Source: Lysobacter sp. ISL-50
Lineage (GTDB): Bacteria > Pseudomonadota > Gammaproteobacteria > Xanthomonadales > Xanthomonadaceae
NCBI RefSeq assembly: GCF_018612875.1
Contig: NZ_JAGGRI010000004.1
Coordinates: 208,276-268,231 of the forward strand
Length of the DNA: 59,956 bases
Direction: 5' to 3'
In this document: piece by piece, positions 1-59,956 of the stretch
How the letters are laid out: each line of letters opens with the position of its first letter
Numbering within the stretch: the stretch's first letter is position 1
Program-made: the position numbers and the translations under genes
Notes under the pieces: model-generated
What the model was told of the DNA's origin: nothing
The model's database searches: none
Seen by the model: only the letters and a program-made list of their open reading frames with translations

Positions 1-191
1 CGCGGGAATGACGAGTGGAGGGATGTCGGGCAGTCGGATGTCGGACTGGCGAGTAAAAATGACACCGGGCAGGCGGATGACGCCGAGAATCCGATTCCTG
101 CCGCGATACGACATCGCCTTACCCGAACTCGACGCGCGCTCAATCAAGCTCGATACGATTCAGAAAAACGAACGAAGAGCGATCTACCGAA

Positions 192-947
192 TCAACGCGC
201 CCTGGCGATCACCTCGACATACGCCCGCACCGTCGCATCCAACCCCGCGTACAAAGCCTCGCTGATCAACGCGTGCCCGATCGACACCTCAAGCACCTGC
301 GGCACACCGCGCAGAAACGCGCCGAGATTGGCCTGACTCAAATCGTGTCCGGCATTGACGCCCAGGCCCACCGCCTGCGCACGTCGCGCCGCGTCGGCGA
401 ACAACGCCAGCGCGTCGTCCGTCCGTCCCTCGGCGAAGGCTTCCGCATACGGCCCGGTGTACAGCTCGACCCGGTGCGCGCCGAGTTCGGCGGCGCGTTC
501 GATGCCGTCGCGGTCGGCGTCGGCGAATACGCTGACGCGGCAGCCCAGGTCGCGCAGTTCGGCGATGCGCGGGAGCAGCCGTTCGGCGTCGCGTTCGAAA
601 TCGAAACCATGGTCCGACGTCAGCTGATCATCGCCGTCCGGCACCAAGGTGGCCTGCGCCGGCGAGGTGCGCCGGCACAGTTCGAACAGGCCCGGATAAC
701 CCGGCCGCGGCGGCGCGAACGGATTGCCTTCGATGTTGAACTCGACCCCGCGCGCGTGCGCGAATTCGGCCAGGGCGAACACATCGTAATCGCGGATATG
801 CCGCGCGTCGGGACGCGGATGCACGGTGATGCCGTGCGCGCCGGCGTCCAGGCAAGTGCGCGCGGCGCGCAGCACATCGGGTTCGCCGCCGCCGCGCGAG
901 TTGCGCAGCACCGCGATCTTGTTGACGTTGACACTCAGGGCGGTCAT
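192..947 (-). CDS. pdxJ: Pyridoxine 5'-phosphate synthase PdxJ
   Basis: A 251-residue cytosolic TIM-barrel enzyme that condenses 1-deoxy-D-xylulose 5-phosphate with 3-amino-2-oxopropyl phosphate to make pyridoxine 5'-phosphate, the last step of de novo vitamin B6 synthesis. The sequence opens with the family signature [17 protein letters not shown], continues with [17 protein letters not shown], has the catalytic-region FNIEGNP and LVPD segments, and ends with the [13 protein letters not shown] and EVSIGHALI phosphate-binding loops. Length is normal for PdxJ. The ATG is the first Met of the conserved N-terminus. It stands as a single gene; no pdxA or acpS is seen beside it, although only 191 bases downstream are visible. 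High confidence. Confidence 0.96.
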
Positions 948-1038
948 GACGAAAGCCTAACGCGCCGCGTCGCGGGCGGCGAGTGCGCAATGTGGCTGGG
1001 TGAGAGCGAGGACGGCCGCGGCGACCGCGCGGCGAGGA

Positions 1039-1299
1039 TCAGCGCGGCGGCGGCTCGGACTGGCTGGCGGCGAGCTTGCGCGCTTCGGCCTGTTCGCGCA
1101 GACGGCGCAGCTCGACCGGATCGATGATCACCGAGACATCGCGGCTGGTGTTGTCCAGGCGCCGGGCCAACAGGCTCATCACGCCGGCGATCAGCAGGCC
1201 CAGCGCGGCCAGCAGGCTCACCGCCATCAGCGCGGGCGAGGTGGTCTTCAGCGCCACCACGAAGGCGGCGACGGCCAGCAGCAGGTAAACCCAAGGCAT
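1039..1299 (-). CDS. Small two-helix inner-membrane protein, unknown function
   Basis: An 86-residue protein with two hydrophobic helices (about residues 2-17 and 24-45) followed by a polar, Arg-rich cytoplasmic tail (residues 46-86) containing ISRDVS-like and LRRLREQAEARKL segments that may form a short helix. I do not recognise a named family. It lies about 90 bases upstream of pdxJ on the same strand and could be co-transcribed. The membrane topology is visible in the sequence; function is unknown. Confidence 0.7.
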   Translation of the reverse strand: MPWVYLLLAVAAFVVALKTTSPALMAVSLLAALGLLIAGVMSLLARRLDNTSRDVSVIIDPVELRRLREQAEARKLAASQSEPPPR

Positions 1300-1597
1300 T
1301 GCGGCGTGCTCCCTGACGAATTCGACATCCCCGCGTCCGCTCCGGATCGCGGCCGGACGGCGGTGGACCGTGGGCCTCGGCAGGCCCGGGTCGAGTGTAG
1401 CGCGGCCCGGCGACGGCGACAGCTGGGGCGGTCCCTGGCTGCGACCGCCGGCACATGTGCGCGGGTTGAGCGGAATTGGCTGAACGCCCCGGATGCCCGA
1501 GGCCGCGCGATGGCAGCGGCCGCGAGCCGCGACCGTCCCAGCCGATGGCGCCGCGAACGAGAATTCGCGGGCGCGGCCGCCCTTCGCAAGCCGCCGA

Positions 1598-3034
1598 TCA
1601 AAGCACCGGCGACACCAGCCGCGCCAGCGCCTCGGGCAGGCGGGTGCGCCACAGCGAGCGCTCGCGATCGATGCGCACGCGCGGCGCCCACGAGCATTCC
1701 TGTTCGATCAGCGCCGCCAGCTCGCCGGCCAGCGTCGCGTTGTAGAACATCACCGAGATCTCGAAGTTCAGACGGAAGCTGCGGTGATCGAAATTGGCCG
1801 TGCCGATGATCGCCATCTCGTCGTCGCACAGCAGCGCCTTGGTGTGCAGCATGCGCGGGCCGTATTCGTGGATCTTGACCCCGGCTTCCAGCAGCTCGTC
1901 GAAGTACGAACGCGCCGCGTAGGTGACCAGGCGGCTGTCGCTGAGCTTGGGCACCAGCAGGCGCACATCCAGGCCGCCGAGCGCGGCCGAGGTCAGCGCC
2001 ATGCGCGCGGCCTCGCCCGGCACGAAGTACGGCGTGACCAGCCACACGCGCTGGCGCGCGGCGTGGATGGCGCCGACGTGCACGCGATGGATCGCTTCCC
2101 AGCCCGAATCCGGCCCGGAGCTGACCACCTGCGCGGCGATCGCGCCTTGCTGCGGCGCCGGATGAATCTGCCGGATCGGCGGCTGCCCGGTGGCGTAGCA
2201 CCAGTCCTCGATGAAGACGAGTTCCAGCTCGCGCACCACGTCGCCTTCCAGACGCAGGTGCAGATCGCGATAAGCGTCCTTGCGCAAGCGCTCGTCTTCC
2301 TCGTCGGTGATGTTGATGCCGCCGGTGTAGCCGACCTTGCCGTCGATCACCACGATCTTGCGGTGCGTGCGCAGGTTCAACCATGGCCGGCGCCAGAACC
2401 AGCGCAGCTTCATCGGGTGGAACCACGCCACTTCCGCGCCGGCATCGAGCAGCGGCCGCAGGAACGCGCGCGAGGTCGAGCCCGAACCGACCGCGTCCAG
2501 CAGCATCAGCACCTTGACCCCGGCGCGGGCGCGCTCGATCAACGCATCGCGCAGCGCGGTGCCGGTGCGATCGGGCTGGTAGATGTAGTACTCCAGGTGG
2601 ATGTACTCGCGGGCCAGGGCGATGTCGGCCAGCAGCGCCGCGTACTTGGCGCCGCCGTCGATCAGCAGGCGCGCCTGGGTGGCGGTGGTCGGCGGCAGGC
2701 CGGTGGTGGCCTGGCCGAGCCGGGCCAGCTCGATGGCTTCCGGCGACGGCGTCAGTCCCGGTGGCGGCGCCGGCAGCGCGGCGCGCGCGCGCACCCGGCG
2801 CAGGCGCTGGCGATGGATGCGCTGCGGGCCGAAGAAGTAATAGATGAAGAAGCCGATGTAGGGCAGCGCCGCCAGGCTCACCAGCCAGCTGATGGTCGCC
2901 ACCGGCTCGCGCTTCTGCAGCACGATCCACAGACCCAGCCCGACCAGATAGACCGCCCAGCCCACGGTCAGGTACAGGCTGAGGTGGGGAATGCGGATCA
3001 GGTCCTGCCACAGCTGGGACAGCGCTTCGGGCAC
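1598..3034 (-). CDS. cls: Cardiolipin synthase (phospholipase D family)
   Basis: A 478-residue membrane enzyme that makes cardiolipin from phosphatidylglycerol. Two N-terminal transmembrane helices (about residues 18-70, ending in FFIYYFFGPQRIHR) precede two phospholipase D domains. Both HKD motifs are intact: HRKIVVID near residue 222 and HTKALLCDD near residue 398, each followed by the expected GGINI or GTANFD. I choose the GTG at 3034 because a GGAG lies just upstream and translation then begins right before the first helix; the longer reading frame to 3109 adds 25 low-complexity residues without homology. A single gene divergent from the hydrolase at 3195. Confidence 0.93.
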   Translation of the reverse strand: MPEALSQLWQDLIRIPHLSLYLTVGWAVYLVGLGLWIVLQKREPVATISWLVSLAALPYIGFFIYYFFGPQRIHRQRLRRVRARAALPAPPPGLTPSPEAIELARLGQATTGLPPTTATQARLLIDGGAKYAALLADIALAREYIHLEYYIYQPDRTGTALRDALIERARAGVKVLMLLDAVGSGSTSRAFLRPLLDAGAEVAWFHPMKLRWFWRRPWLNLRTHRKIVVIDGKVGYTGGINITDEEDERLRKDAYRDLHLRLEGDVVRELELVFIEDWCYATGQPPIRQIHPAPQQGAIAAQVVSSGPDSGWEAIHRVHVGAIHAARQRVWLVTPYFVPGEAARMALTSAALGGLDVRLLVPKLSDSRLVTYAARSYFDELLEAGVKIHEYGPRMLHTKALLCDDEMAIIGTANFDHRSFRLNFEISVMFYNATLAGELAALIEQECSWAPRVRIDRERSLWRTRLPEALARLVSPVL

Positions 3035-3194
3035 GGGAAACTCCAATGGGCGACCGCTGCGGCCGCAACCGGTGCGGGCTAAGGCTAGCCCGCCGGGGCA
3101 TGCGCGCAAAGAGTGCGATCAGTCGGCATGGCGAGCATAAGCCGGTGCCGCTGCTTGCGTTTAGGATAGCCGCTGTCGCAGCGAGGACGGCCCG

Positions 3195-3734
3195 ATGGCA
3201 ACGGCATTGTTGGTGATCGACGTGCAGCGCGGCCTGTTCGACACCCGCCCGCCGCCGGCCGAGGCCGACGCGGTGATCGCGCGCATCAACGTACTGGCTG
3301 AGCGCGCCCGCGCCGCCGGCGTCGCGGTGATCTTCGTGCAGCACGAGTGCGAGGGCACGCCGTTGCAACACGGCGGCGAGCGCTGGGCGCTGGACCCGCG
3401 CCTGCAGGTCCGCGACAGCGACCGCTACGTGCGCAAGACCACGCCCGACTCGTTCCTGCGCACCGACCTGCAGGCGCAATTGCAGGCGCTGGGCGTGGAT
3501 CGCCTGGTGATGGCCGGCTACGCCAGCGAATTCTGCATCGACACCAGCGTGCGCCGCGCCGCCGCGCTGGGCTATCCGGTGACCGTGGCGGCCGATGCGC
3601 ACACCACCCACGACAAGCCGCACGCCGATGCCGCCTTCATCCGCGCCCACCACAACCTGACCCTGGCCGATGCCACCAGCTTTGGCCCGGTCATCCGCGC
3701 GCAAGCGGCCGCGGCGATCGATTTCGTCCACTGA
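3195..3734 (+). CDS. Isochorismatase-family cysteine hydrolase
   Basis: A 179-residue cytosolic hydrolase with the isochorismatase fold. The catalytic triad is readable: Asp in LLVIDVQRGLFD (residues 6-17), Lys in YVRKTTPDSF and the nucleophilic Cys in YASEFCIDTSVRRAA, followed by the usual VAADAHTT substrate-lid segment. Members include nicotinamidases, ureidoacrylate and other amide hydrolases, and the sequence alone does not fix the substrate. It is monocistronic, 86 bases before the SIMPL gene. Confidence 0.9.
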   Translation: MATALLVIDVQRGLFDTRPPPAEADAVIARINVLAERARAAGVAVIFVQHECEGTPLQHGGERWALDPRLQVRDSDRYVRKTTPDSFLRTDLQAQLQALGVDRLVMAGYASEFCIDTSVRRAAALGYPVTVAADAHTTHDKPHADAAFIRAHHNLTLADATSFGPVIRAQAAAAIDFVH

Positions 3735-3820
3735 CCTCGCGCCGGTTCCTGTCCCACGCATCGCCGCCACGCCCGTCCCGACCGCCGCGGAACGGCGGCC
3801 TAATCCAAGGAAGTGATGAC

Positions 3821-4585
3821 ATGAAATACCGCCTGCTGTTCGCGCTCGCCCTGGCCGTCTTGCCCGCCCTGCCCGCGTTCGCGCAGAAAGCCAATCGCAA
3901 CATCAGCGTGTCGGGTTCGGCCGAGATCAAGGTCGCGCCGGACGAAATCCTGCTCAACGTCGGAGTCGAATCGCGCCATCCCAAGCTCGACCAGGCCAAG
4001 CGGCTCAACGACGAAAGCGTCGCCGCCGCGCTGGCCTTCCTCAGGCGCAGCGGCGTGCCCGACAAGGACGTGCAGACCGACTTCATCAGCATCGAGCCCG
4101 ATTACGAGCGCGACAACAGCAACCGCACCGCGCTGGAACGATCGACGCGGGTGCCGCTGCTGTACATCGTGCGCAAGAGCATCGGCATCAAGGTGACCCG
4201 CGTCGCCGACTTCGACGCGCTGCTGACGGGCCTGCTCGAAAACGGCGTGCAATACATCCATGGCATCGAGTTCCGCACCTCGCAGCTGCGCAAGCATCGC
4301 GACGCCGCGCGCGCCCTGGCGATCCGCGCGGCGAAGGAAAAAGCCGACGCCCTGACCTCCGAGCTGGGCGTGCGTCGCGGCCCGGCGCAATCGATTTCCG
4401 AATCGTATTCGGGCGGCTGGTGGCGCAGCGCCGCCGGCTGGGGCAACAGCGGCGGCCAGCAACTGATGCAGAACGTCATGCAGAACGGGGGCGGCAGCAG
4501 CGACGGCGGCGAGGACGGGGCGACCTCGGCGGTCGGCCAGATCAGCGTGAACGCGTCGGTGAATGTGACCTTCGAGATAGAGTGA
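3821..4585 (+). CDS. Periplasmic SIMPL-domain (DUF541) protein
   Basis: A 254-residue exported protein. Residues 1-22 (MKYRLLFALALAVLPALPAFA, cleaved before QK) are a clear signal peptide, and the rest is one SIMPL/DUF541 domain with the typical opening ISVSGSAEIKVAPDEI and the helix ALAIRAAKEKADALTSELG. Family members such as the E. coli oxidative-stress protein YggE or BP26 form oligomeric periplasmic or outer-membrane assemblies; the biochemical role is unsettled. A Gly/Ser-rich loop (about residues 205-235) interrupts the last strands. The start is set by AAGGAAGTG eight bases upstream and by the signal peptide. Confidence 0.9.
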   Translation: MKYRLLFALALAVLPALPAFAQKANRNISVSGSAEIKVAPDEILLNVGVESRHPKLDQAKRLNDESVAAALAFLRRSGVPDKDVQTDFISIEPDYERDNSNRTALERSTRVPLLYIVRKSIGIKVTRVADFDALLTGLLENGVQYIHGIEFRTSQLRKHRDAARALAIRAAKEKADALTSELGVRRGPAQSISESYSGGWWRSAAGWGNSGGQQLMQNVMQNGGGSSDGGEDGATSAVGQISVNASVNVTFEIE

Positions 4586-4709
4586 GCCGCGGCGTTACCG
4601 GCCGCGCGCGGCGGCGGCGCCGCAATCGCCGCTGACTGGTTCAGGCGCGGGGCGCGATCGGACGCGCGCGTCGCGTCGGCTGCGACGGCGCGGGGGTAAT
4701 CTGGGGCGC

Positions 4710-5813
4710 ATGGATTCGGCGCACAAAACCCGGCTTTCGCTCGACCCCGCCGCGATCAAGGGCCGCGGCTCGGCGTCCTATGTCGCCGGCCGTTACGCGG
4801 TCACCACCGCGCAGGCGCAGGACGACGGCTGGGGCTCGGTGTACGAGGATGCCGACGCGCAGTCGCGGCCCGACACCGTGGTCACGGAGGAGCGCGCGCG
4901 CAGCATCATCAGCCGCAACGATTCGCCGGACATCGCCTTCGGCCAGTCGGTCAATCCGTATCGCGGCTGCGAGCACGGCTGCGTCTACTGCTTCGCCCGG
5001 CCCTCGCATGCGTATCTGGAGCTGTCGCCGGGCCTGGATTTCGAGACCCGGCTGTTCGCCAAGACCAACGCCGCCGAGCGGCTGCAGAACGAACTCGCGC
5101 GCCCAGGCTACCGTTGCGCGCCGATCGCGCTGGGCATCAACACCGATTCCTATCAGCCCATCGAGCGCCGCTACCGCATCACCCGCGGCGTCATCGAAGT
5201 GCTGGACGCCTGCTCGCACCCTTTCAGCCTCATCACCAAGAACGCCTCGGTGGTGCGCGATGTCGAAGTGCTGGCCTCGATGGCGCGGCGCGGGCTGGTG
5301 TCGGTGTATTTCTCGGTCACCACGCTCGACAATCATCTGTCGGCGAAGATGGAACCGCGCGCTTCGGCGCCGCATTCGCGGCTCAAGGCGATGCGCACGC
5401 TGGCCGATGCCGGCGTGCCGGTCGGGGTCATGGTCGCGCCGGTGATTCCGATGATCAACGACAGCGAAATGGAGCGCATCCTCGCCGCCGCCCATGAGGC
5501 CGGCGCGCGCTCGGCCGGTTACGTGACCCTGCGCCTGCCGCATGAACTCAAGCAGGTGTGGCGCGAGTGGCTGCAACTGCATTACCCCGATCGCGCCGCG
5601 CATGTGATGAGCCTGATCCAGCAGATGCAGGGCGGCAAGGATTACAACGCCGGTTTCGGCAAGCGCATGCGCGGCGAAGGGCCGTTCGCGAAGCTGATAC
5701 AGCAGCGCTTCCACAAGGCCTGGCGCAAGCACGGCTACGGACGCTTGCCGCCGCTGGATACCGGCCGTTTCGTCGCGCCGCGCAAGCCTACGCCGCAGTT
5801 GGAACTGTTCTGA
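4710..5813 (+). CDS. PA0069-type radical SAM protein
   Basis: A 367-residue radical S-adenosylmethionine protein. The cluster motif is CEHGCVYC at about residues 89-96, inside the family signature NPYRGCEHGCVYCFARPSHAYL. A barrel follows with GINTDSYQPIERRYRITR and the SAM-domain segments ITKNASVVRD and VSVTTLD, typical of the PA0069 / spore photoproduct lyase-like group. The substrate is unknown; homologues are annotated only as radical SAM proteins. The C-terminal QLELF resembles a beta-clamp-binding pentapeptide (QLxLF), which would fit a DNA-related role, but this is an inference. Single gene, convergent with the TPR gene that follows. Confidence 0.93.
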   Translation: MDSAHKTRLSLDPAAIKGRGSASYVAGRYAVTTAQAQDDGWGSVYEDADAQSRPDTVVTEERARSIISRNDSPDIAFGQSVNPYRGCEHGCVYCFARPSHAYLELSPGLDFETRLFAKTNAAERLQNELARPGYRCAPIALGINTDSYQPIERRYRITRGVIEVLDACSHPFSLITKNASVVRDVEVLASMARRGLVSVYFSVTTLDNHLSAKMEPRASAPHSRLKAMRTLADAGVPVGVMVAPVIPMINDSEMERILAAAHEAGARSAGYVTLRLPHELKQVWREWLQLHYPDRAAHVMSLIQQMQGGKDYNAGFGKRMRGEGPFAKLIQQRFHKAWRKHGYGRLPPLDTGRFVAPRKPTPQLELF

Positions 5814-5877
5814 GCGCTGCGGCGCGGGCGCGAGGCGGTGCAACCGCTGCGATCGCGCGCAGCGTGAAAAACTGTGA

Positions 5878-7785
5878 TCAGCGCTTGGCCAACAGGCCGC
5901 GCGAGCAATCGAGCGAAAGCCTTGAGGCCTGGAAATACAACTTCGCATCGGCTCCGTCCAGGCGCTTGTTCGCGACCTGCTCGCGGCCGAAGTGTTCGCT
6001 CAACACGCCGTGACGCTCGATTTCGCCGAGATAATCCTGCGCCTGGCGCGCGTATATGCGCGCCTGGGACAGATGCTCGCGATCGCTCTTGAGGGCCTTG
6101 CGTAAGGCGGTCAACGCATCCTCGCGGCGGCAGGTGGACATGGCGTACAGGGCCCGGTACATCAATGCTTCGTGGATCAAGGTGCGCGTCGGCAGCGGCA
6201 GCGACTGCTCGCCGTCTCTGGCCTGGACGAACCTGGCGAATTGCTCGTCGGCCTGGACTTGGCGGCCGTCGCGGTACATCACCGACGCCAGGGTGAAATC
6301 CACGTAGGAACGCGCCGCCGCGCGCGCCGGCAGGTACTGGTGAATATCGACTTGCACTTCGCGCAGGATGCGTTCGGCGCGCGGCAGTTCGTGCTCTGGC
6401 GCGCGCATGGCCAGGGCGATGCCCACCGTCATTTTTTCGTAGGGCATGGGGATATCGGTTTCGCTGCCGGTCTGGACCAAGTCCTCCAGCATGCCCAGGC
6501 CTTCGCGATAGTCTGGCGAATCCCAGCGGCTGTCCAAGCCGAAGGTGAGCTTGGTCGCGAGGTTGAATCGCACTCGCAAAGTTTGCTCGTGGGTCGGGCC
6601 GAACGCCTGCTCGCAAATCTTCACCGCCTCGCGCGCCTTGCCCACGCTGCTGTCGTAGCGCATGTGCATGTAGTCGTGCAGCGATTCCAGGCGCAGCACT
6701 TCGGCGTACTCGGGATGGCGCGCGCCATAGCTGGCCAGGACGATGGCCTTGCCGTGCCGCAAGGCGCCGATGCTGTCGCTGATGCGGCCGGCGTTGTATT
6801 GGGCGTCGGACTGCGCGATCCAGGCGCGGCCGGTATCGGGATGCCGCGCGCCCAGATGCGCTTGCCGGTCGGCGACCAGTTGTCCGGCCTCGGCGATCGC
6901 GCGCTCGGGCTGTTCGCTGTAACTGAGCATCCGCACCAGTTGGTAGCGCGCGTTGTCGGCCTGGGTCGTGCCCTGGCTCATCGCGATGGCCTGGGCGAGA
7001 TCGTGTTCGGCGCCGGTGAAATCGAAGCGCCGTCCGCGCCATTCGCCGCGCTGGCTCAGCAGTTCGGCGATCAGTCCGGCATTGGGCGGAACCAGGGTGC
7101 GAGCCTGCGCCAGCGCGTCTTCCAGCGAACTCATCGCGCCGTCGTCGTCGGCCAGGCCCCATTGTGCGCGGCTGAGTTCGAGCTGCAGGCGCAGCCGATC
7201 CAGGCGCGTGGCCATGTCGATGCCGTCGTGGCCGCGACGCAGTGCGGTCTTGGCGATTTTTTCCGCCGGCGCGTAACGCGCTTGCAGATTCAACAGCGAC
7301 ACCGTGGTCGCGGTGACGGAAAGATTCTCCAGGCCGTGCCGGTCGAGCAGGCCGTTGGCTTCGCCGGACAAGCGCTCGGCCTGGGCGTAGCGGCCGATCA
7401 GGGCGTGGCTGCGCGCCAGCACCGACAGCCCACAGGCCAGGGTCAGCGCCTGATCGGATGAAGCCAGGCGACGCAGCCGCACCTCGGTGTCGATCAGCCG
7501 CGCGACCGAAGCGAACGGCGCGCGGTCCAGATGGCAGATGGCGTCGACGCCGAGGCGGGACTCGAACAAGGCCGCGACCTGGGCGTGAACCCGCGCCGAG
7601 CGTTCGAGGTCGTGGCGATGTTGCTTGACGGAATAGACGGCGAAGGCGGCGGCGGCCAGCAGCGCCAACGTGGTGAGCGCCAGCCAGAGGCGGACGCGGG
7701 TCTTCGCGCGCGGCCGGTCCGCGCGGGCGACAGCGTCGCCGGCAAGTGGGGAGGTGGTGGCCATCGGTCGGTGGTCTCTCGACAT
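5878..7785 (-). CDS. Membrane-anchored TPR-repeat protein (kinase-less)
   Basis: A 635-residue protein with a short basic N-terminus, one transmembrane helix (about residues 30-52) and a large periplasmic region of degenerate tetratricopeptide helices, readable for example in ARSHALIGRYAQAERLSGEA, WIAQSDAQYNAGRISDSIGAL and LRVRFNLATKLTFG. The layout, single helix then TPRs with the R.HDLERSARV linker, matches the C-terminal half of Ser/Thr kinase-TPR proteins such as the one at 52135-54936, but no kinase domain is encoded upstream. The start is uncertain: GTG 7794, ATG 7785 and ATG 7764 are in frame and none has a strong ribosome site. A role as a scaffold or sensor is only an inference. Confidence 0.82.
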   Translation of the reverse strand: MSRDHRPMATTSPLAGDAVARADRPRAKTRVRLWLALTTLALLAAAAFAVYSVKQHRHDLERSARVHAQVAALFESRLGVDAICHLDRAPFASVARLIDTEVRLRRLASSDQALTLACGLSVLARSHALIGRYAQAERLSGEANGLLDRHGLENLSVTATTVSLLNLQARYAPAEKIAKTALRRGHDGIDMATRLDRLRLQLELSRAQWGLADDDGAMSSLEDALAQARTLVPPNAGLIAELLSQRGEWRGRRFDFTGAEHDLAQAIAMSQGTTQADNARYQLVRMLSYSEQPERAIAEAGQLVADRQAHLGARHPDTGRAWIAQSDAQYNAGRISDSIGALRHGKAIVLASYGARHPEYAEVLRLESLHDYMHMRYDSSVGKAREAVKICEQAFGPTHEQTLRVRFNLATKLTFGLDSRWDSPDYREGLGMLEDLVQTGSETDIPMPYEKMTVGIALAMRAPEHELPRAERILREVQVDIHQYLPARAAARSYVDFTLASVMYRDGRQVQADEQFARFVQARDGEQSLPLPTRTLIHEALMYRALYAMSTCRREDALTALRKALKSDREHLSQARIYARQAQDYLGEIERHGVLSEHFGREQVANKRLDGADAKLYFQASRLSLDCSRGLLAKR

Positions 7786-7826
7786 ATGCAGCACTGACGG
7801 AGCGGCCGATCTGCGCTTGGACTACG

Positions 7827-7857
7827 CCTCGAAGGCATCTTTACGGTGCCTTCGAGG
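7827..7857. repeat. 11-bp perfect inverted repeat
   Basis: CCTCGAAGGCA, a nine-base loop, then TGCCTTCGAGG. It lies between the end of the MFS gene (8010) and the start of the TPR gene (7785), both on the minus strand. It has no run of T on the minus-strand 3' side, so it may be an attenuator or an operator as well as a weak terminator. Confidence 0.6.
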
Positions 7858-8009
7858 TGAGAACTTGCGCCTGATCGGTGGGGGTCAGTGGTTGAATCGA
7901 GGTAAGGCCGCGAGGGCGGACATGCGCCGGATGCGTGCGGGTTCGCTCAAAAATGCTGGACGGGTGGGGCGGCCGCCTCCCGGGCCGCCGCCGTCTCGTA
8001 CCGGCCGCC

Positions 8010-9605
8010 TCAGCAGGCCGGCTCGTCGGCCAGTTCGATGCGATCGTCGCGGACCGGCTCGGCCAGAACCGCCGGCTCGTGCGCCGATGCGCCGCCGAGC
8101 AGGGCGAACACCACCCAGGCGATCGCCGCGGTCAGCCCGGCCAAGCCGTACATCAACCACGCGAACGCGGCGTCGTAGCTGTGCGCCAGCGCGGCGGCGT
8201 CGAGCTGCGGCAGCAAGGCCTGCGCGCGCGCCGCGTCGCCGGTGGCCAGCCGTTGCGCGGCCTGCGCCAGCGCGGCGCCGTCGGCACCGATCGCCGACGA
8301 CAGACGCAGTTGCAGCAGCCCGGCCAGGGCCGCGGCGGTGATCGCCAGGGCGATGCCTTCGCCGGAGACGCGGCTGGCGCCGAACACGCCCGCGGCCATG
8401 CCGGCGCGTTCCTTGGGCACCACGCTGATCGCCAGACCGTCCATCAGGCCCCACGGCACCGCCGAGCCGGCGCCGATCAGCAGCATCGGCGCGATCAGGC
8501 CATGCACCGAACCGGCCGCGGCTTCCACGCCCAGCCACACCAGTCCCGCCGCGGCCAGCAACAACGCCGCCGCGCACAAGGTGCCGGCGGCGATGCGGTG
8601 ACTGAGCACCGCGGCCAGCAACGGCACCACCAGCATCGGCGCCGACAACGCGATCATCATCAGGCCGGCGTCGAGCGCGCTCAGGCCGTGGATGCCGATC
8701 AACCGCACCGGCAGCACGATGATCAGCGCCAGATAGCAAAACCCGGTGCCGATCGGCAGCAACTGCGCGCCGACGAAACGCGGGTACTTGAGCAGGCTCA
8801 GGTCCAGCATCGGCCGCGCGGCGCGGGTTTCCACCCGCACGAACAAGGCCAGGAACGCCGCCGAGCCGATCAATGCGGCGATCACCCAGCCGTCGCTCCA
8901 GCCGCGCTCGGGCGCTTCCAGCACGCCGATGGTCAGCAGCGCCAGCATCGCGGTGGAGCTCAGGCTGCCGCGCCAGTCCAGGCCGGCGGCGTCGGGATCG
9001 CGCGACTCGCGCATGCGCGGCACGCCGAACACCGTGGCCAGCAGCGCGATCGCCAGACTCGACAGGAACACCGAGCGCCAGCCCTGGGTCTGCACCAGCC
9101 AGCCGGCCAGGCTCGGCCCGAACGCCAGCCCCAGTCCGAACGCGGTGCCGAGCAGGCTGAAGGCGCGGATCCGCGCCGGCCCGTGGAATTCCTGCGACAA
9201 GGCGGCGTTGCCGCCGGCCAGGGCGAGCGCGGCGGCGATGCCCTGGGCGATGCGCAGGCCGTTGAGCACGGCCAGGCTCGGCGCCAGCGCCAGCAGCAGC
9301 GAGACGATCGCGTAGGCGACGATGCCGATCGAGAACACGCGCTTGCGGCCGTAGGTGTCGGCCAGGGTGCCGGCCGCCATCAGGCAACTGCCGAAGGCGA
9401 GCATGAAGGCGTTGGTCATCCAGTTCAGCGCCACCGGGCTGCCGCCCAGTTCGGCGGCGATGGCCGGGATCGCCACCGGCGGGGCGGTGAAGCTCAGCGG
9501 CAGCACCAGCCCGGCCAGGCACACGGCGCCGAGGATCAGGAAGCGGTCGTAACGGCCGGGCACGGGGCCGGCGGCGGAAGCCCGCGAGGGCAGGGGGGAG
9601 GGCAT
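8010..9605 (-). CDS. MFS drug-type exporter (DHA2 family)
   Basis: A 531-residue inner-membrane transporter of the major facilitator superfamily. Hydrophobic segments spaced for about 14 helices, with YDRFLILGAVCLAGLVLPLSFTAPPVAIPAIAAELG at the start and the motif-A region LADTYGRKRVFSIG after helix 2, place it in the 14-helix DHA2 (EmrB/QacA-like) group, which expels drugs or toxic compounds by proton antiport. An intervening extracytoplasmic loop before the last helix (AQLDAAALAHSYDAAFAWLMY) is typical. The gene is divergent from the LysR regulator at 9743 with 137 bases between them, so it is the obvious target of that regulator. Substrate unknown. Confidence 0.9.
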   Translation of the reverse strand: MPSPLPSRASAAGPVPGRYDRFLILGAVCLAGLVLPLSFTAPPVAIPAIAAELGGSPVALNWMTNAFMLAFGSCLMAAGTLADTYGRKRVFSIGIVAYAIVSLLLALAPSLAVLNGLRIAQGIAAALALAGGNAALSQEFHGPARIRAFSLLGTAFGLGLAFGPSLAGWLVQTQGWRSVFLSSLAIALLATVFGVPRMRESRDPDAAGLDWRGSLSSTAMLALLTIGVLEAPERGWSDGWVIAALIGSAAFLALFVRVETRAARPMLDLSLLKYPRFVGAQLLPIGTGFCYLALIIVLPVRLIGIHGLSALDAGLMMIALSAPMLVVPLLAAVLSHRIAAGTLCAAALLLAAAGLVWLGVEAAAGSVHGLIAPMLLIGAGSAVPWGLMDGLAISVVPKERAGMAAGVFGASRVSGEGIALAITAAALAGLLQLRLSSAIGADGAALAQAAQRLATGDAARAQALLPQLDAAALAHSYDAAFAWLMYGLAGLTAAIAWVVFALLGGASAHEPAVLAEPVRDDRIELADEPAC

Positions 9606-9742
9606 CGGGATCGCCGTGGGGACGGGCGGTCCAGCTTAGATGGGCCGCAATCGGGGAAAAATACCGATCCGGTTCATGCTTTATGGAGCGATACGACATA
9701 ATCGGGGCCGCAATCTAGGCGCCCCGCCGCTGGAGACCCCGC

Positions 9743-10645
9743 ATGGACAAGCTCGGCAGCCTGCTCGCCTTCGTCCGCACCGCGCAGTCGCGCAGCTTCG
9801 TCGCCGCCGGCCGCCAGATCGGCATTTCGTCCTCGGCGGTCGGCAAGAGCGTGGCCAAGCTGGAGCAGCAGCTCGGCGTGCGCCTGCTCCAGCGCAACAC
9901 CCGCAACGTGCGCCTGACCGAGGAAGGCCGGCAGTTCTACGAGCGCTGCAAACCGCTGCTGGACGAACTGGAAGAAGCCGAGGCGATGCTGACCCACTCC
10001 ATGCAGGCGCCGCGCGGGCGCCTGCGGGTCAGCCTGCCGACCAACGGCTACAAGTTCCTGGTGCCGGTGCTCGGCGAGTTCCGCCGGCGCTATCCCGAGG
10101 TCGAGCTGGACCTGGATTTCAACGACCAGATGGTCGATGTGATCGAAGGCGGTTTCGACGCGGTGATCCGCAGCGGCGACATGCCCGACTCGCGCCTGCG
10201 CGCGCGCCGGCTGGGGCCGTTCTGTTTCATGTTGTGCGCCTCGCCCGACTATCTGGCGCGGCGCGGCGAACCGCGCGCGCCGGCCGACCTGGAAGCGCAC
10301 GAGTGCATCCATTTCCGCTTCGCCAACAGCGGCAAGCTGCAGGAATGGTCGCTGCGGCTGGAGCCCGGCGAGAACCCGCCGCATCTGCCGGCGGCGCTGG
10401 TGTGCAACAACAGCGAAGCGGCGGTGCAGGCCGCGGTGCACGGCCTGGGCATCGTGTATTCGGTGGATTTCCTGGTGCGCGATCATTTGGCTTCGGACCG
10501 GCTGCGGCGCGTGTTGCCGGGGTTCGAGACCCAGCGCGGGCAGTTCTGGGCGTTGTGGCCGGCGCACAAGCACGTCTCGCCGAAGCTGCGCGTGTTTCTG
10601 GATTTCGTCGATGAGCATTTGTTCGTGCACAAGCCGCTGGCTTGA
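9743..10645 (+). CDS. LysR-family transcriptional regulator
   Basis: A 300-residue regulator with an N-terminal winged helix-turn-helix (residues 1-60, including SRSFVAAGRQIGISSSAVGKSVAKLEQQLGVRLLQRNTRNVRLTEEG) and a C-terminal periplasmic-binding-protein-like effector domain (about 90-295). GGAG sits eight bases before the ATG. It is divergent from the MFS exporter and probably controls it. The 137-base shared region contains a CATAAT hexamer at 9697-9702 that could be the -10 for this gene, with no good -35, and a TAT-N6-ATA dyad around 9681-9692 of the size LysR proteins bind. Effector unknown. Confidence 0.93.
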   Translation: MDKLGSLLAFVRTAQSRSFVAAGRQIGISSSAVGKSVAKLEQQLGVRLLQRNTRNVRLTEEGRQFYERCKPLLDELEEAEAMLTHSMQAPRGRLRVSLPTNGYKFLVPVLGEFRRRYPEVELDLDFNDQMVDVIEGGFDAVIRSGDMPDSRLRARRLGPFCFMLCASPDYLARRGEPRAPADLEAHECIHFRFANSGKLQEWSLRLEPGENPPHLPAALVCNNSEAAVQAAVHGLGIVYSVDFLVRDHLASDRLRRVLPGFETQRGQFWALWPAHKHVSPKLRVFLDFVDEHLFVHKPLA

Positions 10646-10672
10646 GCGCGATGCGTCGTCGTCAGTGCGGAA

Positions 10673-11632
10673 TCAGCGCGCGCGCTTCCTCTCGCGGCCT
10701 TCGCTGAAACCGCGCCGGTACGAAGTCGGGTTGGTGCCGACCGAACGCGAGAAGCGATCGCGGAAGGTCGTCGCCGATGCGAAGCCGACCTGCAGCGCGA
10801 TCTGCTCCACGGACAAGTCGGTGGTTTCCAGGAATTGCTGCGCGCGGCGGATGCGGGTGATCAGCAGCCACTGCAGCGGCGTGGTCCCGGTCTGCTCGCG
10901 GAAACGGCGGTTGAGCGTGCGCGTGCTGACCGACGCATGGCGGGCGAGTTCGTCGACCAGCAGGGGCCGGTCCAGATGTTCCTCCATCCAGCACAGCAGC
11001 GGCGCCAGCGAGGCGTCGGACTGCGGCGGCGCATGCTGCAGCAGCGGCGAATGATCGGCGCCGCGTTCCATCGGCACCACCGCCCAGCGCGCGGCGGCCG
11101 CGGCGGCGGCGGCGCCGCAGTCGCGGCGGATCAGGTGCAGGCACAGGTCGATGCCGGCGGCCGAACCGGCCGAGCTGAGTATCTGGCCTTCATCGACGAA
11201 CAACACGTCCGGATCGACCTGGATGTTCGGGTAACGCTCGGCCAGTTCGACCGTGGTGGACCAATGCGTGGTGGCGCGGCGGCCGCCGAGCAGGCCGGCC
11301 TGGGCCAGCACGAACACGCCGGTGCAGATCGAGGCGATGCGCGCGCCGCGCGCGCTGGCGGCGCGCAGCGCGTCCAGGATCGCGGCGGGAAACGGCGCGC
11401 GCCACGGCGACATGCCCGGCACGATCACGGTGTCGGCGCGTTCGAGTTCGGCCAGGCCCCACGGCACCACCAGTTCCATCGAGCCTGTGCGCACGCGCTC
11501 GCGTTCGGCGCAGATGCGCACCTCGTAGGCGGTCTCGCCGTCGGCCAGCCGCACCCACGGAAACACCAGCCCGGGAATGGACAGCTCGAAAGGCAGAACG
11601 TCGTCCATCGCGACGACAGCGATCTGATGCAT
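10673..11632 (-). CDS. GlxA-type transcriptional regulator (DJ-1/PfpI + AraC)
   Basis: A 319-residue regulator joining an N-terminal DJ-1/PfpI amidase-like domain (about residues 1-185, nucleophile-elbow region ARIASICTGVFVLAQAGLL) to a C-terminal AraC/XylS domain with two helix-turn-helix units (VDELARHASVSTRTLNRRFREQTG and SVEQIALQVGFASATTFRDRFSR). Proteins of this class sense small metabolites through the DJ-1 fold. The start at ATG 11632 gives MHQIAVVAMDDVLPFEL, the standard beginning; longer frames upstream add low-complexity Arg/Pro sequence. It converges with the LysR gene and has no obvious linked target. Confidence 0.92.
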   Translation of the reverse strand: MHQIAVVAMDDVLPFELSIPGLVFPWVRLADGETAYEVRICAERERVRTGSMELVVPWGLAELERADTVIVPGMSPWRAPFPAAILDALRAASARGARIASICTGVFVLAQAGLLGGRRATTHWSTTVELAERYPNIQVDPDVLFVDEGQILSSAGSAAGIDLCLHLIRRDCGAAAAAAAARWAVVPMERGADHSPLLQHAPPQSDASLAPLLCWMEEHLDRPLLVDELARHASVSTRTLNRRFREQTGTTPLQWLLITRIRRAQQFLETTDLSVEQIALQVGFASATTFRDRFSRSVGTNPTSYRRGFSEGRERKRAR

Positions 11633-11894
11633 GGGGACCGGCTGTGCTGGGGGTTGGACAAAGTGTAGCCAGCGGCCTCGCCGCCCGCGCGCACGGATAC
11701 GGGCGTGTCGGCGATGGCCGGAACCCGGCGAGATCTGGCGGCTTCGCCGCATCGGCGCGCGCCGCGCCGCATCGGCCGGGATACGGATGCGCGGCCTGAA
11801 CGGCGATGGCGCGCCACTCACTGATGCGGATCGCTTCGTCGCTACCGCCGTCGTTGCGAGGGCAGGGCGGACACGACCCGTGCATCGATAAGGC

Positions 11895-11937
11895 CGGATA
11901 AAGAACGGCCCCCGCCGCGCGAACGCAACGGGGGCCG
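11895..11937 (-). terminator. Rho-independent terminator after the M4 protease gene
   Basis: Nine-base-pair perfect stem CGGCCCCCG (11906-11914) / CGGGGGCCG (11929-11937). Read on the minus strand it is followed by TTCTTTATCC, a T-rich tract. It lies 55 bases past the stop codon of the protease gene. Confidence 0.75.
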
Positions 11938-11991
11938 CAAAGACCGCAAACACTTGCCAAGTCGAGCCCGGGTACGGCTCAGAGCGATTCC

Positions 11992-13908
11992 TCAGTTCTT
12001 GCAGCGCGCCGCCGTGGAGCCTTCCGGCAGGGTCACGTCGACCGCTTCCCAGGCGCAGGCCACGGTCTTGACCGCGCTGGCCTTGAGCAGGCCGCGATCG
12101 ACCAGATCCTGCGCCGCCGTCTGCGTCGCCACGCGCGCATCCGGATAGGTCGCCTGCGAGGTCAGGTACAAGGTGTTGGCGCGGTACCAGATCTGTCCGG
12201 CGACGGTCGGGGTCAGGCCCTTCAGGCCGGTCGCGCCGTTGCAGACCAGATCCGACGGCAACACGGTCTTGCGATGCGACTTCGGCACCTTCTGGCCTTC
12301 GGCCAGCAGGTAGAAGAAGTGGTTGCCGATGCCGGAGGTGTAGTGCGGATCGTGCGCCTCGTTCTGCGGATCGAAACCGCCGGCCGGGTAGCAGTCGAAC
12401 GAACCCACGCCGGCGGCGTTCTTGTCCAGGCTGGGCTTGAACATGAAACGCAGCGGCACGCCGCTGAGCATCACGTTCTCGCCGATCAGGTAATCCGGCG
12501 GGTCTTTCGGGCTGTTGTCGTAGAACTCGACCAGGGTGCCGTGGACGTCGGAATTGGCTTCGTTCAAGCCGCCGGCATCGCCCGAGTACAACAGGCCCGA
12601 GGTCGCCTGGGTCACGCCGTGCGACATCTCGTGGCCGGCCACGTCGAGCGCGACCACCGGGTTGGACAGGCCGTAGTCGCCGTTGCCGTAGACCATGCGC
12701 TTGGCGTCGCCGTCCCAGAACGCGTTGGTGCCGCCCGCGTCGAGGAAGAAGAAATACGTGAAGGTGACATTGACGAAGCTCTGCACGCCCAGGCCGTCGC
12801 CGAAGATGCCGGCGCGGTCGTAGTACTTCTTGTAGTAGTCCCAGGTCTTCGACACACCGTAATGCGCTTCCACGCCGGTGCGTTCGATGTTGGTCATCTG
12901 CTCGTTGCCCCAGACGTTGTCGGCATCGAACATCGGCGGCGCGGTGAAGTCGCCGCCGCCGAACACCAGGTCGACGACCGTGCCGCCGGTGTTGTGCACG
13001 GTGCCGCCGCCGCGCTTGTCGTCGCGCAGCAGGAAGCCGGCGCCGCGGCCGTCGCTTTCCTCGGCGCCGACCTTGCTGGTGGAGATCGGCACCTTGCCGC
13101 GGGTGATGGTGAAGCCTTCGCCTTCGGCCGCTTCGGCGGTGTAGATGCGGCTGTCGCGGCCGAGGAAGCTGCCGTTGCCGGCATCGACGTAAATCAGATC
13201 ATGGACCGGACGCTCGGCCTTGTTGAGGCCGCGGAAGCTGACTTCATACGCCAGCTTGGGCTGGTTGTTCTGGGCGAAATACACCGTGCGCGATTTCGGC
13301 GCCTCGATGAAGCGGCCGGAGAAATGCACGCCGGCGTCGGCGATCGCCTGGCTCTGCGAGAGCTTGGGCGTGATCGAGCCGCCGTCGCCGAGCTTGAGGT
13401 CCAGGGTCTTGCTGATCGAGGTCAGCAGGCCGCCCTTGGCGTGGGTGACCAGATCGCCGCCGATCACCGGCAGGCCCTGGTATTCGCGCTGGAAACGCAC
13501 GTGCTCGCTGCCGTCGGCTTCGACCACGACATCGCGCGGCTTGTAGCTTTCCGCCGCCATCGCGTTGGCGCCGGCCTTGGCCAGGCCTTGCGCGCCGGCG
13601 CTGCCGGCCTTGCTCGCCTGCAGCAGTTCGCGCGCGCGCTGCACCGCCGGATGGCGTTCCAGTTGCGCGGCCGGGGTGGCGCCGGAGACGGCGCTGGCAT
13701 CGGCGAAGGTGTTTTCCGCGGTGGCGCGGACGCTGGCGTTGGAACGCGCGGACGCATCAGGCGCGCGCGCCGCCGCATTCGCCGCCGCGCCGGTCTGGGG
13801 GACGCTGCGAGCGGCATCATCGCGATGCGCGGTGACCAGCGCGGTCGCAGTGGTGCCGGTGATCGCAAGCAGGATCGATGCGGTCAGCACTCGTTGTTTC
13901 ATGGACAT
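11992..13908 (-). CDS. Secreted M4-family (thermolysin-like) metalloprotease
   Basis: A 638-residue preproenzyme. Residues 1-24 form a signal peptide; an FTP/PepSY-type propeptide covers roughly 60-250; the mature catalytic domain begins near AAEGEGFTITRG. The zinc site is intact: HEMSH in DVAGHEMSHGVTQATSG near residue 426, and the third ligand Glu in GGLNEANSDVHG about 20 residues later. The C-terminal helical part ends in Cys-containing sequence likely to be disulfide-bonded. Secretion in two steps (Sec, then type II) is known for such enzymes; in Lysobacter they serve in predation. GGAG lies eight bases before the ATG and a terminator follows. Single-gene unit. Confidence 0.96.
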   Translation of the reverse strand: MSMKQRVLTASILLAITGTTATALVTAHRDDAARSVPQTGAAANAAARAPDASARSNASVRATAENTFADASAVSGATPAAQLERHPAVQRARELLQASKAGSAGAQGLAKAGANAMAAESYKPRDVVVEADGSEHVRFQREYQGLPVIGGDLVTHAKGGLLTSISKTLDLKLGDGGSITPKLSQSQAIADAGVHFSGRFIEAPKSRTVYFAQNNQPKLAYEVSFRGLNKAERPVHDLIYVDAGNGSFLGRDSRIYTAEAAEGEGFTITRGKVPISTSKVGAEESDGRGAGFLLRDDKRGGGTVHNTGGTVVDLVFGGGDFTAPPMFDADNVWGNEQMTNIERTGVEAHYGVSKTWDYYKKYYDRAGIFGDGLGVQSFVNVTFTYFFFLDAGGTNAFWDGDAKRMVYGNGDYGLSNPVVALDVAGHEMSHGVTQATSGLLYSGDAGGLNEANSDVHGTLVEFYDNSPKDPPDYLIGENVMLSGVPLRFMFKPSLDKNAAGVGSFDCYPAGGFDPQNEAHDPHYTSGIGNHFFYLLAEGQKVPKSHRKTVLPSDLVCNGATGLKGLTPTVAGQIWYRANTLYLTSQATYPDARVATQTAAQDLVDRGLLKASAVKTVACAWEAVDVTLPEGSTAARCKN

Positions 13909-14306
13909 GCGAAGTTCTCCGAGTCATGCAAAGCAATAAGGAAGAAAGAAAGCAAAATCGCCGTTCCGCGATCGAGGTCGCGAAATCGGCGTTACTGCAC
14001 AACGGCAGGGAGCTTGTAATGCTTGGGAAGACGCGTCCTACGACGAGGAAGGACACGCGTTCTCCACCGTTTCCCTATCAATGCGAACGCTCTCGGATGC
14101 GTTTCACCCCACCTTGCGGGCACGCGGGTGACGTATTTCCTTCACGAAATGCGATGCGCGTCTAACGCAGGCTTACGGTTGAAGACACGCAGCAAACGCC
14201 GAAAGGCCGCGAAATCGCAGCCGATGGGCAAGTATCGTGGCGAGGGCGACAGGCGCGTGGCGCCTGCGATGGACTGCATCCGCGTGCGGCGCGATCGCCG
14301 CGCGCG

Positions 14307-14525
14307 TCAGCGCCGCGGCGCCGGCATGATGTGCGACAGGAAAATCCGCCGGTCTTCGAAAATGCGGATCGCCACGGCGACGCCGAGCTGCACCGACAGG
14401 TGGAAGGCCTCGTTCTTGGCCGCGGCCGAAGCGGCGGCGACATTGTCGAAACGCTCCTCGGCCACGTCGCACGACAAGGTGCGGCCGAGGTAAGTGGATT
14501 CGTTGAGTTGCACCGTGTAGGGCAT
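14307..14525 (-). CDS. Small hypothetical protein
   Basis: A 72-residue soluble protein beginning MPYTVQLNESTYLGRTLSCD. It reads like a compact alpha/beta domain with alternating hydrophobic pattern, and its composition (Asn, Glu, Ile, Phe) is unlike the Arg/Ala/Pro-rich spurious frames around it, which is why I keep it. I do not recognise a family. It stands alone in a 1.2-kb stretch with no other supported gene; the flanks (13909-14306 and 14526-15162) show only repeat fragments and, at 14766-14833, a degenerate GTGGGAGG-type hairpin. Confidence 0.55.
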   Translation of the reverse strand: MPYTVQLNESTYLGRTLSCDVAEERFDNVAAASAAAKNEAFHLSVQLGVAVAIRIFEDRRIFLSHIMPAPRR

Positions 14526-14765
14526 GGGGTCGCGACCATCGAATGAAACGGGATGCCCCGACCCAGCTTGACCGCTTGCTCAAGGCGGCGACTTATTCCC
14601 TTGCTGAGCGGCGTCCGTTGCCGGCGCATAAGTCGTGCTGTCGGGGCGTGCATAAGGTGACTTAGCGACCAAGGATTTACCCTCAGGAGACCCCAGCCCG
14701 TGCTGTAGGGAATTCCTTACAACCGCGTGACCGCGGTCACGTCCGCAACCCCCGGCAGGGCGCTC

Positions 14766-14833
14766 TTTGTGGGAGGGCCCTTCAGGCCCGATGCTTTCGG
14801 CTCCGGTCGCATCGCACCTTCATCGGCCCCCAC
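14766..14833. repeat. Degenerate GTGGGAGGG...CCCCCAC palindromic element
   Basis: TGTGGGAGGGCCCTTCAGG begins an element that ends in CGGCCCCCACA; it is a diverged copy of the GTGGGAGGGGCTTCAGCCCC family seen at 46289-46465 and 50158-50207. Confidence 0.6.
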
Positions 14834-15162
14834 AAGCGACGCGATCCCCCCAACCGCCTTGCCGCCGCATGAACGAACCCCGCAAACCCCGCGCGCCCCT
14901 CGACCTTAGGCGGATTCACCGCGCCGGCAATGCCTCTAGCGTGTCTGCGCCGCAGCGCTGCGGCCCCGACAGGACCGTCCATGTTCGCGACCGCCACGAC
15001 CACGGCCATGCGACCCGCGCCGCGCGCGCGGCGGCTATCGTCCCGTTCGCGCCATCTTCTGGCGACGCTGTGCCTGCTCACGCTCTGCGCAGGCGCCCCG
15101 GCCGCGAGCGGTCGCGGCGCCCTGCCGTCGCTGCCGTTCCTGGTGCACGCCGCGCCGCCGGC

Positions 15163-16962
15163 TCAGGACGCGCCCGGCAGCAGCGGCCCGCCCAGCCACA
15201 GCCAGCGCGCCATCCAGGCGCTGACCCAGGCGATGAGCATGGTCAAGGGCAGGCCGATACGCAGGAAATCGCTGAAGCGGTACTGGCCCGGGCCGAGGAT
15301 GAGAAGGTTGCCGTGGTGACCGATCGGGGTCAGGAACGCGGCCACCGCGCCCAGCGCCGTGCACACCACGAACGGCGTCGGCGGCAGGCCCAGCGATTGC
15401 GCCAGTGAGATCGCGATCGGCCCCAGCAGCACCGTGGTCGCCGCATCGGACAGGATCTGGGTCAGCAGCGCGGCGACGGTGAACATCACCAGCAAGATCG
15501 CCAGCGGCGACCAGCCCGCGATCACCTGCAGCATGCCCTGCGCCAGCAACTGCGCGGTGCCGGTCTGCTCCATCGCCACGCCCAGCGGAATCACCCCGGC
15601 GATCATCACGAAGATACGCACGTCGATTTCGCGATAGGCCTGTTCGACATCGACGCAGCGCGTGGTCACCATCGCCACCGCGCCCAGCAGGAACGCCAGC
15701 GACGCCGGCAGCCATTCGGTCGCCGCCGCGACGATCGTCATCAGCAGGATGCCCAGCGCCAGCGGCGCGCGCACCCGCCGCCGCGCTTCGCCGGCGAACG
15801 GCACCAGCATCAGGAAGCCGTGGTGCGCGGCGAGTTCGGCGAAACGCGCCGGCCGGCCCCACAGCACCAGCAGGTCGCCCTCAAGCAGGCGCGCGTCGGA
15901 CAGACGCGGCGCGACCGCGCCCTGGCGCCGCCACAGGCCGGCGATCACGGCGTGGAAGCGGCGCGCGAAATCCAGCTCGCGCACGCTGCGGCCGATGAAT
16001 TCCGAACCCGGCGCGACCAGCGCCTGCACCAGTTGCGGTTCGCCGTCGCCGTCTGCGTGCTCGCCGAAGCGCTTGATCGCGTTGAGATCCAGGCCGGCGT
16101 CGTCGTGCAGCGAGGCGAGCGCGTCGGCCGAAGCCTCCACCAGCAGGATGTCGCCGCTGATCAGGGCGCTGCCCGGGCCCAGATCCTGGCGGCGCTGGCC
16201 GTCGCGCAGCCAGCCGGTCAGCACGAAGCGATCGCCGAGCGCCTTCTGCAGTTCCGACAGCGGACGCGTGCTCCAGCGCGAGCCTTCGACGATCACCAGC
16301 TCGGTGCGGTAACGGTCCAGGCGCAGGTAGCCGTCGTCGCCGTGTTCGCCGCCGCGCTTGGGCAGCACCCAGCGCGCGGCCAGCATGTACAGCACGCCGA
16401 CCACCACCAGGGCCAGACCGATCGGAGTGATCGAGAAAATCCCCAGGCCCGGCGCGCCGGTGCGTTCGATCAGATTGTCGGCGAGCAGGAACGCCGGCGC
16501 GCTGACGAGCGTCAGGGTCGTGCCCAGCGAGGCGGCGAACGACATCGGCATCAGCAGGCGCGACGCCGACAGGCCGCGCGATTTGGCGAACCGGGTCAGG
16601 ATCGGCAGCATCATCGCCGTGACCATGACGTGGTGGGTGAACGAGGACAGCGCCGCCACCGCCGGCATGGTCACCGCGATCGCGCGGCTCTCGCTGCGGC
16701 CGGCGGCGCGGCCGATCCACTGGCCCAGGCGCTCGGTGATGCCGGTCGCGGCCAGGCCGCCGGAAATCACGAACACCGCCGCGACGATGATCGCCGGTTC
16801 GCTGGCGAAGCCGGACAAGGCCTGTTTGGCGTCCAGCACCCCGCTGAGCACCAGCGCCAGCAGGGTGATCATGGCCGTCACATCGACCCGCAGGCGTTCG
16901 CTGACGAACAGGTACAGGGCGGCCGCGAGGATCAGCAGGAAGGCGATCTGAGAAAAGTCCAT
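15163..16962 (-). CDS. SLC13-type permease with two TrkA-C (RCK_C) domains
   Basis: A 599-residue inner-membrane transporter of the divalent-anion/sodium symporter (CitMHS/ArsB-NhaD) superfamily. The N-terminal half has about five to six helices (residues 4-195, with SSFTHHVMVTAMMLPILTRFAK), the middle (about 200-380) is a soluble pair of RCK_C domains marked by VIVEGSRWSTRPLSELQKALG and ALVAPGSEFIGRSVRELDFARRF, and the C-terminal half repeats the helical bundle (QILSDAATTVLLGPIAISLAQ). Homologues are usually linked to sulfate or dicarboxylate uptake; substrate cannot be read from sequence. The RCK_C domains suggest nucleotide or ion gating. Monocistronic. Confidence 0.92.
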   Translation of the reverse strand: MDFSQIAFLLILAAALYLFVSERLRVDVTAMITLLALVLSGVLDAKQALSGFASEPAIIVAAVFVISGGLAATGITERLGQWIGRAAGRSESRAIAVTMPAVAALSSFTHHVMVTAMMLPILTRFAKSRGLSASRLLMPMSFAASLGTTLTLVSAPAFLLADNLIERTGAPGLGIFSITPIGLALVVVGVLYMLAARWVLPKRGGEHGDDGYLRLDRYRTELVIVEGSRWSTRPLSELQKALGDRFVLTGWLRDGQRRQDLGPGSALISGDILLVEASADALASLHDDAGLDLNAIKRFGEHADGDGEPQLVQALVAPGSEFIGRSVRELDFARRFHAVIAGLWRRQGAVAPRLSDARLLEGDLLVLWGRPARFAELAAHHGFLMLVPFAGEARRRVRAPLALGILLMTIVAAATEWLPASLAFLLGAVAMVTTRCVDVEQAYREIDVRIFVMIAGVIPLGVAMEQTGTAQLLAQGMLQVIAGWSPLAILLVMFTVAALLTQILSDAATTVLLGPIAISLAQSLGLPPTPFVVCTALGAVAAFLTPIGHHGNLLILGPGQYRFSDFLRIGLPLTMLIAWVSAWMARWLWLGGPLLPGAS

Positions 16963-17085
16963 TGCGCGATTGTGCTTGAGCCGGCCGTGTCCAGGCCGTG
17001 TGCGCCGTCCACCGCGCCGTCACGGCGGCATTGGATACACTCCCCGGTCACTTCGGACCCCCTGTGCGATCACAGCGTTACCGCG

Positions 17086-18267
17086 ATGACCCTGCCGCAC
17101 CCCACGATGCCGGCCAGCAAAGCCGCCGACGACCGCTTCCGCCTGGCGATGGCGGCGTCGAACATCGGCATGGCGATCGTTTCGATCGACGGCATCTGGC
17201 TGGAGGTCAACCCGGCGTTGTGCGCAATGCTGGGCTACCGCATCGACGAATTGCGCGGTCACCACTACAGCGAAGTCACCCATCCCGACGATCTGGCGAT
17301 CAGCGACAACCTGGTCGCCGCGCTGGTCAGCGGCGCGCTGGCCTCGGTCGATGAACACAAGCGTTACGTCCACCAGGACGGCAGCGACGTGTGGGTGCAG
17401 CTGAACATCGCGGTGATGCGCGACGAAGACGGCAAGCCGCAGTATTTCATCTCGCACATGCGCGACATCCGCGACGAGCGCGAAGCCGATCTGGCGCGCC
17501 GCGCGCGCATGGCCGAGCACGGCGCCGCGCTGGACGCGTCCAACCGCCAGCTGCAGTTGTTCGCCGACGCGGTCGCGCACGACCTGCGCGCGCCGCTGCG
17601 TTCGATCGAAAGCTTCTCGGCGCTGCTCGGCGAGCGCGCGGCCGAGCGCTTGAACGAAACCGATCGCGATTACCTGACCCGGATTCGCGCCGCGGCTTCG
17701 CGCATGACCGGCCTGCTGGCCGCGCTGACCGAGCTGTCGCACGTGACCCGCGCCGAGATGCGCATCGCCCCGGTGGACCTGAGCCTGCTCGCCGACTGGG
17801 TCGGCGCCGAGCTGCAGGACGCCGATCCCAGGCATCGCGGCGAAGTCAGCGTGCAGCCCGGTCTGCAGGTCGAGGGCGACGAGCGCCTGCTCAAGCTGAT
17901 GCTCAATCAACTCATGCACAACGCGTGGAAATTCTCGTGCGAGCGGGCCGGCGGCGAACCCGGCGGCGAGCTGGTTCCGGTACGCATTCAGGTGCGCGGC
18001 GAGGTGGTCGGATCGCGCCTGCAGTTGTCGATTCAGGACCACGGAGCCGGTTTCGACATGCGTTATGCTCACAAGCTGTTCGAGCCGTTCCAGCGCCTGC
18101 ACGGGCCGGATCAGGGCGGCGGTCACGGCCTCGGGCTGGCGATCGCGCGGCGGGTCGCCGAGCGTCATCGCGGCCAGTTGCGCGCGCACTCCCAGCCCGG
18201 CGCGGGCAGCACGTTTACAGTCGAACTGCCCTTGCGGTCCAAGGGCGAGGAAAGCGCAAATGCATAA
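17086..18267 (+). CDS. PAS-domain sensor histidine kinase
   Basis: A 393-residue cytosolic kinase. A PAS domain (about residues 12-130: FRLAMAASNIGMAIVSIDGIWLEVN ... GHHYSEVTHPDDL) with its PAC segment FISHMRDIRDEREADL is followed by a HisKA domain with the H-box AVAHDLRAPLRSIESF (phosphorylated His near 165) and an HATPase domain with N-box LNQLMHNAWKFS, G1 DHGAGFDMRY and G2 GGGHGLGLAIARRV. The architecture is that of phytochrome-type kinases without the photosensory part. The ATG at 17086 precedes the PAS domain closely. It overlaps the next gene by eight bases, so the two form an operon and probably a phosphorelay pair. Confidence 0.92.
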   Translation: MTLPHPTMPASKAADDRFRLAMAASNIGMAIVSIDGIWLEVNPALCAMLGYRIDELRGHHYSEVTHPDDLAISDNLVAALVSGALASVDEHKRYVHQDGSDVWVQLNIAVMRDEDGKPQYFISHMRDIRDEREADLARRARMAEHGAALDASNRQLQLFADAVAHDLRAPLRSIESFSALLGERAAERLNETDRDYLTRIRAAASRMTGLLAALTELSHVTRAEMRIAPVDLSLLADWVGAELQDADPRHRGEVSVQPGLQVEGDERLLKLMLNQLMHNAWKFSCERAGGEPGGELVPVRIQVRGEVVGSRLQLSIQDHGAGFDMRYAHKLFEPFQRLHGPDQGGGHGLGLAIARRVAERHRGQLRAHSQPGAGSTFTVELPLRSKGEESANA

Positions 18268-18694
18268 GGAAATCCTGCTGGTCGAGGACAACCCCGACGA
18301 CGTCGAGCTGACCCGGCTCGCCTTCGACGAGGCCAAGATCGCCAACAGGCTGGTGGTGATGGGCGATGGCGCCGAGGCGCTGGATTACCTGTTCGCCCGC
18401 GGCCGTTACTCCGATCGCGATCCCACCGATCTGCCGTCGATCGTGCTGCTGGACCTCAATCTGCCCAAGGTCGATGGCCGCGAAGTGCTGCAGGCGATCC
18501 GCGCCCACGAACCCACCCGCACGCTGCCGGTGGTGGTGTTGACCACCAGCACCGAGCCGTTCGACGTCGAAGCCAGCTATGCGCTCGGGGTCAACAGCTA
18601 TATCCAGAAGCCGGTGGATTTCGAGCAGTTCGTGTGGGCGGTGAAGCAGGTCGGGTTGTATTGGCTGGTTTTGAATCATCCGCGTAATCCCTGA
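18260..18694 (+). CDS. Rcp1-like single-domain response regulator
   Basis: A 144-residue stand-alone receiver protein of the Rcp1/CheY type. It has the acidic pair in ILLVEDNPDDVELTRLAF, the phospho-acceptor Asp in IVLLDLNLPKVDGREVL, Thr in VVVLTTSTEP and Lys in NSYIQKPVDFEQF. There is no output domain, so it acts through protein contact or a phosphorelay. Its start overlaps the end of the PAS kinase gene by eight bases, matching the kinase/Rcp1 pairing known for phytochrome-like systems. Confidence 0.94.
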   Translation: MHKEILLVEDNPDDVELTRLAFDEAKIANRLVVMGDGAEALDYLFARGRYSDRDPTDLPSIVLLDLNLPKVDGREVLQAIRAHEPTRTLPVVVLTTSTEPFDVEASYALGVNSYIQKPVDFEQFVWAVKQVGLYWLVLNHPRNP

Positions 18695-18735
18695 TTGCTT
18701 CGCGGATATTCGGGGATAAAGGCAAAAGCAAATCC

Positions 18736-18775
18736 CCCCTGGCCCCCCTTTTTCAAAGGGGGGAACCCCTTCGGA
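18736..18775. repeat. CCCCCC...CCCTTTTTCAAAGGGGGG hairpin
   Basis: One inverted copy of the CCCCCTTTGAAAAAGGGGG element family follows the response-regulator gene by about 45 bases. The stem CCCCCCTTT / AAAGGGGGG could also act as terminator for the kinase-regulator operon. Confidence 0.7.
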
Positions 18776-18821
18776 TACGGCAGCGTGATTTGGCAGTGCG
18801 CCGCACAGCCGCGTCCTGTTT

Positions 18822-19195
18822 ACGAGCGCATCAATTAGCCCCCTTTGAAAAAGGGGGCAGGGCGCCTGCGAACAACCGTGACCTGATCGCCGCGCCAGCG
18901 CCGGGGGATTTGCTGCCCACCTCAACGCCGCATAGCCGCGTCCCGTTTACGAGCGCGTCAATTAGCCCCCTTTGAAAAAGGGGGCAGGGCGCCCGCGAAC
19001 AACCGTGACCTGATCGCCGCGCCAGCGCCGGGGGATTTGCTCCCCACCTCAACGCGCCGCACAACCGCTTCCCGTTTACGAGCGCATCAATTCGCCCCCT
19101 TTGGAAAGGGGGCAGGGCGCCCGCGAACAACCGTGACCTGACCGCCGCGTCAGCGCCGGGGGATTTGCTCCACGCCGCAGCGCGCCGCACCACAC
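18822..19195. repeat. Three tandem ~127-129 bp units, each with a G/C-A/T hairpin
   Basis: Units begin with ACGAGCGC at 18822, 18949 and 19078, each carrying ATTAGCCCCCTTTGAAAAAG (third copy slightly diverged), then GGGCGCC, ACAACCGTGACCTGA, CGCCGGGGGATTTGCTCC. Units 1 and 2 are nearly identical; unit 3 is more diverged and shorter. They fill the whole space between the response regulator and the oxygenase gene; I see no gene in 18695-19195. Confidence 0.85.
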
Positions 19196-19927
19196 TTACC
19201 CCCCGCCGTACAACCGTTCCGCCCGCTGAAACAAAATCCAGCTGGTCGCGATGTACTTGTCCCCGCCCTTGGGCCGGTTGCCGCGATGGGTGTGAGTGAA
19301 CGCCGCCGGCGCGATCAGCAGATCGCCCGCGCGCGGCGCGATCTTGCGGCGCTGGTAAAGAAACTCGGTCTCGCCTTCGCTGAAACCGTCGTTGAGATAG
19401 ATCGTCCACAGCACATGCCGGTGCAGGGTTTCCGCGGTCTGGTCGCGCGGATACAACTCGCAGTGCCAGTACGGATAGCCGCCGCGATCGGCGGTGTAAC
19501 GCTGCAGGTTGATCGCGCCCGGACGGAACACAGTCTGCGCGATCGGCGCCAAGGCGCCATCGTCCATCTGCGCCATGCGCTCGGGCGTGAGGCGATGGCG
19601 CTTGCCGTCGGCGGCCGGCGCTTCGAGCATCAACGGCGCGATCATGGTGTGCGGATAACGCCGCAGATACTTCAGCAAGCCGCGGAACACCGCCAAGTTC
19701 AGCGCGACCTCCACGTCCTTCCAACCTTCGCGGCCGGTGATGGTGAGATCGCGGCTGTCCTTCAGATCCGGCATCACGCCGCCGCCGACACGGCCCGGTT
19801 CGCTGTCGCGGCTGGCGTCGAAGCGGCGCACCAGTTCGGCGCATTCCTCGCGCGTCAACGCCTGCGGATAGACCTCGATGAAATCATCTGAGCCGGTGAG
19901 TGCAACGGAATCGGGCGTTGAGGACAT
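19196..19927 (-). CDS. 2-oxoglutarate/Fe(II)-dependent dioxygenase
   Basis: A 243-residue soluble oxygenase with the double-stranded beta-helix seen in prolyl-4-hydroxylase-like proteins. Iron ligands are readable as His-x-Glu in YPYWHCELYPRD and the distal His in APAAFTHTHRGNRPKGG, where the Arg is the likely 2-oxoglutarate anchor. The segment TLHRHVLWTIYLNDGFSEGETEFLYQ is the typical core strand. His-x-Glu rather than His-x-Asp is uncommon but permitted. I use the ATG at 19927; the frame extends further upstream into non-homologous sequence. Substrate unknown. Confidence 0.85.
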   Translation of the reverse strand: MSSTPDSVALTGSDDFIEVYPQALTREECAELVRRFDASRDSEPGRVGGGVMPDLKDSRDLTITGREGWKDVEVALNLAVFRGLLKYLRRYPHTMIAPLMLEAPAADGKRHRLTPERMAQMDDGALAPIAQTVFRPGAINLQRYTADRGGYPYWHCELYPRDQTAETLHRHVLWTIYLNDGFSEGETEFLYQRRKIAPRAGDLLIAPAAFTHTHRGNRPKGGDKYIATSWILFQRAERLYGGG

Positions 19928-20222
19928 GGCGGGCGCTGGGTGGTGAGAGAACGCGCGAACGGCAAGCGCGTGGAAAGCGGCCATCCTCGCACGGGGACCC
20001 GGGGTTGCAAAAAGGCAAGGTGGGAACGGCCTGCCGGCGGCCTCGTCGCGCAAGCGTCTCAAAGATTCGCTGGACGGGCCTGAACGCCTTTGCCGGCCCA
20101 AGCCGGGCAGGCGAATACCCAGCGTGCGAATTTCATCGCGTGTTGCGACAGCGCAATGTCCTCACGGCGGCCACGCGCCGCTGGATGTCCATAAAATTCT
20201 TCGAACTCATGGCCTTGCGAAC

Positions 20223-20239
20223 TTGGCACGGCTCTGGCG
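20223..20239 (+). promoter_or_regulatory. Candidate sigma-54 promoter
   Basis: TTGGCACGGCTCTGGCG carries GG and GC with exactly ten bases between them, as sigma-54 -24/-12 elements require; the -24 half TTGGCACG is perfect and the -12 half TGGC differs from TTGC by one base. It points toward the small gene at 20519 and lies near a gene for a sigma-54 activator (20893-22359). The 19928-20518 interval holds no supported gene. Confidence 0.6.
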
Positions 20240-20518
20240 CCGGCCCTGCCCGTCTGCCTCGATCGCCCCGATGCGAATGCCGCGAGAGCGTCCCGTCTCG
20301 GAGATCGCTGCCATGCCCTGCTCGCCCTGGCATCCCACACCACCCCGGTGGCCTGATCTTCGCCATATTTTTATGTGACGCGCGCTTGCAGCGAAGCGAA
20401 TCGCGATTGCGCGATGCATCGCGGCGGCACCAGAATCGCGCCACCCACGATCGCGATATCGAGAACTGCCGCCGATGAATCACTGGTCTGTTCCTGCATC
20501 GGCGGCGTGGGCTCGGTT

Positions 20519-20896
20519 ATGAATCTGCATTGGCGTTTGTTCGTTTCGTCCAAGACCGAACCGGCGGCGCGCAAGCTCGCGGCGGGGCATTTCCGCCGCG
20601 CCCAGGTCGAGGTGTCGGCGTTGACGGTCGCGCCCTGCGAAAAGGGCGGCTACAAGATCCAGGCGCGCAGCGAGCACGCGACCTCGTCGTGGTCCGACAG
20701 CGTGGTGGCGGCGATCGCCCTGGCCCAGCGCACCGGTCTTGGCTGGAGCCTTGATGGCCTGATCATCGATGAGCTGGCGCTGTGGAGCACGAAGGCCTCG
20801 ACCGCGGGCATCGATGCGATCGAAGTGGTCGTGCGCCGGATCGAACCGGTGGCGACGGATGGCGCGGACGAACCGGGCGAGCGAGCGACGGCCTAA
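20519..20896 (+). CDS. Hypothetical protein convergent with the sigma-54 activator
   Basis: A 125-residue soluble protein beginning MNLHWRLFVSSKTEPAARKL with an acidic tail. The centre (KIQARSEHATSSWSDSVVAAIALAQRTGLGWSLDG) looks like a small alpha/beta domain. I do not recognise a family. The frame opens further upstream but residues before this Met look non-coding. It ends by overlapping, tail to tail by four bases, the sigma-54 activator gene, and a sigma-54-type promoter lies about 280 bases upstream. Confidence 0.65.
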   Translation: MNLHWRLFVSSKTEPAARKLAAGHFRRAQVEVSALTVAPCEKGGYKIQARSEHATSSWSDSVVAAIALAQRTGLGWSLDGLIIDELALWSTKASTAGIDAIEVVVRRIEPVATDGADEPGERATA

Positions 20897-22359
20897 GCCG
20901 TGCGGATGGTGTCGTCGTCGATCTCTTCCTCGCCGCCGCGCATGCCCAGCCGCTGCATCAACCGGTACAAGGTCACCCGCGACACGCCCAACTCGCGCGC
21001 CGATTCGCCCAGGCGCCGGCGGTTGCGGTGCAAGGCGCGTTCGATGGCGTCGCGCGTGGCCAGGTCGCGGGCTTCTTCCAGAGTCATCGGCACGCCGTCG
21101 GCGGCATCGTCGATGTGCAGGTCGGCGGCGGTGATGTAGCGGCCTTCGGCCATGACCACGGCCTGGCGCACGCGGTTGATCAGTTCGCGCACGTTGCCCG
21201 GCCACGGATGGCGGTGCATGGCCTGGCGCGCGCACGGCGAGAAGCCCTTGATGCCGCGCGAGGTTTCCTGCGAATAGCGTTGCAGCGCGTGGTCGGCGAT
21301 CAGGTCGATGTCGCCGCCGCGTTCGCGCAGCGGCGGCTGTTGCAGGCGCAGCACGCACAGGCGGTGGAACAGGTCGGCGCGAAAGCGGCCGTCGGCGATG
21401 GCCTGATCGAGATCGTGATGGGTCGCCGAGACGATGCGCACGTCCACCGGAATCTGTTCGTGCCCGCCCAGGCGCTCGATCGAGCCTTGCTGCAGGAACC
21501 GCAGCAGCGAGGCCTGGCTCTCCATCGGCAGGTCGCCGATTTCGTCCAGGAACAAGGTGCCGCCGTTGGCCATTTCGATCCGGCCGAGCTTGCGGTGCTG
21601 CGCGCCGGTGAAGGCGCCGCGCTCGTGGCCGAACAATTCCGACTGCACCAGGTTGTGCGGAATCGCGCCGCAGTTGATGGCGATGAACGGATTGCGGCTG
21701 CGATGCGACTGGCGGTGCACCGCCATCGCCCCCAGTTCCTTGCCGGTGCCGGTCTCGCCGGCGATGAACACCGGCGCGTCGGTGGAGGCGGCCTTGTGCA
21801 GGCCGCGGCACAGCGCGCGGATGGCTTCGCTTTCGCCGATCATGCCGTCCACGCCGCCGCTGCACAGCACGTCGGCGCTGCCGGCGCCGCAGGCCAGCGC
21901 GGCCATGCCGTAGGCGTGGCCGATCACCGTGTGCAGCACCGCTTCCGGGCAGGGCAGGGTGACGTAGTCGTAGCAGTAGTCGCGGATCAGCCGGCGCGCG
22001 GCTTCGTCGTCGAGCTGGGCCGAGGCGACGCCGGCGATCCAGCCGGCGTTCTGCGCGGCCAGGGCGGGGCCGAGTTCTTCCAGGTCGCGCGCGTCGAAGC
22101 CTTCGCGCAGATCGACCAGCACCGCATGCGGCAGGCGCGGGCTGGACTGCAGTTGCCGCAGCGCGGCGCGCGCGTCGGGCGCGCGGCGCAGCGTCCAGCC
22201 CAGGTTCTGCAGCGGAGCGAGCGCGTGCATGCGTCCGGCGCCGCCGGGGCTGAGGTAGATGAGTTCGCGCGCGCCGTCTCCGCGCGCGGCGGCGGCCCGC
22301 GCGGACGCAGGCTGCGTTGCGGAGCGACTCCCCAAGTCGCCACGGATGCCGTTGGCCAT
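20893..22359 (-). CDS. VpsR-like sigma-54-dependent transcriptional activator
   Basis: A 488-residue enhancer-binding protein. The N-terminal part (about residues 30-160) resembles the degenerate receiver of VpsR, with Asp in PHAVLVDLREG. The AAA+ domain (about 170-410) has Walker A AGETGTGKELGA, the sigma-54-contacting GAFTGA in GHERGAFTGAQHRK, Walker B GGTLFLDEIGD and the arginine-finger stretch FRADLFHRL. A Fis-type helix-turn-helix (RRRLGESARELGVSRVTLYRLMQRL) ends the protein. VpsR controls exopolysaccharide genes in Vibrio and binds cyclic-di-GMP; related proteins are found in xanthomonads. The target here is unknown. A 15-bp dyad lies 34 bases upstream of the start. Confidence 0.92.
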   Translation of the reverse strand: MANGIRGDLGSRSATQPASARAAAARGDGARELIYLSPGGAGRMHALAPLQNLGWTLRRAPDARAALRQLQSSPRLPHAVLVDLREGFDARDLEELGPALAAQNAGWIAGVASAQLDDEAARRLIRDYCYDYVTLPCPEAVLHTVIGHAYGMAALACGAGSADVLCSGGVDGMIGESEAIRALCRGLHKAASTDAPVFIAGETGTGKELGAMAVHRQSHRSRNPFIAINCGAIPHNLVQSELFGHERGAFTGAQHRKLGRIEMANGGTLFLDEIGDLPMESQASLLRFLQQGSIERLGGHEQIPVDVRIVSATHHDLDQAIADGRFRADLFHRLCVLRLQQPPLRERGGDIDLIADHALQRYSQETSRGIKGFSPCARQAMHRHPWPGNVRELINRVRQAVVMAEGRYITAADLHIDDAADGVPMTLEEARDLATRDAIERALHRNRRRLGESARELGVSRVTLYRLMQRLGMRGGEEEIDDDTIRTA

Positions 22360-22392
22360 AGCTGTATTCCCCGCCGGCGCAAGGCGCCTGCA

Positions 22393-22407
22393 ATTACCGC
22401 AAGTAAT
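22393..22407. promoter_or_regulatory. ATTAC-N5-GTAAT dyad upstream of the sigma-54 activator
   Basis: Perfect inverted repeat ATTACCGCAAGTAAT, notable in such GC-rich DNA, 34 bases before the start codon at 22359. Position and symmetry suit an autoregulatory or repressor operator. Apart from this I see nothing in 22360-22760. Confidence 0.45.
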
Positions 22408-22762
22408 TACTCCAACGCAGAGTCCGGCGAAAGGCGGTCACCGACGGCCGGTAGGCCGGGCTTGCTGCGTTTATGCGGGCGGCTCGGCCGGGCGCAAGAA
22501 ACGGGCCACGCAGCGCGCGCAATTGTTTCGATCTAAGCGCGGCGACACGCAGCATACGGCGAAGCATGTTGGCGACGGCGGAACGCGCACGCGCCCACGC
22601 CGCGACGATGCTTTCACTGCGGTGCGCGACGTCCACGGCGATGCGCGGCGCCAAGCGCCCACGCCGTCCTCATCGATAGAACTACATCGGATATTTACTT
22701 CGCGTGCGTCGCGGCGATCACCCACGCCCGCTCACCGCCGCCAACCGGGTCCCTGGTTGGCG

Positions 22763-22800
22763 GGGAAAACCGGCGGCGGAACCGGCCCGGTTCCGCCGCC
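22763..22800 (-). terminator. Rho-independent-like terminator after fbp
   Basis: Fourteen-base perfect stem GGCGGCGGAACCGG / CCGGTTCCGCCGCC (22772-22800), six bases past the fbp stop codon; the minus-strand sequence continues GGTTTTCCCC, giving a short U run. Confidence 0.75.
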
Positions 22801-22806
22801 CGCGCA

Positions 22807-23862
22807 TCACGCCTGCTCGGCGTCGAACTCGTGGTGATAGCGCACCGCGGTCTCGACCTCGGCCTTGCTGCCCAGGAACACCGGCACGCGCATGTGCAGG
22901 CCGGTGGGCTGCACTTCCAGCAGGCGCTGGCGGCCGGTGCTGGCGGCGCCGCCGGCCTGTTCGACCAGGAAGCTCATCGGGTTGGCTTCGTACATCAGCC
23001 GCAGCTTGCCGCCCTGCGCCGCGCACTTGGCGTCGAGCGGATAGCTGAAGATGCCGCCGCGGGTCAGGATGCGGTGCACGTCGGCGACCATCGAAGCCAC
23101 CCAGCGCATGTTGAAGTCCTTGCCGCGCGGGCCTTCCTTGCCGGCCAGCAGATCGGTCACGTAGGCCTGCATCGGCGGCTGCCAATGGCGCTGGTTGGAC
23201 ATGTTGACCGCGAATTCCTTCGTGTCGTCCGGGATCTGCATGCCGCGCGTGGTCAGCACGAAGCTGCCGACTTCGCGGTCGAGCGTGAACGCGTGGGTGC
23301 CGTTGCCGATGGTCAACACCAGCATGGTGCTGGGGCCGTAGGTGGTGTAGCCGGCGCAGACCTGCTCGGTGCCGGGCTGCAGGAAGTCCTGGTCCTGCGC
23401 CTGGGTCACGCCTTCGGGCGCGCGCAGCACCGAGAAGATGGTGCCGACCGAGATGTTGACGTCGATGTTGGACGAGCCGTCGAGGGGATCGAACAGCAGC
23501 AGGTAGTTGCCGCGCGGGTAGACGTCGGGGATCGGATGCGAGGTGTCCATTTCCTCCGAGGCCAGGCCGGCGAGGTGGCCGCCCCAGGCGTTGGCTTCGA
23601 GCAGGATCTCGTTGCTGAGCACGTCGAGCTTCTTCTGCGCCTCGCCCTGGATGTTCATGCTGGCCGCGCCGGGCGTGCCGGCATCGCCGAGCACACCGCC
23701 CAGGGCGCCCTTGCCGACCGCGATGGAGATCGTCTTGCAGGCGCGGGCGACGACTTCGATCAGCAGGCGCAGGTCGGGATTGATGCGCCCGGCGCGCTGT
23801 TCCTCGATCAGGTAGCGGGTCAGGGAGATGGAGGTGTTGCTGGGGCTCAGGACGGAGGACAT
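22807..23862 (-). CDS. fbp: Fructose-1,6-bisphosphatase class I
   Basis: A 351-residue cytosolic gluconeogenic enzyme that hydrolyses fructose 1,6-bisphosphate to fructose 6-phosphate. The metal site [23 protein letters not shown] is intact, with [16 protein letters not shown] before it, [19 protein letters not shown] and the substrate segment [20 protein letters not shown] after it. Length is typical. The ATG at 23862 gives [18 protein letters not shown]; the longer upstream frame is Arg-rich and not part of the protein. A strong terminator follows. Confidence 0.96.
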
Positions 23863-24017
23863 GGGCTCGGGGCAGTGGCGGCGAGGGGCGCCATTGTCGC
23901 CGATGCGGGTGACCGGACGCAGACCGCCGGCGCGTGCGCATTCAGTTTTTTGCGCGCCGGATCGGGGTTCAGCGACGGGCAGGGCGGGGCCGCCGCCCGG
24001 GCGCCGCGCCGGTTCGC

Positions 24018-24536
24018 TCAGTTGTCCGCCGCGCGCGTGCGTTCGCTCAGCTGGATCGAATCGGCTTCGCGGCGCAGATGCCGCTCGGTCACCCCGAAGG
24101 CCTGCGCGACCTCGCGCTGGCTGCGCCCGGCGCGCACCGCGGCGCGGATGGCGACCCGGCGCAGGCCGACGAACACGCCCCAGGCCGAGGGGATCTCGAT
24201 GGTGCCGGCGGCGCTGGCGCGGTCGAGCAGGCGGCGATGGGTGGCCGGGTCCAGCGACACTTCGAGCCGGTCCGAGCAGGCGACGCGGCCGCGCGGCAGA
24301 TACAGCCGGCGCCCGCCGTGGCGCAGCACCAGCCGCAGCATCGCCTCGAATCCGCTCAGACCAGCGACCTCGGCCGCGACCCACGGCAGCGAGGCCAGTA
24401 CCGCCACGCGATGGTCTTCGCAGAACCGGCACAGCGAGTCGAAGTCGTCCGTGTCCGGCGGCGGCAGTCCGGTGAAGCACGGATGCGCGGCGGTCGCGGA
24501 GTCGGCGGGGGGCTGCAGACGAAGTTCGGAAGTCAT
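24018..24536 (-). CDS. Mor-like DNA-binding protein
   Basis: A 172-residue protein with a helical N-terminal half ([48 protein letters not shown]) that matches the start of Mor/C activator domains, where a Gly-containing turn is followed by a YLP-type strand, and a C-terminal helix-turn-helix [23 protein letters not shown]. Phage Mu Mor activates middle promoters; chromosomal relatives are uncharacterised. No phage genes lie nearby, so this is probably a domesticated regulator. Frames upstream of the ATG at 24536 are low complexity. Confidence 0.7.
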
Positions 24537-24760
24537 GCCCGGCAGAACGCGGCGCTGCGAGGAACGTGAATGGCGCGGCCGCATCCAAGCTTGCATGCAC
24601 GGATCGACCCGCGCCGGGTGCGCGCAAGCAAACGCGCAAGTCGCCGCAAAGCGCGAACGAACCGGGATCGGTGCCTGCGCGCGCGGTCCCCATGGCGCAA
24701 ACGCGGAACCCAGGCGTTTCATCGTCGCGACGCGGCATCCCGCCGCGCAGGAGCGCAGCG

Positions 24761-25198
24761 ATGCCTTACACCCTTACTCCGGCCGGCAATGCGCTGGCGA
24801 TCGCCGAATGCCAATGGGCCGCGGCCGCCAATGTTCCCAGTGTAGGCGGCGATACCCAGCCCACCATCCAGTTCACCGGTTTCTCCTCGTGCATCGGCAT
24901 CGCCGCGCGCAACAACAACGGCACCGATGTGATCGGTATCCATCTGGCGATCGACGCCGCCGACGGCACCCGATTTGGCGTTGGCGACGTCGCCACCGTC
25001 ACCAGCGTGCTGCAAGGCTGGAACTACGATCCGCTGACGGTGTTCGTGATCGGCCAGATCTCGACCTGGAAGGGCACGATTCCGGCGGCCTTCGACGCAT
25101 TGATCGCCGCGCTCGGCAATCCGCGCCAATTCGCCTACGGCGACGGCGTTTACGGCGCCGGCTTGAACGATGCCAATGTGCTGGTGCCGACCTTCTGA
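24761..25198 (+). CDS. Orphan CheD-like (deamidase-fold) protein
   Basis: A 145-residue protein beginning [21 protein letters not shown] do not recognise a named family, but the segment [17 protein letters not shown]...GIHLAI resembles the active-site region of the chemoreceptor deamidase CheD (GSCVGVALYD...AHIMLP): Cys at about residue 44 and His at 61 keep the 17-residue separation of the CheD Cys and His, and a Thr lies five residues before the Cys. Downstream segments [17 protein letters not shown] and TVFVIGQI fit the order of CheD secondary structure. GGAG precedes the ATG. No chemotaxis gene is near. Assignment is an inference from motif spacing. Confidence 0.6.
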
Positions 25199-25299
25199 AG
25201 ATCGCGCGCGATGGCGCTCGCAAAGCTGCGGCGCGCGTCACCGCAGGCCGATGGCCGCGTCCGGGCTACTATGCGTCGTCGCCCCGCCGCCCGCGCACC

Positions 25300-26421
25300 G
25301 TGCCCGTTTCCAGCCGCAAGATCCTGCATGTCGATATGGACGCGTTCTACGCGTCGGTCGAACAGCGCGACGATCCGGCGCTGCGCGGGCAACCGGTGGT
25401 GGTGGCCTGGCGCGGCTCGCGCTCGGTGGTGTGCGCGGCCAGTTACGAGGCGCGCAAGTTCGGCGTGCGCTCGGCGATGCCGGCGGTGCGCGCCGAGCGC
25501 CTGTGCCCGCAGGCGGTATTCGTGCCGCCGGATTTCGTGCGCTACAAGGCGGTGTCGCGGCAGGTGCGCGAAATCTTCGCCCGCCACACCGATCTGATCG
25601 AACCGCTGTCGCTGGACGAAGCCTATCTGGACGTCACCGCGACCAAGACCGGCCTGCCGTCGGCGACCGCCACCGCCGAAGCGATCCGCGACGCGATCCG
25701 CGAGGAAACCCGGCTGACCGCGTCGGCCGGCGTGGCGCCGAACAAATTCGTGGCCAAGATCGCCTCCGACTGGAACAAGCCCGACGGCCTGTTCGTGGTC
25801 AAGCCGCATCAGGTCGAGGCGTTCCTGGCGCCGCTGCCGGTCGGGCGCCTGCCCGGCGTGGGCAAGGTGATGGAAGCCAAGCTGGCCGAACTGGGCGTGC
25901 AGCGCGTCACCGATCTGCGCGCGCTGGGCGCGTTGGCGCTGGAGCAGCGTTTCGGCCGCTGGGGCCGGCGCCTGCACGAACTGGCTTACGGCATCGACGA
26001 TCATCCGGTCGAGCCGTCGCGGCCGACGTTGCAGATTTCCTCCGAAGACACCTTCGAACGCGACCTGCCGCTGAGCGAAGTCGAAGCCGACCTGCGCGCG
26101 CTGGCCGCCAAGACCTGGGCCGGTTATCAGCGCGAACTGCAGCGCAATCCCGGGCGCATCGCGCGTACCGTGGTGCTGAAACTCAAGACCTCGGATTTCC
26201 GCATTCTCACCCGCAGCCTGACGCCGCCGCATCCGCCGGCGAGCGAAGCCGAACTGGCCGATCTGGTCTGCGGCCTGCGCGCGCGGGTGGAGCTGCCGGC
26301 ATCGACCTTGTATCGGCTGGTCGGCGTGGGCGTGTCGGGTTTCGTCGAGGAGGACGAGGCGATCGCGCAGTCGGATCTGTTCGATGGCGGGGTGGTGGAT
26401 GAGGAGGTGGAGGGGCGGTGA
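25300..26421 (+). CDS. dinB: DNA polymerase IV (Y family)
   Basis: A 373-residue translesion polymerase. The palm carboxylates are present in ILHVDMDAFYASVEQRDDPALRG and SLDEAYLDVTATKTG; the fingers segment VCAASYEARKFGVRSAMPA, helix-hairpin-helix LPGVGKVMEAKLAELGVQRVTDLRALG and a little-finger domain (about residues 240-345) follow. The GTG at 25300 is chosen because it is the only plausible initiator just before ILHVDMD; an internal Met would remove the first beta-strand. The tail QSDLFDGG contains a QSDLF pentapeptide fitting the beta-clamp-binding consensus. I could not find a convincing LexA box. Confidence 0.95.
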   Translation: MPVSSRKILHVDMDAFYASVEQRDDPALRGQPVVVAWRGSRSVVCAASYEARKFGVRSAMPAVRAERLCPQAVFVPPDFVRYKAVSRQVREIFARHTDLIEPLSLDEAYLDVTATKTGLPSATATAEAIRDAIREETRLTASAGVAPNKFVAKIASDWNKPDGLFVVKPHQVEAFLAPLPVGRLPGVGKVMEAKLAELGVQRVTDLRALGALALEQRFGRWGRRLHELAYGIDDHPVEPSRPTLQISSEDTFERDLPLSEVEADLRALAAKTWAGYQRELQRNPGRIARTVVLKLKTSDFRILTRSLTPPHPPASEAELADLVCGLRARVELPASTLYRLVGVGVSGFVEEDEAIAQSDLFDGGVVDEEVEGR

Positions 26422-26423
26422 GG

Positions 26424-26458
26424 GGAGGCGACGCGATGCGACGCGACGCGACGCGAGA
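26424..26458. repeat. GCGAC-type short tandem repeat
   Basis: Several five-base GCGAC/GCGAT/GACGC steps in a row directly after the dinB stop codon; a simple-sequence tract. Confidence 0.6.
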
Positions 26459-26495
26459 CCTTTGCGCCATCGTCTTTAACGTCATCCCTCCAGGC

Positions 26496-26632
26496 CGTCA
26501 TTCCCGCGAAGGCGGGAATCCAGAGACTTAAGCGCCATCCCTCCAGACCGTCATTCCCGCGAAGGCGGGAATCCAGCGACTTTCGTGCAGGTCACGGCAA
26601 GACACTGGATTCCCGCGTTCGCGGGAATGACG
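26496..26632. repeat. Three copies of a 28-bp REP-like palindrome
   Basis: CGTCATTCCCGCGAAGG... elements at 26496-26523 and 26549-26576 in direct orientation and 26605-26632 inverted. Copies 1 and 2 sit in a ~53-bp duplicated block (CCATCCCTCCAG before each). The hairpin core is ATTCCCGC / GCGGGAAT. Dispersed copies of this element are common in xanthomonads. Confidence 0.85.
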
Positions 26633-26671
26633 GTAGGTAAGAATGCGTAGTGCTGGGTGAATAGGGCGGAG

Positions 26672-26762
26672 TGCGAAATACGAAATACGAAATACGAAGT
26701 ACGAAGTACGAAGTACGAAATGCGAAATGCGAAGTACGAACTACGAACTACGAACTACGAAA
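26672..26762. repeat. Thirteen tandem copies of a 7-bp repeat
   Basis: Perfectly phased heptamers T(A/G)CGAA(A/G/C): TGCGAAA, TACGAAA x2, TACGAAG x3, TACGAAA, TGCGAAA, TGCGAAG, TACGAAC x3, TACGAAA. Variants occur in runs of two or three, as expected from slippage of subgroups. It is much richer in AT than its surroundings. The interval 26422-26837 holds no supported gene. Confidence 0.9.
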
Positions 26763-26837
26763 CGACGAGCACGACCTACGCAACGCATCCCGCAAAAATC
26801 CAGCACCACCTTCCCACCCCACCGCACACCCCAAACA

Positions 26838-27371
26838 TCACCCAGCCACCACCTCACTCTCCGTCCGCACCACATATTTGACCGCTTCCACCCGCACCGC
26901 GCGCAGCGGCGCATCCAGCTCGCGCGCCGCATCGCTCCAGGCCGGCGACTGGCATTGCAGATTCAAACAACCGAAACGCTGCGCCGCATCCAGCGCCTGC
27001 CGCAGCAACTCGGTCTCCACGCCTCGCCCGCGCCAGGCCGAGCGCACATAGGGATCGTCCAGCTGCAGGCAATACGCGCGCTCCAACATCGAAAACCCGG
27101 CGGTGGCGCTGGCGTAGCCGATCACTTCGCCATCGACCTCGGCCAGCCACGCCCAGGCGCCGAACGGCGGCTCGAACAGGACTTCCATCAGCTCCAGCGC
27201 ATCCGTGCGCGGCGGGCCGTAGGGACGGCGCTCCAGCGCGCGGCTGTCGGCGTGCTCATCGCACAGCGCGATCAGCGTGGGCGCATCGGCGGGCAGCACC
27301 GGGCGCACGGTCAGGACGACGGCTCCGTGCTCGGCGGGAGCGGTTGGGGTCGCGGCAAGCTGGGGTTTCAT
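26838..27371 (-). CDS. GNAT-family N-acetyltransferase
   Basis: A 177-residue cytosolic acyltransferase. VLTVRPVLPADAPTLIALCDEH begins the fold, GEVIGYASATAGFSM gives the central strands, and the acetyl-CoA-binding loop reads SAWRGRGVETELLRQALDAAQRFG, the R-x-x-G-x-G/A pattern. Substrate unknown. It is divergent from the PmrA-like operon with 253 bases between them. The ATG at 27371 is taken; the first 15 residues are not conserved-looking. Confidence 0.88.
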   Translation of the reverse strand: MKPQLAATPTAPAEHGAVVLTVRPVLPADAPTLIALCDEHADSRALERRPYGPPRTDALELMEVLFEPPFGAWAWLAEVDGEVIGYASATAGFSMLERAYCLQLDDPYVRSAWRGRGVETELLRQALDAAQRFGCLNLQCQSPAWSDAARELDAPLRAVRVEAVKYVVRTESEVVAG

Positions 27372-27553
27372 CGCGGGGTTCCGGTTAGGGGACGGAGGGG
27401 AAATCGCGGCCGGGGGCGGCCATGGCCTGAACCGCCGCGCGCCGTGCCGGCCGCGACGGGCGTAGCATCCTCGCCAACGGTGTCCGCGACCCAGCGCGGG
27501 CAGCGGACATGGCGGGGCGCCACGGAACTCAGAGCGGATCGTGCGCGCCGGCC

Positions 27554-27570
27554 TTTAAGAAGTTTTTAAT
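27554..27570 (+). promoter_or_regulatory. PmrA box upstream of the PmrA/PmrB-like operon
   Basis: TTTAAG-AAGTT-TTTAAT is an exact match to the PmrA consensus YTTAAK-N5-YTTAAK, with 11 bases between half-site starts, and is flanked by the 8-bp inverted repeat GCGCCGGC / GCCGGCGC. It is 55 bases before the start codon of the regulator gene, suggesting autoregulation. Confidence 0.7.
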
Positions 27571-27624
27571 CGTGCCGGCGCAGCCTGAGTCCTGGCGATG
27601 CGGCCAAATGACGCAAGACGAGGC

Positions 27625-28290
27625 ATGAAAATCCTGCTGGTGGAAGACGACGCGATGCTGGCCGAGGCCGTGCGCGCGGGATTGACGGACGACGGCTGGC
27701 GCGTGGAATGGGTCGGCGACGCGCCGCAGGCCAAGACCGCGCTGGTCGATCACGATTTCGACGCGGTCGTGCTCGACGTCGGCCTGCCCGGCGGCTCCGG
27801 CCTGGGCGTGCTCAGCACCTTGCGCAACCGCTACGACGCCACCCCGGTGCTGATCGTGACCGCGCGCGACAAGCTCAGCGAACGCATCGCCGGCCTGGAT
27901 GCCGGCGCCGACGACTACATCGTCAAACCCTTCCAGTTCGACGAACTGTGCGCGCGTTTGCGCGCGGTGATGCGGCGCAGCCAGGGCCGGGTTTCGCCGG
28001 TGCTCAGTTGCGGCACGGTGGTGCTGGACCCGGCGCGGCGCCTGGTCACCCGCGACGGCGAGCCGGTCGCGCTCAGCGGCCACGAATTCCGCACCCTGAT
28101 GCTGCTGCTCGAACGCCAGGGCCGCGCGGTCACCCGCGAGCAACTCGAAGAAGCGGTGTACGGCAGCTCCGGCACCATCGAAAGCAACACCATCGCGGTG
28201 TACGTGCACCAGCTGCGGCGCAAGCTCGGCGAGCAACTGATCGTGACCGTGCACGGCTACGGCTACCGCATCGGCGGCGGTCCGGCGTGA
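27625..28290 (+). CDS. OmpR/PmrA-family response regulator
   Basis: A 221-residue two-domain regulator. The receiver has the acidic pair in ILLVEDDAMLAEAV, phospho-acceptor Asp in DAVVLDVGLPGGSG (near 51), Thr in VLIVTARD and Lys in DDYIVKPFQFDEL. The winged-helix domain (about 125-219) shows LSGHEFRTLMLLLERQGRAVTREQLEEAVY and IESNTIAVYVHQLRRKLG, which is close to PmrA/QseB proteins. I begin at ATG 27625, where MKILLVEDD starts; an in-frame upstream start at 27598 would add nine residues. It overlaps the kinase gene by four bases (GTGA). Confidence 0.95.
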   Translation: MKILLVEDDAMLAEAVRAGLTDDGWRVEWVGDAPQAKTALVDHDFDAVVLDVGLPGGSGLGVLSTLRNRYDATPVLIVTARDKLSERIAGLDAGADDYIVKPFQFDELCARLRAVMRRSQGRVSPVLSCGTVVLDPARRLVTRDGEPVALSGHEFRTLMLLLERQGRAVTREQLEEAVYGSSGTIESNTIAVYVHQLRRKLGEQLIVTVHGYGYRIGGGPA

Positions 28291-29834
28291 GCACCATCGA
28301 CGGCCGCAACGACGCCTCGCCGCCGCGCGCCGCGCAGGACGACTCCGGCGGCGGCCGTCATGGCCGCGATCACGACGAACGCCGCCAGCGCTGGCGCGAT
28401 CGCGAACAGCGCCGGCGCGAATGGCGGGAGCGCTGCGGCCATCGCGAATCCTTCGCCGGCGGCCGCTCGCTGCGCTGGAAGCTGACCTGGGTGCTGATCA
28501 AGACCGTGCTGCTGGCCTGGTTCGTATGGCTGGCGTGCCAGGTCTGGCAACTCAGCCGCGAACACTCCGGCATGCTCGACAACTCGCTGCGCGAGATCGC
28601 CGAACAAGTGCTGGCGTCGATGCCGGAAGGGCTAGAGCGGCTGCCTTCGCGCGATCCCAAGCGCATCACCGAGCCGGTCGCGGCCGATCGCAAGATGAGC
28701 TTCCAGGTCTGGGCGCAGGGCCGCAACGTGGTGTATTCCGCGGCCGCGCCGTTGCAGCCGCTCAATCCCACGTTCAAGGACGGTTTCGCCCGCCGCCTCA
28801 TCGGCGGCGAGCCGTGGCAGGTGTACACGCTCACCGATCAACGCCGCGGCCTGATCGTGCAGGTCGGCCGCAGCAAGCAGATGGCGATCCGGGAACTGCA
28901 GGGCTGGATCGCCGGCAGCCTGCTCGCGGCCGGCATGATCCTGGTGTTGTTCGGTCTGGCGACGTGGAAGGTCATCGGCCGTTCGCTGCGTCCGATCACG
29001 GCCCTGCGCGAAATCCTGCAGCAACGCCCGCCGCTGGATCTCACTCCGCTGCCGACCCAGGCATTGCCGTCGGAATTCCGGCCGCTGGTGGACGCCTTCA
29101 ACAATCAGCTCGAACGCGTCGATGCCGCGGTCCAGCACGAGCGCCGCTTCATCTCCGACGCCGCGCACGAACTGCGCACGCCGTTGGCGGTGTTGAGCAC
29201 GCACGCCGAACTGGCCTTGCGCGCGACCACGCTGGAAGAGAAGAACGCCGCGCTGGTGCGCCTCAACGCCGGCGTGCAGCGCAGCGCGCGTTTGTCGGAG
29301 CAGTTGCTGGACCTGGCGCGGCTGGATGCGGGCGAGGAATCGGTGCGGCTCAAGCCGCTGGATCTGTCGGACCTGATCGTGCTGGTGATCCGCGATTTCG
29401 AAACGCTCGCGCGCGAGCGCCGCCAGCGCATCAGCCTGCGCGCCGAACCCGCGCGGTTGCTCGGCGATGTCGATCAGCTCGGCATCCTGCTGCGCAATCT
29501 GATCGACAACGCGGTGCGCCATGCCGGCGCCGAGGGTCAGGTCGCGGTGACCTGCGCGGTGCACGACAGCGGCGCGGTGGTGCTCAGCGTCGCCGACAGC
29601 GGCTGCGGCGTCTCGCCGGAGGATTGCGACCGCATCTTCGACCGCTTCTACCGCGCGCCGGGCAGCCCCGACGGCGGCAGCGGCATCGGCCTGTCGCTGG
29701 TCGCGCGCATCGCCCAGACCCACGGCGCCCGCATCGAATGCGGCCCGGGCCTGGAGCGCGCCAGCGACGATCCGCGCGGGCCCGGCCGCGGGTTCGAGGT
29801 ACGCGTTCAGTTCCCGCTCGCGCCCGCCGGCTGA
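28287..29834 (+). CDS. PmrB/QseC-like sensor histidine kinase
   Basis: A 515-residue inner-membrane kinase. A long, highly basic and polar N-terminus (about residues 1-65, rich in Arg, Asp, Gly) precedes helix 1 (LTWVLIKTVLLAWFVWLACQVW), a periplasmic sensor of about 125 residues, helix 2 (IAGSLLAAGMILVLFGLATW), a HAMP-like linker and the catalytic core: H-box FISDAAHELRTPLAVLSTHAE, N-box LRNLIDNAVRHA, G1 VADSGCGVSPED and G2 GSGIGLSLVARIA. It starts at GTG 28287, overlapping the regulator stop. The long charged head is unusual for this family. Confidence 0.93.
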   Translation: MSTIDGRNDASPPRAAQDDSGGGRHGRDHDERRQRWRDREQRRREWRERCGHRESFAGGRSLRWKLTWVLIKTVLLAWFVWLACQVWQLSREHSGMLDNSLREIAEQVLASMPEGLERLPSRDPKRITEPVAADRKMSFQVWAQGRNVVYSAAAPLQPLNPTFKDGFARRLIGGEPWQVYTLTDQRRGLIVQVGRSKQMAIRELQGWIAGSLLAAGMILVLFGLATWKVIGRSLRPITALREILQQRPPLDLTPLPTQALPSEFRPLVDAFNNQLERVDAAVQHERRFISDAAHELRTPLAVLSTHAELALRATTLEEKNAALVRLNAGVQRSARLSEQLLDLARLDAGEESVRLKPLDLSDLIVLVIRDFETLARERRQRISLRAEPARLLGDVDQLGILLRNLIDNAVRHAGAEGQVAVTCAVHDSGAVVLSVADSGCGVSPEDCDRIFDRFYRAPGSPDGGSGIGLSLVARIAQTHGARIECGPGLERASDDPRGPGRGFEVRVQFPLAPAG

Positions 29835-29885
29835 GGGCGCGCCGGCCGGTTGTCCCGCGATTGCGCTTTCGTCCCGCGCCGCCGC

Positions 29886-29900
29886 CCTGCTGACAGCAGG
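29886..29900. promoter_or_regulatory. 15-bp palindrome before the tandem exported-protein genes
   Basis: CCTGCTGACAGCAGG, symmetrical about a central A, continues into a second GCAGCAG half. It lies 61 bases before the TTG start at 29961 and could be an operator; no factor is assigned. Confidence 0.4.
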
Positions 29901-29960
29901 CTGGCAGCAGCCCGGGCCCATCGTGGCGGTGTGCGATCGGCACGGTGAGGGGAGCGGGCA

Positions 29961-30563
29961 TTGGATACCACGGACGTGGACAAGCAACGGCGGACGATGC
30001 TGCGCCTGGGCGCCGCCGCGCCACTGGCGGCGCTGGCCGGCGCGCTGCCGGCGCAACCGGCGCCCACGCCGACTCGCGCCGCACTCAAGGCGCCCGCGGC
30101 CGACGGCCGCCACGATTTCGACTTCTATCACGGCCGCTGGCAGGTCAAGAACCGGCGCCTGGCCAAGCGTCTGGCCGGCAGCGGCGACTGGATCGAATTC
30201 GACGCCACCGACGAATGCCATCCCGTGCTCGGCGGCCTGGGCAGCGTCGATCGTTACCTCACCGACTGGAACGGCGGCATCGAAGGCTTCGCCCTGCGCC
30301 TGTACCGGCCGCAGAGCCGGCAATGGCACGTGTACTGGGCCAGCGACCGCGACGGCGTGCTCGAAACGCCGCTGATCGGCGGCTTCCGCGACGGCGTGGG
30401 CGTGTTCGAAGGCCAGGAACTGCATGAAGGCGCGATGCTGCCCTCGCGCGCGCGCTGGACCGACATCCGCGCCGACAGCGTGCGCTGGGAGCAGGCGTTG
30501 TCGCCCGACGGCGGCAAGAGCTGGGAAACCAACTGGGTCATGCACATGACCCGTCTGCCATGA
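29961..30563 (+). CDS. Exported protein of unknown function with Tat signal, paralogue of the next gene
   Basis: A 200-residue protein. With the TTG start at 29961 (GGGGAG seven bases upstream) the N-terminus has a twin-arginine signal, KQRRTMLRLGAAAPLAALAG, cleaved after the Ala-rich part; a later ATG at 29997 would destroy it. The rest is one domain starting DGRHDFDFYHGRWQVKNRRL and ending SPDGGKSWETNWVM, a lipocalin-like beta-barrel pattern close to DUF1579. The same domain begins the following gene, with which it overlaps by four bases. Ligand or reaction unknown. Confidence 0.8.
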   Translation: MDTTDVDKQRRTMLRLGAAAPLAALAGALPAQPAPTPTRAALKAPAADGRHDFDFYHGRWQVKNRRLAKRLAGSGDWIEFDATDECHPVLGGLGSVDRYLTDWNGGIEGFALRLYRPQSRQWHVYWASDRDGVLETPLIGGFRDGVGVFEGQELHEGAMLPSRARWTDIRADSVRWEQALSPDGGKSWETNWVMHMTRLP

Positions 30564-31825
30564 CCGCGCCGGTGACGCCCATGAACGCTACTTCCGCGGC
30601 CGCCGACGGCCGCCACGACTTCGACTTCCTGCACGGCCGCTGGCAGGTGCACAACGAACGCCTGCGCCAGCGCCTGAGCGGCGGCGACGACTGGGAAATC
30701 TTCCGCGCCACGCAGACCTGCGAGCCGGTGCTCGGCGGGCTCGGCAACGTCGATGCCTTCCTCAGCGACTGGCATCGGCCGGGCATGGCCGACAGCTTCC
30801 AGGGCATGACCCTGCGCCTGTTCAATCTCGAACATCGCCACTGGAGCATCTGGTGGGCCGGCAGCCACGACGGCGTGCTGGAGCCGCCGGTGGTCGGCGT
30901 TTTCGAGCACGGCGTGGGCCGCTTCAACGGCGAACTCGAACACGAAGGCCGGCCGGTGCAGGCGCGTTTCATCTGGAGCGACATCAGCGCCAACACCGCG
31001 CATTGGCATCAGGAATTCTCCGCCGACGGCGGCCGGACCTGGGAAACCAACTGGCATATGTGGATGCATCGCAGCGACGAGCACGGCCGCCTGCTGCACG
31101 AGGACACGGTGATCGAACTGCGCCAATACCGCATGAATCCCGGGCGCCGCGACGATCTGATCGATTTGTTCGAAGGCGAATTCATCGAATCGCAGGAAGC
31201 CCTGGGCATGCACGTGATCGGCCAGTTCCGCGATCTCGACGATGCCGACCGCTACACCTGGATGCGCGGCTTCCCCGATCATGCCCTGCGCGCGGCCTCG
31301 CTTAGCGCCTTCTATTCCGGCCCGATCTGGAACCGCCATCGCGACGCCGCCAACGCCACCTTGCTCGACAACGACGACGTGCTGATGCTCAAGCCGGCGC
31401 GGCCGGGTTCGGGCTTCGCGCCGGCGGCGCGGGTGCGCGAACCGATCGGCAGCCGCGAACAGTCGAGTGAAGTGGTGATCGCCGGCATCTGCGCCCTGAA
31501 CGCACCGGCGCAGGACGGATTCCTGGCGCGCTTCGAACGCGAGTTCGCGCCCTTGCTCGGCGAAGGCGGCGCGCAGTGGCTGGCCACTTACGTCGGCGAC
31601 GCCTCGCCGAACGGCTACCCGCGCCTGCCGGTGCGCGAGGGCGAACACGTGCTGGCGTGGTTCGTGCGTTATCCCGACGAAGCGAGCCAGCGCGAACACG
31701 CGCAGCGCCTGCAGGCCGATCCGCGCTGGCGCGCGGCGTTGGCCGAGGCGATGCTCGGCGAGCTCAAGCAGGCGCCGCAGCGCTTGCGGCTGTCGCCGGC
31801 GGCGCGATCGGAGCTGCGGGCGTGA
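30560..31825 (+). CDS. Fusion of a lipocalin-like domain with NIPSNAP
   Basis: A 421-residue cytosolic protein. Residues 17-170 repeat the domain of the upstream gene (DGRHDFDFLHGRWQVHNERL ... SADGGRTWETNWHM) but lack a signal peptide. Residues 183-290 form a NIPSNAP ferredoxin-like domain: VIELRQYRMNPGRRDDLIDLFEGEF ... TWMRGFPD ... FYSGPIWNRHRDAAN, and the C-terminal part (about 305-400) looks like a second, weaker copy. NIPSNAP proteins have no firm bacterial role. The ATG overlaps the previous stop (ATGA), so the two are co-transcribed and perhaps translationally coupled. Confidence 0.85.
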   Translation: MTAPVTPMNATSAAADGRHDFDFLHGRWQVHNERLRQRLSGGDDWEIFRATQTCEPVLGGLGNVDAFLSDWHRPGMADSFQGMTLRLFNLEHRHWSIWWAGSHDGVLEPPVVGVFEHGVGRFNGELEHEGRPVQARFIWSDISANTAHWHQEFSADGGRTWETNWHMWMHRSDEHGRLLHEDTVIELRQYRMNPGRRDDLIDLFEGEFIESQEALGMHVIGQFRDLDDADRYTWMRGFPDHALRAASLSAFYSGPIWNRHRDAANATLLDNDDVLMLKPARPGSGFAPAARVREPIGSREQSSEVVIAGICALNAPAQDGFLARFEREFAPLLGEGGAQWLATYVGDASPNGYPRLPVREGEHVLAWFVRYPDEASQREHAQRLQADPRWRAALAEAMLGELKQAPQRLRLSPAARSELRA

Positions 31826-31919
31826 CAGCGGCGGGCCGGCCCCGCCGAGACCCGTGGCGGCCGTCGCGCGCCGGCCCGCGCGCGCTTGAGCGCGAAGGCG
31901 CGGCGCGGGATCATGCCGC

Positions 31920-32612
31920 ATGCGCCGCGCCGACCGCCTGTTCCTGCTGATCCATGCCCTGCGCGGCCGCCGCCAAGCGATCACCGCCCAGCAGCTGGCG
32001 CAGACGCTGGAAGTGTCGCCGCGCACGGTCTATCGCGACGTCGCCGACCTGCAGCGGTCCGGCGTGCCGATCGAGGGCGAGGCCGGGGTCGGCTATCTGC
32101 TGCGCAAGGGCGCGGACATCCCGCCGCTGATGTTCAATCCCGACGAGCTCGAAGCCCTGGTGGTCGGCAGCCGTTTCGTGCGCGCCTTCGGCGGCGAGCG
32201 CCTGGGGCGCAGCGCGACCGCGGCGCTGCTGAAGATCGAGGCGGTGCTGCCGCCGGAGTTGCGCGATCGCAGCGCGCGCACGCGCATCTTCGCGCCGGAA
32301 CTGGAGCATCGCATCGAGGCCAGCGGCTTGATCGACGTGCTGTACGGCGCGGTCCAGGGCCGGCAACTGCTGAAGTTGACCTATCGAGACGGCGAAGCGC
32401 GGGCCAGCGAGCGCGAGATCGAGCCGTTGTGTCTGTCGTTCTGGGGCGGCAGTTGGACCTTGGGGGCGTGGTGCCGGCTGCGTGAGGATTACCGCAGCTT
32501 CCGGCCGGACCGGATCGTCGCGCATGTGGTGACGGGTGAGACATTCGCCGACAGCCGTGAGCGCGGGTTGGATGGGTATCTGCGTTCGGTGGGGGCGCGG
32601 GGGTTGGAGTGA
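31920..32612 (+). CDS. YafY-type WYL-domain transcriptional regulator
   Basis: A 230-residue regulator with an N-terminal helix-turn-helix (HALRGRRQAITAQQLAQTLEVSPRTVYRDVADLQRSGVPIEGEAG) and a C-terminal WYL ligand-binding domain (about 135-225), where the motif reads LKLTYRDGEA and LCLSFWGGSWTLGAWCRLREDYRSFRPDRI. Such proteins are usually local repressors responding to small molecules or nucleic acid ligands. It follows the NIPSNAP gene by 94 bases and may control it. Confidence 0.93.
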   Translation: MRRADRLFLLIHALRGRRQAITAQQLAQTLEVSPRTVYRDVADLQRSGVPIEGEAGVGYLLRKGADIPPLMFNPDELEALVVGSRFVRAFGGERLGRSATAALLKIEAVLPPELRDRSARTRIFAPELEHRIEASGLIDVLYGAVQGRQLLKLTYRDGEARASEREIEPLCLSFWGGSWTLGAWCRLREDYRSFRPDRIVAHVVTGETFADSRERGLDGYLRSVGARGLE

Positions 32613-32623
32613 TAACGTCGATG

Positions 32624-32960
32624 GGCCCCCTTGCAAAGGGGGAACTGCTTTTGCGGCGCGATAGTTCGCCCCCTTTGAAAAAGGGGGCTGCGCGTTGCGT
32701 TGGTACGAAGTCGGGGGGATATGGCTCGCGCGGGGGATTTGCGCGTTGCGCGGCGAAAAGCGAATCCTCCCTACCCCCCTTTTTCAAAGGGGGGAACTGC
32801 TTTTGCGGCGCGATAGTTCGCCCCCTTTGAAAAAGGGGGCTGCGCGTTGCGTTGGTGCGAAGTCGGGGGGATGTGGCTCGCGCGGGGGATTTGCGGGTTG
32901 CGCGGCGAAGAGCGAATCCCCCCTACCCCCCTTTTTCAAAGGGGGGAACAGCTTGGGGGC
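32624..32960. repeat. Tandem 152-bp units with CCCCCTTTGAAAAAGGGGG hairpins
   Basis: GGAACTGCTTTTGCGGCGCG starts units at 32641 and 32793, exactly 152 bases apart; the next boundary at 32945 carries GGAACAGC. Each contains TTCGCCCCCTTTGAAAAAGG in one orientation and CCCCCCTTTTTCAAAGGGGG in the other. The block fills 32613-32973; no gene is seen in it. Confidence 0.88.
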
Positions 32961-32973
32961 GCGTCGATCGCCC

Positions 32974-33861
32974 TCAACGAATCTTCACCGCCTCCAACCG
33001 AGCCAGCTTGTCCGGATTGCGCATGATGTAAATATCGCGCAACCGATCCTCCTCGTCGTAACCGAAGCTCAGCGCCGCTTCGATGCGGCCCTCGCGTTCC
33101 AGGATCACGCCGCGCGAGCCGTTGAGATCGACGAACACCCAGCGATCCCCGCGACAGGCCGGATGCAGCACCGATTCGATGAAGCCCAGCACCGCGTCGC
33201 GCCCATGCAGCGCGCGCGCCACCGCGCTGACCTTGCCGCCGCCGTCGGCGTGCAGGGCGATCTGTTCCGACAGCAACGCCGCCAGCGGCGCGGTGCGGCC
33301 TTCGACCAGCGCGGTTTCGAACGCGGTCAGCAGACGATCCTGCTGTTCGGCCGGGGTCACATGACGCACCTTGGCCTGCTCGACGTTGTTGCGCGCGCGC
33401 TGCACCAGCTTGCGGCAGGCGGCTTCCTCCATGTCGAGGATGCGCGCCACGTCCGCATACGGCTGATCGAAGATTTCATGCAGCAGGTACGCCGCGCGCT
33501 CCTTCGGCGTCAGCCGCTCCAGCAACAGCAGGAACGCGGTCGACAGCGACGAGGCCAGCGACAATTGCTCCTCCGGTTGGCCGGCGGTTTCGGCGTGGAT
33601 GGGCTCGGGCAACCAGTCGCCGACGTAATCCACGCGGGTGCGATGGGCCGAACGCAGCAGGTCGATGCAACGGCGCGTGCACGCGGTGGTCAGCCACGCG
33701 CCCGGGTTGTCGATGCTGGCGCGATCGGCGGCCTGCCATTTCAGGAACGTGTCCTGCACCGCGTCTTCGGCGTCGGCGCGCGAGCCGAGAATGCGATAGG
33801 CCAGGCCGGTCAGCATCGGCGCGGTCTGGGCGAACAAGCGGTTGTCTTCGGCGGCGGTCAT
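32974..33861 (-). CDS. sigJ: ECF41-group sigma factor (SigJ-like)
   Basis: A 295-residue extracytoplasmic-function sigma factor with region 2 (LAYRILGSRADAEDAVQDTFLKWQ), region 4 (LTPKERAAYLLHEIFDQPYADVARILDMEEAACRKLVQRARNN) and a C-terminal SnoaL-like extension (about 190-285). The three ECF41 fingerprints are all present: WLPEP in YVGDWLPEPIHAE between regions 2 and 4, DGGGK in HADGGGKVSAVARAL, and NPDKL in YIMRNPDKLARLEAVKIR. In this group the extension replaces a separate anti-sigma factor. It lies 138 bases after the carboxymuconolactone decarboxylase gene on the same strand, the family's usual partner. Confidence 0.95.
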   Translation of the reverse strand: MTAAEDNRLFAQTAPMLTGLAYRILGSRADAEDAVQDTFLKWQAADRASIDNPGAWLTTACTRRCIDLLRSAHRTRVDYVGDWLPEPIHAETAGQPEEQLSLASSLSTAFLLLLERLTPKERAAYLLHEIFDQPYADVARILDMEEAACRKLVQRARNNVEQAKVRHVTPAEQQDRLLTAFETALVEGRTAPLAALLSEQIALHADGGGKVSAVARALHGRDAVLGFIESVLHPACRGDRWVFVDLNGSRGVILEREGRIEAALSFGYDEEDRLRDIYIMRNPDKLARLEAVKIR

Positions 33862-33999
33862 GGCGATGTAAATGCGAGGGGGCTCAAAAGGCGAGGCAGA
33901 TGATAGCCGGGCGCGCGGCGTTCCCGGTCGCCGACACGTTGTGATGCCGCAATGCCGGACGGTGATGGCGGCACGCGCGCGCCGCCATCCGTCAGCGAC

Positions 34000-34446
34000 T
34001 CAGTGCTTGGACACCTGCAGCCGGTTCCACAGATTGATCATCGCGATCGCCGCGGTCATCGTCGCGATCTGCCGTTCTTCGTAATGCGCGCGCAGTTCGG
34101 CGCGCAGCGGCGCGTAGTCGGCGGCGGCGGCGTCGAGCGTGGTCAGCGCTTCGGTCCAGGCCAGCGCGGCGCGTTCGGCGGCGCTGAAGTCGCCGGCGTG
34201 GCGCCAAACCACCAGCCGGTCCAGGCGGTCGCTGGTTTCGCCGTCGGCGCGCGCTTCGCGCGTGTGCATCTTCACGCAATACGCGCAGCCGTTGATCTGC
34301 GAGGCGCGCAGCTTGATCAGGTGGTAGATCGCCGGCGGCAGCTTTTCTTCGTCGGCCAGGTTCTTGATCGCCGATTCCACGCCGCCGAGCTGGGTCAGCA
34401 GCTGGGGGAGTTCGCGTTCGTACTTGACGGGGGCGGTGTCGCTCAT
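34000..34446 (-). CDS. Carboxymuconolactone decarboxylase-family protein (AhpD-like)
   Basis: A 148-residue cytosolic helical protein with the AhpD/CMD redox motif in LRASQINGCAYCVKMHTREARADGE (Cys-x-x-Cys plus His). Proteins like this serve as peroxidase-coupled disulfide reductases or gamma-carboxymuconolactone decarboxylases; the CxxC-His favours redox. It is the standard companion of ECF41 sigma factors and has an ECF41-type promoter upstream (34488-34514), which makes it the probable target of the sigma factor at 32974. Confidence 0.93.
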   Translation of the reverse strand: MSDTAPVKYERELPQLLTQLGGVESAIKNLADEEKLPPAIYHLIKLRASQINGCAYCVKMHTREARADGETSDRLDRLVVWRHAGDFSAAERAALAWTEALTTLDAAAADYAPLRAELRAHYEERQIATMTAAIAMINLWNRLQVSKH

Positions 34447-34487
34447 GGGGGCGTCCTCTCAGGGGGTGAAGTGTCTATACCCTGTTA

Positions 34488-34514
34488 GACGATCCAGGCC
34501 TGCGATCGGTGACA
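34488..34514 (-). promoter_or_regulatory. ECF41-type promoter
   Basis: Read on the minus strand: TGTCACC (complement of 34508-34514), 16 bases, CGTC (complement of 34488-34491). This fits the TGTCACA-N16-CGTC motif known for ECF41 factors with one mismatch. The -10 is 41 bases before the start codon at 34446. Confidence 0.75.
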
Positions 34515-34599
34515 TGTCCCGCGAAAAAAGTCCCCACGACCGGCGCCGGACCGCCGCAAACCCAGGCGGGACGCGGGTTGTGGACCCATCCGGGTCGCC

Positions 34600-35247
34600 T
34601 CAGATCACCCGCAAGGTAATCGCCTTGAGCACCGCCCGGGTGCGATCGCGCGTATCGAGCTTTTCCAGGATCACCGAGACATAGTTCTTGACCGTGCCCT
34701 CGGCCAGGAACATCGCCCGCGCGATTTCCTTGTTCGAATAACCGCCGGCCATCAGCCGCAGCACCGAGACCTCGCGTTCGGTGAACAGCGCGCGCGGCGC
34801 GTCGTCGGCGTGATAGCGGTAACGCGCGCGCACCGGCTCGGTGCTGACCGGCTGCAGCAGGGTTTCGCCGGCGGCGACGCGCACGATCGCGTCGCGCAGG
34901 TCCTGCGGCGCCGCGTCCTTGAGCAGGAAGCCCTGCGCGCCGGCCTCGGTCGCGCGCAGCAGCAGATCGCTGTCGTCGAAGGTGGTCAACAGCAGCACCG
35001 GCGTGCGGTCGCCGCGTTCGCGCAGTTTCGTCAACGCGTCGATGCCGTCCAGGCCGGGCATGCGGATATCGCTGAGCACCACATCGACCGGGCTCTGCGC
35101 CAGGCCATCGAGCAAGGCCTGGCCGTCGTCGGCCTCGAAGACGATGTGCAGGCCCAGGCGTTCGAGCAACGCGCGCAGGCCGGCGCGCACCAGCATCTGA
35201 TCGTCGGCCAGGGCCAGCCGCAGCGGTGCCTTGGGCTGCGCGATCAT
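34600..35247 (-). CDS. NarL/DesR-type response regulator
   Basis: A 215-residue regulator. The receiver has LRLALADDQMLVRAGLRALLE, phospho-acceptor Asp in DVVLSDIRMPGLDG, Thr in VLLLTTFDD and Lys in GFLLKDAAPQDL. The LuxR-type helix-turn-helix is LFTEREVSVLRLMAGGYSNKEIARAMFLAEGTVKNYVSVILEKL. Its ATG overlaps the stop of the upstream kinase gene (ATGA), so the pair is one operon. A dyad shared with another locus lies beyond the kinase gene start and is a likely binding site. Confidence 0.95.
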   Translation of the reverse strand: MIAQPKAPLRLALADDQMLVRAGLRALLERLGLHIVFEADDGQALLDGLAQSPVDVVLSDIRMPGLDGIDALTKLRERGDRTPVLLLTTFDDSDLLLRATEAGAQGFLLKDAAPQDLRDAIVRVAAGETLLQPVSTEPVRARYRYHADDAPRALFTEREVSVLRLMAGGYSNKEIARAMFLAEGTVKNYVSVILEKLDTRDRTRAVLKAITLRVI

Positions 35248-36371
35248 GCCGGTCTCGCGGGGTTCAGGGGAAAGCTCGCGTCGATGCGCATCGCGCCGTG
35301 CCGGTTGCGGGAAAGCGCCAGGGTACCGCCGGCGGCGTCGATGCGTTCGCGCATGCCGGCCAGGCCGTTGCCTTCGCGCAGCGGGCCGCGCGCCTGGCCG
35401 TCGTCTTCGATCCGCATCCGCAGCGTCGCGCCGTCGCGACGGATATCAACGACCACGCGCTCGGCCTCGGCATGGCGCGCGCTGTTGGTCAGCGCTTCCT
35501 GGACTACGCGCAGCAAGGTTTCGGCCAGCGCCGGGTCGGTCAGATGGATGTCGGCGTCGATGGCCAGATCCAGCGCCGGCTTGGGCATGGGCGCGGCCAG
35601 CGCGCGCAACGCGGTGGCTAGATCGAGACCCCGTGCATCCCGCAGCGCCTGGACCACGCCGCGGATGTCGCCGAGCAATTCGCCGGCCAATTGCTGCGCC
35701 AACTGCACTTCGCGACGCTCGGCGAGATCGGGCTCGGCCGCCAGCGCGCGCAGGTTCAGCATCATCGCGGTGAGCTTGTGCCCGGCCACGTCGTGCAGCT
35801 CGCGCGCCATGCGCAGGCGCTCGGCGTCGCGCGCGCTGTCGGCGAGCAGAGCGCGCGTGGCCAGCAGGTCGGCGTTGACCAGGGCGAGCTGATCGCGCGT
35901 TTGTTCGGCGCTGCGCGCGTAGCGCGCGATCAGCGCGGCGAAGGATTGGAAGCCGGCGAAGATCAGGGTGATCACCAGCGGCGCCGCGCTGTGAGCGTGG
36001 ACCAGGATCGCGTACAAGGCCAGGTTGATCGCCATCGCCAGCACGATCACCACGCGGCGCGGATAGACCATGGCCATGTGCGCGATCATCACCACCAGCA
36101 AGGCCGGCGCGGCGCCGCCGCGCGAGGCGAACCAGCACACCGTCAGCGCGCTGGCGGTTTCCAGCGCGAACAGCGCCGCGCGCGAGTAGACCCGATGCGC
36201 GGACAGGAAATCGTGGGCGAGGAAGGCCGCGGCGAACATCAGCATCGCCAGCCACAGCACCGGCGAGGTCCCGTTGCTGGCGTATCGCAGCGACAGCGCG
36301 ACCGCCAGCCAGGTCAGCAAGGCCGGCAGGTTCATCGGTTGCAATATGGTTTGGCGCAGCAACGCGGTCAT
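35244..36371 (-). CDS. DesK-type sensor histidine kinase
   Basis: A 375-residue inner-membrane kinase of the HisKA_3 class. Five to six transmembrane helices occupy residues 12-150 with almost no extracytoplasmic loop, so like DesK it probably senses a membrane property. A coiled stretch (RSAEQTRDQLALVNADLLATRALLADSARDAERLRMARELHD) leads to the H-box RELHDVAGHKLTAMMLN; the N-box is VQEALTNSARHA and the G box GNGLAGMRERIDAAGG. The start is ATG 36371; ATG 36335 is an alternative. It faces the membrane protein at 36528. Confidence 0.93.
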   Translation of the reverse strand: MTALLRQTILQPMNLPALLTWLAVALSLRYASNGTSPVLWLAMLMFAAAFLAHDFLSAHRVYSRAALFALETASALTVCWFASRGGAAPALLVVMIAHMAMVYPRRVVIVLAMAINLALYAILVHAHSAAPLVITLIFAGFQSFAALIARYARSAEQTRDQLALVNADLLATRALLADSARDAERLRMARELHDVAGHKLTAMMLNLRALAAEPDLAERREVQLAQQLAGELLGDIRGVVQALRDARGLDLATALRALAAPMPKPALDLAIDADIHLTDPALAETLLRVVQEALTNSARHAEAERVVVDIRRDGATLRMRIEDDGQARGPLREGNGLAGMRERIDAAGGTLALSRNRHGAMRIDASFPLNPARPA

Positions 36372-36430
36372 ACCGGCATGCTGCGGCGCGGTCGCCGCGC
36401 TGGCAATGCTTGCGCGGCAGAAAGTGACTT

Positions 36431-36492
36431 CCGGCAGGTGCCGATGATGACCGCCGGGACCTGTCCTGGCGGCGCGCACGGCCGAGCATGAA
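36431..36492. promoter_or_regulatory. Shared operator CCGGCAGGT-N10-ACCGCCGGG (copy 1) with downstream GAGCAT
   Basis: Dyad half-sites at 36431-36439 and 36450-36458, then 25 bases, then GAGCATGA from 36484. The same dyad with the same N10 and the same 25-base distance to GAGCATGA occurs at 45540-45600. Here it lies between the DesK-like kinase (36371, minus) and the membrane protein (36528, plus). Confidence 0.65.
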
Positions 36493-36527
36493 CCTGCCCG
36501 GCACCATTCGCCGGCGGGAGCCTCGAC

Positions 36528-37250
36528 ATGGAATCGGTTTACGCCATCATCAAATACCTGCACATCGCGATCGGAGCCCTGGCCCTGATCGGTTTCTGGA
36601 CCGCCGGTCTGGCGCGCAAAGGCAGCCAGTTGCATCGCCGCGCCGGCCAGCTGTTTCTGCTGGCGATGAGCGGCATCGTCGTTACCGCGGTGCCGATGAC
36701 CGTGTACGCGGCCTGCAACGACAAGCCGAACACGGCCGCGTTTCTGGCATATCTGATCGTGATCACCGCCACCGGCACCTGGGCCAGCTGGCGCGCGATC
36801 CGCGACAAGCGCGACGTCTATCGCTACACCGGCCCGGTCTATACCGCGCTGGCGACGGCTTCGGCGATGTCGGGCGCGGCGATGCTGGTGCTGGGCTTCA
36901 AGATCGGCGCGCCGTTGTTCATCGGCTTCTCCAGCGTCGGCCTGTATGTCGGCATCGACATGCTGCGCAAGCGGCGCGGGCGCGATCGTCTGGCGGCGCA
37001 GCCGCGCTGGTGGCTGGTCGAGCACTACACCGCGATGATCGGCAACGGCATCGCCGTGCACATCGCCTTTCTCGGCATCGGCCTGCCGCGATTGCTGCCG
37101 ATGGCCGACGGCGTGGCGTTGCACTACGCGGCGTGGTTCGGTCCGCTGCTGACCGCGATCGTCGCCAAGCTGTGGGCCGACCGTAAGTGGGGCCCGCGCG
37201 GCGCACGCAAGCCGGCGCCGCTTGCGCAGGCGCAGCACATCGGCGGCTGA
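36528..37250 (+). CDS. Multi-pass membrane protein of unknown function
   Basis: A 240-residue inner-membrane protein with about seven hydrophobic helices (for example ALALIGFWTAGL, AFLAYLIVITATGTWASW, LVLGFKIGAPLFIGFSSVGLY) and three His residues in or near helices (YLHIAIG, LVEHYTAMIGNGIAVHIAF). The arrangement resembles DUF2306-like proteins, a tentative match. GGGAG lies eight bases before the ATG. A conserved dyad lies about 70 bases upstream, pointing to control by the adjacent DesK/DesR-like pair. Confidence 0.8.
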   Translation: MESVYAIIKYLHIAIGALALIGFWTAGLARKGSQLHRRAGQLFLLAMSGIVVTAVPMTVYAACNDKPNTAAFLAYLIVITATGTWASWRAIRDKRDVYRYTGPVYTALATASAMSGAAMLVLGFKIGAPLFIGFSSVGLYVGIDMLRKRRGRDRLAAQPRWWLVEHYTAMIGNGIAVHIAFLGIGLPRLLPMADGVALHYAAWFGPLLTAIVAKLWADRKWGPRGARKPAPLAQAQHIGG

Positions 37251-37351
37251 AAGGAAAGTGTCTACAGTTGCCGCCTTTTCGCCGCGCGTGGATGCAACCG
37301 CCGCGGCGCGGCGCGCATCACAAGCCATGAACTTCCTCCACGGCCTTGCTG

Positions 37352-38710
37352 ATGAATACCTTCGTTCTGCGCACCACCGCCCTGTTGACCGCGTTGCTGG
37401 CCAGCGCCGCCGCCGTCGCCGCCGAACCGGCCGCCGCCGCGCAAGCGCCCGACGCGCGTTGTCATGCCGGCGCTTATCGTCTCGACGACGACAGCGTGGT
37501 CTCGGTGGGCACCATCGACAAGCCCGAGCAACTGCGCTGGCGCCTGATCGATGGCCGCACCGGCAAGCTGACGCCGAAGGACGGCGCCTGGGTCAGCACG
37601 CGCGGCTGGACCGATCGGCCCGACGGCGTGCAGGTGTCGTTCGGCGCCTGCGGCGACGGCCGCATCCAATACGAGGGACACACCGGCAAGAAAATCAAGT
37701 TCGACATCGTCGATAGCAAGTTCGAAGGCAAGGGCGTGAGCCTGCGCGGCCGGCTGGTGCTGCCGCAGGGGTCGGGCCCGGTGCCGGTGATCGTGATGGT
37801 GCACGGTTCGGAGAATTACTCCGGCGTCGACACCTATTACCAGCAGCATCTGTTCCCGGCCGAAGGCGTGGGCGTGTTCGTCTACGACAAGCGCGGCACC
37901 GGCAGATCGAGCGGCAAGTACTCGCAGAATTTCCACGACCTGTCCGACGACGCCTCGGCGGCGCTGCGCGAAGCGCAACGCCTGGGCGGCCCGCGCATCG
38001 GCCGCATCGGCTTCCACGGCGGCAGCCAGGGCGGCTGGGTCGCGCCGCTGGCGGCGAGCAAGACGCCGCAGGCGCAGTTCGTGTTCGTCGGCTTCGGCCT
38101 GGCCGACAGCGTGCTGGCCGAGGATCGCGATCAAGTCGTGCTGGACTTGATCGCGGCCGGCTTCGGCGATGCGCAGACCTTGCGCAAGGCGCGCGAGGTG
38201 AGCGATGTCACCGGCGTGATCGCCTCCAGCAACGGCAAGCGCGGTTGGGAGGCGCTCGACGCGCTGCGCGAGAAGTACCAGGGCGAGCCGTGGTGGACGT
38301 CGCTCAAGGGCGAGTACAGCGGCTTGGTCGCCCTGCACACGCGCGAGGAATCGATGGCGGAGATGGCGAAGCACGATTACGAAGTCAGCTGGGACTACGA
38401 CCCGATGCCGGTGCTCAAGACCTTGAAGACGCCGCAGCTGTGGGTGCTGGGCGGCGACGATGTCGAGGCGCCGCCGCAGGAAACCCAGAAGCGTCTGATC
38501 GCGCTGGGCAAGGCCGGCCGGCCGATCGCCAGCGTGATGTTCCCGCAGGCCGATCACGGCATCCTGGAATTCGAGAAGGACGCCAAGGGCGAGCGCCAGC
38601 ACACGCGCACCGCCGACGGGTATGTGCGCATGCAGCTGGATTGGGTGAAGGACGGGACGTTGAAGCATTGGCCGTATGGGACGGCGAAGCAGCTGGCGGG
38701 GCCGAAGTAA
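37352..38710 (+). CDS. Exported alpha/beta-hydrolase
   Basis: A 452-residue protein with a signal peptide (MNTFVLRTTALLTALLASAAAVAA) and a C-terminal alpha/beta-hydrolase domain. HGSENYSG forms the oxyanion-hole HG, YDKRGTGRSSGKYSQ follows, the nucleophile elbow is GFHGGSQGGWVAP (GGSQGG), and the acid/base residues lie in WVLGGDDVEAP and QADHGILEF. Residues 25-130 form an extra N-terminal domain of unknown type. Related proteins are serine peptidases or esterases of dipeptides; the substrate cannot be told. ATG 37352 is preferred over the TTG two codons earlier. Confidence 0.88.
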   Translation: MNTFVLRTTALLTALLASAAAVAAEPAAAAQAPDARCHAGAYRLDDDSVVSVGTIDKPEQLRWRLIDGRTGKLTPKDGAWVSTRGWTDRPDGVQVSFGACGDGRIQYEGHTGKKIKFDIVDSKFEGKGVSLRGRLVLPQGSGPVPVIVMVHGSENYSGVDTYYQQHLFPAEGVGVFVYDKRGTGRSSGKYSQNFHDLSDDASAALREAQRLGGPRIGRIGFHGGSQGGWVAPLAASKTPQAQFVFVGFGLADSVLAEDRDQVVLDLIAAGFGDAQTLRKAREVSDVTGVIASSNGKRGWEALDALREKYQGEPWWTSLKGEYSGLVALHTREESMAEMAKHDYEVSWDYDPMPVLKTLKTPQLWVLGGDDVEAPPQETQKRLIALGKAGRPIASVMFPQADHGILEFEKDAKGERQHTRTADGYVRMQLDWVKDGTLKHWPYGTAKQLAGPK

Positions 38711-38769
38711 GGGTTGTTGCGCTTCGGGTGCGAGGCAGGGCTACCCGTTTGCGAGGATCTTCGATACGA

Positions 38770-38967
38770 CTCCCTCTCCCGCTCGCGGGAGAGGGCCGGG
38801 GTGAGGGGATGAACGCCGAAGGCGTGAATGCTTTTGCTGTCGTCTGGCAAGCAAAAGCAACAGCAAAAAAGCGCCCTCACCCTAACCCTCTCCCGCGAGT
38901 GGGAGAGGGAGAGGGAACGGATGGTTGCTTTCGCTACGACTCCCTCTCCCGCTTGCGGGAGAGGGAA
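38770..38967. repeat. CCCTCTCCCGC/GCGGGAGAGGG repeat cluster
   Basis: CCCTCTCCCGCTCGCGGGAG with GGTGAGGGG at 38770-38807; an inverted, longer copy with CCCTCACCCTAACCCTCTCC at 38873-38914; a third short copy at 38941-38967. Copies 1 and 2 face each other and can form a long stem. Nothing else is seen in 38711-39167. Confidence 0.85.
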
Positions 38968-39167
38968 TTGATGTTGCTTTCGATCAACAGGCGCGCCCGC
39001 CGCGCGGCAACCTGCTTTGCAATTCCGCGTCATCCGTAATTCCCGTTAGTCATGACGAAGTTCCGCATCGTTCGCGCCGCTTTACGAAGCGGTAACCCGC
39101 GCTTTACACACACCGCGGCGCGATCCTCTAGAACGTGGGCTCCCCATCGCGTCGCAGGAGCCGCGTC

Positions 39168-40553
39168 ATGCGCATCACGATCGTCGGAGCAGGGTTCAGC
39201 GGCAGTGCGCTGGCCAGCGAGTTGGCACGCCAGGCCGGGCCGGGCGTGGAGTTGTGCCTGGTCGGCCAGCCGGAAAGTTACGGCCGCGGCGTGGCCTATG
39301 GCGAGGCACGGCCGGAGCATCTGCTCAACGTGCGCGCCAGCGATCTGGGCGCCACGCCCGATCGCCCCGGCGGTTTCGCCGACTGGCTCAACCTCACCGA
39401 CCGCGCCCGCGGCAGTTACCTGCCGCGCCTGCTCTACGGCGAATACCTGCACGCGCAATTGCAGACCGCCGTCGCCGGCAGCACCGCCGGTTTCAGCCAG
39501 ATCCGCCACGAAGCCATCGCGGTCGAACGCGCGTCGGCGGGCTTTCGCGTGCATCTGGCCGACGGCAGCGATTTCGTCAGCGACCGCGTCGTGCTCGCGC
39601 TCGGCGCATTGCCGCCGCAACCCCTGGCCGGCGTCGGCCCGCGCCTGGCGATCCATCCCAGCTACCTGGGCTGGCCGTGGCAGGACGGCGCCATCGACGC
39701 GATCGCGCCCGACGCGCGGCTGTTGATCGTCGGCACCGGCCTGACCATGGCCGACGTGGTGGTGACTCTGCAGCGGCGCGGCCATCGCGGACAAATCGTC
39801 GCGTTGTCGCGCCACGGCCTGTTGCCGCGCGCGCACGGCGAGCAGCCGCCGGAAACGATCGCCTTGCCGCCGGCGGTGCTGCACGCGCTCGACCGCCACG
39901 CTCCGCGAGAACTGCTGCGCGCGCTGCGCACGCTGACGCCGGTGATCGCCGACTGGCGCAGCCTAGTCGATGCCCTGCGCCCGCATCTGCAGACGTTCTG
40001 GCAGGGCGTTGCGACGCCGCAGCGGGCGAGTTTCCTGCGCCATCTGCGCTCGTACTGGGAGATCGCGCGCCACCGCATCGCGCCGCAATTGCACGATGAA
40101 CTGCAGGCCTTGCGCGAGAGCGGGCAGCTGCAGATCCGCGCCGGCCGCCTGCTGCGCGCGCGCCGCGGCGACGACGCGGTCGAGGCGCTGATCCGCGAAC
40201 GCGGCGGTCAGCGCCTGCACACCGAGCGTTTCGATGTGTTGATCCGCGCCACCGGCCTGGATACCGATGTCGAACGCAGCACCCATCCGTTGATCGCGCA
40301 TCTGCGCGAGTCGGGGCTGGTCGCGGCCGATCCGCTCGGCCTGGGGCTGCGCAGTTCGGCGCAGTTCGAAGTGCTCGATCACAAAGGCGTGGCGGTGCGC
40401 GGCCTGTATGCGATCGGGCCGCTGCTGCGCGCGCAGTGGTGGGAGATCACCGCGGTGCCGGAGCTGCGCGTGGCCGCGCGCGATCTGGCCGGGCGGTTGC
40501 TGTCGAATTCGGCGGCGTCGCGGCAGGCGGCGGAGCGAGTGGCGATCGCTTAA
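39168..40553 (+). CDS. FAD/NAD(P)-binding protein (HydR-type)
   Basis: A 461-residue cytosolic flavoprotein. It opens with the dinucleotide-binding MRITIVGAGFSGSALASELARQ (GxGxxG), continues GQPESYGRGVAYGEARPEHLLNVRA, which is typical of the NAD_binding_9 family, and has a second Rossmann motif RLLIVGTGLTMADVVVTLQRRGH near residue 180. The C-terminal ATG motif region reads LIRATGLDTD. Members are poorly characterised oxidoreductases or N-hydroxylase-like proteins. The ATG at 39168 is preceded by AGGAG. Monocistronic and convergent with the fimbrial operon. Confidence 0.9.
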   Translation: MRITIVGAGFSGSALASELARQAGPGVELCLVGQPESYGRGVAYGEARPEHLLNVRASDLGATPDRPGGFADWLNLTDRARGSYLPRLLYGEYLHAQLQTAVAGSTAGFSQIRHEAIAVERASAGFRVHLADGSDFVSDRVVLALGALPPQPLAGVGPRLAIHPSYLGWPWQDGAIDAIAPDARLLIVGTGLTMADVVVTLQRRGHRGQIVALSRHGLLPRAHGEQPPETIALPPAVLHALDRHAPRELLRALRTLTPVIADWRSLVDALRPHLQTFWQGVATPQRASFLRHLRSYWEIARHRIAPQLHDELQALRESGQLQIRAGRLLRARRGDDAVEALIRERGGQRLHTERFDVLIRATGLDTDVERSTHPLIAHLRESGLVAADPLGLGLRSSAQFEVLDHKGVAVRGLYAIGPLLRAQWWEITAVPELRVAARDLAGRLLSNSAASRQAAERVAIA

Positions 40554-40583
40554 GTCCTGTCACGGTGCGACGCGAGCCGCGCC

Positions 40584-42605
40584 TCAGCGCGGCCGCGTCG
40601 CGCCGATATCGACGCGGCGCGTATCGCGCACCTCCACCGTCACCGGCAGCGCGCCGTCGGCCACCGACCACGGCAGCGGCAGGTTGTCGGCGATCGCCTG
40701 CACTCGGTGCGAGCCGACCGACACCCGCGCGAACGCGAACTGGCCGTTGCTGTCGGTGCGCACCGAATAACGTCCGTCCAGCACCACGGTGACGTTGACC
40801 GCGGCCAGTTCCGAGGCGGCGCGCACGCCGTCGCCGTTGTCGTCGAGGAAGATCGAGCCGGCGACTTCGCCGGTCGCCGCGCCCGGCGCGCCGCCGATCA
40901 CCGCCAGCGGGCGGCCGGCCTGATAGTCGTAGCGCAGGCTCAGGAAGCCCGAGCGTTCGCGCGGCAGCGATTGGAACGGCGAGTCCACCGCCAGCGGATC
41001 GAGCGCGAACGGCGAGCGTTGCGAGCCGCGGCTTTGATACAGCGACGCGCTCAAGCCCCAGCCCGGGGCGATGCGCCAGTTCAGACCCAGGTTCAGATCG
41101 ACGCCGCGCAGCGCCGACGGGCCGGCGCCGCGGGTCCAGCGCGCGTTGCCGTCCAGCGACCAGCGCTGGCCGAGTTCGATGCCGCCGTACATCGACACGC
41201 TCGCGGTGCGCGTCGGGCTTTGATCGGGATAGCTCAATTCGCCGTAGCCCAGCGACACCGACAGGCGTCGGCCTTCGCGCAGCGGCAGGGCCTGATCGAC
41301 GCTGGCCTGCCAGCTGCGGCCGATGCCGCGGCCGCCGTCGGCCTGATCGAGTTGCAGCCGGGTCAGGCCCCAGTCGCTGCGCCGGTCGAGGAAGCCCTGC
41401 AGCGAATAACTGTCGCTGCCTTCGACATGGCGCAGGCTGGCGCTGGCGCCGTAACCGAGCGAACTGCTGGCCTGATAGCGGGCGAAGCCGGTCGCGTACT
41501 GGCCGTCGAAGCCGTGGCCGCTGATCGAGTGGATGTCATCGACGCCGGCGTTCCAGATCCAGCGGCCGTATTGATAGGCGATGCGGTAGTAGCCGCCGCG
41601 CACGTCCTGGTTGATCGGCAACGCGCCCCAGACCAGGCCGGGATCGAGCGAGAACAGGCCGTAGTTGTGGCGGTAGCGGCCACGCCGGGAACTGGCGTCG
41701 ATCCAGCCGCCGGTGGCGTCGCCGCGATCGCCGCGCGCATCGCCGTCGCCGCGCGCGCGGCTGTTGAGCAGGTTGATCTGCACCGAGTCGCGCGCCGAAC
41801 TCCAGGCCGCGGCCCAGTGCGCGGCTTGCGACGAGCCGGTGGCGAGCGCCGCTTCGCCGAGCGAATCGGGCACGATCCGGCCGTCGGTGCTCAACAGCGC
41901 CGCCGACGCGGTCCAGCCCGGCGCCGGCCGCCATTGCGCGCCGACTGCGCCGACATTGCCGTCGGCGGTATCGAAACCGGTGACGCGGGTGCCGTTGTAG
42001 ACGCCAGCGCGGCCGAACGCGGCGTACGCGCTCAGGCCGTCGGCATCGCGATTCCATTGCGTGCTCAGGCCGGCCAGCGCCACCGTCGGCAGGAAGAACC
42101 GGTACTGGTTGCGCTGCAGGTCCAGCGACGGCGTGTTGATCACACCCAGGCCGTTGTCGAGGCGCCAGCCGCCGTCCAGGAACAGGCCGCGTTGCCACAG
42201 CGTGGCCGCGCCGCCCCAACCGCCGCCGTCGCCGTAACGCGCGCGGTCGCTGCGGAAGGCGGCCGCGTCCAGCGACCAACTGCCCCAGTTCGCGGTTTCC
42301 CAGTAACCGCCGGCGGCCAGGCCTTGTTCGCCGTAGCTTTCATCGCCGCGCTGTGTGCGGGCCAGATCGAGCTGCACGCGCAGCGAACGCGGCAGGCCGC
42401 TGCTGTCGGCGACGTCGTCGGCGTCCGGCGGCAGCGGCGCCAGCGCCTGCGCGGCGATGATGCGGTCGCGGTATTCGTGGTCGGTCGATGTCGTCGCGCC
42501 CACGGCGTCGCCGGCGAGCGCCGGTGCGCACGCGCACCCGCACACGATCGCGACGGCGAGGCAGGCGGCGAGCCTGCTTCGCTCCGGGGCGCGGGGTGGA
42601 CTCAA
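40584..42605 (-). CDS. Noncanonical usher-like outer-membrane protein of the fimbrial operon
   Basis: A 673-residue exported protein starting at a TTG, with signal peptide ending CACAPALAG. Residues 60-560 show dense alternating strands and repeated patterns such as GGYWETANWGSWSLDAAAF, YRIAYQYGRWIWNAGV and SVSLGYGELSYPDQSP, typical of a large beta-barrel. Residues 585-670 form an SdrD-B/carboxypeptidase-regulatory-like Ig domain (GSIFLDDNGDGVRAASELAAVNV...TDSNGQFAF). Position after a PapD-like chaperone and pilin-like genes suggests an usher, but standard FimD/PapC signatures are not visible. It is last in the operon; ten bases separate it from the chaperone gene. Confidence 0.75.
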   Translation of the reverse strand: MSPPRAPERSRLAACLAVAIVCGCACAPALAGDAVGATTSTDHEYRDRIIAAQALAPLPPDADDVADSSGLPRSLRVQLDLARTQRGDESYGEQGLAAGGYWETANWGSWSLDAAAFRSDRARYGDGGGWGGAATLWQRGLFLDGGWRLDNGLGVINTPSLDLQRNQYRFFLPTVALAGLSTQWNRDADGLSAYAAFGRAGVYNGTRVTGFDTADGNVGAVGAQWRPAPGWTASAALLSTDGRIVPDSLGEAALATGSSQAAHWAAAWSSARDSVQINLLNSRARGDGDARGDRGDATGGWIDASSRRGRYRHNYGLFSLDPGLVWGALPINQDVRGGYYRIAYQYGRWIWNAGVDDIHSISGHGFDGQYATGFARYQASSSLGYGASASLRHVEGSDSYSLQGFLDRRSDWGLTRLQLDQADGGRGIGRSWQASVDQALPLREGRRLSVSLGYGELSYPDQSPTRTASVSMYGGIELGQRWSLDGNARWTRGAGPSALRGVDLNLGLNWRIAPGWGLSASLYQSRGSQRSPFALDPLAVDSPFQSLPRERSGFLSLRYDYQAGRPLAVIGGAPGAATGEVAGSIFLDDNGDGVRAASELAAVNVTVVLDGRYSVRTDSNGQFAFARVSVGSHRVQAIADNLPLPWSVADGALPVTVEVRDTRRVDIGATRPR

Positions 42606-42615
42606 CGGCGCGCGC

Positions 42616-43419
42616 TCACGGACTCAGCCGGGCGTCGAGTTCGAGCCGCTGCTTGCCCCAGTCCAGCGCGCCCTTGAGCTGCAGCGGATAGGCGATGACC
42701 GGCGCCGCCGACGCGGCGTCGTCGGCCTGCGGCGTCAGCGCGATGGTGCGGGTTTCGCCCGGCATCAGCGGCAGGCTGCTGGGCAGGAAGCTGAGCTTGC
42801 GGCCGTTGGCGTCGGTGCCATCGACCAGGCCTTCCAGGCGGCTGTGGGCGTTGCCGTCGTTGCGCACGCGCAGCACGGGTACCTTGCGGCCTTCGATCTG
42901 TGCCACGCCGGTGTCGAGCAGCTGCAGTCGCGCGGCGGCGTCGCCGACGCCGAGGTAGACGATGATGCCGATCCGTCCCGACACCGGCAGCGCGAGCGCG
43001 CCGCCGACGTTCTGCGGATCGCCTTCGAGCAGGATCGCGAAGCGGCATTCGCCGACCGGCGCATCGGCCGGCACCGCGACTTCGAAGCGGTAGCGGCGCT
43101 TGCCGTTGGCGGCGACCTGGATATCGGCCGCTTCCAGCCCGACCCACGGCCGGCAACTGCCCGGCGCCAGCGCGGTGTCGAACACCGCCGAGCCCTGCGC
43201 GTCCAGATGCCAGTCGGCGGTCTTGAGGGTGTAGTGCGCGGCGGCGCCGGAGACGTTGGAGATCTCCACCACGTTGCGATAGACCGTGCCGGGCTTGACC
43301 TGGTCTTCGAAGCGCGGCGGCGAGACCAGGGCGGAGAAGCCCTGCGCGTCCGCGCCGGCCGGGGCCAGGGCGCAGGCGGCGAACAGCAGGCCGGCGATGT
43401 CGAGACGGAGCTTGCGCAT
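42616..43419 (-). CDS. PapD-like periplasmic pilus chaperone
   Basis: A 267-residue exported protein. A signal peptide (about residues 1-26, ending GADA) is followed by two Ig-like domains: FSALVSPPRFEDQVKPGTVYRNVVEISNVSGAAAHYTLKTADW begins domain 1, and VLRVRNDGNAHSRLEGLVDG marks domain 2. The edge strands and the N-x-S/G turn are as in fimbrial chaperones, although the canonical strand-G1 motif is weak. It should hold pilin-like subunits in the periplasm. The start ATG 43419 overlaps the previous stop (TGATG); a GTG one codon earlier is also possible. Confidence 0.82.
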   Translation of the reverse strand: MRKLRLDIAGLLFAACALAPAGADAQGFSALVSPPRFEDQVKPGTVYRNVVEISNVSGAAAHYTLKTADWHLDAQGSAVFDTALAPGSCRPWVGLEAADIQVAANGKRRYRFEVAVPADAPVGECRFAILLEGDPQNVGGALALPVSGRIGIIVYLGVGDAAARLQLLDTGVAQIEGRKVPVLRVRNDGNAHSRLEGLVDGTDANGRKLSFLPSSLPLMPGETRTIALTPQADDAASAAPVIAYPLQLKGALDWGKQRLELDARLSP

Positions 43420-43889
43420 CACAGATCGTCCAAGTCGATTTCGAAAGAGAAGTTGAGCGCTTCGGCGCGCACCAGGCGCTGGCCGTCGGCCTGCAGGCTC
43501 AGGCGCAGGTGGTCTTCCAGCGCGCTGTCGCCGATCGGCCCGCTGTAGACCAGCGTGCGTTCGCCGGCGCGCAAGGTGCCCGGCAACAGCCGGCCCTGGG
43601 TGCTCCAGCTCGCGCTGAGCGGACCCGACGGCGAGGCCGGCAGGGTCATGTAGATGCGCGCGATGCGGCCGCGCCAGGCGGCCACGTTCAAACGCAGCGC
43701 GACATTGAGCGCGCCGCTCACGCCCGAGCCCGCGGCGCCGCCGGGCAGCGGCGAATCCCAGCGCATCTGCACGCTGTTGTTCGATACCTGGGTGCCGTTG
43801 TCGTCGACGCGATAGGTCGCCGCCGGCAGCGTCGCCGGCGCGGCCAGTAGCGCGGCGGCGCAGATCGCGATGGGCGCGGAGCGGAGCAT
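43419..43889 (-). CDS. Small exported fimbrial-operon protein
   Basis: A 156-residue protein with signal peptide (MLRSAPIAICAAALLAAPATLPA) and a single beta-rich domain (TYRVDDNGTQVSNNSVQMRW ... SLQADGQRLVRAEALNFSFEIDL). It contains no Cys in the mature part. Placement between pilin-like and chaperone genes, with one-base TGATG overlaps on both sides, suggests a minor subunit or adaptor. I do not recognise a family. Confidence 0.75.
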   Translation of the reverse strand: MLRSAPIAICAAALLAAPATLPAATYRVDDNGTQVSNNSVQMRWDSPLPGGAAGSGVSGALNVALRLNVAAWRGRIARIYMTLPASPSGPLSASWSTQGRLLPGTLRAGERTLVYSGPIGDSALEDHLRLSLQADGQRLVRAEALNFSFEIDLDDL

Positions 43890-44512
43890 CACGGCGCGCT
43901 CAGGGTGTAGGTCACCCGGCCGCTATAGACGCCGGCGGCGACCACCGCATCGTTGGAATAACTGAAGGTGTGGCAGCTCTCGCGCCAGCTGTTGACCGGG
44001 AAACTGGCCAGGACCTGGGTGCCGCCGGTGAACTGTCCGGCCGCGATCGGCTGCGCGCTGGTGTCGTTGTTGCCGCTGCTGGTCCACTTGATCTGCGAGA
44101 ACGCGATCGCCTCGCCCTGGGCGTTGGTCAGGCTGGTCGGCGCGGTCGCGCTCAAGGTCGCGGTGCCGTTGCTGCCGGGCAGGCGGTAGAAGCCGCCGAC
44201 GTAGATCTGCGCGGGCACGTTGCAGAACGCGAAGCCGTCGTAGTTGCTGTTGGCCTGGGTGGCGTTGGTGGTCATGACCTGGTCGGTGCCGTTGCCCAGG
44301 ACCGCGGCCGGCACCGTCACCGACACCACGTTGAGCGCCCCGCCCGAGCCGGGCGTGCCGCCGCTTCTGTAGTTGCCGGTGAACACGCCGTTGCCGACGC
44401 GCAGATACACCGCGCGGGTGCCGGGCAGGATGGTCGCGGTGAACGCGCCGGCCGCCTGCGACCATGCGCAGGCGAGCAGCAGCAGCGCCCCGCCGCGGGA
44501 ACGTGCGGTCAT
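43889..44512 (-). CDS. Pilin-like subunit 2
   Basis: A 207-residue exported protein: signal peptide to AAGAF, then a beta-rich domain with TRAVYLRVGNGVFTG near the start, a Cys pair (FCNVPAQ and ESCHTFS) that can form a disulfide, and the end YSGRVTYTLSAP. Both the LRVG turn and the RVTYTxSxP end recur in the first gene of the operon, so the two are paralogous. GAGG lies seven bases before the ATG at 44512. It is likely a tip or minor subunit because of the disulfide. Confidence 0.78.
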   Translation of the reverse strand: MTARSRGGALLLLACAWSQAAGAFTATILPGTRAVYLRVGNGVFTGNYRSGGTPGSGGALNVVSVTVPAAVLGNGTDQVMTTNATQANSNYDGFAFCNVPAQIYVGGFYRLPGSNGTATLSATAPTSLTNAQGEAIAFSQIKWTSSGNNDTSAQPIAAGQFTGGTQVLASFPVNSWRESCHTFSYSNDAVVAAGVYSGRVTYTLSAP

Positions 44513-44580
44513 GGCGGACCTCAAAAAGAGAAGCGCCGCCGCCGGATCGGCGGCGGTGCATGACGCGCGTGCGTTGCCGC

Positions 44581-45207
44581 TTACGGCATCGACGCGGTGT
44601 AGGTGACGCGGCTGTTGTTGGTGTTGGTGCCGCCGTAGGTGCCCGGAGCGGCCACGTTGCCGTTGAGGTAGGCGAAGGTCCAGCGCGCGTCGCGGTTGAT
44701 GACCTTGCCGCTGGCCGGGGTCAGGTTGACCGTGGTGGTCGCGCCGTCGGCCAGGGCCGGATGCGGCAGCGCCACCGGCGAGTTCAGCGCGGTGACCGTG
44801 GTGCCGATCTGGCTGTAGGAAATCGTGTCGCCCGCCGCGCCGTTGCCGAGCGCGCCCAGGGTGGTCGAGGTGAAGGTGATGTTGCCGTTGTTGCCCAGCA
44901 CCTTGGCGGTGACCGCGCCGTTGCCCAGGTCGCCCGAGCCGGCGGTGGCGGCGATGGCGCTGCCGTCGCCGACATTGGCCGCCGGCACGGCGAAGGCGAT
45001 CTGGTTGATCGCGGCGTTGGTGATGGCGTCCGCGCCGGTGCCCACGCGCAGGAACAGGATCTTCGGAATCGTGATCTGGAAGTCCAGGCGGGCGCTGGCG
45101 GTAATCGGCGTGCCGGCGCCGGTGGTGTACTGCGATTCGGCCTGGGCGATCAGGGGCAGGCTGGCCAGCAGCGTAATGGCCAGGAGGGCTTTCGGGAGCT
45201 TGCGCAT
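44581..45207 (-). CDS. Major pilin-like subunit
   Basis: A 208-residue exported protein, first in the operon. Signal peptide MRKLPKALLAITLLASLPLIAQA, then SQYTTGAGTPITASARLDFQITIPKILFLRVGTG; the rest is Gly, Asn, Thr and Ala-rich with alternating strands and no Cys, and it ends SRVTYTASMP. Composition and place argue for the main structural subunit of a surface fibre. It resembles the second subunit but lacks its Cys pair. The 500-base upstream interval 45208-45713 holds no gene. Confidence 0.8.
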   Translation of the reverse strand: MRKLPKALLAITLLASLPLIAQAESQYTTGAGTPITASARLDFQITIPKILFLRVGTGADAITNAAINQIAFAVPAANVGDGSAIAATAGSGDLGNGAVTAKVLGNNGNITFTSTTLGALGNGAAGDTISYSQIGTTVTALNSPVALPHPALADGATTTVNLTPASGKVINRDARWTFAYLNGNVAAPGTYGGTNTNNSRVTYTASMP

Positions 45208-45539
45208 GGTGGATTGGAATCCGAAGAGGGCTGCCGGGGAATCCGGAGCTCCGACCTGATTACGCACAATCCATGCCAAAAATGTGATTTCAATAGCATT
45301 GTCAATTGTTAGCGGATCGTTACGCAGAACCGATAAATGTGACGGTTGCCGCGAAGTGCGCCTCAAGTGCCGAGCCCGTCGGGATTCGCCGTTTTTGGTC
45401 AGGCGCGCGCGGCGGATGTGACGCGGTTGGACCAGCGGCGCGGGCGCGGTGTCGGCATGGGCCCGATTCAGGTGCCGATGCCGCGACCTCACGGCACGAT
45501 TCGGATGAGGCGCGTCGGCGGCGGATGCGGCGATGACTT

Positions 45540-45600
45540 CCGGCAGGTCGGATCGATGACCGCCGGGACTGCGACGCGGACGCGCGCCGACCGAGCATGA
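45540..45600 (+). promoter_or_regulatory. Shared operator CCGGCAGGT-N10-ACCGCCGGG (copy 2) with downstream GAGCAT
   Basis: Half-sites at 45540-45548 and 45559-45567, then 25 bases, then GAGCATGA from 45593. It is 114 bases before the start of the membrane-protein gene at 45714 and matches the copy at 36431-36492 in spacing and flanks. Confidence 0.65.
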
Positions 45601-45713
45601 GCGCCACACCGCAGCGGGCCCTCCGGCGGCAACGGGCCGGCCGTGACGGCTTGCGCCCAACCGTCGCCGCGCCCGTCCCTGCGGTGAGTCCTCCCCATCC
45701 GCCGAGGTTCGCC

Positions 45714-46232
45714 ATGCCGCTGTCCGCCCTGTTCTCGCAAACGCCCCTGTGGGTGTTCGCCCTGCTCGCCTTGCTGGTCTGGCTGGGCGCCAAGCGCCTG
45801 CAGGCGCGCACCACGCCGCTGACGCGGGTGTGGATGGTGCCGGCGGTGTTCATCGTCTGGGGCGTGTCCGGCCTGTTCGCGCGCAGCGGCCCGCCGATCG
45901 ACATCGCCGCGCACTGGTTCGCCGGCGCCCTGCTCGGCGGCGCGCTGGGCGCGTGGTCGCTGTCGCCGGCGTCGCTGCGGTTCGATCACCGCAACCGCCT
46001 GGTGCACCAGCCCGGCAGCGTGCTGCCGTTGCTGCGCAATCTGGCGATCTTCCTTGGTCACTATGTGCTGCAGGTGATCGCCGCGACCCAGCCGCACTTG
46101 CGCGACAGCGCGATGGGCTGGGATGTGTATGTGTCGGGGTTGAGCGCCGGTTACTTCATCGGCTGGTCGGTTCGTTTCGTACTGGGCCAGCGGCGCGCGC
46201 CGCAGACGGATTTGCTGGCGAGCGCGGCTTGA
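45714..46232 (+). CDS. Multi-pass membrane protein (DUF6622-like)
   Basis: A 172-residue inner-membrane protein with four to five helices (LWVFALLALLVWLGAK, VWMVPAVFIVWGVSGLF, AAHWFAGALLGGALGAW and two more). It resembles proteins listed as DUF6622, a tentative match; function unknown. GAGG lies seven bases before the ATG at 45714. A start further upstream at 45597 is rejected because it lies inside the conserved operator/promoter element. Its promoter shares that element with the membrane-protein gene at 36528. Confidence 0.78.
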   Translation: MPLSALFSQTPLWVFALLALLVWLGAKRLQARTTPLTRVWMVPAVFIVWGVSGLFARSGPPIDIAAHWFAGALLGGALGAWSLSPASLRFDHRNRLVHQPGSVLPLLRNLAIFLGHYVLQVIAATQPHLRDSAMGWDVYVSGLSAGYFIGWSVRFVLGQRRAPQTDLLASAA

Positions 46233-46288
46233 TCGCAGCGCCGGTGAGCGGTCGAAGCGATGGCGGTTCGGTTTGATCTGAGAGGAAA

Positions 46289-46465
46289 GCATCGGGGCTG
46301 AAGCCCCTCCCACAAAAGACTTCGCGGTTGCGCGATGTCTGGGAGCTGGTTTGAGCTTTGGTGGAAATTACCTGATCGGAGCGGAAATCATCGGGACTGA
46401 AGCCCCTCCCACAACAGATTGCGTCGCCACGAAGTCTTTTGTGGGAGGGGCTTCAGCCCCGATGC
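46289..46465. repeat. Three GTGGGAGGGGCTTCAGCCCC elements
   Basis: ATCGGGGCTGAAGCCCCTCC at 46289-46313, a second copy at 46388-46413 in the same orientation and an inverted copy GTGGGAGGGGCTTCAGCCCC at 46441-46465. Copies 2 and 3 face each other across 27 bases. They occupy most of 46233-46506. Confidence 0.85.
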
Positions 46466-46506
46466 TCTTCGCTCAGATCGCTTCGCTTCGACCCAGGCGA
46501 AGACAC

Positions 46507-47148
46507 TCAAACCTCGGTATTCGCCATGTACGGCCGTTCCACCGGCAACAACGCCCTGGCCTCATCCAAGCGCCCCGCCTCGACCAGCGCATGCAGCCGG
46601 TGCGCCAGCGGCGTGATGTCTTCGATCCGTTGCACCCATCGATCGGCATACAGCGGCACCGCTGCGCCGCTCAAACCGATCTGGATCGCGCGATGGTCCA
46701 ACGGATGGAAATGCAGGTCGCGCTCGGGATCCCATTGGATACGCACCGGCGTGGCGTCCTTGTGGCGCTTCCATTCCTCGGCGCTCATCGCCGGATCGGG
46801 ATGCGACGGGCAGCTGTGCGCCAGCGCCCACTCGAAACCCTCGCGGGACAGATCGATCGCGAGAATCCGCTGCTGGTTGTCGTCTTTGTAGCCCCAGCCG
46901 GCGCGATACATCATCCACAGGAAGGACGGCTTGATCCAGGTCATGCGCGAGCGCGAGAACGGCTCGACGAAGCGGCCGTTGCACAACGCCGGGTCGGCGA
47001 TGAGGTGGTTGTAGGCCTGATAGACGCGGATCGTCGCGTCGTCGTAAACGGCGCGGATCTGGCGGTAAGGGACGGCGCCCGCGCCCTGCGCGAGGCCTGC
47101 GTGATCCGCACCCGTGTGCGGGGTCTTGCTCTGATTGTCGTTGGTCAT
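46507..47148 (-). CDS. DUF4291 protein
   Basis: A 213-residue soluble protein with the DUF4291 core: IRAVYDDATIRVYQAYNHLIAD, FVEPFSRSRMTWIKPSFLWMMYRAGWG, QRILAIDLSREGFEWAL and WDPERDLHFHPLDHRAIQIGLSG. No reaction is known. Fungal and bacterial members have been suggested to bind nucleotides, without proof known to me. About 76 bases separate it from phhA on the same strand. Confidence 0.9.
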   Translation of the reverse strand: MTNDNQSKTPHTGADHAGLAQGAGAVPYRQIRAVYDDATIRVYQAYNHLIADPALCNGRFVEPFSRSRMTWIKPSFLWMMYRAGWGYKDDNQQRILAIDLSREGFEWALAHSCPSHPDPAMSAEEWKRHKDATPVRIQWDPERDLHFHPLDHRAIQIGLSGAAVPLYADRWVQRIEDITPLAHRLHALVEAGRLDEARALLPVERPYMANTEV

Positions 47149-47224
47149 TGCGCGGCAGTGTAACCCGGCCGCAGGCGACGGCAGAAGCGGCGCGGGCCGC
47201 TCCTGCCGTTACGAACCATGCGAA

Positions 47225-48118
47225 TCAGACATCGCCGTCCAGCAACCAGCCCTCGCCGGTGCCGCGGGTATAGACCGTGTCGGTCGCCAGCACGTCGCCG
47301 GCCGGGATCGAATCCTGCTTCGCCAGGCGCTGGTAGATCGGGGTGAAATCCGGCTCGGTCGCGCGCATCAACTGCTCGAAGCTGTCGATGACGAAGTAGG
47401 TCTTCTGGTAGGTGTCGATGCGGTAGCGCGTGCGCATCAGCCGCTCCAGGTCGAAGCCGATGCGGTTGGGCGCGTGCGATTCCAGGCTGTAGATCGACTC
47501 GGCCTTGGACGAGACGATGCCGCTGCCGTAGATGCGCAGCCCGTCGGCCTGCTTGATCAGGCCGAATTCGACCGTGTACCAGTACAGGCGCGTGAGATGC
47601 ACCAGCGCGTCGGGATCGATGCCGTGCGCCTTCACCCCGCCGCGGCCGTAGGCCTGCATGTAGTCGGCGAACACCGGATTCATCAGCAGCGGCACGTGGC
47701 CGAACAGGTCGTGGAACAGATCCGGCTCGGACAGGTAATCGATCTGCTCGGGCTTGCGGATCCACCACGTCACCGGGAAACGGCGGTTGGCCAGATGGTC
47801 GAAGAAAGTCAGCTCCGGCAGCAGGCCTTCCACGCCGATCAGCTCCCAGCCGGTGTGCGCGCGCAGCACGCGGTTGAGGTCGTCGAACTTGGGAATCCGG
47901 TCCGGCGTCATCCGCATCGCGCGCTGCGCGGTGATGAACTCGTCGCTGGCGCGGCCGACCAGCACCTGCTGCTGACGTTCGAACAACTGCGCCCACACCG
48001 CGTGGTCGTCGGCCGAATACGACGCCCACGGCTGCTCGATCACGGCGGTCGTATAGACCGGCACGTAGCCCTTGTCGGTGAGCTGGTGTTCGACGCGCTG
48101 CGGGGTGGCGGGGTTCAT
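47225..48118 (-). CDS. phhA: Phenylalanine 4-monooxygenase
   Basis: A 297-residue cytosolic pterin-dependent iron enzyme that hydroxylates phenylalanine to tyrosine. The iron ligands are in DLFHDLFGHVPLLMNPVFADY (two His) and the Glu of WYTVEFGLIKQADGLRIYGSGI; the pterin region and EPDFTPIYQRL end are present. Length is that of short bacterial PhhA. It is divergent from an Lrp-family regulator with 135 bases of shared upstream sequence containing two matching dyads; the pair probably forms an amino-acid-responsive unit. Confidence 0.96.
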   Translation of the reverse strand: MNPATPQRVEHQLTDKGYVPVYTTAVIEQPWASYSADDHAVWAQLFERQQQVLVGRASDEFITAQRAMRMTPDRIPKFDDLNRVLRAHTGWELIGVEGLLPELTFFDHLANRRFPVTWWIRKPEQIDYLSEPDLFHDLFGHVPLLMNPVFADYMQAYGRGGVKAHGIDPDALVHLTRLYWYTVEFGLIKQADGLRIYGSGIVSSKAESIYSLESHAPNRIGFDLERLMRTRYRIDTYQKTYFVIDSFEQLMRATEPDFTPIYQRLAKQDSIPAGDVLATDTVYTRGTGEGWLLDGDV

Positions 48119-48174
48119 GCCGGGTCGCTCCTGACCACGAGGAAGGTGATCACACGACTTTAATCGCGATTCGG

Positions 48175-48229
48175 CGCAATTAGCTTGCGTTGTTGCGTGT
48201 TTCGGCGGTCTTGGCGCAAGATTGTTGCG
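48175..48229. promoter_or_regulatory. Two CGCAA-N5-TTGCG dyads between phhA and lrp
   Basis: CGCAATTAGCTTGCG (48175-48189) and CGCAAGATTGTTGCG (48215-48229) have the same 15-bp geometry, with centres 40 bases apart; an extra TTGCG half-site lies at 48193-48197. Lrp/AsnC proteins bind 15-bp dyads in helical phase, so these are likely operators. Confidence 0.7.
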
Positions 48230-48253
48230 TCGTTAACCCATAAGGCGCTGAAA

Positions 48254-48730
48254 ATGGCCAGCATCGAGTTGGACCGCACCGACATCGTCGTGTTGGCCGA
48301 ATTGCAGCGCGACGGCCGCCTCACCAACGCCGAATTGGCCGAGCGCGTGCATCTGTCGGCCTCGGCCTGCCTGCGCCGGGTGCAGCGGCTGGAACGCGAG
48401 GGCGTGATCTCCGGCTACCGCGCCGAGGTGGACGCCGCGCGCCTGGGCCTGGGCCTGCAGGCGTTCGTGCGCGTGCGCCTGGGCCGCCACGACAGCGAGG
48501 CGGTCGGCGCCTTCGCCGAGTTCGTCGAAACCTGGGACGAGGTGGTCGCCTGCTACGCCCTGACCGGCGACATGGACTATCTGCTGCAGATCGTGGTGCG
48601 CGACCTGGAGCATCTGTCGCGCTTCCTGCTCGACCGCCTGCTCAATCAGGCCGGCGGCGCCGACATCAATTCCAGCCTGGTGCTGCGCACGGTCAAGACC
48701 TTCAAGGGCTTGCCGCTGCCGTCGCGCTGA
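48254..48730 (+). CDS. Lrp/AsnC-family transcriptional regulator
   Basis: A 158-residue regulator. The N-terminal winged helix reads LDRTDIVVLAELQRDGRLTNAELAERVHLSASACLRRVQRLEREGVISGY; the C-terminal RAM domain follows, with VRVRLGRHDSEAVGAF and the effector loop ACYALTGDMDYLLQIVV. It should sense an aromatic or other amino acid and control phhA, from which it diverges. The ATG at 48254 is the proper start; an earlier in-frame codon adds non-homologous sequence. Its last 29 bases overlap the convergent Coa1-like gene. Confidence 0.94.
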   Translation: MASIELDRTDIVVLAELQRDGRLTNAELAERVHLSASACLRRVQRLEREGVISGYRAEVDAARLGLGLQAFVRVRLGRHDSEAVGAFAEFVETWDEVVACYALTGDMDYLLQIVVRDLEHLSRFLLDRLLNQAGGADINSSLVLRTVKTFKGLPLPSR

Positions 48731-49286
48731 CCTCGGCGTCGGCGCGCGGCTCGGGTTCTTCCTCGGAGTCGGGTTGCTCGGCGTCGGGCTCGGCCTCGGA
48801 GTCCGGGTTCGACTCCGATTGCGGCGCGGTTTCCGGCGCCGCTGCGGCCGGCGCGGAGCCGCCGTTGCCGAGCAGGTCGATGCGCTGGTCGCTGCCGTCG
48901 ATGGCGATTTCGATCAGCGAGTACGACCAGCGTCCGGCGGCGCGATCGGCCTTGAGGCAGAGCCGGCCCTTTCCGCGCGGACCGGTGAGCGGCAGCGACA
49001 GATCGGCGTGGCCGTCGTCGTTGCTGGTCTGCATGCTGCCCTGGATCATCATGCCGACTTCCAGCGGCGTGCCCAGAGCGGCGACCACGGCCGGATTGGC
49101 CTGCGCCAGGGTCACGCTGTGGCGCACCGGTTCGGACGACGCGAACAGCCCCGATGCGCCCTTGATGCCCAGCCCGATCAGGCCGACCAGCGCCAGCGCG
49201 GCCAGCAACAGCACGGTCAGGCAACCGGTGGGGACGAACCATTTCCAGTTACGGCCAAACCAGCCGGGATTCGGGCGGTCGTTCAT
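48702..49286 (-). CDS. Coa1-like membrane protein
   Basis: A 194-residue protein beginning MNDRPNPGWFGRNWKWFVPTGC, the hallmark start of bacterial proteins related to cytochrome-oxidase assembly factor Coa1/Tim21. One transmembrane helix (about residues 17-40) is followed by a periplasmic alpha/beta domain (VRHSVTLAQANPAVVAALG ... GKGRLCLKADRAAGRWSYSLIEI) and a disordered Glu/Asp/Pro/Ala tail of about 55 residues. Bacterial function is unproven. The tail-encoding end overlaps the lrp gene. Confidence 0.85.
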   Translation of the reverse strand: MNDRPNPGWFGRNWKWFVPTGCLTVLLLAALALVGLIGLGIKGASGLFASSEPVRHSVTLAQANPAVVAALGTPLEVGMMIQGSMQTSNDDGHADLSLPLTGPRGKGRLCLKADRAAGRWSYSLIEIAIDGSDQRIDLLGNGGSAPAAAAPETAPQSESNPDSEAEPDAEQPDSEEEPEPRADAEVSATAAASP

Positions 49287-49369
49287 CGCGGACTCCGTTG
49301 CGCGTTGGATCGCCGCAGTTTGGCGGCAGCGCGGCTGCAACACCACCGCCGCGGCGGCCGGGGCGGCGA

Positions 49370-50092
49370 CTACGGCGCCGGCGCTTCGCCGAGGCTGGCC
49401 AACGCCGCCGCGCGCGCATGCAACGCGGTGGTGTCGAACAAGGTCACGTCCACGTCCTGTGGGCCGATCAACAGGCCGATCTCGGTGCAGCCCAGGATCA
49501 CGCCCTGCGCGCCGCGCGCGACCAGGCCGGCGATGATGCGCCGATACGCCTCGCGCGACGGCGGCAGGATCTTGCCCAGGCACAACTCGTCGTAGATCAC
49601 CCGGTGCACGATCTCGCGATCCTCCGCCGGCGGCACCAGCACCTCCAGGCCGTGGCGTTCGATCAGGCGCTGGCGGTAGAACGCCTGTTCCATGGTGAAG
49701 CGCGTGCCGAGCAGGCCGATCTTGCCCAGGCCGGCGGCGCGGATCGCCGCGCCGGTGGGATCGGCGATGTGCAGCAGCGGCAGCCCGGACGCCGCTTCGA
49801 CCTGCGCGGCCACCTTGTGCATGGTGTTGGTGCAGATCACCAGCAACTGCGCGCCGCCGTCGCGCAGCGAACACGCGGCGCGGCCGAGCAGCTCGCCGGC
49901 CGCATCCCAGTCGCCGGCATGCTGCAGGCGCTCGACTTGCGCGAAGTCCACGCTGTACAGCAGCAGCCGCGCCGAATGCAGGCCGCCGAGACGATCGCGC
50001 ACGGTCTCGTTGATCATGCGGTAGTACGGCACGGTCGATTCCCAACTCATGCCGCCGAGCAGACCGAGGGTTTTCATCGTGGTTTCGCTCAT
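49370..50092 (-). CDS. Aspartate/glutamate racemase-family protein
   Basis: A 240-residue cytosolic amino-acid racemase. KTLGLLGGMSWESTVPYYRMIN starts the fold; the catalytic cysteines lie in LLVICTNTMHKVA and GVILGCTEIGLLI. It belongs to the broad-specificity aspartate racemase group that interconverts D- and L-amino acids without cofactor. The start may be ATG 50092 or ATG 50077 (MKTLGLLGG); the second fits homologous proteins. D-amino acids serve in cell-wall or secondary-metabolite peptides. Confidence 0.93.
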   Translation of the reverse strand: MSETTMKTLGLLGGMSWESTVPYYRMINETVRDRLGGLHSARLLLYSVDFAQVERLQHAGDWDAAGELLGRAACSLRDGGAQLLVICTNTMHKVAAQVEAASGLPLLHIADPTGAAIRAAGLGKIGLLGTRFTMEQAFYRQRLIERHGLEVLVPPAEDREIVHRVIYDELCLGKILPPSREAYRRIIAGLVARGAQGVILGCTEIGLLIGPQDVDVTLFDTTALHARAAALASLGEAPAP

Positions 50093-50097
50093 GCCCG

Positions 50098-50207
50098 GAG
50101 TATAGCCACGCCCGTTGCGGGAGAGGCTTCAGCCCTTTGTGGAAGGGGTTTCACCCTTTGTGGGAGAGGCTTCAACACTTTTGTGGGAGGGGCTTCAGCC
50201 CCGATGC
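50098..50207. repeat. GGGAG(A/G)GGCTTCAGCCC-type repeat cluster
   Basis: Four partial to complete copies of the GTGGGAGGGGCTTCAGCCCC element in one orientation: 50117-50136, 50139-50158, 50160-50180 and the intact 50183-50207. They fill the gap between the racemase and peptidase genes. Confidence 0.75.
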
Positions 50208-50244
50208 TTTCCGCTCAGATCGCCCGCCCCCCCCAATACGAACT

Positions 50245-51912
50245 TCACGGCCTCGCCGCCCTCTCAGCCGAACCAAACCGCTCCCCAAAAAAATCCCCCG
50301 CATTCCACCGTGGCCGCACCGGCGCATCGGCAATGCGCTGACCAATACGCGCATTGAGCCGCGCCAGCCGCGCCGCATCGCCATACTGGATCGGCTGCGA
50401 CGCATCGTCGCTGGGCTCGTGATAGTGATCGCGCAGGAAATCCTTGAGCTGCCGATCCGCGCCCTCGCCGCCCTTGAGCCCGCCGAGCAGAAACACCGCC
50501 GGCACCCCGGCGCGGATGAAGGCGTACTGATCGCTGCGGATGAAGATGCTTTCCTGCGGCAACGGATCGGGCGACAGCTCCACGCCGATGTCCGCCGCGG
50601 CCTGCTCCAGCAATGGCTGCAAGCTGGAATGCTCCACGCCGATCGCGATCACGTCGCGGGTCGGCACCCGCATCACCGGCATGTCCACGTTGATGTTCGC
50701 GACCAGCGACTCGCGCGGCACCGTCGGCCGCTGCGCGAACCACTCCGCGCCGAGCAGATTCTTTTCCTCGCCCGTCAGCGCGACGAACAGCAGCGAACGC
50801 CGCGGCGGCGTCGCCGACTGTGCCAGCTGCTGCGCCGATTCCAGCATCACCGCCACGCCCAGCGCGTTGTCGAGCGCGCCGTTGTAGATCGCGTCGCCGC
50901 CGACCGGCGCGCCGACGCCCAGGTGATCCAGGTGCGCGGTGAACACCACGTGCTCGCGTCCCAGCGCCGCGTCGGCGCCGGGTAGGCGCGCGACCACGTT
51001 GCGCGATTGCGCCGGCTCGATCCGGTTGTGCGCCGACAGGCTCAGCGTGCCGGGCAGATCGAAGCCGCGCAATTGGCCTTCGCGGGCATCGCGGAACAGC
51101 GACGCGGCCCTGTGGGCGCCGACATCGAGCAGCGCGCCGGCGCTGGCCGCGCTGACGCGGGCGACCACCGCCAACTGCGGAAACGTGTCGATGGCGCCGC
51201 CGCCGGTATCGCGCAGCCGCATGCCCGGCCAATTCCAGTTGCGCGCCTCGTGCGCCCAGGGCTCGGATTTTTCTTCGTCCTCGGTGTCGACGATCACCGC
51301 GCCGACCGCGCCGCGCTCGACCAGCGCGCGCATCTTTTCGCGATACGAGCTGTAGAACGCGCGCCGGTCGATGTCGAAGCGCGCCGGCGCGCCGTTGAAC
51401 AGCACCGCGATCTTGCCGCGCAAGTCGATGCCGGCGAAGTCGTCCTGGTCCAGATCCGGCGCGTACACGGCCTGGCCGACGAACGCGGCGGGCGCGGCGA
51501 CCTGCGCCTGGGCCTGATCGAAATTGAGCTGCGGCAGGAAATCGTCGCGAAAGCGCAGCGCGACCGTGCCGGTCGCGCGCTCGATGCTCAAACTGCCGCC
51601 GTTGTCCAGGCGTTGCGCGCGCAGCAGCGGCACTTGCTGGAAATAGCTGCCGCCATCGCCGGCCGGGTGCAGGCCGATCGCGCGGAAGCGGGCGGCGACG
51701 TACAGCGCGGCCAGATCGAACCCGCGCGTGCCGGTCTCGCGGCCTTCCAGCAGATCGTCGGCGAGAAAACGCAGGTCCGATTCGATCCGGCGCGCGTCGG
51801 CGCCGGCGCGTTCGTCGTAGCCGCCGGCCGGTGGCGTCGCCGTCTCGGGTTTGCATGCGGACAATGATAGGGCGCAGACGGCGGACAGCAGGACGGACAT
51901 CGGACGGCGCAT
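50245..51912 (-). CDS. Lipoprotein M28-family metallopeptidase with PA domain
   Basis: A 555-residue exported peptidase. The lipobox LSLSAC at residues 16-21 after MRRPMSVLLSAVCA implies lipid anchoring. A protease-associated domain (about 140-300, GIDLRGKIAVLFNGAPARF) sits ahead of the M28 core, whose di-zinc residues read AHLDHLGVG (His, Asp), YNGALDNALG (Asp), VALTGEEKNLLG (Glu-Glu), NINVDMP (Asp) and the last His in HYHEPSDD. Such enzymes are aminopeptidases or carboxypeptidases. The ATG is 51912; upstream codons lie outside the signal peptide. Nothing is seen in 51913-52134. Confidence 0.93.
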   Translation of the reverse strand: MRRPMSVLLSAVCALSLSACKPETATPPAGGYDERAGADARRIESDLRFLADDLLEGRETGTRGFDLAALYVAARFRAIGLHPAGDGGSYFQQVPLLRAQRLDNGGSLSIERATGTVALRFRDDFLPQLNFDQAQAQVAAPAAFVGQAVYAPDLDQDDFAGIDLRGKIAVLFNGAPARFDIDRRAFYSSYREKMRALVERGAVGAVIVDTEDEEKSEPWAHEARNWNWPGMRLRDTGGGAIDTFPQLAVVARVSAASAGALLDVGAHRAASLFRDAREGQLRGFDLPGTLSLSAHNRIEPAQSRNVVARLPGADAALGREHVVFTAHLDHLGVGAPVGGDAIYNGALDNALGVAVMLESAQQLAQSATPPRRSLLFVALTGEEKNLLGAEWFAQRPTVPRESLVANINVDMPVMRVPTRDVIAIGVEHSSLQPLLEQAAADIGVELSPDPLPQESIFIRSDQYAFIRAGVPAVFLLGGLKGGEGADRQLKDFLRDHYHEPSDDASQPIQYGDAARLARLNARIGQRIADAPVRPRWNAGDFFGERFGSAERAARP

Positions 51913-52134
51913 GGAATTCTCGCGGCGGTGGCGACGACAGCGGCTTGCGGCGGCCGAACCCCGATCAGCGCGGCGCCGATCGGCGTAAATGGCCGGTGTT
52001 GCGCATCGGACCTCGCGCCGCGTTGTCGGTTCGGCGGCGATGAGCGGCGGCGCGGTGGCTGGATGCGAGGCCGACGCTAGCACCGGCGCATGGCGCCGCC
52101 AAGTGACGGTCTCGGCGCGAGGCGAGCGACCGCG

Positions 52135-54936
52135 CTAACCGGTCAACTTGCGCATCAGTTCGTCGGCCTTGACCCGTTCGGGCGCATCGGCGGGCAGTTT
52201 GTCCCGCACCACCGGTATCACCTCGTCGAGCAGCCGCCGCGCCGCGGCGCTCTCGCCGCGTTCGATCTCGATGCTCGCCGCCACCAGTTTCAGCTTGGCG
52301 ATCATCACCGCGTTATAGCCCGGCGCCTTCGCCGCGCTGGTCAGCGCCTCGCTCATGCGTCGCGAGGCCAGGGCCAGATCGCCGCGCTTGCGCGCCAGTT
52401 GCGCGCTGAGCGCATCGATGCCGGGTTCGAAGTTGCGTTGCTCCGGCTTGCCGCCATCGACCGCGCGCTTGGCGGTGTCGAGCAACTGCTGGGCCTGATC
52501 GAACTGCTCATCCTTCATCCGCAGCTTGGCCAGCTGCAGCTGCGAACCGATCATGCCGTCGATATCGCCCAGTTGCCGGGCCAGCCCGATCGCCGCCTCG
52601 AAATCGAGGTAGGCCTCGTCCTTGCGCTCCAGCGCCATCAGCGCCTTGGCGCGGCTGGCGTGCGCGCGCTGGCGCCAGGTCAGCTGCGCGGTTTCGTTCG
52701 TGTCGGCGCGCGCGGCCAGCAGCGCGAGCGCGGCGGTTTCCATCTCCAGCGCCTGCGCGGCATCGCCGGAAAACAGGTGGAAGGTGCCCAGGTTGATCTG
52801 CAACTGCGCCATCGTCAGCGCCTGCAGCCCCAACTGCTGGGCGATGGAGTAGGCGCGCTGGTAATGCGCGAGGGCTTCGTCGCGACGGCCGGCCTCGCTC
52901 AGGCTGGCGGCCAGATCGTTCTCCATCTCCATGGTCAGGCGGCTGCGTTCGCCGTAGGCCTTGTAGGCCAGGCGCACGGCTTGTTCGCCTTCGGCGATGG
53001 CCTCGTCGTGGCGCGATTGCAGGCGGCGCAACTGCGCGGTCAGCAGATGGACGATGTACCCATCCGGATGGTTCTCGCGCCAGCCCGAGCGCGCCGCGCT
53101 TACCGCTTCGTCGAGACGGCGCTGCGCCAGCGGCAGGTCGCCGGCGTCCATCGCCGGGGTGACCAGGGCGATGCGCAAGTGCGCGCGCAGCTCCGGGGCT
53201 GTTTCGCCGGCGCGATCGAGCACGCCCAGGGCGTGGCGCACATAGCGTTCGGTGGTTGCGCCGGAGGCCGCGCGCACGGCCACGGCGATGTACTGGTAGT
53301 AGGCCTGCGCGATCGCCACCGCATCTTCGGGCCGGCGTTCGCGCATCACGATCAGGCGCTTGAGCTCGCGCATGGATTCGTCGAAGCGGTCCAGCCCGGC
53401 CAGCGAGGCGCCGTGCACGCGCAGCACCCGCGCGTCGAACTCGGGATCGCGCAGGCCGGCGCCCGCCATCAGCGTCCTGGCCTTGTCGGCGGCGTCGAGC
53501 GCGGCTTGCGGATCGAGGATGGCGTCGTAGACCTCGGCGATGGTCAGCCAGGCGATGGCGCGGGTGCGCGGGTCCTGACCTTGTTCGGCCTGCAGTTGCT
53601 CCGAGGCGCGCGCCAGCAGCGTGGCCACCGTGATCGGCTCGCCGCGGATCGATTGCGGCGCGGTCTGCGCCAACACCGAGGCGAGGAAGTTGCGCGAGGC
53701 CTCGGTGTAACCGGCCTCGCGCTCGGCGCGCAGGCGCGAGAGCTGCGCCGCGTATTCGGCCGCGAGCGCGCGCTGGCGCTCGCTGTCCAGCCGCCACACG
53801 AACAACCCGGCCGCGGCCAGCGCGACCACGGCGGCGGCGGTGGCCAGGCGATGGCGGGCGACGAATTTGCGCAGCCGGTAGACCGGGCCGCCGACCGCGA
53901 CCGAGATCGGCAGTCCGTCGAGATAGCGCTGCACGTCGGTGGCCAGCGCGGCCACGGTGGGATAGCGCTCGTCCGGTGCTTCGGCGCAGGCGGCCAGCAC
54001 GATGCGGTCGAGATCGCCGCGCAAGGCGCGCCGCAACGCCGGGTCGTGTGCGTGCTTGCCCGGCGCCGGCACCGGTGCGTCGCGGCCGCGCACGTCGGCC
54101 AGTTTGCGTTCGCTGAGCAGATCGAACAGCAGCGCGCCCAGGCCGAACACATCGGTGGCGGTGGTCGCGCGTTCGCCGCGGCGTTGTTCGGGCGCGCTGT
54201 AGGCGGGTGTGAACGCGACCGTCGCGGTCAGCGCCGGGCGTTCCTCGTCGCCGGCCATCAGCGTGGCGATGCCGAAGTCGAGCAACACCGGCGCGCCGTC
54301 GGCGCGCACCACGATGTTGGACGGCTTGAGGTCGCGATGCAGCACCAGCCGCTGATGCGCGTGCTGGACCGCGTCGCACAATCGCAGGAACAGGCGCAGG
54401 CGTTGCCGCGTCGTGCCCGGCGTCGCCGCCAGATACTCGTGCAGCGAGGCGCCTTCGACATAGTCCATGACCAGATACGGCTGGCCGCTTTCGCTGACGC
54501 CGCCGTCGATGTGGCGGGCGATCTGCGGATGGTCCAGGCTCGCCAGCAAGCCGCGTTCGCGCGCCATGCGCCGGTTGGCGGCCTGGGTCGGCAGGCCGTG
54601 CAGCAGTTTCAGCGCGACCCGCTGCACGCCGTCGCCAGCATCGCGCTCGGCCAGGAACACCGTGCCCATGCCGCCGGCGCCGAGTTCGCGCAGCAGCCGA
54701 TACGCGCCGACCTGCCTGGCGGTGGCGGCATCGGGCGCGGCGAAGGCCTGCGCGAGGCGCTCGGCCAGCGGATCGGAGCTGTCGTCGTGAGCGGCATGTT
54801 CGAGCAGGCGCCGCACCGCCGCGCGCACGTCCGGATCGGGCTCGGTGTCGAGCAGATAGCGCTCGCGCAGCGACGGCGGCTGGGTCAGCGCGGCGTGGAA
54901 GGCTTCTTCGACCCGCGCGTGCTGTTCCGGCGTCAT
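52135..54936 (-). CDS. Ser/Thr protein kinase with transmembrane helix and TPR domain
   Basis: A 933-residue receptor kinase. The cytosolic kinase domain (about residues 80-350) has the Gly loop LGAGGMGTVFLAER, Lys in VALKLLHG, catalytic loop LHRDLKPSNIVV, DFG in VLLDFGIATLM and APE in PAYSAPEQRRG. One helix (about 378-398) leads to a periplasmic TPR array of more than 400 residues. Its gene overlaps the upstream ECF sigma-factor gene by four bases, a pairing common in xanthomonads and myxobacteria. The start ATG 54936 begins MTPEQHARVEEAFHAAL, a short helical head. Confidence 0.95.
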   Translation of the reverse strand: MTPEQHARVEEAFHAALTQPPSLRERYLLDTEPDPDVRAAVRRLLEHAAHDDSSDPLAERLAQAFAAPDAATARQVGAYRLLRELGAGGMGTVFLAERDAGDGVQRVALKLLHGLPTQAANRRMARERGLLASLDHPQIARHIDGGVSESGQPYLVMDYVEGASLHEYLAATPGTTRQRLRLFLRLCDAVQHAHQRLVLHRDLKPSNIVVRADGAPVLLDFGIATLMAGDEERPALTATVAFTPAYSAPEQRRGERATTATDVFGLGALLFDLLSERKLADVRGRDAPVPAPGKHAHDPALRRALRGDLDRIVLAACAEAPDERYPTVAALATDVQRYLDGLPISVAVGGPVYRLRKFVARHRLATAAAVVALAAAGLFVWRLDSERQRALAAEYAAQLSRLRAEREAGYTEASRNFLASVLAQTAPQSIRGEPITVATLLARASEQLQAEQGQDPRTRAIAWLTIAEVYDAILDPQAALDAADKARTLMAGAGLRDPEFDARVLRVHGASLAGLDRFDESMRELKRLIVMRERRPEDAVAIAQAYYQYIAVAVRAASGATTERYVRHALGVLDRAGETAPELRAHLRIALVTPAMDAGDLPLAQRRLDEAVSAARSGWRENHPDGYIVHLLTAQLRRLQSRHDEAIAEGEQAVRLAYKAYGERSRLTMEMENDLAASLSEAGRRDEALAHYQRAYSIAQQLGLQALTMAQLQINLGTFHLFSGDAAQALEMETAALALLAARADTNETAQLTWRQRAHASRAKALMALERKDEAYLDFEAAIGLARQLGDIDGMIGSQLQLAKLRMKDEQFDQAQQLLDTAKRAVDGGKPEQRNFEPGIDALSAQLARKRGDLALASRRMSEALTSAAKAPGYNAVMIAKLKLVAASIEIERGESAAARRLLDEVIPVVRDKLPADAPERVKADELMRKLTG

Positions 54937-55505
54937 GGCGACAGGTACTCGCGCAGCCAGGCCTTGGCGAAACTCAGATCGCGTTCGACCGTGCGCACGT
55001 TGACGGCCAGCGCCTCGGCGATCTCGTGCTGCTTCAGGCCGACCAGGAACGCGAGCTCGATCACCCGGCATTGGCGCGGATAGGCCTCGTCGAGCGCGAC
55101 CAGCGCCTGTTCGACTTCCATCCAGCGTTGATCGGCGGGCGCGGCGGCCTGGTTCTGGCCCAGGGTCGAATCCAGCGAGGTGATGATCACCTCGCCGCCG
55201 CGCTTGTCGGCCTGGCGCTGGCGGATCACGTCGATCAGCGTGTAGCGGATCGCGGTCGCGGCGATGCGGAAGAAGTGTTGCCGGTTCTGCGCGTCGAGCT
55301 TGTCGTCGAGCAGGCGCAGCAGCGCTTCGTTGACCAGTTCGGTCGGATCGATGACCGATCGCCCGATGTGCGCCAGCCGCCGCAATGCGATGCCCTTGAG
55401 CTCGCCGTAGACCAGGCGGTACAGCGCGTCGCGCGCATCGCTGTCGCCGCCGTTCCAGGCGTGCAGCAAGCGGGTGACGTCTCCTTTCGTCGCTTCGTCC
55501 GTCAT
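54933..55505 (-). CDS. ECF-like sigma factor (TIGR02999 type) paired with the kinase
   Basis: A 190-residue sigma factor beginning MTDEATKGDVTRLLHAWNGGD. Region 2 reads LYRLVYGELKGIALRRL and LVNEALLRLLDD...NRQHFFRIAATAIRYTLIDVIRQRQ; region 4 is LDEAYPRQCRVIELAFLVGLKQHEIAEALAVNVRTVERDLSFAKAWL. This group has no anti-sigma factor and is nearly always followed by a Ser/Thr kinase gene, as here. A strong ribosome site (GGAGGAAGG) precedes the ATG. It is divergent from the peptide operon with 188 bases between starts. Confidence 0.94.
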   Translation of the reverse strand: MTDEATKGDVTRLLHAWNGGDSDARDALYRLVYGELKGIALRRLAHIGRSVIDPTELVNEALLRLLDDKLDAQNRQHFFRIAATAIRYTLIDVIRQRQADKRGGEVIITSLDSTLGQNQAAAPADQRWMEVEQALVALDEAYPRQCRVIELAFLVGLKQHEIAEALAVNVRTVERDLSFAKAWLREYLSP

Positions 55506-55681
55506 GGCCCTTCCTCCGTGCGCGGCCCAGCATACGACGCCGTCGCCGCCGTGGCATGCGCCTTCGGTCGGGCTTTCTGAACTCGTACACGCCGGTGGCG
55601 AAAAAACTTCGCGGCCGTGTCGGGTTTCGCCGCCGCGCTGCGAACTGTGGGAAGAAGGTGGCGATCGAAGCTCACCTGCCC

Positions 55682-55686
55682 AGGAG
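55682..55686 (+). promoter_or_regulatory. Ribosome site fixing the start of peptide 1
   Basis: AGGAG at 55682-55686 is seven bases before ATG 55694 and only one base before the in-frame ATG 55688, so the leader begins MKQID rather than MLMKQID. Confidence 0.7.
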
Positions 55687-55693
55687 AATGCTC

Positions 55694-55879
55694 ATGAAGC
55701 AGATCGACCCGAATGTACTGACCGGCATCGCCGGCGGCGCGGATGTCGTCGTCGCCGACGACGGCGGCATGCAGGCCCAGCGCGGCCCGCACATCGATTT
55801 CCCGCCGCGGCCGTCGCCGCCGCCGCCGTGGTGGGTGTTCGTGCCCGAACCCTTGCCGTGGCCGTTCGACCGGCTCTGA
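55694..55879 (+). CDS. Double-glycine-leader proline-rich peptide 1
   Basis: A 61-residue precursor. Leader MKQIDPNVLTGIAGG (residues 1-15) has Ile at -12, Leu at -7, Ile at -4 and Gly-Gly at -2/-1, all positions read by C39 peptidases. The 46-residue core has an acidic start (ADVVVADDGG) and, from residue 32, a proline-rich part with PPRPSPPPPWWVFVPEPL and the end PWPFDRL: 12 Pro, 3 Trp, no Cys. An alternative GG at 24-25 lacks the upstream hydrophobic pattern. A C39 transporter gene lies 364 bases downstream. It may be an antimicrobial or a signal peptide; not a family I recognise. Confidence 0.8.
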   Translation: MKQIDPNVLTGIAGGADVVVADDGGMQAQRGPHIDFPPRPSPPPPWWVFVPEPLPWPFDRL

Positions 55880-55972
55880 GCGCGACGCCGGTCGCTGTCT
55901 TGCCGCGGCGCAGGGACGCGCAGCGGTTCACCCCGTCATGGACGCGCGCACCGCTCTAACGAGGTCATCGCC

Positions 55973-56134
55973 ATGCACGTCATCGACACCGCGCAACTGA
56001 GTCAGATCGCCGGCGGAAAATCGACCATACGACCGCCGCAAATGGAGCCGTTCCAGCCGCCGAGCCCGCCGCAACCCGAACCGTGGCACCCGCCGCAGGT
56101 GCCGCCGATTCTGCCGTTTCCGTGGATTCGCTGA
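55973..56134 (+). CDS. Double-glycine-leader proline-rich peptide 2
   Basis: A 53-residue precursor, too short for most gene finders. Leader MHVIDTAQLSQIAGG is the same length as that of peptide 1 and identical at 8 of 15 places (M1, I4, D5, L9, I12, A13, G14, G15). The 38-residue core has 15 Pro with PPSPPQPEPWHPPQVPP and ends PPILPFPWIR; no Cys. GAGG is eight bases before the ATG. The cores of the two peptides differ in order but share composition and an aromatic/Pro end with Arg. Conservation of leader over core is what marks this as a gene. Confidence 0.78.
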   Translation: MHVIDTAQLSQIAGGKSTIRPPQMEPFQPPSPPQPEPWHPPQVPPILPFPWIR

Positions 56135-56243
56135 GCGGCATCGAGGAAGCGTCGAGTCGCGCGTCCGCCGCCGTCGCCCGGATCGGGGCCGGCGGTCGGC
56201 CAGCGCATCGTTGCCGCCGCTGCATCGCGCGGAGCCGCAAGGC

Positions 56244-58406
56244 ATGAACTCCAAACACAGCATCGTCCAATCCGAAGCGGCCGAATGCGGGCTCGCCTGT
56301 CTGGCGATGATCGCCGCTCATCACGGCCAGCACCTGGGCTTGCGCGAATTGCGCGGGCGCTTTCCGCTGTCGCTCAAGGGCGCGAACCTGAGCCGGCTGA
56401 TCGAAGTCGCGGGGCAACTGGGGCTGCAGGCGCGGCCGTTGCGGCTGGAGCTGGACGAGCTGGATCAACTGCGCACGCCCTGCATCCTGCATTGGGATCT
56501 GAACCATTTCGTCGTGCTGGCGCGGGTGCGCGGCGCGCGCGCGACTGTCCTCGATCCGGCGGCGGGCGAACGCACGCTGAGCCTGGCCGAGGTCTCGAAA
56601 CATTTCACCGGCGTGGCGATGGAGCTGTCGCCGGTCGCCGGCTTCGAACGCGTCGCCGCGCCGCCGACGATCGCGCTGAGCCAACTCACTGGCCGCGTTA
56701 CCGGCCTGTGGCGCTCGCTCGGCCTGTTGCTGGGCCTGTCGGCGGCGCTGCAGGTATTCGTTTTGGTCGCGCCGTTCTTCATGCAGGGCGTGGTCGATCA
56801 GGTGCTGGTTTCGGCCGACCGCGATCTGCTGACCGTGCTGGGGCTGGCGTTCGCCGCCTCGGTGCTGTTCCAGGCCGGCATCGGCCTGCTGCGCGGCTGG
56901 GCGGTGGTGTATCTGTCCACGCGGCTGGGGCTGCAGTGGATGGGCAACGTGTTCCATCATCTGTTGCGCCTGCCGATGAATTTCTTCGGCAAGCGCCATC
57001 TGGGCGACATCGTGTCGCGCATGGGCTCGGTGCAGAGCATCCAGCGCACGCTGTCGACCAGTTTCGTCGAAGCGATCATCGACGGCCTGATGACCGTCGC
57101 CACGCTGGCGATGCTGCTGATCTACAGCTGGAAGCTCGCCGGCCTGACCTTGCTCGCGGTCGCGCTGTATCTGGGCCTGCGCGTGCTGGCGTTCCGGGCG
57201 ATGCGCGACGGCACCGAGCAGCAACTGATCGCCGCCGCGCGCCAGCAGAGCTTTCTGCTCGAATCCATCCGCGGCATGCAGTCGCTCAAGCTGTCCGGGC
57301 GCGAAGCTTCGCGCGAGGCTGGCTACGGCAATCTGATGAACGAAAGCCTCAACCGCGACGTGTGGCTGGCGAACCTGGGCCTGAAGTTCAGCGGCGTGAG
57401 CCAGTTGATCTTCGGCCTGGAACGCGTGGCGGTGATCTGGATCGGCGCGAAGCTGGCGATGGACAACGTGTTCTCGGTCGGCATGCTGATCGCTTACCTG
57501 AGCTACAAGGATCAGTTTTCCGGCCGCGTCTCCGGGCTGATCGACAAGGGCATGGAACTGCGCATGCTGCGCCTGCACGGCGAGCGCCTGGCCGACATCG
57601 TGCTGGAAGCGCCCGAGCCGCAGACCGCGCCGCGCACGTTGGCGCCGGCCGCGGATGCGGCCGCCATCGCCACCGATATCGACGTGCGCGGGCTGAGCTA
57701 TCGCTACGCCGAGGGCGAGCCGTGGGTGCTGCGCGATTGCAACCTGCGCGTCGCCGAGGGCGAATCGGTGGCGATCGTCGGCGCCTCGGGCTGCGGCAAG
57801 ACCACCTTGATCAAGCTGATGCTGGGACTGACCACACCCGGCGAAGGCGCGATCGCGGTCGGCGGGCACGACATCGGCAAACTCGGCCTGCGCGCCTACC
57901 GCGGCATGATCGGCGTGGTGATGCAGGACGATCAGCTGTTCGCCGGCAGCATCGCGGAGAACATCGGCTTCGACGACGACTGCGATCCGGCGCGGGTCGA
58001 AGCCGCGGCGCGGCTGGCCGGCGTGCACGAGGACATCGTCGCCATGCCGATGGGCTATCACGGCCTGATCGGCGACATGGGCAGCAGTCTGTCGGGCGGG
58101 CAGAAGCAGCGGTTGATTCTGGCGCGCGCCTTGTACCGGCAGCCGCGAATCCTGTTTCTCGACGAAGCCACCAGCCATCTCGACGTGCATAGCGAGCGGC
58201 TGGTCAATCAGGCGGTCGCCGGGCTGGCGTTGACGCGGGTGATCATCGCCCATCGCCCGGACACCATCGCCAGCGCCGATCGCGTGCTGGTCATGGCGGA
58301 CGGACGCATCGTGGAGGAATACCGACCGGCCGATCGCGTGCGCAATCTCGGCGAGCGATGGCGCGAAGCCGCGTCCAAGGGCGCCGCCGCGGGGGCGCCG
58401 GCATGA
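56244..58406 (+). CDS. Peptidase-containing ABC transporter (C39 PCAT)
   Basis: A 720-residue inner-membrane exporter that cuts GG leaders and exports the peptide. The C39 domain (residues 1-135) has Gln9 and Cys15 in IVQSEAAECGLACLAMIA, His88 in LHWDLNHFVVL and Asp104 in ATVLDPAAG, so the triad is complete. Six helices (about 160-420) follow, then the ATPase with Walker A VGASGCGKTTLIK, signature SSLSGGQKQRL, Walker B PRILFLDEATSHLD and the H-loop IIAHRPDTI. The start at 56244 (GGAG nine bases upstream) begins MNSKHSIVQSE. It overlaps the next gene by four bases (ATGA). Confidence 0.95.
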   Translation: MNSKHSIVQSEAAECGLACLAMIAAHHGQHLGLRELRGRFPLSLKGANLSRLIEVAGQLGLQARPLRLELDELDQLRTPCILHWDLNHFVVLARVRGARATVLDPAAGERTLSLAEVSKHFTGVAMELSPVAGFERVAAPPTIALSQLTGRVTGLWRSLGLLLGLSAALQVFVLVAPFFMQGVVDQVLVSADRDLLTVLGLAFAASVLFQAGIGLLRGWAVVYLSTRLGLQWMGNVFHHLLRLPMNFFGKRHLGDIVSRMGSVQSIQRTLSTSFVEAIIDGLMTVATLAMLLIYSWKLAGLTLLAVALYLGLRVLAFRAMRDGTEQQLIAAARQQSFLLESIRGMQSLKLSGREASREAGYGNLMNESLNRDVWLANLGLKFSGVSQLIFGLERVAVIWIGAKLAMDNVFSVGMLIAYLSYKDQFSGRVSGLIDKGMELRMLRLHGERLADIVLEAPEPQTAPRTLAPAADAAAIATDIDVRGLSYRYAEGEPWVLRDCNLRVAEGESVAIVGASGCGKTTLIKLMLGLTTPGEGAIAVGGHDIGKLGLRAYRGMIGVVMQDDQLFAGSIAENIGFDDDCDPARVEAAARLAGVHEDIVAMPMGYHGLIGDMGSSLSGGQKQRLILARALYRQPRILFLDEATSHLDVHSERLVNQAVAGLALTRVIIAHRPDTIASADRVLVMADGRIVEEYRPADRVRNLGERWREAASKGAAAGAPA

Positions 58407-59659
58407 GCGCGCTGAGTTTCCGCGACGAAGTGCTGCAGGCGCGGCGCGGCAGCTGGCTGGGCGGAATTTCGCTGCTGCAGCCGCTGCGCTTGTGGATGCT
58501 GGCCGCGGTCGCGATCGCATTGGCGCTGACGGTGATCGCGTTCCTGCTGTTCGGCGAATACTCGCGGCGTTCGCGCGTGGCCGGCGAACTGGTGCCGGAC
58601 CTGGGACTGGCCACGGTGGTGGCGCCGGTCAGCGGGGTGATGCTGCGATCGTTCCCGCAGGAAGGCGACCGCGTCGCCGCCGGCGGCGCGCTGAGCCTGA
58701 TCCAGATCCCGCGCGTCACCGGTTCGGGCACCGACGCCAATGCCGCCAGCGGCGCCGGCATCGCCGAGCGCCGCGACAGCCTGCGGCGCATGGATCGCGC
58801 GATGGCCGCGCAGAGCGAGGTGCAGCGCGGCGGCCTGAGCCGGCAGATCGGCGAACTGCGCCATGAGCTTGCGCAGATCGAAGCCGAGATCCGGACCCGG
58901 ACCGAGCAGGTGCGCATCGCCCGCGAGACCGCCGGGCGTTATCGGCTGGTGTTGGAGCAGAAATACGTCAGCGAGTTGCAGCTCAAGCAGCAGGAGCAGA
59001 CGGTGCTGGAACTGCTGAGCCAGCAGCAGGCGATGCAGCGTCAGGCCACCGGTTTGCGCCGCAATCTGGCGCAACTGGAGCAGGGGCTGGCCGAACTTCC
59101 GACGCAGCGCATGCAACAGCGCGCCGACAATCAACGTCAGCTGGCGCAGTTGGAACAGGACCGGGTGCAGCAGGAAGCCAACGGCGAGATGATGGTCAAC
59201 GCGCCATTGGCCGGCCTGGTCGCCAGCCGCCTGGTCGAGCCCGGTCAGGCGGTGCAGGCCGGGCAGCCGTTGTTGAATCTGTTGCCGGCGGGAGCGCGGT
59301 TGCAGGCGCAGTTGCTGGTGCCAAGCAGCGCGATCGGTTTCATCGCGCCGGGCAATGCGGTGTTGTTGCGGTATCGGGCGTTTCCGTATCAGAAGTTCGG
59401 CCAGCATCGCGGGCGGGTAGTGCGCATCTCGCGCAGCGCGATGGCGCCGCGCGAGGGCGACGCGGGGGCGGCGAGCAGCGGCGAGGCGATGTATCGGGTG
59501 ATCGTCGCGTTGGATCGGCAGTCGATTCTGGCGTATGGCAAGCCGGAGGCGTTGCGGCCGGGGATGGCGATCGAGGCGGATATTCTTGGCGAGCGGCGGC
59601 GACTGTTCGAGTGGTTGTTGGAGCCGTTGTATTCGCTTGATGGGCGGATGGGACGCTGA
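58403..59659 (+). CDS. HlyD-type membrane-fusion protein
   Basis: A 418-residue periplasmic adaptor. Residues 1-25 are cytosolic (SFRDEVLQARRGSWLGGISLLQPL is typical of adaptors paired with PCATs), helix 28-50 anchors it, and a biotinyl-lipoyl-like segment (VVAPVSGVMLRSFPQEGDRVAAGG) is followed by a long alpha-hairpin coiled coil (about 130-265, Gln/Leu/Arg-rich) and the second lipoyl half VNAPLAGLVASRLVEPGQAVQAG. It joins the transporter to an outer-membrane TolC channel, which must be encoded elsewhere because none is in the window. Confidence 0.94.
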   Translation: MSALSFRDEVLQARRGSWLGGISLLQPLRLWMLAAVAIALALTVIAFLLFGEYSRRSRVAGELVPDLGLATVVAPVSGVMLRSFPQEGDRVAAGGALSLIQIPRVTGSGTDANAASGAGIAERRDSLRRMDRAMAAQSEVQRGGLSRQIGELRHELAQIEAEIRTRTEQVRIARETAGRYRLVLEQKYVSELQLKQQEQTVLELLSQQQAMQRQATGLRRNLAQLEQGLAELPTQRMQQRADNQRQLAQLEQDRVQQEANGEMMVNAPLAGLVASRLVEPGQAVQAGQPLLNLLPAGARLQAQLLVPSSAIGFIAPGNAVLLRYRAFPYQKFGQHRGRVVRISRSAMAPREGDAGAASSGEAMYRVIVALDRQSILAYGKPEALRPGMAIEADILGERRRLFEWLLEPLYSLDGRMGR

Positions 59660-59694
59660 GGGATGGGGTTGGTCGATTGAGCCCGGCGCGCGAA

Positions 59695-59746
59695 GTTGCT
59701 GCGACTGCGACTGCGACTGCGGTTGCTGTTGCTGTTGCTGTTGCCG
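59695..59746. repeat. Hexamer tract (GACTGC)n (GTTGCT)n
   Basis: Three GACTGC-type steps followed by four GTTGCT-type steps. Simple-sequence tract after the adaptor gene. I see no gene in 59660-59956. Confidence 0.75.
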
Positions 59747-59853
59747 AGATTTTGCTTCGCTTCGACTTTGTCTTGCTTTTGCCGTTGCTGGGCGCCGCTT
59801 GTAACTCGCGAGACCAGGGACACCCGGAGGGCGGCGCACATGGACGTGCGCCG

Positions 59854-59888
59854 GGTGCCACCTTGGGCAGGATGCCCAATGTGGCACC
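59854..59888. repeat. Strong 16-bp hairpin
   Basis: GGTGCCACCTTGGGCA / TGCCCAATGTGGCACC with a three-base loop and one mismatch. A weaker inverted repeat (CACCCGG..CGCAC / GTGCGCCGGGTG) abuts it on the left at 59821-59857. A structured element at the end of the peptide-export operon, or a dispersed repeat. Confidence 0.7.
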
Positions 59889-59956
59889 TGCCTGCGCAAG
59901 CACCGCACTCGTGGCTTTTGACTCGAAACAGCTAAAGCCCTTTCTTTGGTTACTTT

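What the first reader, a model, noticed from the sequence alone, without database searches (positions are those of the whole stretch)
55694..59659. Compact export system for proline-rich double-glycine peptides
Two tandem short genes (61 and 53 codons) share an eight-of-fifteen identical 15-residue leader with Ile at -12, Leu at -7, Ile at -4 and GG at -2/-1, then very proline-rich cores. They are followed by a C39 peptidase-ABC transporter with intact Cys15/His88/Asp104 and its HlyD adaptor. Known GG-leader exports are mainly class II bacteriocins, microcins or competence signals with Gly/Ala-rich or Cys-rich cores. Cores that are one-quarter to two-fifths Pro and end in Pro-Trp/Phe with Arg are not a class I recognise. 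Proposed: secreted proline-rich antibacterial or signalling peptides.
Basis: partly seen in the sequence, partly recalled or inferred. Interest (0 to 1): 0.92.

Follow-up and report, generated by a model that had tools for sequence, protein, structure and literature searches.

The report
Kinase-switched export of proline-rich peptides
A soil bacterium of the Lysobacter genus carries a small gene cassette that seems to make very proline-rich peptides, cut off their export tag and pump them out of the cell, probably switched on by a neighbouring signalling kinase and its own transcription factor; no described family of such peptides was found and their job is unknown.

Summary
Two short genes (61 and 53 codons) encode peptides with a double-glycine (GG) leader and cores of 26% and 39% proline, followed by a C39-peptidase ABC exporter (PCAT) and an HlyD adaptor. 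They are real genes: two same-genus relatives carry the same cassette with 4 and 5 such short genes, and dN/dS across four gene pairs is 0.31 in frame against 1.8 and 1.7 in the other frames. Such proline content is unusual for this exporter family (9 of 80 GG ORFs near surveyed Xanthomonadaceae PCATs reach 25%, 7 of them in these three cassettes; 0.04 expected by chance).

The new result is control. A motif, TGWCGGGTT-N14-CGAACT, sits 47 bp before peptide 1 and before both peptide blocks of both relatives. It occurs in all 10 of 20 Lysobacter genomes that have a close homologue of the adjacent ECF sigma factor and in none of the other 10. It usually lies divergent from that sigma gene, which is paired with a transmembrane Ser/Thr kinase. 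Behind the same motif other species carry a lanthionine synthetase or an acyltransferase gene: perhaps a switch with interchangeable payloads.

The peptides' activity is unknown. They are not cationic, have no recognised immunity gene, and lack tyrosine, so they are not typical PrAMPs, class II microcins or RaxX.

The parts
52135..54936 (-). Ser/Thr protein kinase with one predicted membrane segment (about residue 365) and a TPR region, 933 aa; proposed sensor/activator of the sigma factor
   Evidence: PF00069 and TPR_12; GAGGMG, HRDLKPSN, DFG, YSAPE motifs and hydropathy peak; homologue beside the sigma gene in G003, G004, G010, G011, G013, G015
54933..55505 (-). ECF sigma factor, 190 aa, TIGR02999/PF07638, sigma2.2 motif DPTE; overlaps the kinase start by 4 bases
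55618..55646 (+). Proposed promoter of that sigma factor: TGTCGGGTT-N14-CGAACT, 47 bp before the start codon of peptide 1
55682..55686 (+). Shine-Dalgarno-like AGGAG of peptide 1
   Evidence: sequence
55694..55879 (+). Peptide 1 precursor, 61 aa: 15-aa GG leader plus 46-aa core, 26% Pro, net charge -3 (an in-frame ATG at 55688 would add two residues)
55961..55964 (+). Shine-Dalgarno-like GAGG of peptide 2
   Evidence: sequence
55973..56134 (+). Peptide 2 precursor, 53 aa: 15-aa GG leader plus 38-aa core, 39% Pro, net charge +1
56244..58406 (+). C39-peptidase ABC exporter (PCAT), 720 aa; Cys15, His88, Asp104, Gln9; Walker A GASGCGKT, LSGGQ, Walker B ILFLDE
58403..59659 (+). HlyD-family periplasmic adaptor, 418 aa

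Best explanation
It is a kinase-switched export cassette for linear proline-rich peptides. SHOWN by sequence: two GG-leader genes for Pro-rich peptides, a C39 ABC exporter and an HlyD adaptor form one cassette that recurs in two other Lysobacter species, where the short genes are under purifying selection. It stands behind a motif whose distribution in the genus tracks close homologues of the divergent ECF sigma gene. INFERRED: an extracytoplasmic signal sensed by the TPR part of the membrane kinase leads to phosphorylation of the ECF sigma factor, as for PknS/EcfK. The sigma factor then starts transcription at TGTCGGGTT-N14-CGAACT. The exporter's C39 domain cuts each precursor after Gly15, and the unmodified 46- and 38-residue cores leave through the ABC/HlyD/TolC conduit. 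LEAST CERTAIN: outside the cell they act in antagonism or defence. I favour a target other than close kin (fungi, protists, a host), because no immunity gene was recognised and because the same motif stands before a lanthionine-synthetase locus and an acyltransferase gene in sister species.
For: Peptides: in-frame dN/dS 0.31 against 1.8 and 1.7 in the other frames over four G010/G013 pairs. The cassette occurs in 3 of 20 genomes of the genus, the window's included: G013 (Lysobacter sp. Root916, L108) has three short genes upstream and two downstream, G010 (L145) three and one. The three exporters form one clade, SH-aLRT 99, in a quick tree of 77 of 190 extracted exporters. Export: intact C39 triad. 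Control: exact TGTCGGGTT-N{8,24}-CGAACT once in the window, 0 in 100 shuffles. TGWCGGGTT-N14-CGAACT gives 24 sites in 11 of 345 family genomes, against one for the reversed pattern. In the genus it is in 10 of 10 genomes with a sigma homologue of 59% identity or more and 0 of 10 without. All 11 such sigma genes carry the DPTE motif, and 9 of 11 have the site divergent within about 310 bp, with at most one mismatch from the T form. Both peptide blocks of G010 and of G013 have their own copy. A remote copy in the window's own genome (C69:3258) precedes a GA-leader peptide with a Shine-Dalgarno-like AGGAG. Payload class: RamC_N/Pkinase/LANC protein behind the motif in G015 and PF00698 acyltransferase in G019; a near-identical ORF at the same distance (83 bp) in G017.
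Against: No expression, proteomic or binding data. The 10-versus-0 split in the genus is not phylogenetically independent. With one mismatch allowed, 33 sites turn up in 11 of 20 genomes, one of them in G009, which has no close sigma homologue, and the reversed control gives 4; with a free spacer the reversed control gives 3 against 21. G011 has a 77% sigma homologue without the divergent motif or the cassette, and G004's second close copy also lacks a divergent motif. G005 has the motif but no clear acyltransferase ORF behind it. Of the window genome's other four exact sites, C44:111778 has no convincing gene behind it. The sigma2.2 motif DPTE keeps acidic residues, so sigma activity may not depend strictly on phosphorylation; 8 of the 17 more distant sigma matches were not checked for this motif. 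The first upstream gene of G010 and G013 has an imperfect leader (Arg at -7 when read as ending GGG). Outside the family the peptide model finds nothing strong (best E 2.6e-4 among 369 class genomes; 0.0058 among 398 phylum genomes; those hits were not examined).
Confidence: 0.62

Rival explanations
1. Class II microcin/bacteriocin: the cores kill related bacteria after export, with a two-peptide arrangement.
For: GG leader, PCAT and HlyD in one cassette; paralogous peptides in tandem; Lysobacter are predatory and antagonistic (PMC6653060, passages).
Against: No immunity gene recognised: the gaps around the window peptides are 93 and 109 bp, and reading the G010/G013 cassettes showed no further gene. 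Cores are Pro-rich, not Gly/Ala-rich or Cys-rich, with net charge -4 to +1 over 11 peptides.
Confidence: 0.2
2. Signalling peptides: the cassette is a quorum or stress signal read by the kinase's extracytoplasmic TPR region, giving a closed loop.
For: The sigma/kinase pair sits divergent to the cassette in all three cassette genomes; no toxin or immunity logic; signalling roles of GG peptides are known (established knowledge).
Against: The sigma/kinase pair stands without the cassette in G003, G004 and G011, and other payloads sit behind the same motif; the peptides differ strongly between the window strain and G010/G013.
Confidence: 0.17
3. Host-directed peptide mimic of the RaxX kind.
For: RaxX is a 60-residue GG-leader precursor cut and exported by the PCAT RaxB in Xanthomonas (PMC6637879, passages); the relative Root916 is, as I recall, an Arabidopsis root isolate.
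Against: RaxX depends on a sulfated tyrosine and a sulfotransferase in the cluster; the two window cores hold no tyrosine and no sulfotransferase was among the few neighbouring genes scanned.
Confidence: 0.08
4. Chance frames in GC-rich DNA beside an exporter that carries something else.
For: CCG-rich DNA gives Pro in random frames; Pro codons here are mostly CCG.
Against: 0.04 Pro-rich GG ORFs expected per survey against 9 found, and in-frame purifying selection; Shine-Dalgarno-like sequences before the genes of window and relatives.
Confidence: 0.02

Closest known systems
PCAT/type I export of class II microcins and bacteriocins (CvaAB, PCAT1, ComA class)
   Same: GG leader with hydrophobic -4, -7, -12; C39 ABC exporter whose C39 domain matches 6mpz, 4ry2 and 3k8u; HlyD adaptor
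   Different: Core is 26-39% Pro, not Gly/Ala- or Cys-rich; no immunity gene recognised; sits beside a kinase/ECF sigma pair
RaxX-RaxSTAB of Xanthomonas
   Same: About 60-residue GG-leader precursor, PCAT and adaptor (PMC6637879, passages)
   Different: No sulfotransferase seen among scanned neighbours, no tyrosine in the window cores, several paralogous peptides
EcfK/PknS (ECF43) of Xanthomonas citri and EcfP/PknT of Vibrio parahaemolyticus
   Same: ECF sigma beside a transmembrane Hanks-type kinase; Thr in the sigma2.2 region (PMC13147305 and PMC8999054, passages)
   Different: sigma2.2 is DPTE here, QATE in EcfK and QTTA as ECF43 consensus; proposed target is a peptide-export cassette, not a T6SS; ECF group not assigned here
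Proline-rich antimicrobial peptides of animals (apidaecin, Bac7; recalled)
   Same: Short, linear, proline-rich
   Different: Not cationic (net -3 and +1); bacterial GG leader and exporter

Membership tests
GG-leader peptide exported by a PCAT | 15-25 aa leader ending GG/GA with hydrophobic -4, -7, -12 | tested here: met
   Both window peptides; 11 of 12 leaders checked, the exception being G010's first upstream gene, whose G013 homologue was not in that check
GG-leader peptide exported by a PCAT | Adjacent C39 ABC exporter with catalytic Cys, His, Asp | tested here: met
GG-leader peptide exported by a PCAT | Cleavage after GG | not testable with these tools
   needs in vitro assay
Class II microcin | Adjacent immunity gene | tested here: not met
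   Gaps of 93 and 109 bp; none recognised in the G010/G013 cassettes by reading ORFs and sequence; the window's contig ends 297 bp after HlyD
Class II microcin | Gly/Ala/Ser-rich or Cys-bridged core | tested here: not met
Class II microcin | Antibacterial activity | not testable with these tools
   no assay
RaxX-type sulfated peptide | Tyrosine for sulfation | tested here: not met
   0 Tyr in both window cores
RaxX-type sulfated peptide | Sulfotransferase gene in the cluster | tested here: inconclusive
   None among the neighbours scanned in window and L108; the window's contig ends 297 bp after HlyD
Proline-rich antimicrobial peptide | Cationic core | tested here: not met
   Net charge -3 and +1
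ECF43 sigma (EcfK/EcfP type) | Hanks-type kinase gene beside the sigma gene | tested here: met
ECF43 sigma (EcfK/EcfP type) | sigma2.2 consensus QTTA with a conserved Thr and loss of the acidic DxxD | tested here: inconclusive
   DPTE in all 11 homologues of 59% identity or more: Thr kept, but D and E kept too
ECF43 sigma (EcfK/EcfP type) | Phosphorylation by the partner kinase activates it | not testable with these tools
   needs biochemistry

The most novel reading that the evidence does not exclude
In Lysobacter, a membrane kinase plus a DPTE-type ECF sigma factor form a switch with its own promoter (TGWCGGGTT-N14-CGAACT) placed divergently, and evolution swaps the payload behind it: proline-rich GG peptides with their exporter, a lanthionine synthetase, a polyketide-type acyltransferase, or other small peptide genes. 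The proline-rich peptides would be a new class of exported bacterial peptide, used in defence or antagonism and made on a phospho-signal.
Probability: 0.42. Interest if true: 0.82.

Novelty: new variant of a known kind. Interest (0 to 1): 0.7.

Why it matters
GG-leader peptides of Gram-negative bacteria are often sought by likeness to known microcins; the two window peptides match no Pfam or NCBIfam model (E up to 1). The cassette gives a defined, testable cargo (46- and 38-residue linear cores) and, more usefully, a promoter sequence and a kinase/sigma pair to switch it on. If the promoter assignment holds, the motif is a handle to find silent peptide and metabolite loci in Lysobacter, a genus of biocontrol interest, and shows a kinase/ECF switch whose payload changes between species.

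Tried and rejected
Reading as chance ORFs: rejected by the shuffle null and dN/dS. Reading as a class II microcin: not filed, as two defining features are not met. Reading as RaxX-type: not filed, no tyrosine. Reading as PrAMP: not filed, not cationic. C69:3258 as the continuation of the window's contig: rejected, the 9,000 of 9,694 bases fetched (L381) hold no homologue of the isochorismatase, rhomboid or methyltransferase genes that follow the cassette in L108. TonB-box-like stretches in some GG peptides: left as an aside. Model A1 on wider groups: no strong match beyond the family; the weak hits were not examined. My GG pattern misses leaders such as RAAVGG, so survey counts are lower bounds, and some of the 80 ORFs look like membrane-protein or chance frames; the Aquimonas peptides (about 4 kb from their PCAT, opposite strand) are outside the 9 of 80. 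Structure prediction was not used. Literature: eight answered searches, each listing at most 20 papers (often of many more), showed no paper that I recognised, from titles and abstract starts, as describing such peptides or this motif; passages only of PMC6637879, PMC13174018, PMC10231218, PMC13147305, PMC8999054 and PMC6653060 were read. The library holds open-access papers only.
Full report
THE OBSERVATION. Translation of the window gives peptide 1 (55694-55879, 61 aa), peptide 2 (55973-56134, 53 aa), a 720-aa C39-peptidase ABC exporter (56244-58406) and a 418-aa HlyD protein (58403-59659). The leaders share 8 of 15 residues. Core proline is 26% and 39%, net charge -3 and +1, with no tyrosine or cysteine. 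The exporter carries PF03412, PF00664 and PF00005 and the adaptor PF13437. Cys15, His88, Asp104 and Gln9 are in place, and the C39 domain matches 12 distinct solved sequences, best 6mpz at 1.6e-22. No Pfam or NCBIfam family reaches E 1 for either window peptide. Weak hits of four of the six relatives' peptides tested, and of one, are below the curated cut-offs.

REAL GENES. The same cassette exists in two other species of the genus: G010 (L145) and G013, which I take to be Lysobacter sp. Root916 (L108) from equal contig length and coordinates. Their exporters are 77.7% and 75.6% identical to the window's. G013 has three short genes before the exporter and two after HlyD; G010 has three before and one after. 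The first upstream gene of each was missed by my search pattern and found by reading the sequence; read as ending GGG its leader has Leu -12 and Val -4 but Arg -7, so it is an imperfect GG leader. Over the four gene pairs shared by G010 and G013, dN is 0.092 and dS 0.292 in frame (ratio 0.31); in the other two frames the ratios are 1.8 and 1.7 (for three pairs 0.28, 2.09 and 1.46). Leader and core are both conserved (dN 0.081 and 0.096).

HOW UNUSUAL. I took 160 loci, mostly around the listed matches, into a survey; 150 gave an exporter hit by my criterion and 10 did not (three with short or broken frames, seven fetched for other reasons). There were 80 same-strand GG ORFs within 3.5 kb, in 57 of 150 loci, and 4 on the opposite strand. 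Median core proline is 5%; 9 of 80 reach 25%, 7 of them in the window, G010 and G013 cassettes and 2 of 71 elsewhere (L244, L307). Shuffled flanks give 3.3 GG ORFs and 0.04 with 25% proline per survey (25 repeats). Aquimonas voraii (L109) has two further Pro-rich GG peptides (42% and 29%) about 4 kb from its exporter on the other strand. In a quick tree of 77 of 190 extracted exporters the three Lysobacter ones are one clade (SH-aLRT 99), while the other three Pro-rich-labelled rows (Aquimonas, L244, L098) lie apart; Aquimonas is a long, unsure branch. A profile of 11 of these peptides finds strongly only the four genomes they came from among 395 of the family; the next best are 1.6e-4 to 7.2e-4, two of which are GG peptides with 21% and 24% Pro (G108, G185). 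In 369 class and 398 phylum genomes the best others are 2.6e-4 and 0.0058.

A CASSETTE AT A FIXED PLACE. Upstream, divergent, lie an ECF sigma gene (TIGR02999, PF07638) and a Ser/Thr kinase with TPRs. The same pair stands in G003, G004 and G011 without an exporter in the fetched 15 kb. There, homologues follow of the rhomboid and methyltransferase genes that in L108 lie beyond the cassette. So the cassette appears to have been gained or lost at one place. In the window strain the contig ends 297 bp after HlyD, so a second peptide block cannot be seen.

THE SWITCH. Reading upstream of the peptides showed TGTCGGGTT-N14-CGAACT at 55618-55646, 47 bp before peptide 1, and before both peptide blocks of G010 and G013. 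It is single in the window, with none in 100 shuffles. In 20 genomes of the genus with a free spacer of 8-24, 16 of 21 sites have 14 bases between the two boxes, and the reversed control gives 3. The form TGWCGGGTT-N14-CGAACT gives 24 exact sites in 11 of 345 family genomes; the reversed control gives one. Ten of these 11 are in the genus, and they are exactly the ten genomes with a sigma homologue of 59% identity or more, all 11 copies of which have the sigma2.2 motif DPTE. The other ten genomes have only more distant matches (seven; the nine distant copies examined, of 17, read QATS, QPTS or QVTS) or no match at 1e-30 (three), and no exact site. As an exact split this is 5e-6, but relatedness makes that too strong. 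With one mismatch to the T form there are 33 sites in 11 of 20 genomes, including one in G009 without a close sigma, and 4 control sites. For 9 of 11 DPTE sigma genes the site lies divergent within about 310 bp with at most one mismatch; G011's gene and G004's second copy lack it. Of the other 14 exact sites in the genus, two precede the second peptide blocks of G010 and G013, and four lie in the window's own genome, before a GA-leader peptide (C69:3258), an 89-aa and a 135-aa protein with signal-peptide-like starts, and one without a convincing gene. I read the motif as the cognate promoter of this sigma factor; this is inference from position and co-occurrence.

OTHER PAYLOADS. Behind the divergent site G015 has a 52-aa ORF and a 926-aa protein with RamC_N, kinase and LANC domains, a lanthionine synthetase of the class III/IV kind. 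G019 and G017 have, 83 bp behind the site, near-identical ORFs open to the locus end, of which G019's first 149 residues match PF00698 acyltransferase; in G005 no clear counterpart was seen. G003 and G004 have a 78-79-aa Pro/Ala-rich ORF without GG (in-frame dN/dS 0.59, only weakly below 1). The sigma/kinase pair thus may be a switch with interchangeable payload.

MECHANISM. By analogy with PknS, which phosphorylates EcfK directly in X. citri for resistance to amoebae, and PknT/EcfP in V. [quoted passage not shown] The kinase here has its catalytic motifs and one hydrophobic segment near residue 365. Whether the DPTE threonine is the target is open: acidic residues are kept, unlike the ECF43 consensus. 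Export and cleavage follow from the C39/ABC/HlyD family. What the cores do is the weakest step. No immunity gene was recognised in the cassette, the charge is not that of PrAMPs, tyrosine for RaxX-like sulfation is missing, and payloads behind the same motif in sisters look like specialised metabolism; I favour secreted defence or antagonism, perhaps not aimed at kin.

NOVELTY. The export machinery is known, and kinase/ECF pairs are known. The proline-rich cargo family, its promoter and the payload swapping were not found described in eight answered searches of open-access papers (capped listings); subscription papers were not searchable.

Noticed in passing
L356 8960-12355 (G015:C1): Same promoter motif in front of a 52-aa ORF and a RamC_N/Pkinase/LANC protein: an apparent class III/IV lanthipeptide locus beside the same sigma subfamily.
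   Followed up: partly
L202 1-1101 (-) and L204 3-1100 (-) (G019, G017): Acyltransferase-like ORF (PF00698 tested for G019) starts 83 bp behind the motif, suggesting a polyketide-type locus under this switch; loci too short to see the rest.
   Followed up: partly
L381 3004-3171 (-), window strain C69: Orphan GA-leader peptide of 55 aa behind an exact copy of the motif; no exporter noticed in the ORF list of the 9,000 of 9,694 bases of its contig that were fetched.
   Followed up: partly
L101 8204-8389, L102 8204-8392, L105 6961-7146: A GG peptide family shortly after the exporter with a conserved LNTVTxTPNGDGGDDG core whose LNTVTVT resembles a TonB box (motif recalled); a similar core in L154 5171-5326.
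   Followed up: no
L153, L155, L289, L290, L309, L325: Another GG peptide family after the exporter sharing the core string THATGPNGDDP.
   Followed up: no
L351 2968-3204, L352 2645-2884: Where the cassette is absent, the motif is kept and followed by a 78-79 aa Pro/Ala-rich ORF ending FAPYRW without GG leader; weak sign of selection (dN/dS 0.59).
   Followed up: partly
L244 5041-6155 (-): Unnamed G200 locus with at least four tandem GG peptides after the exporter, one 26% Pro.
   Followed up: no
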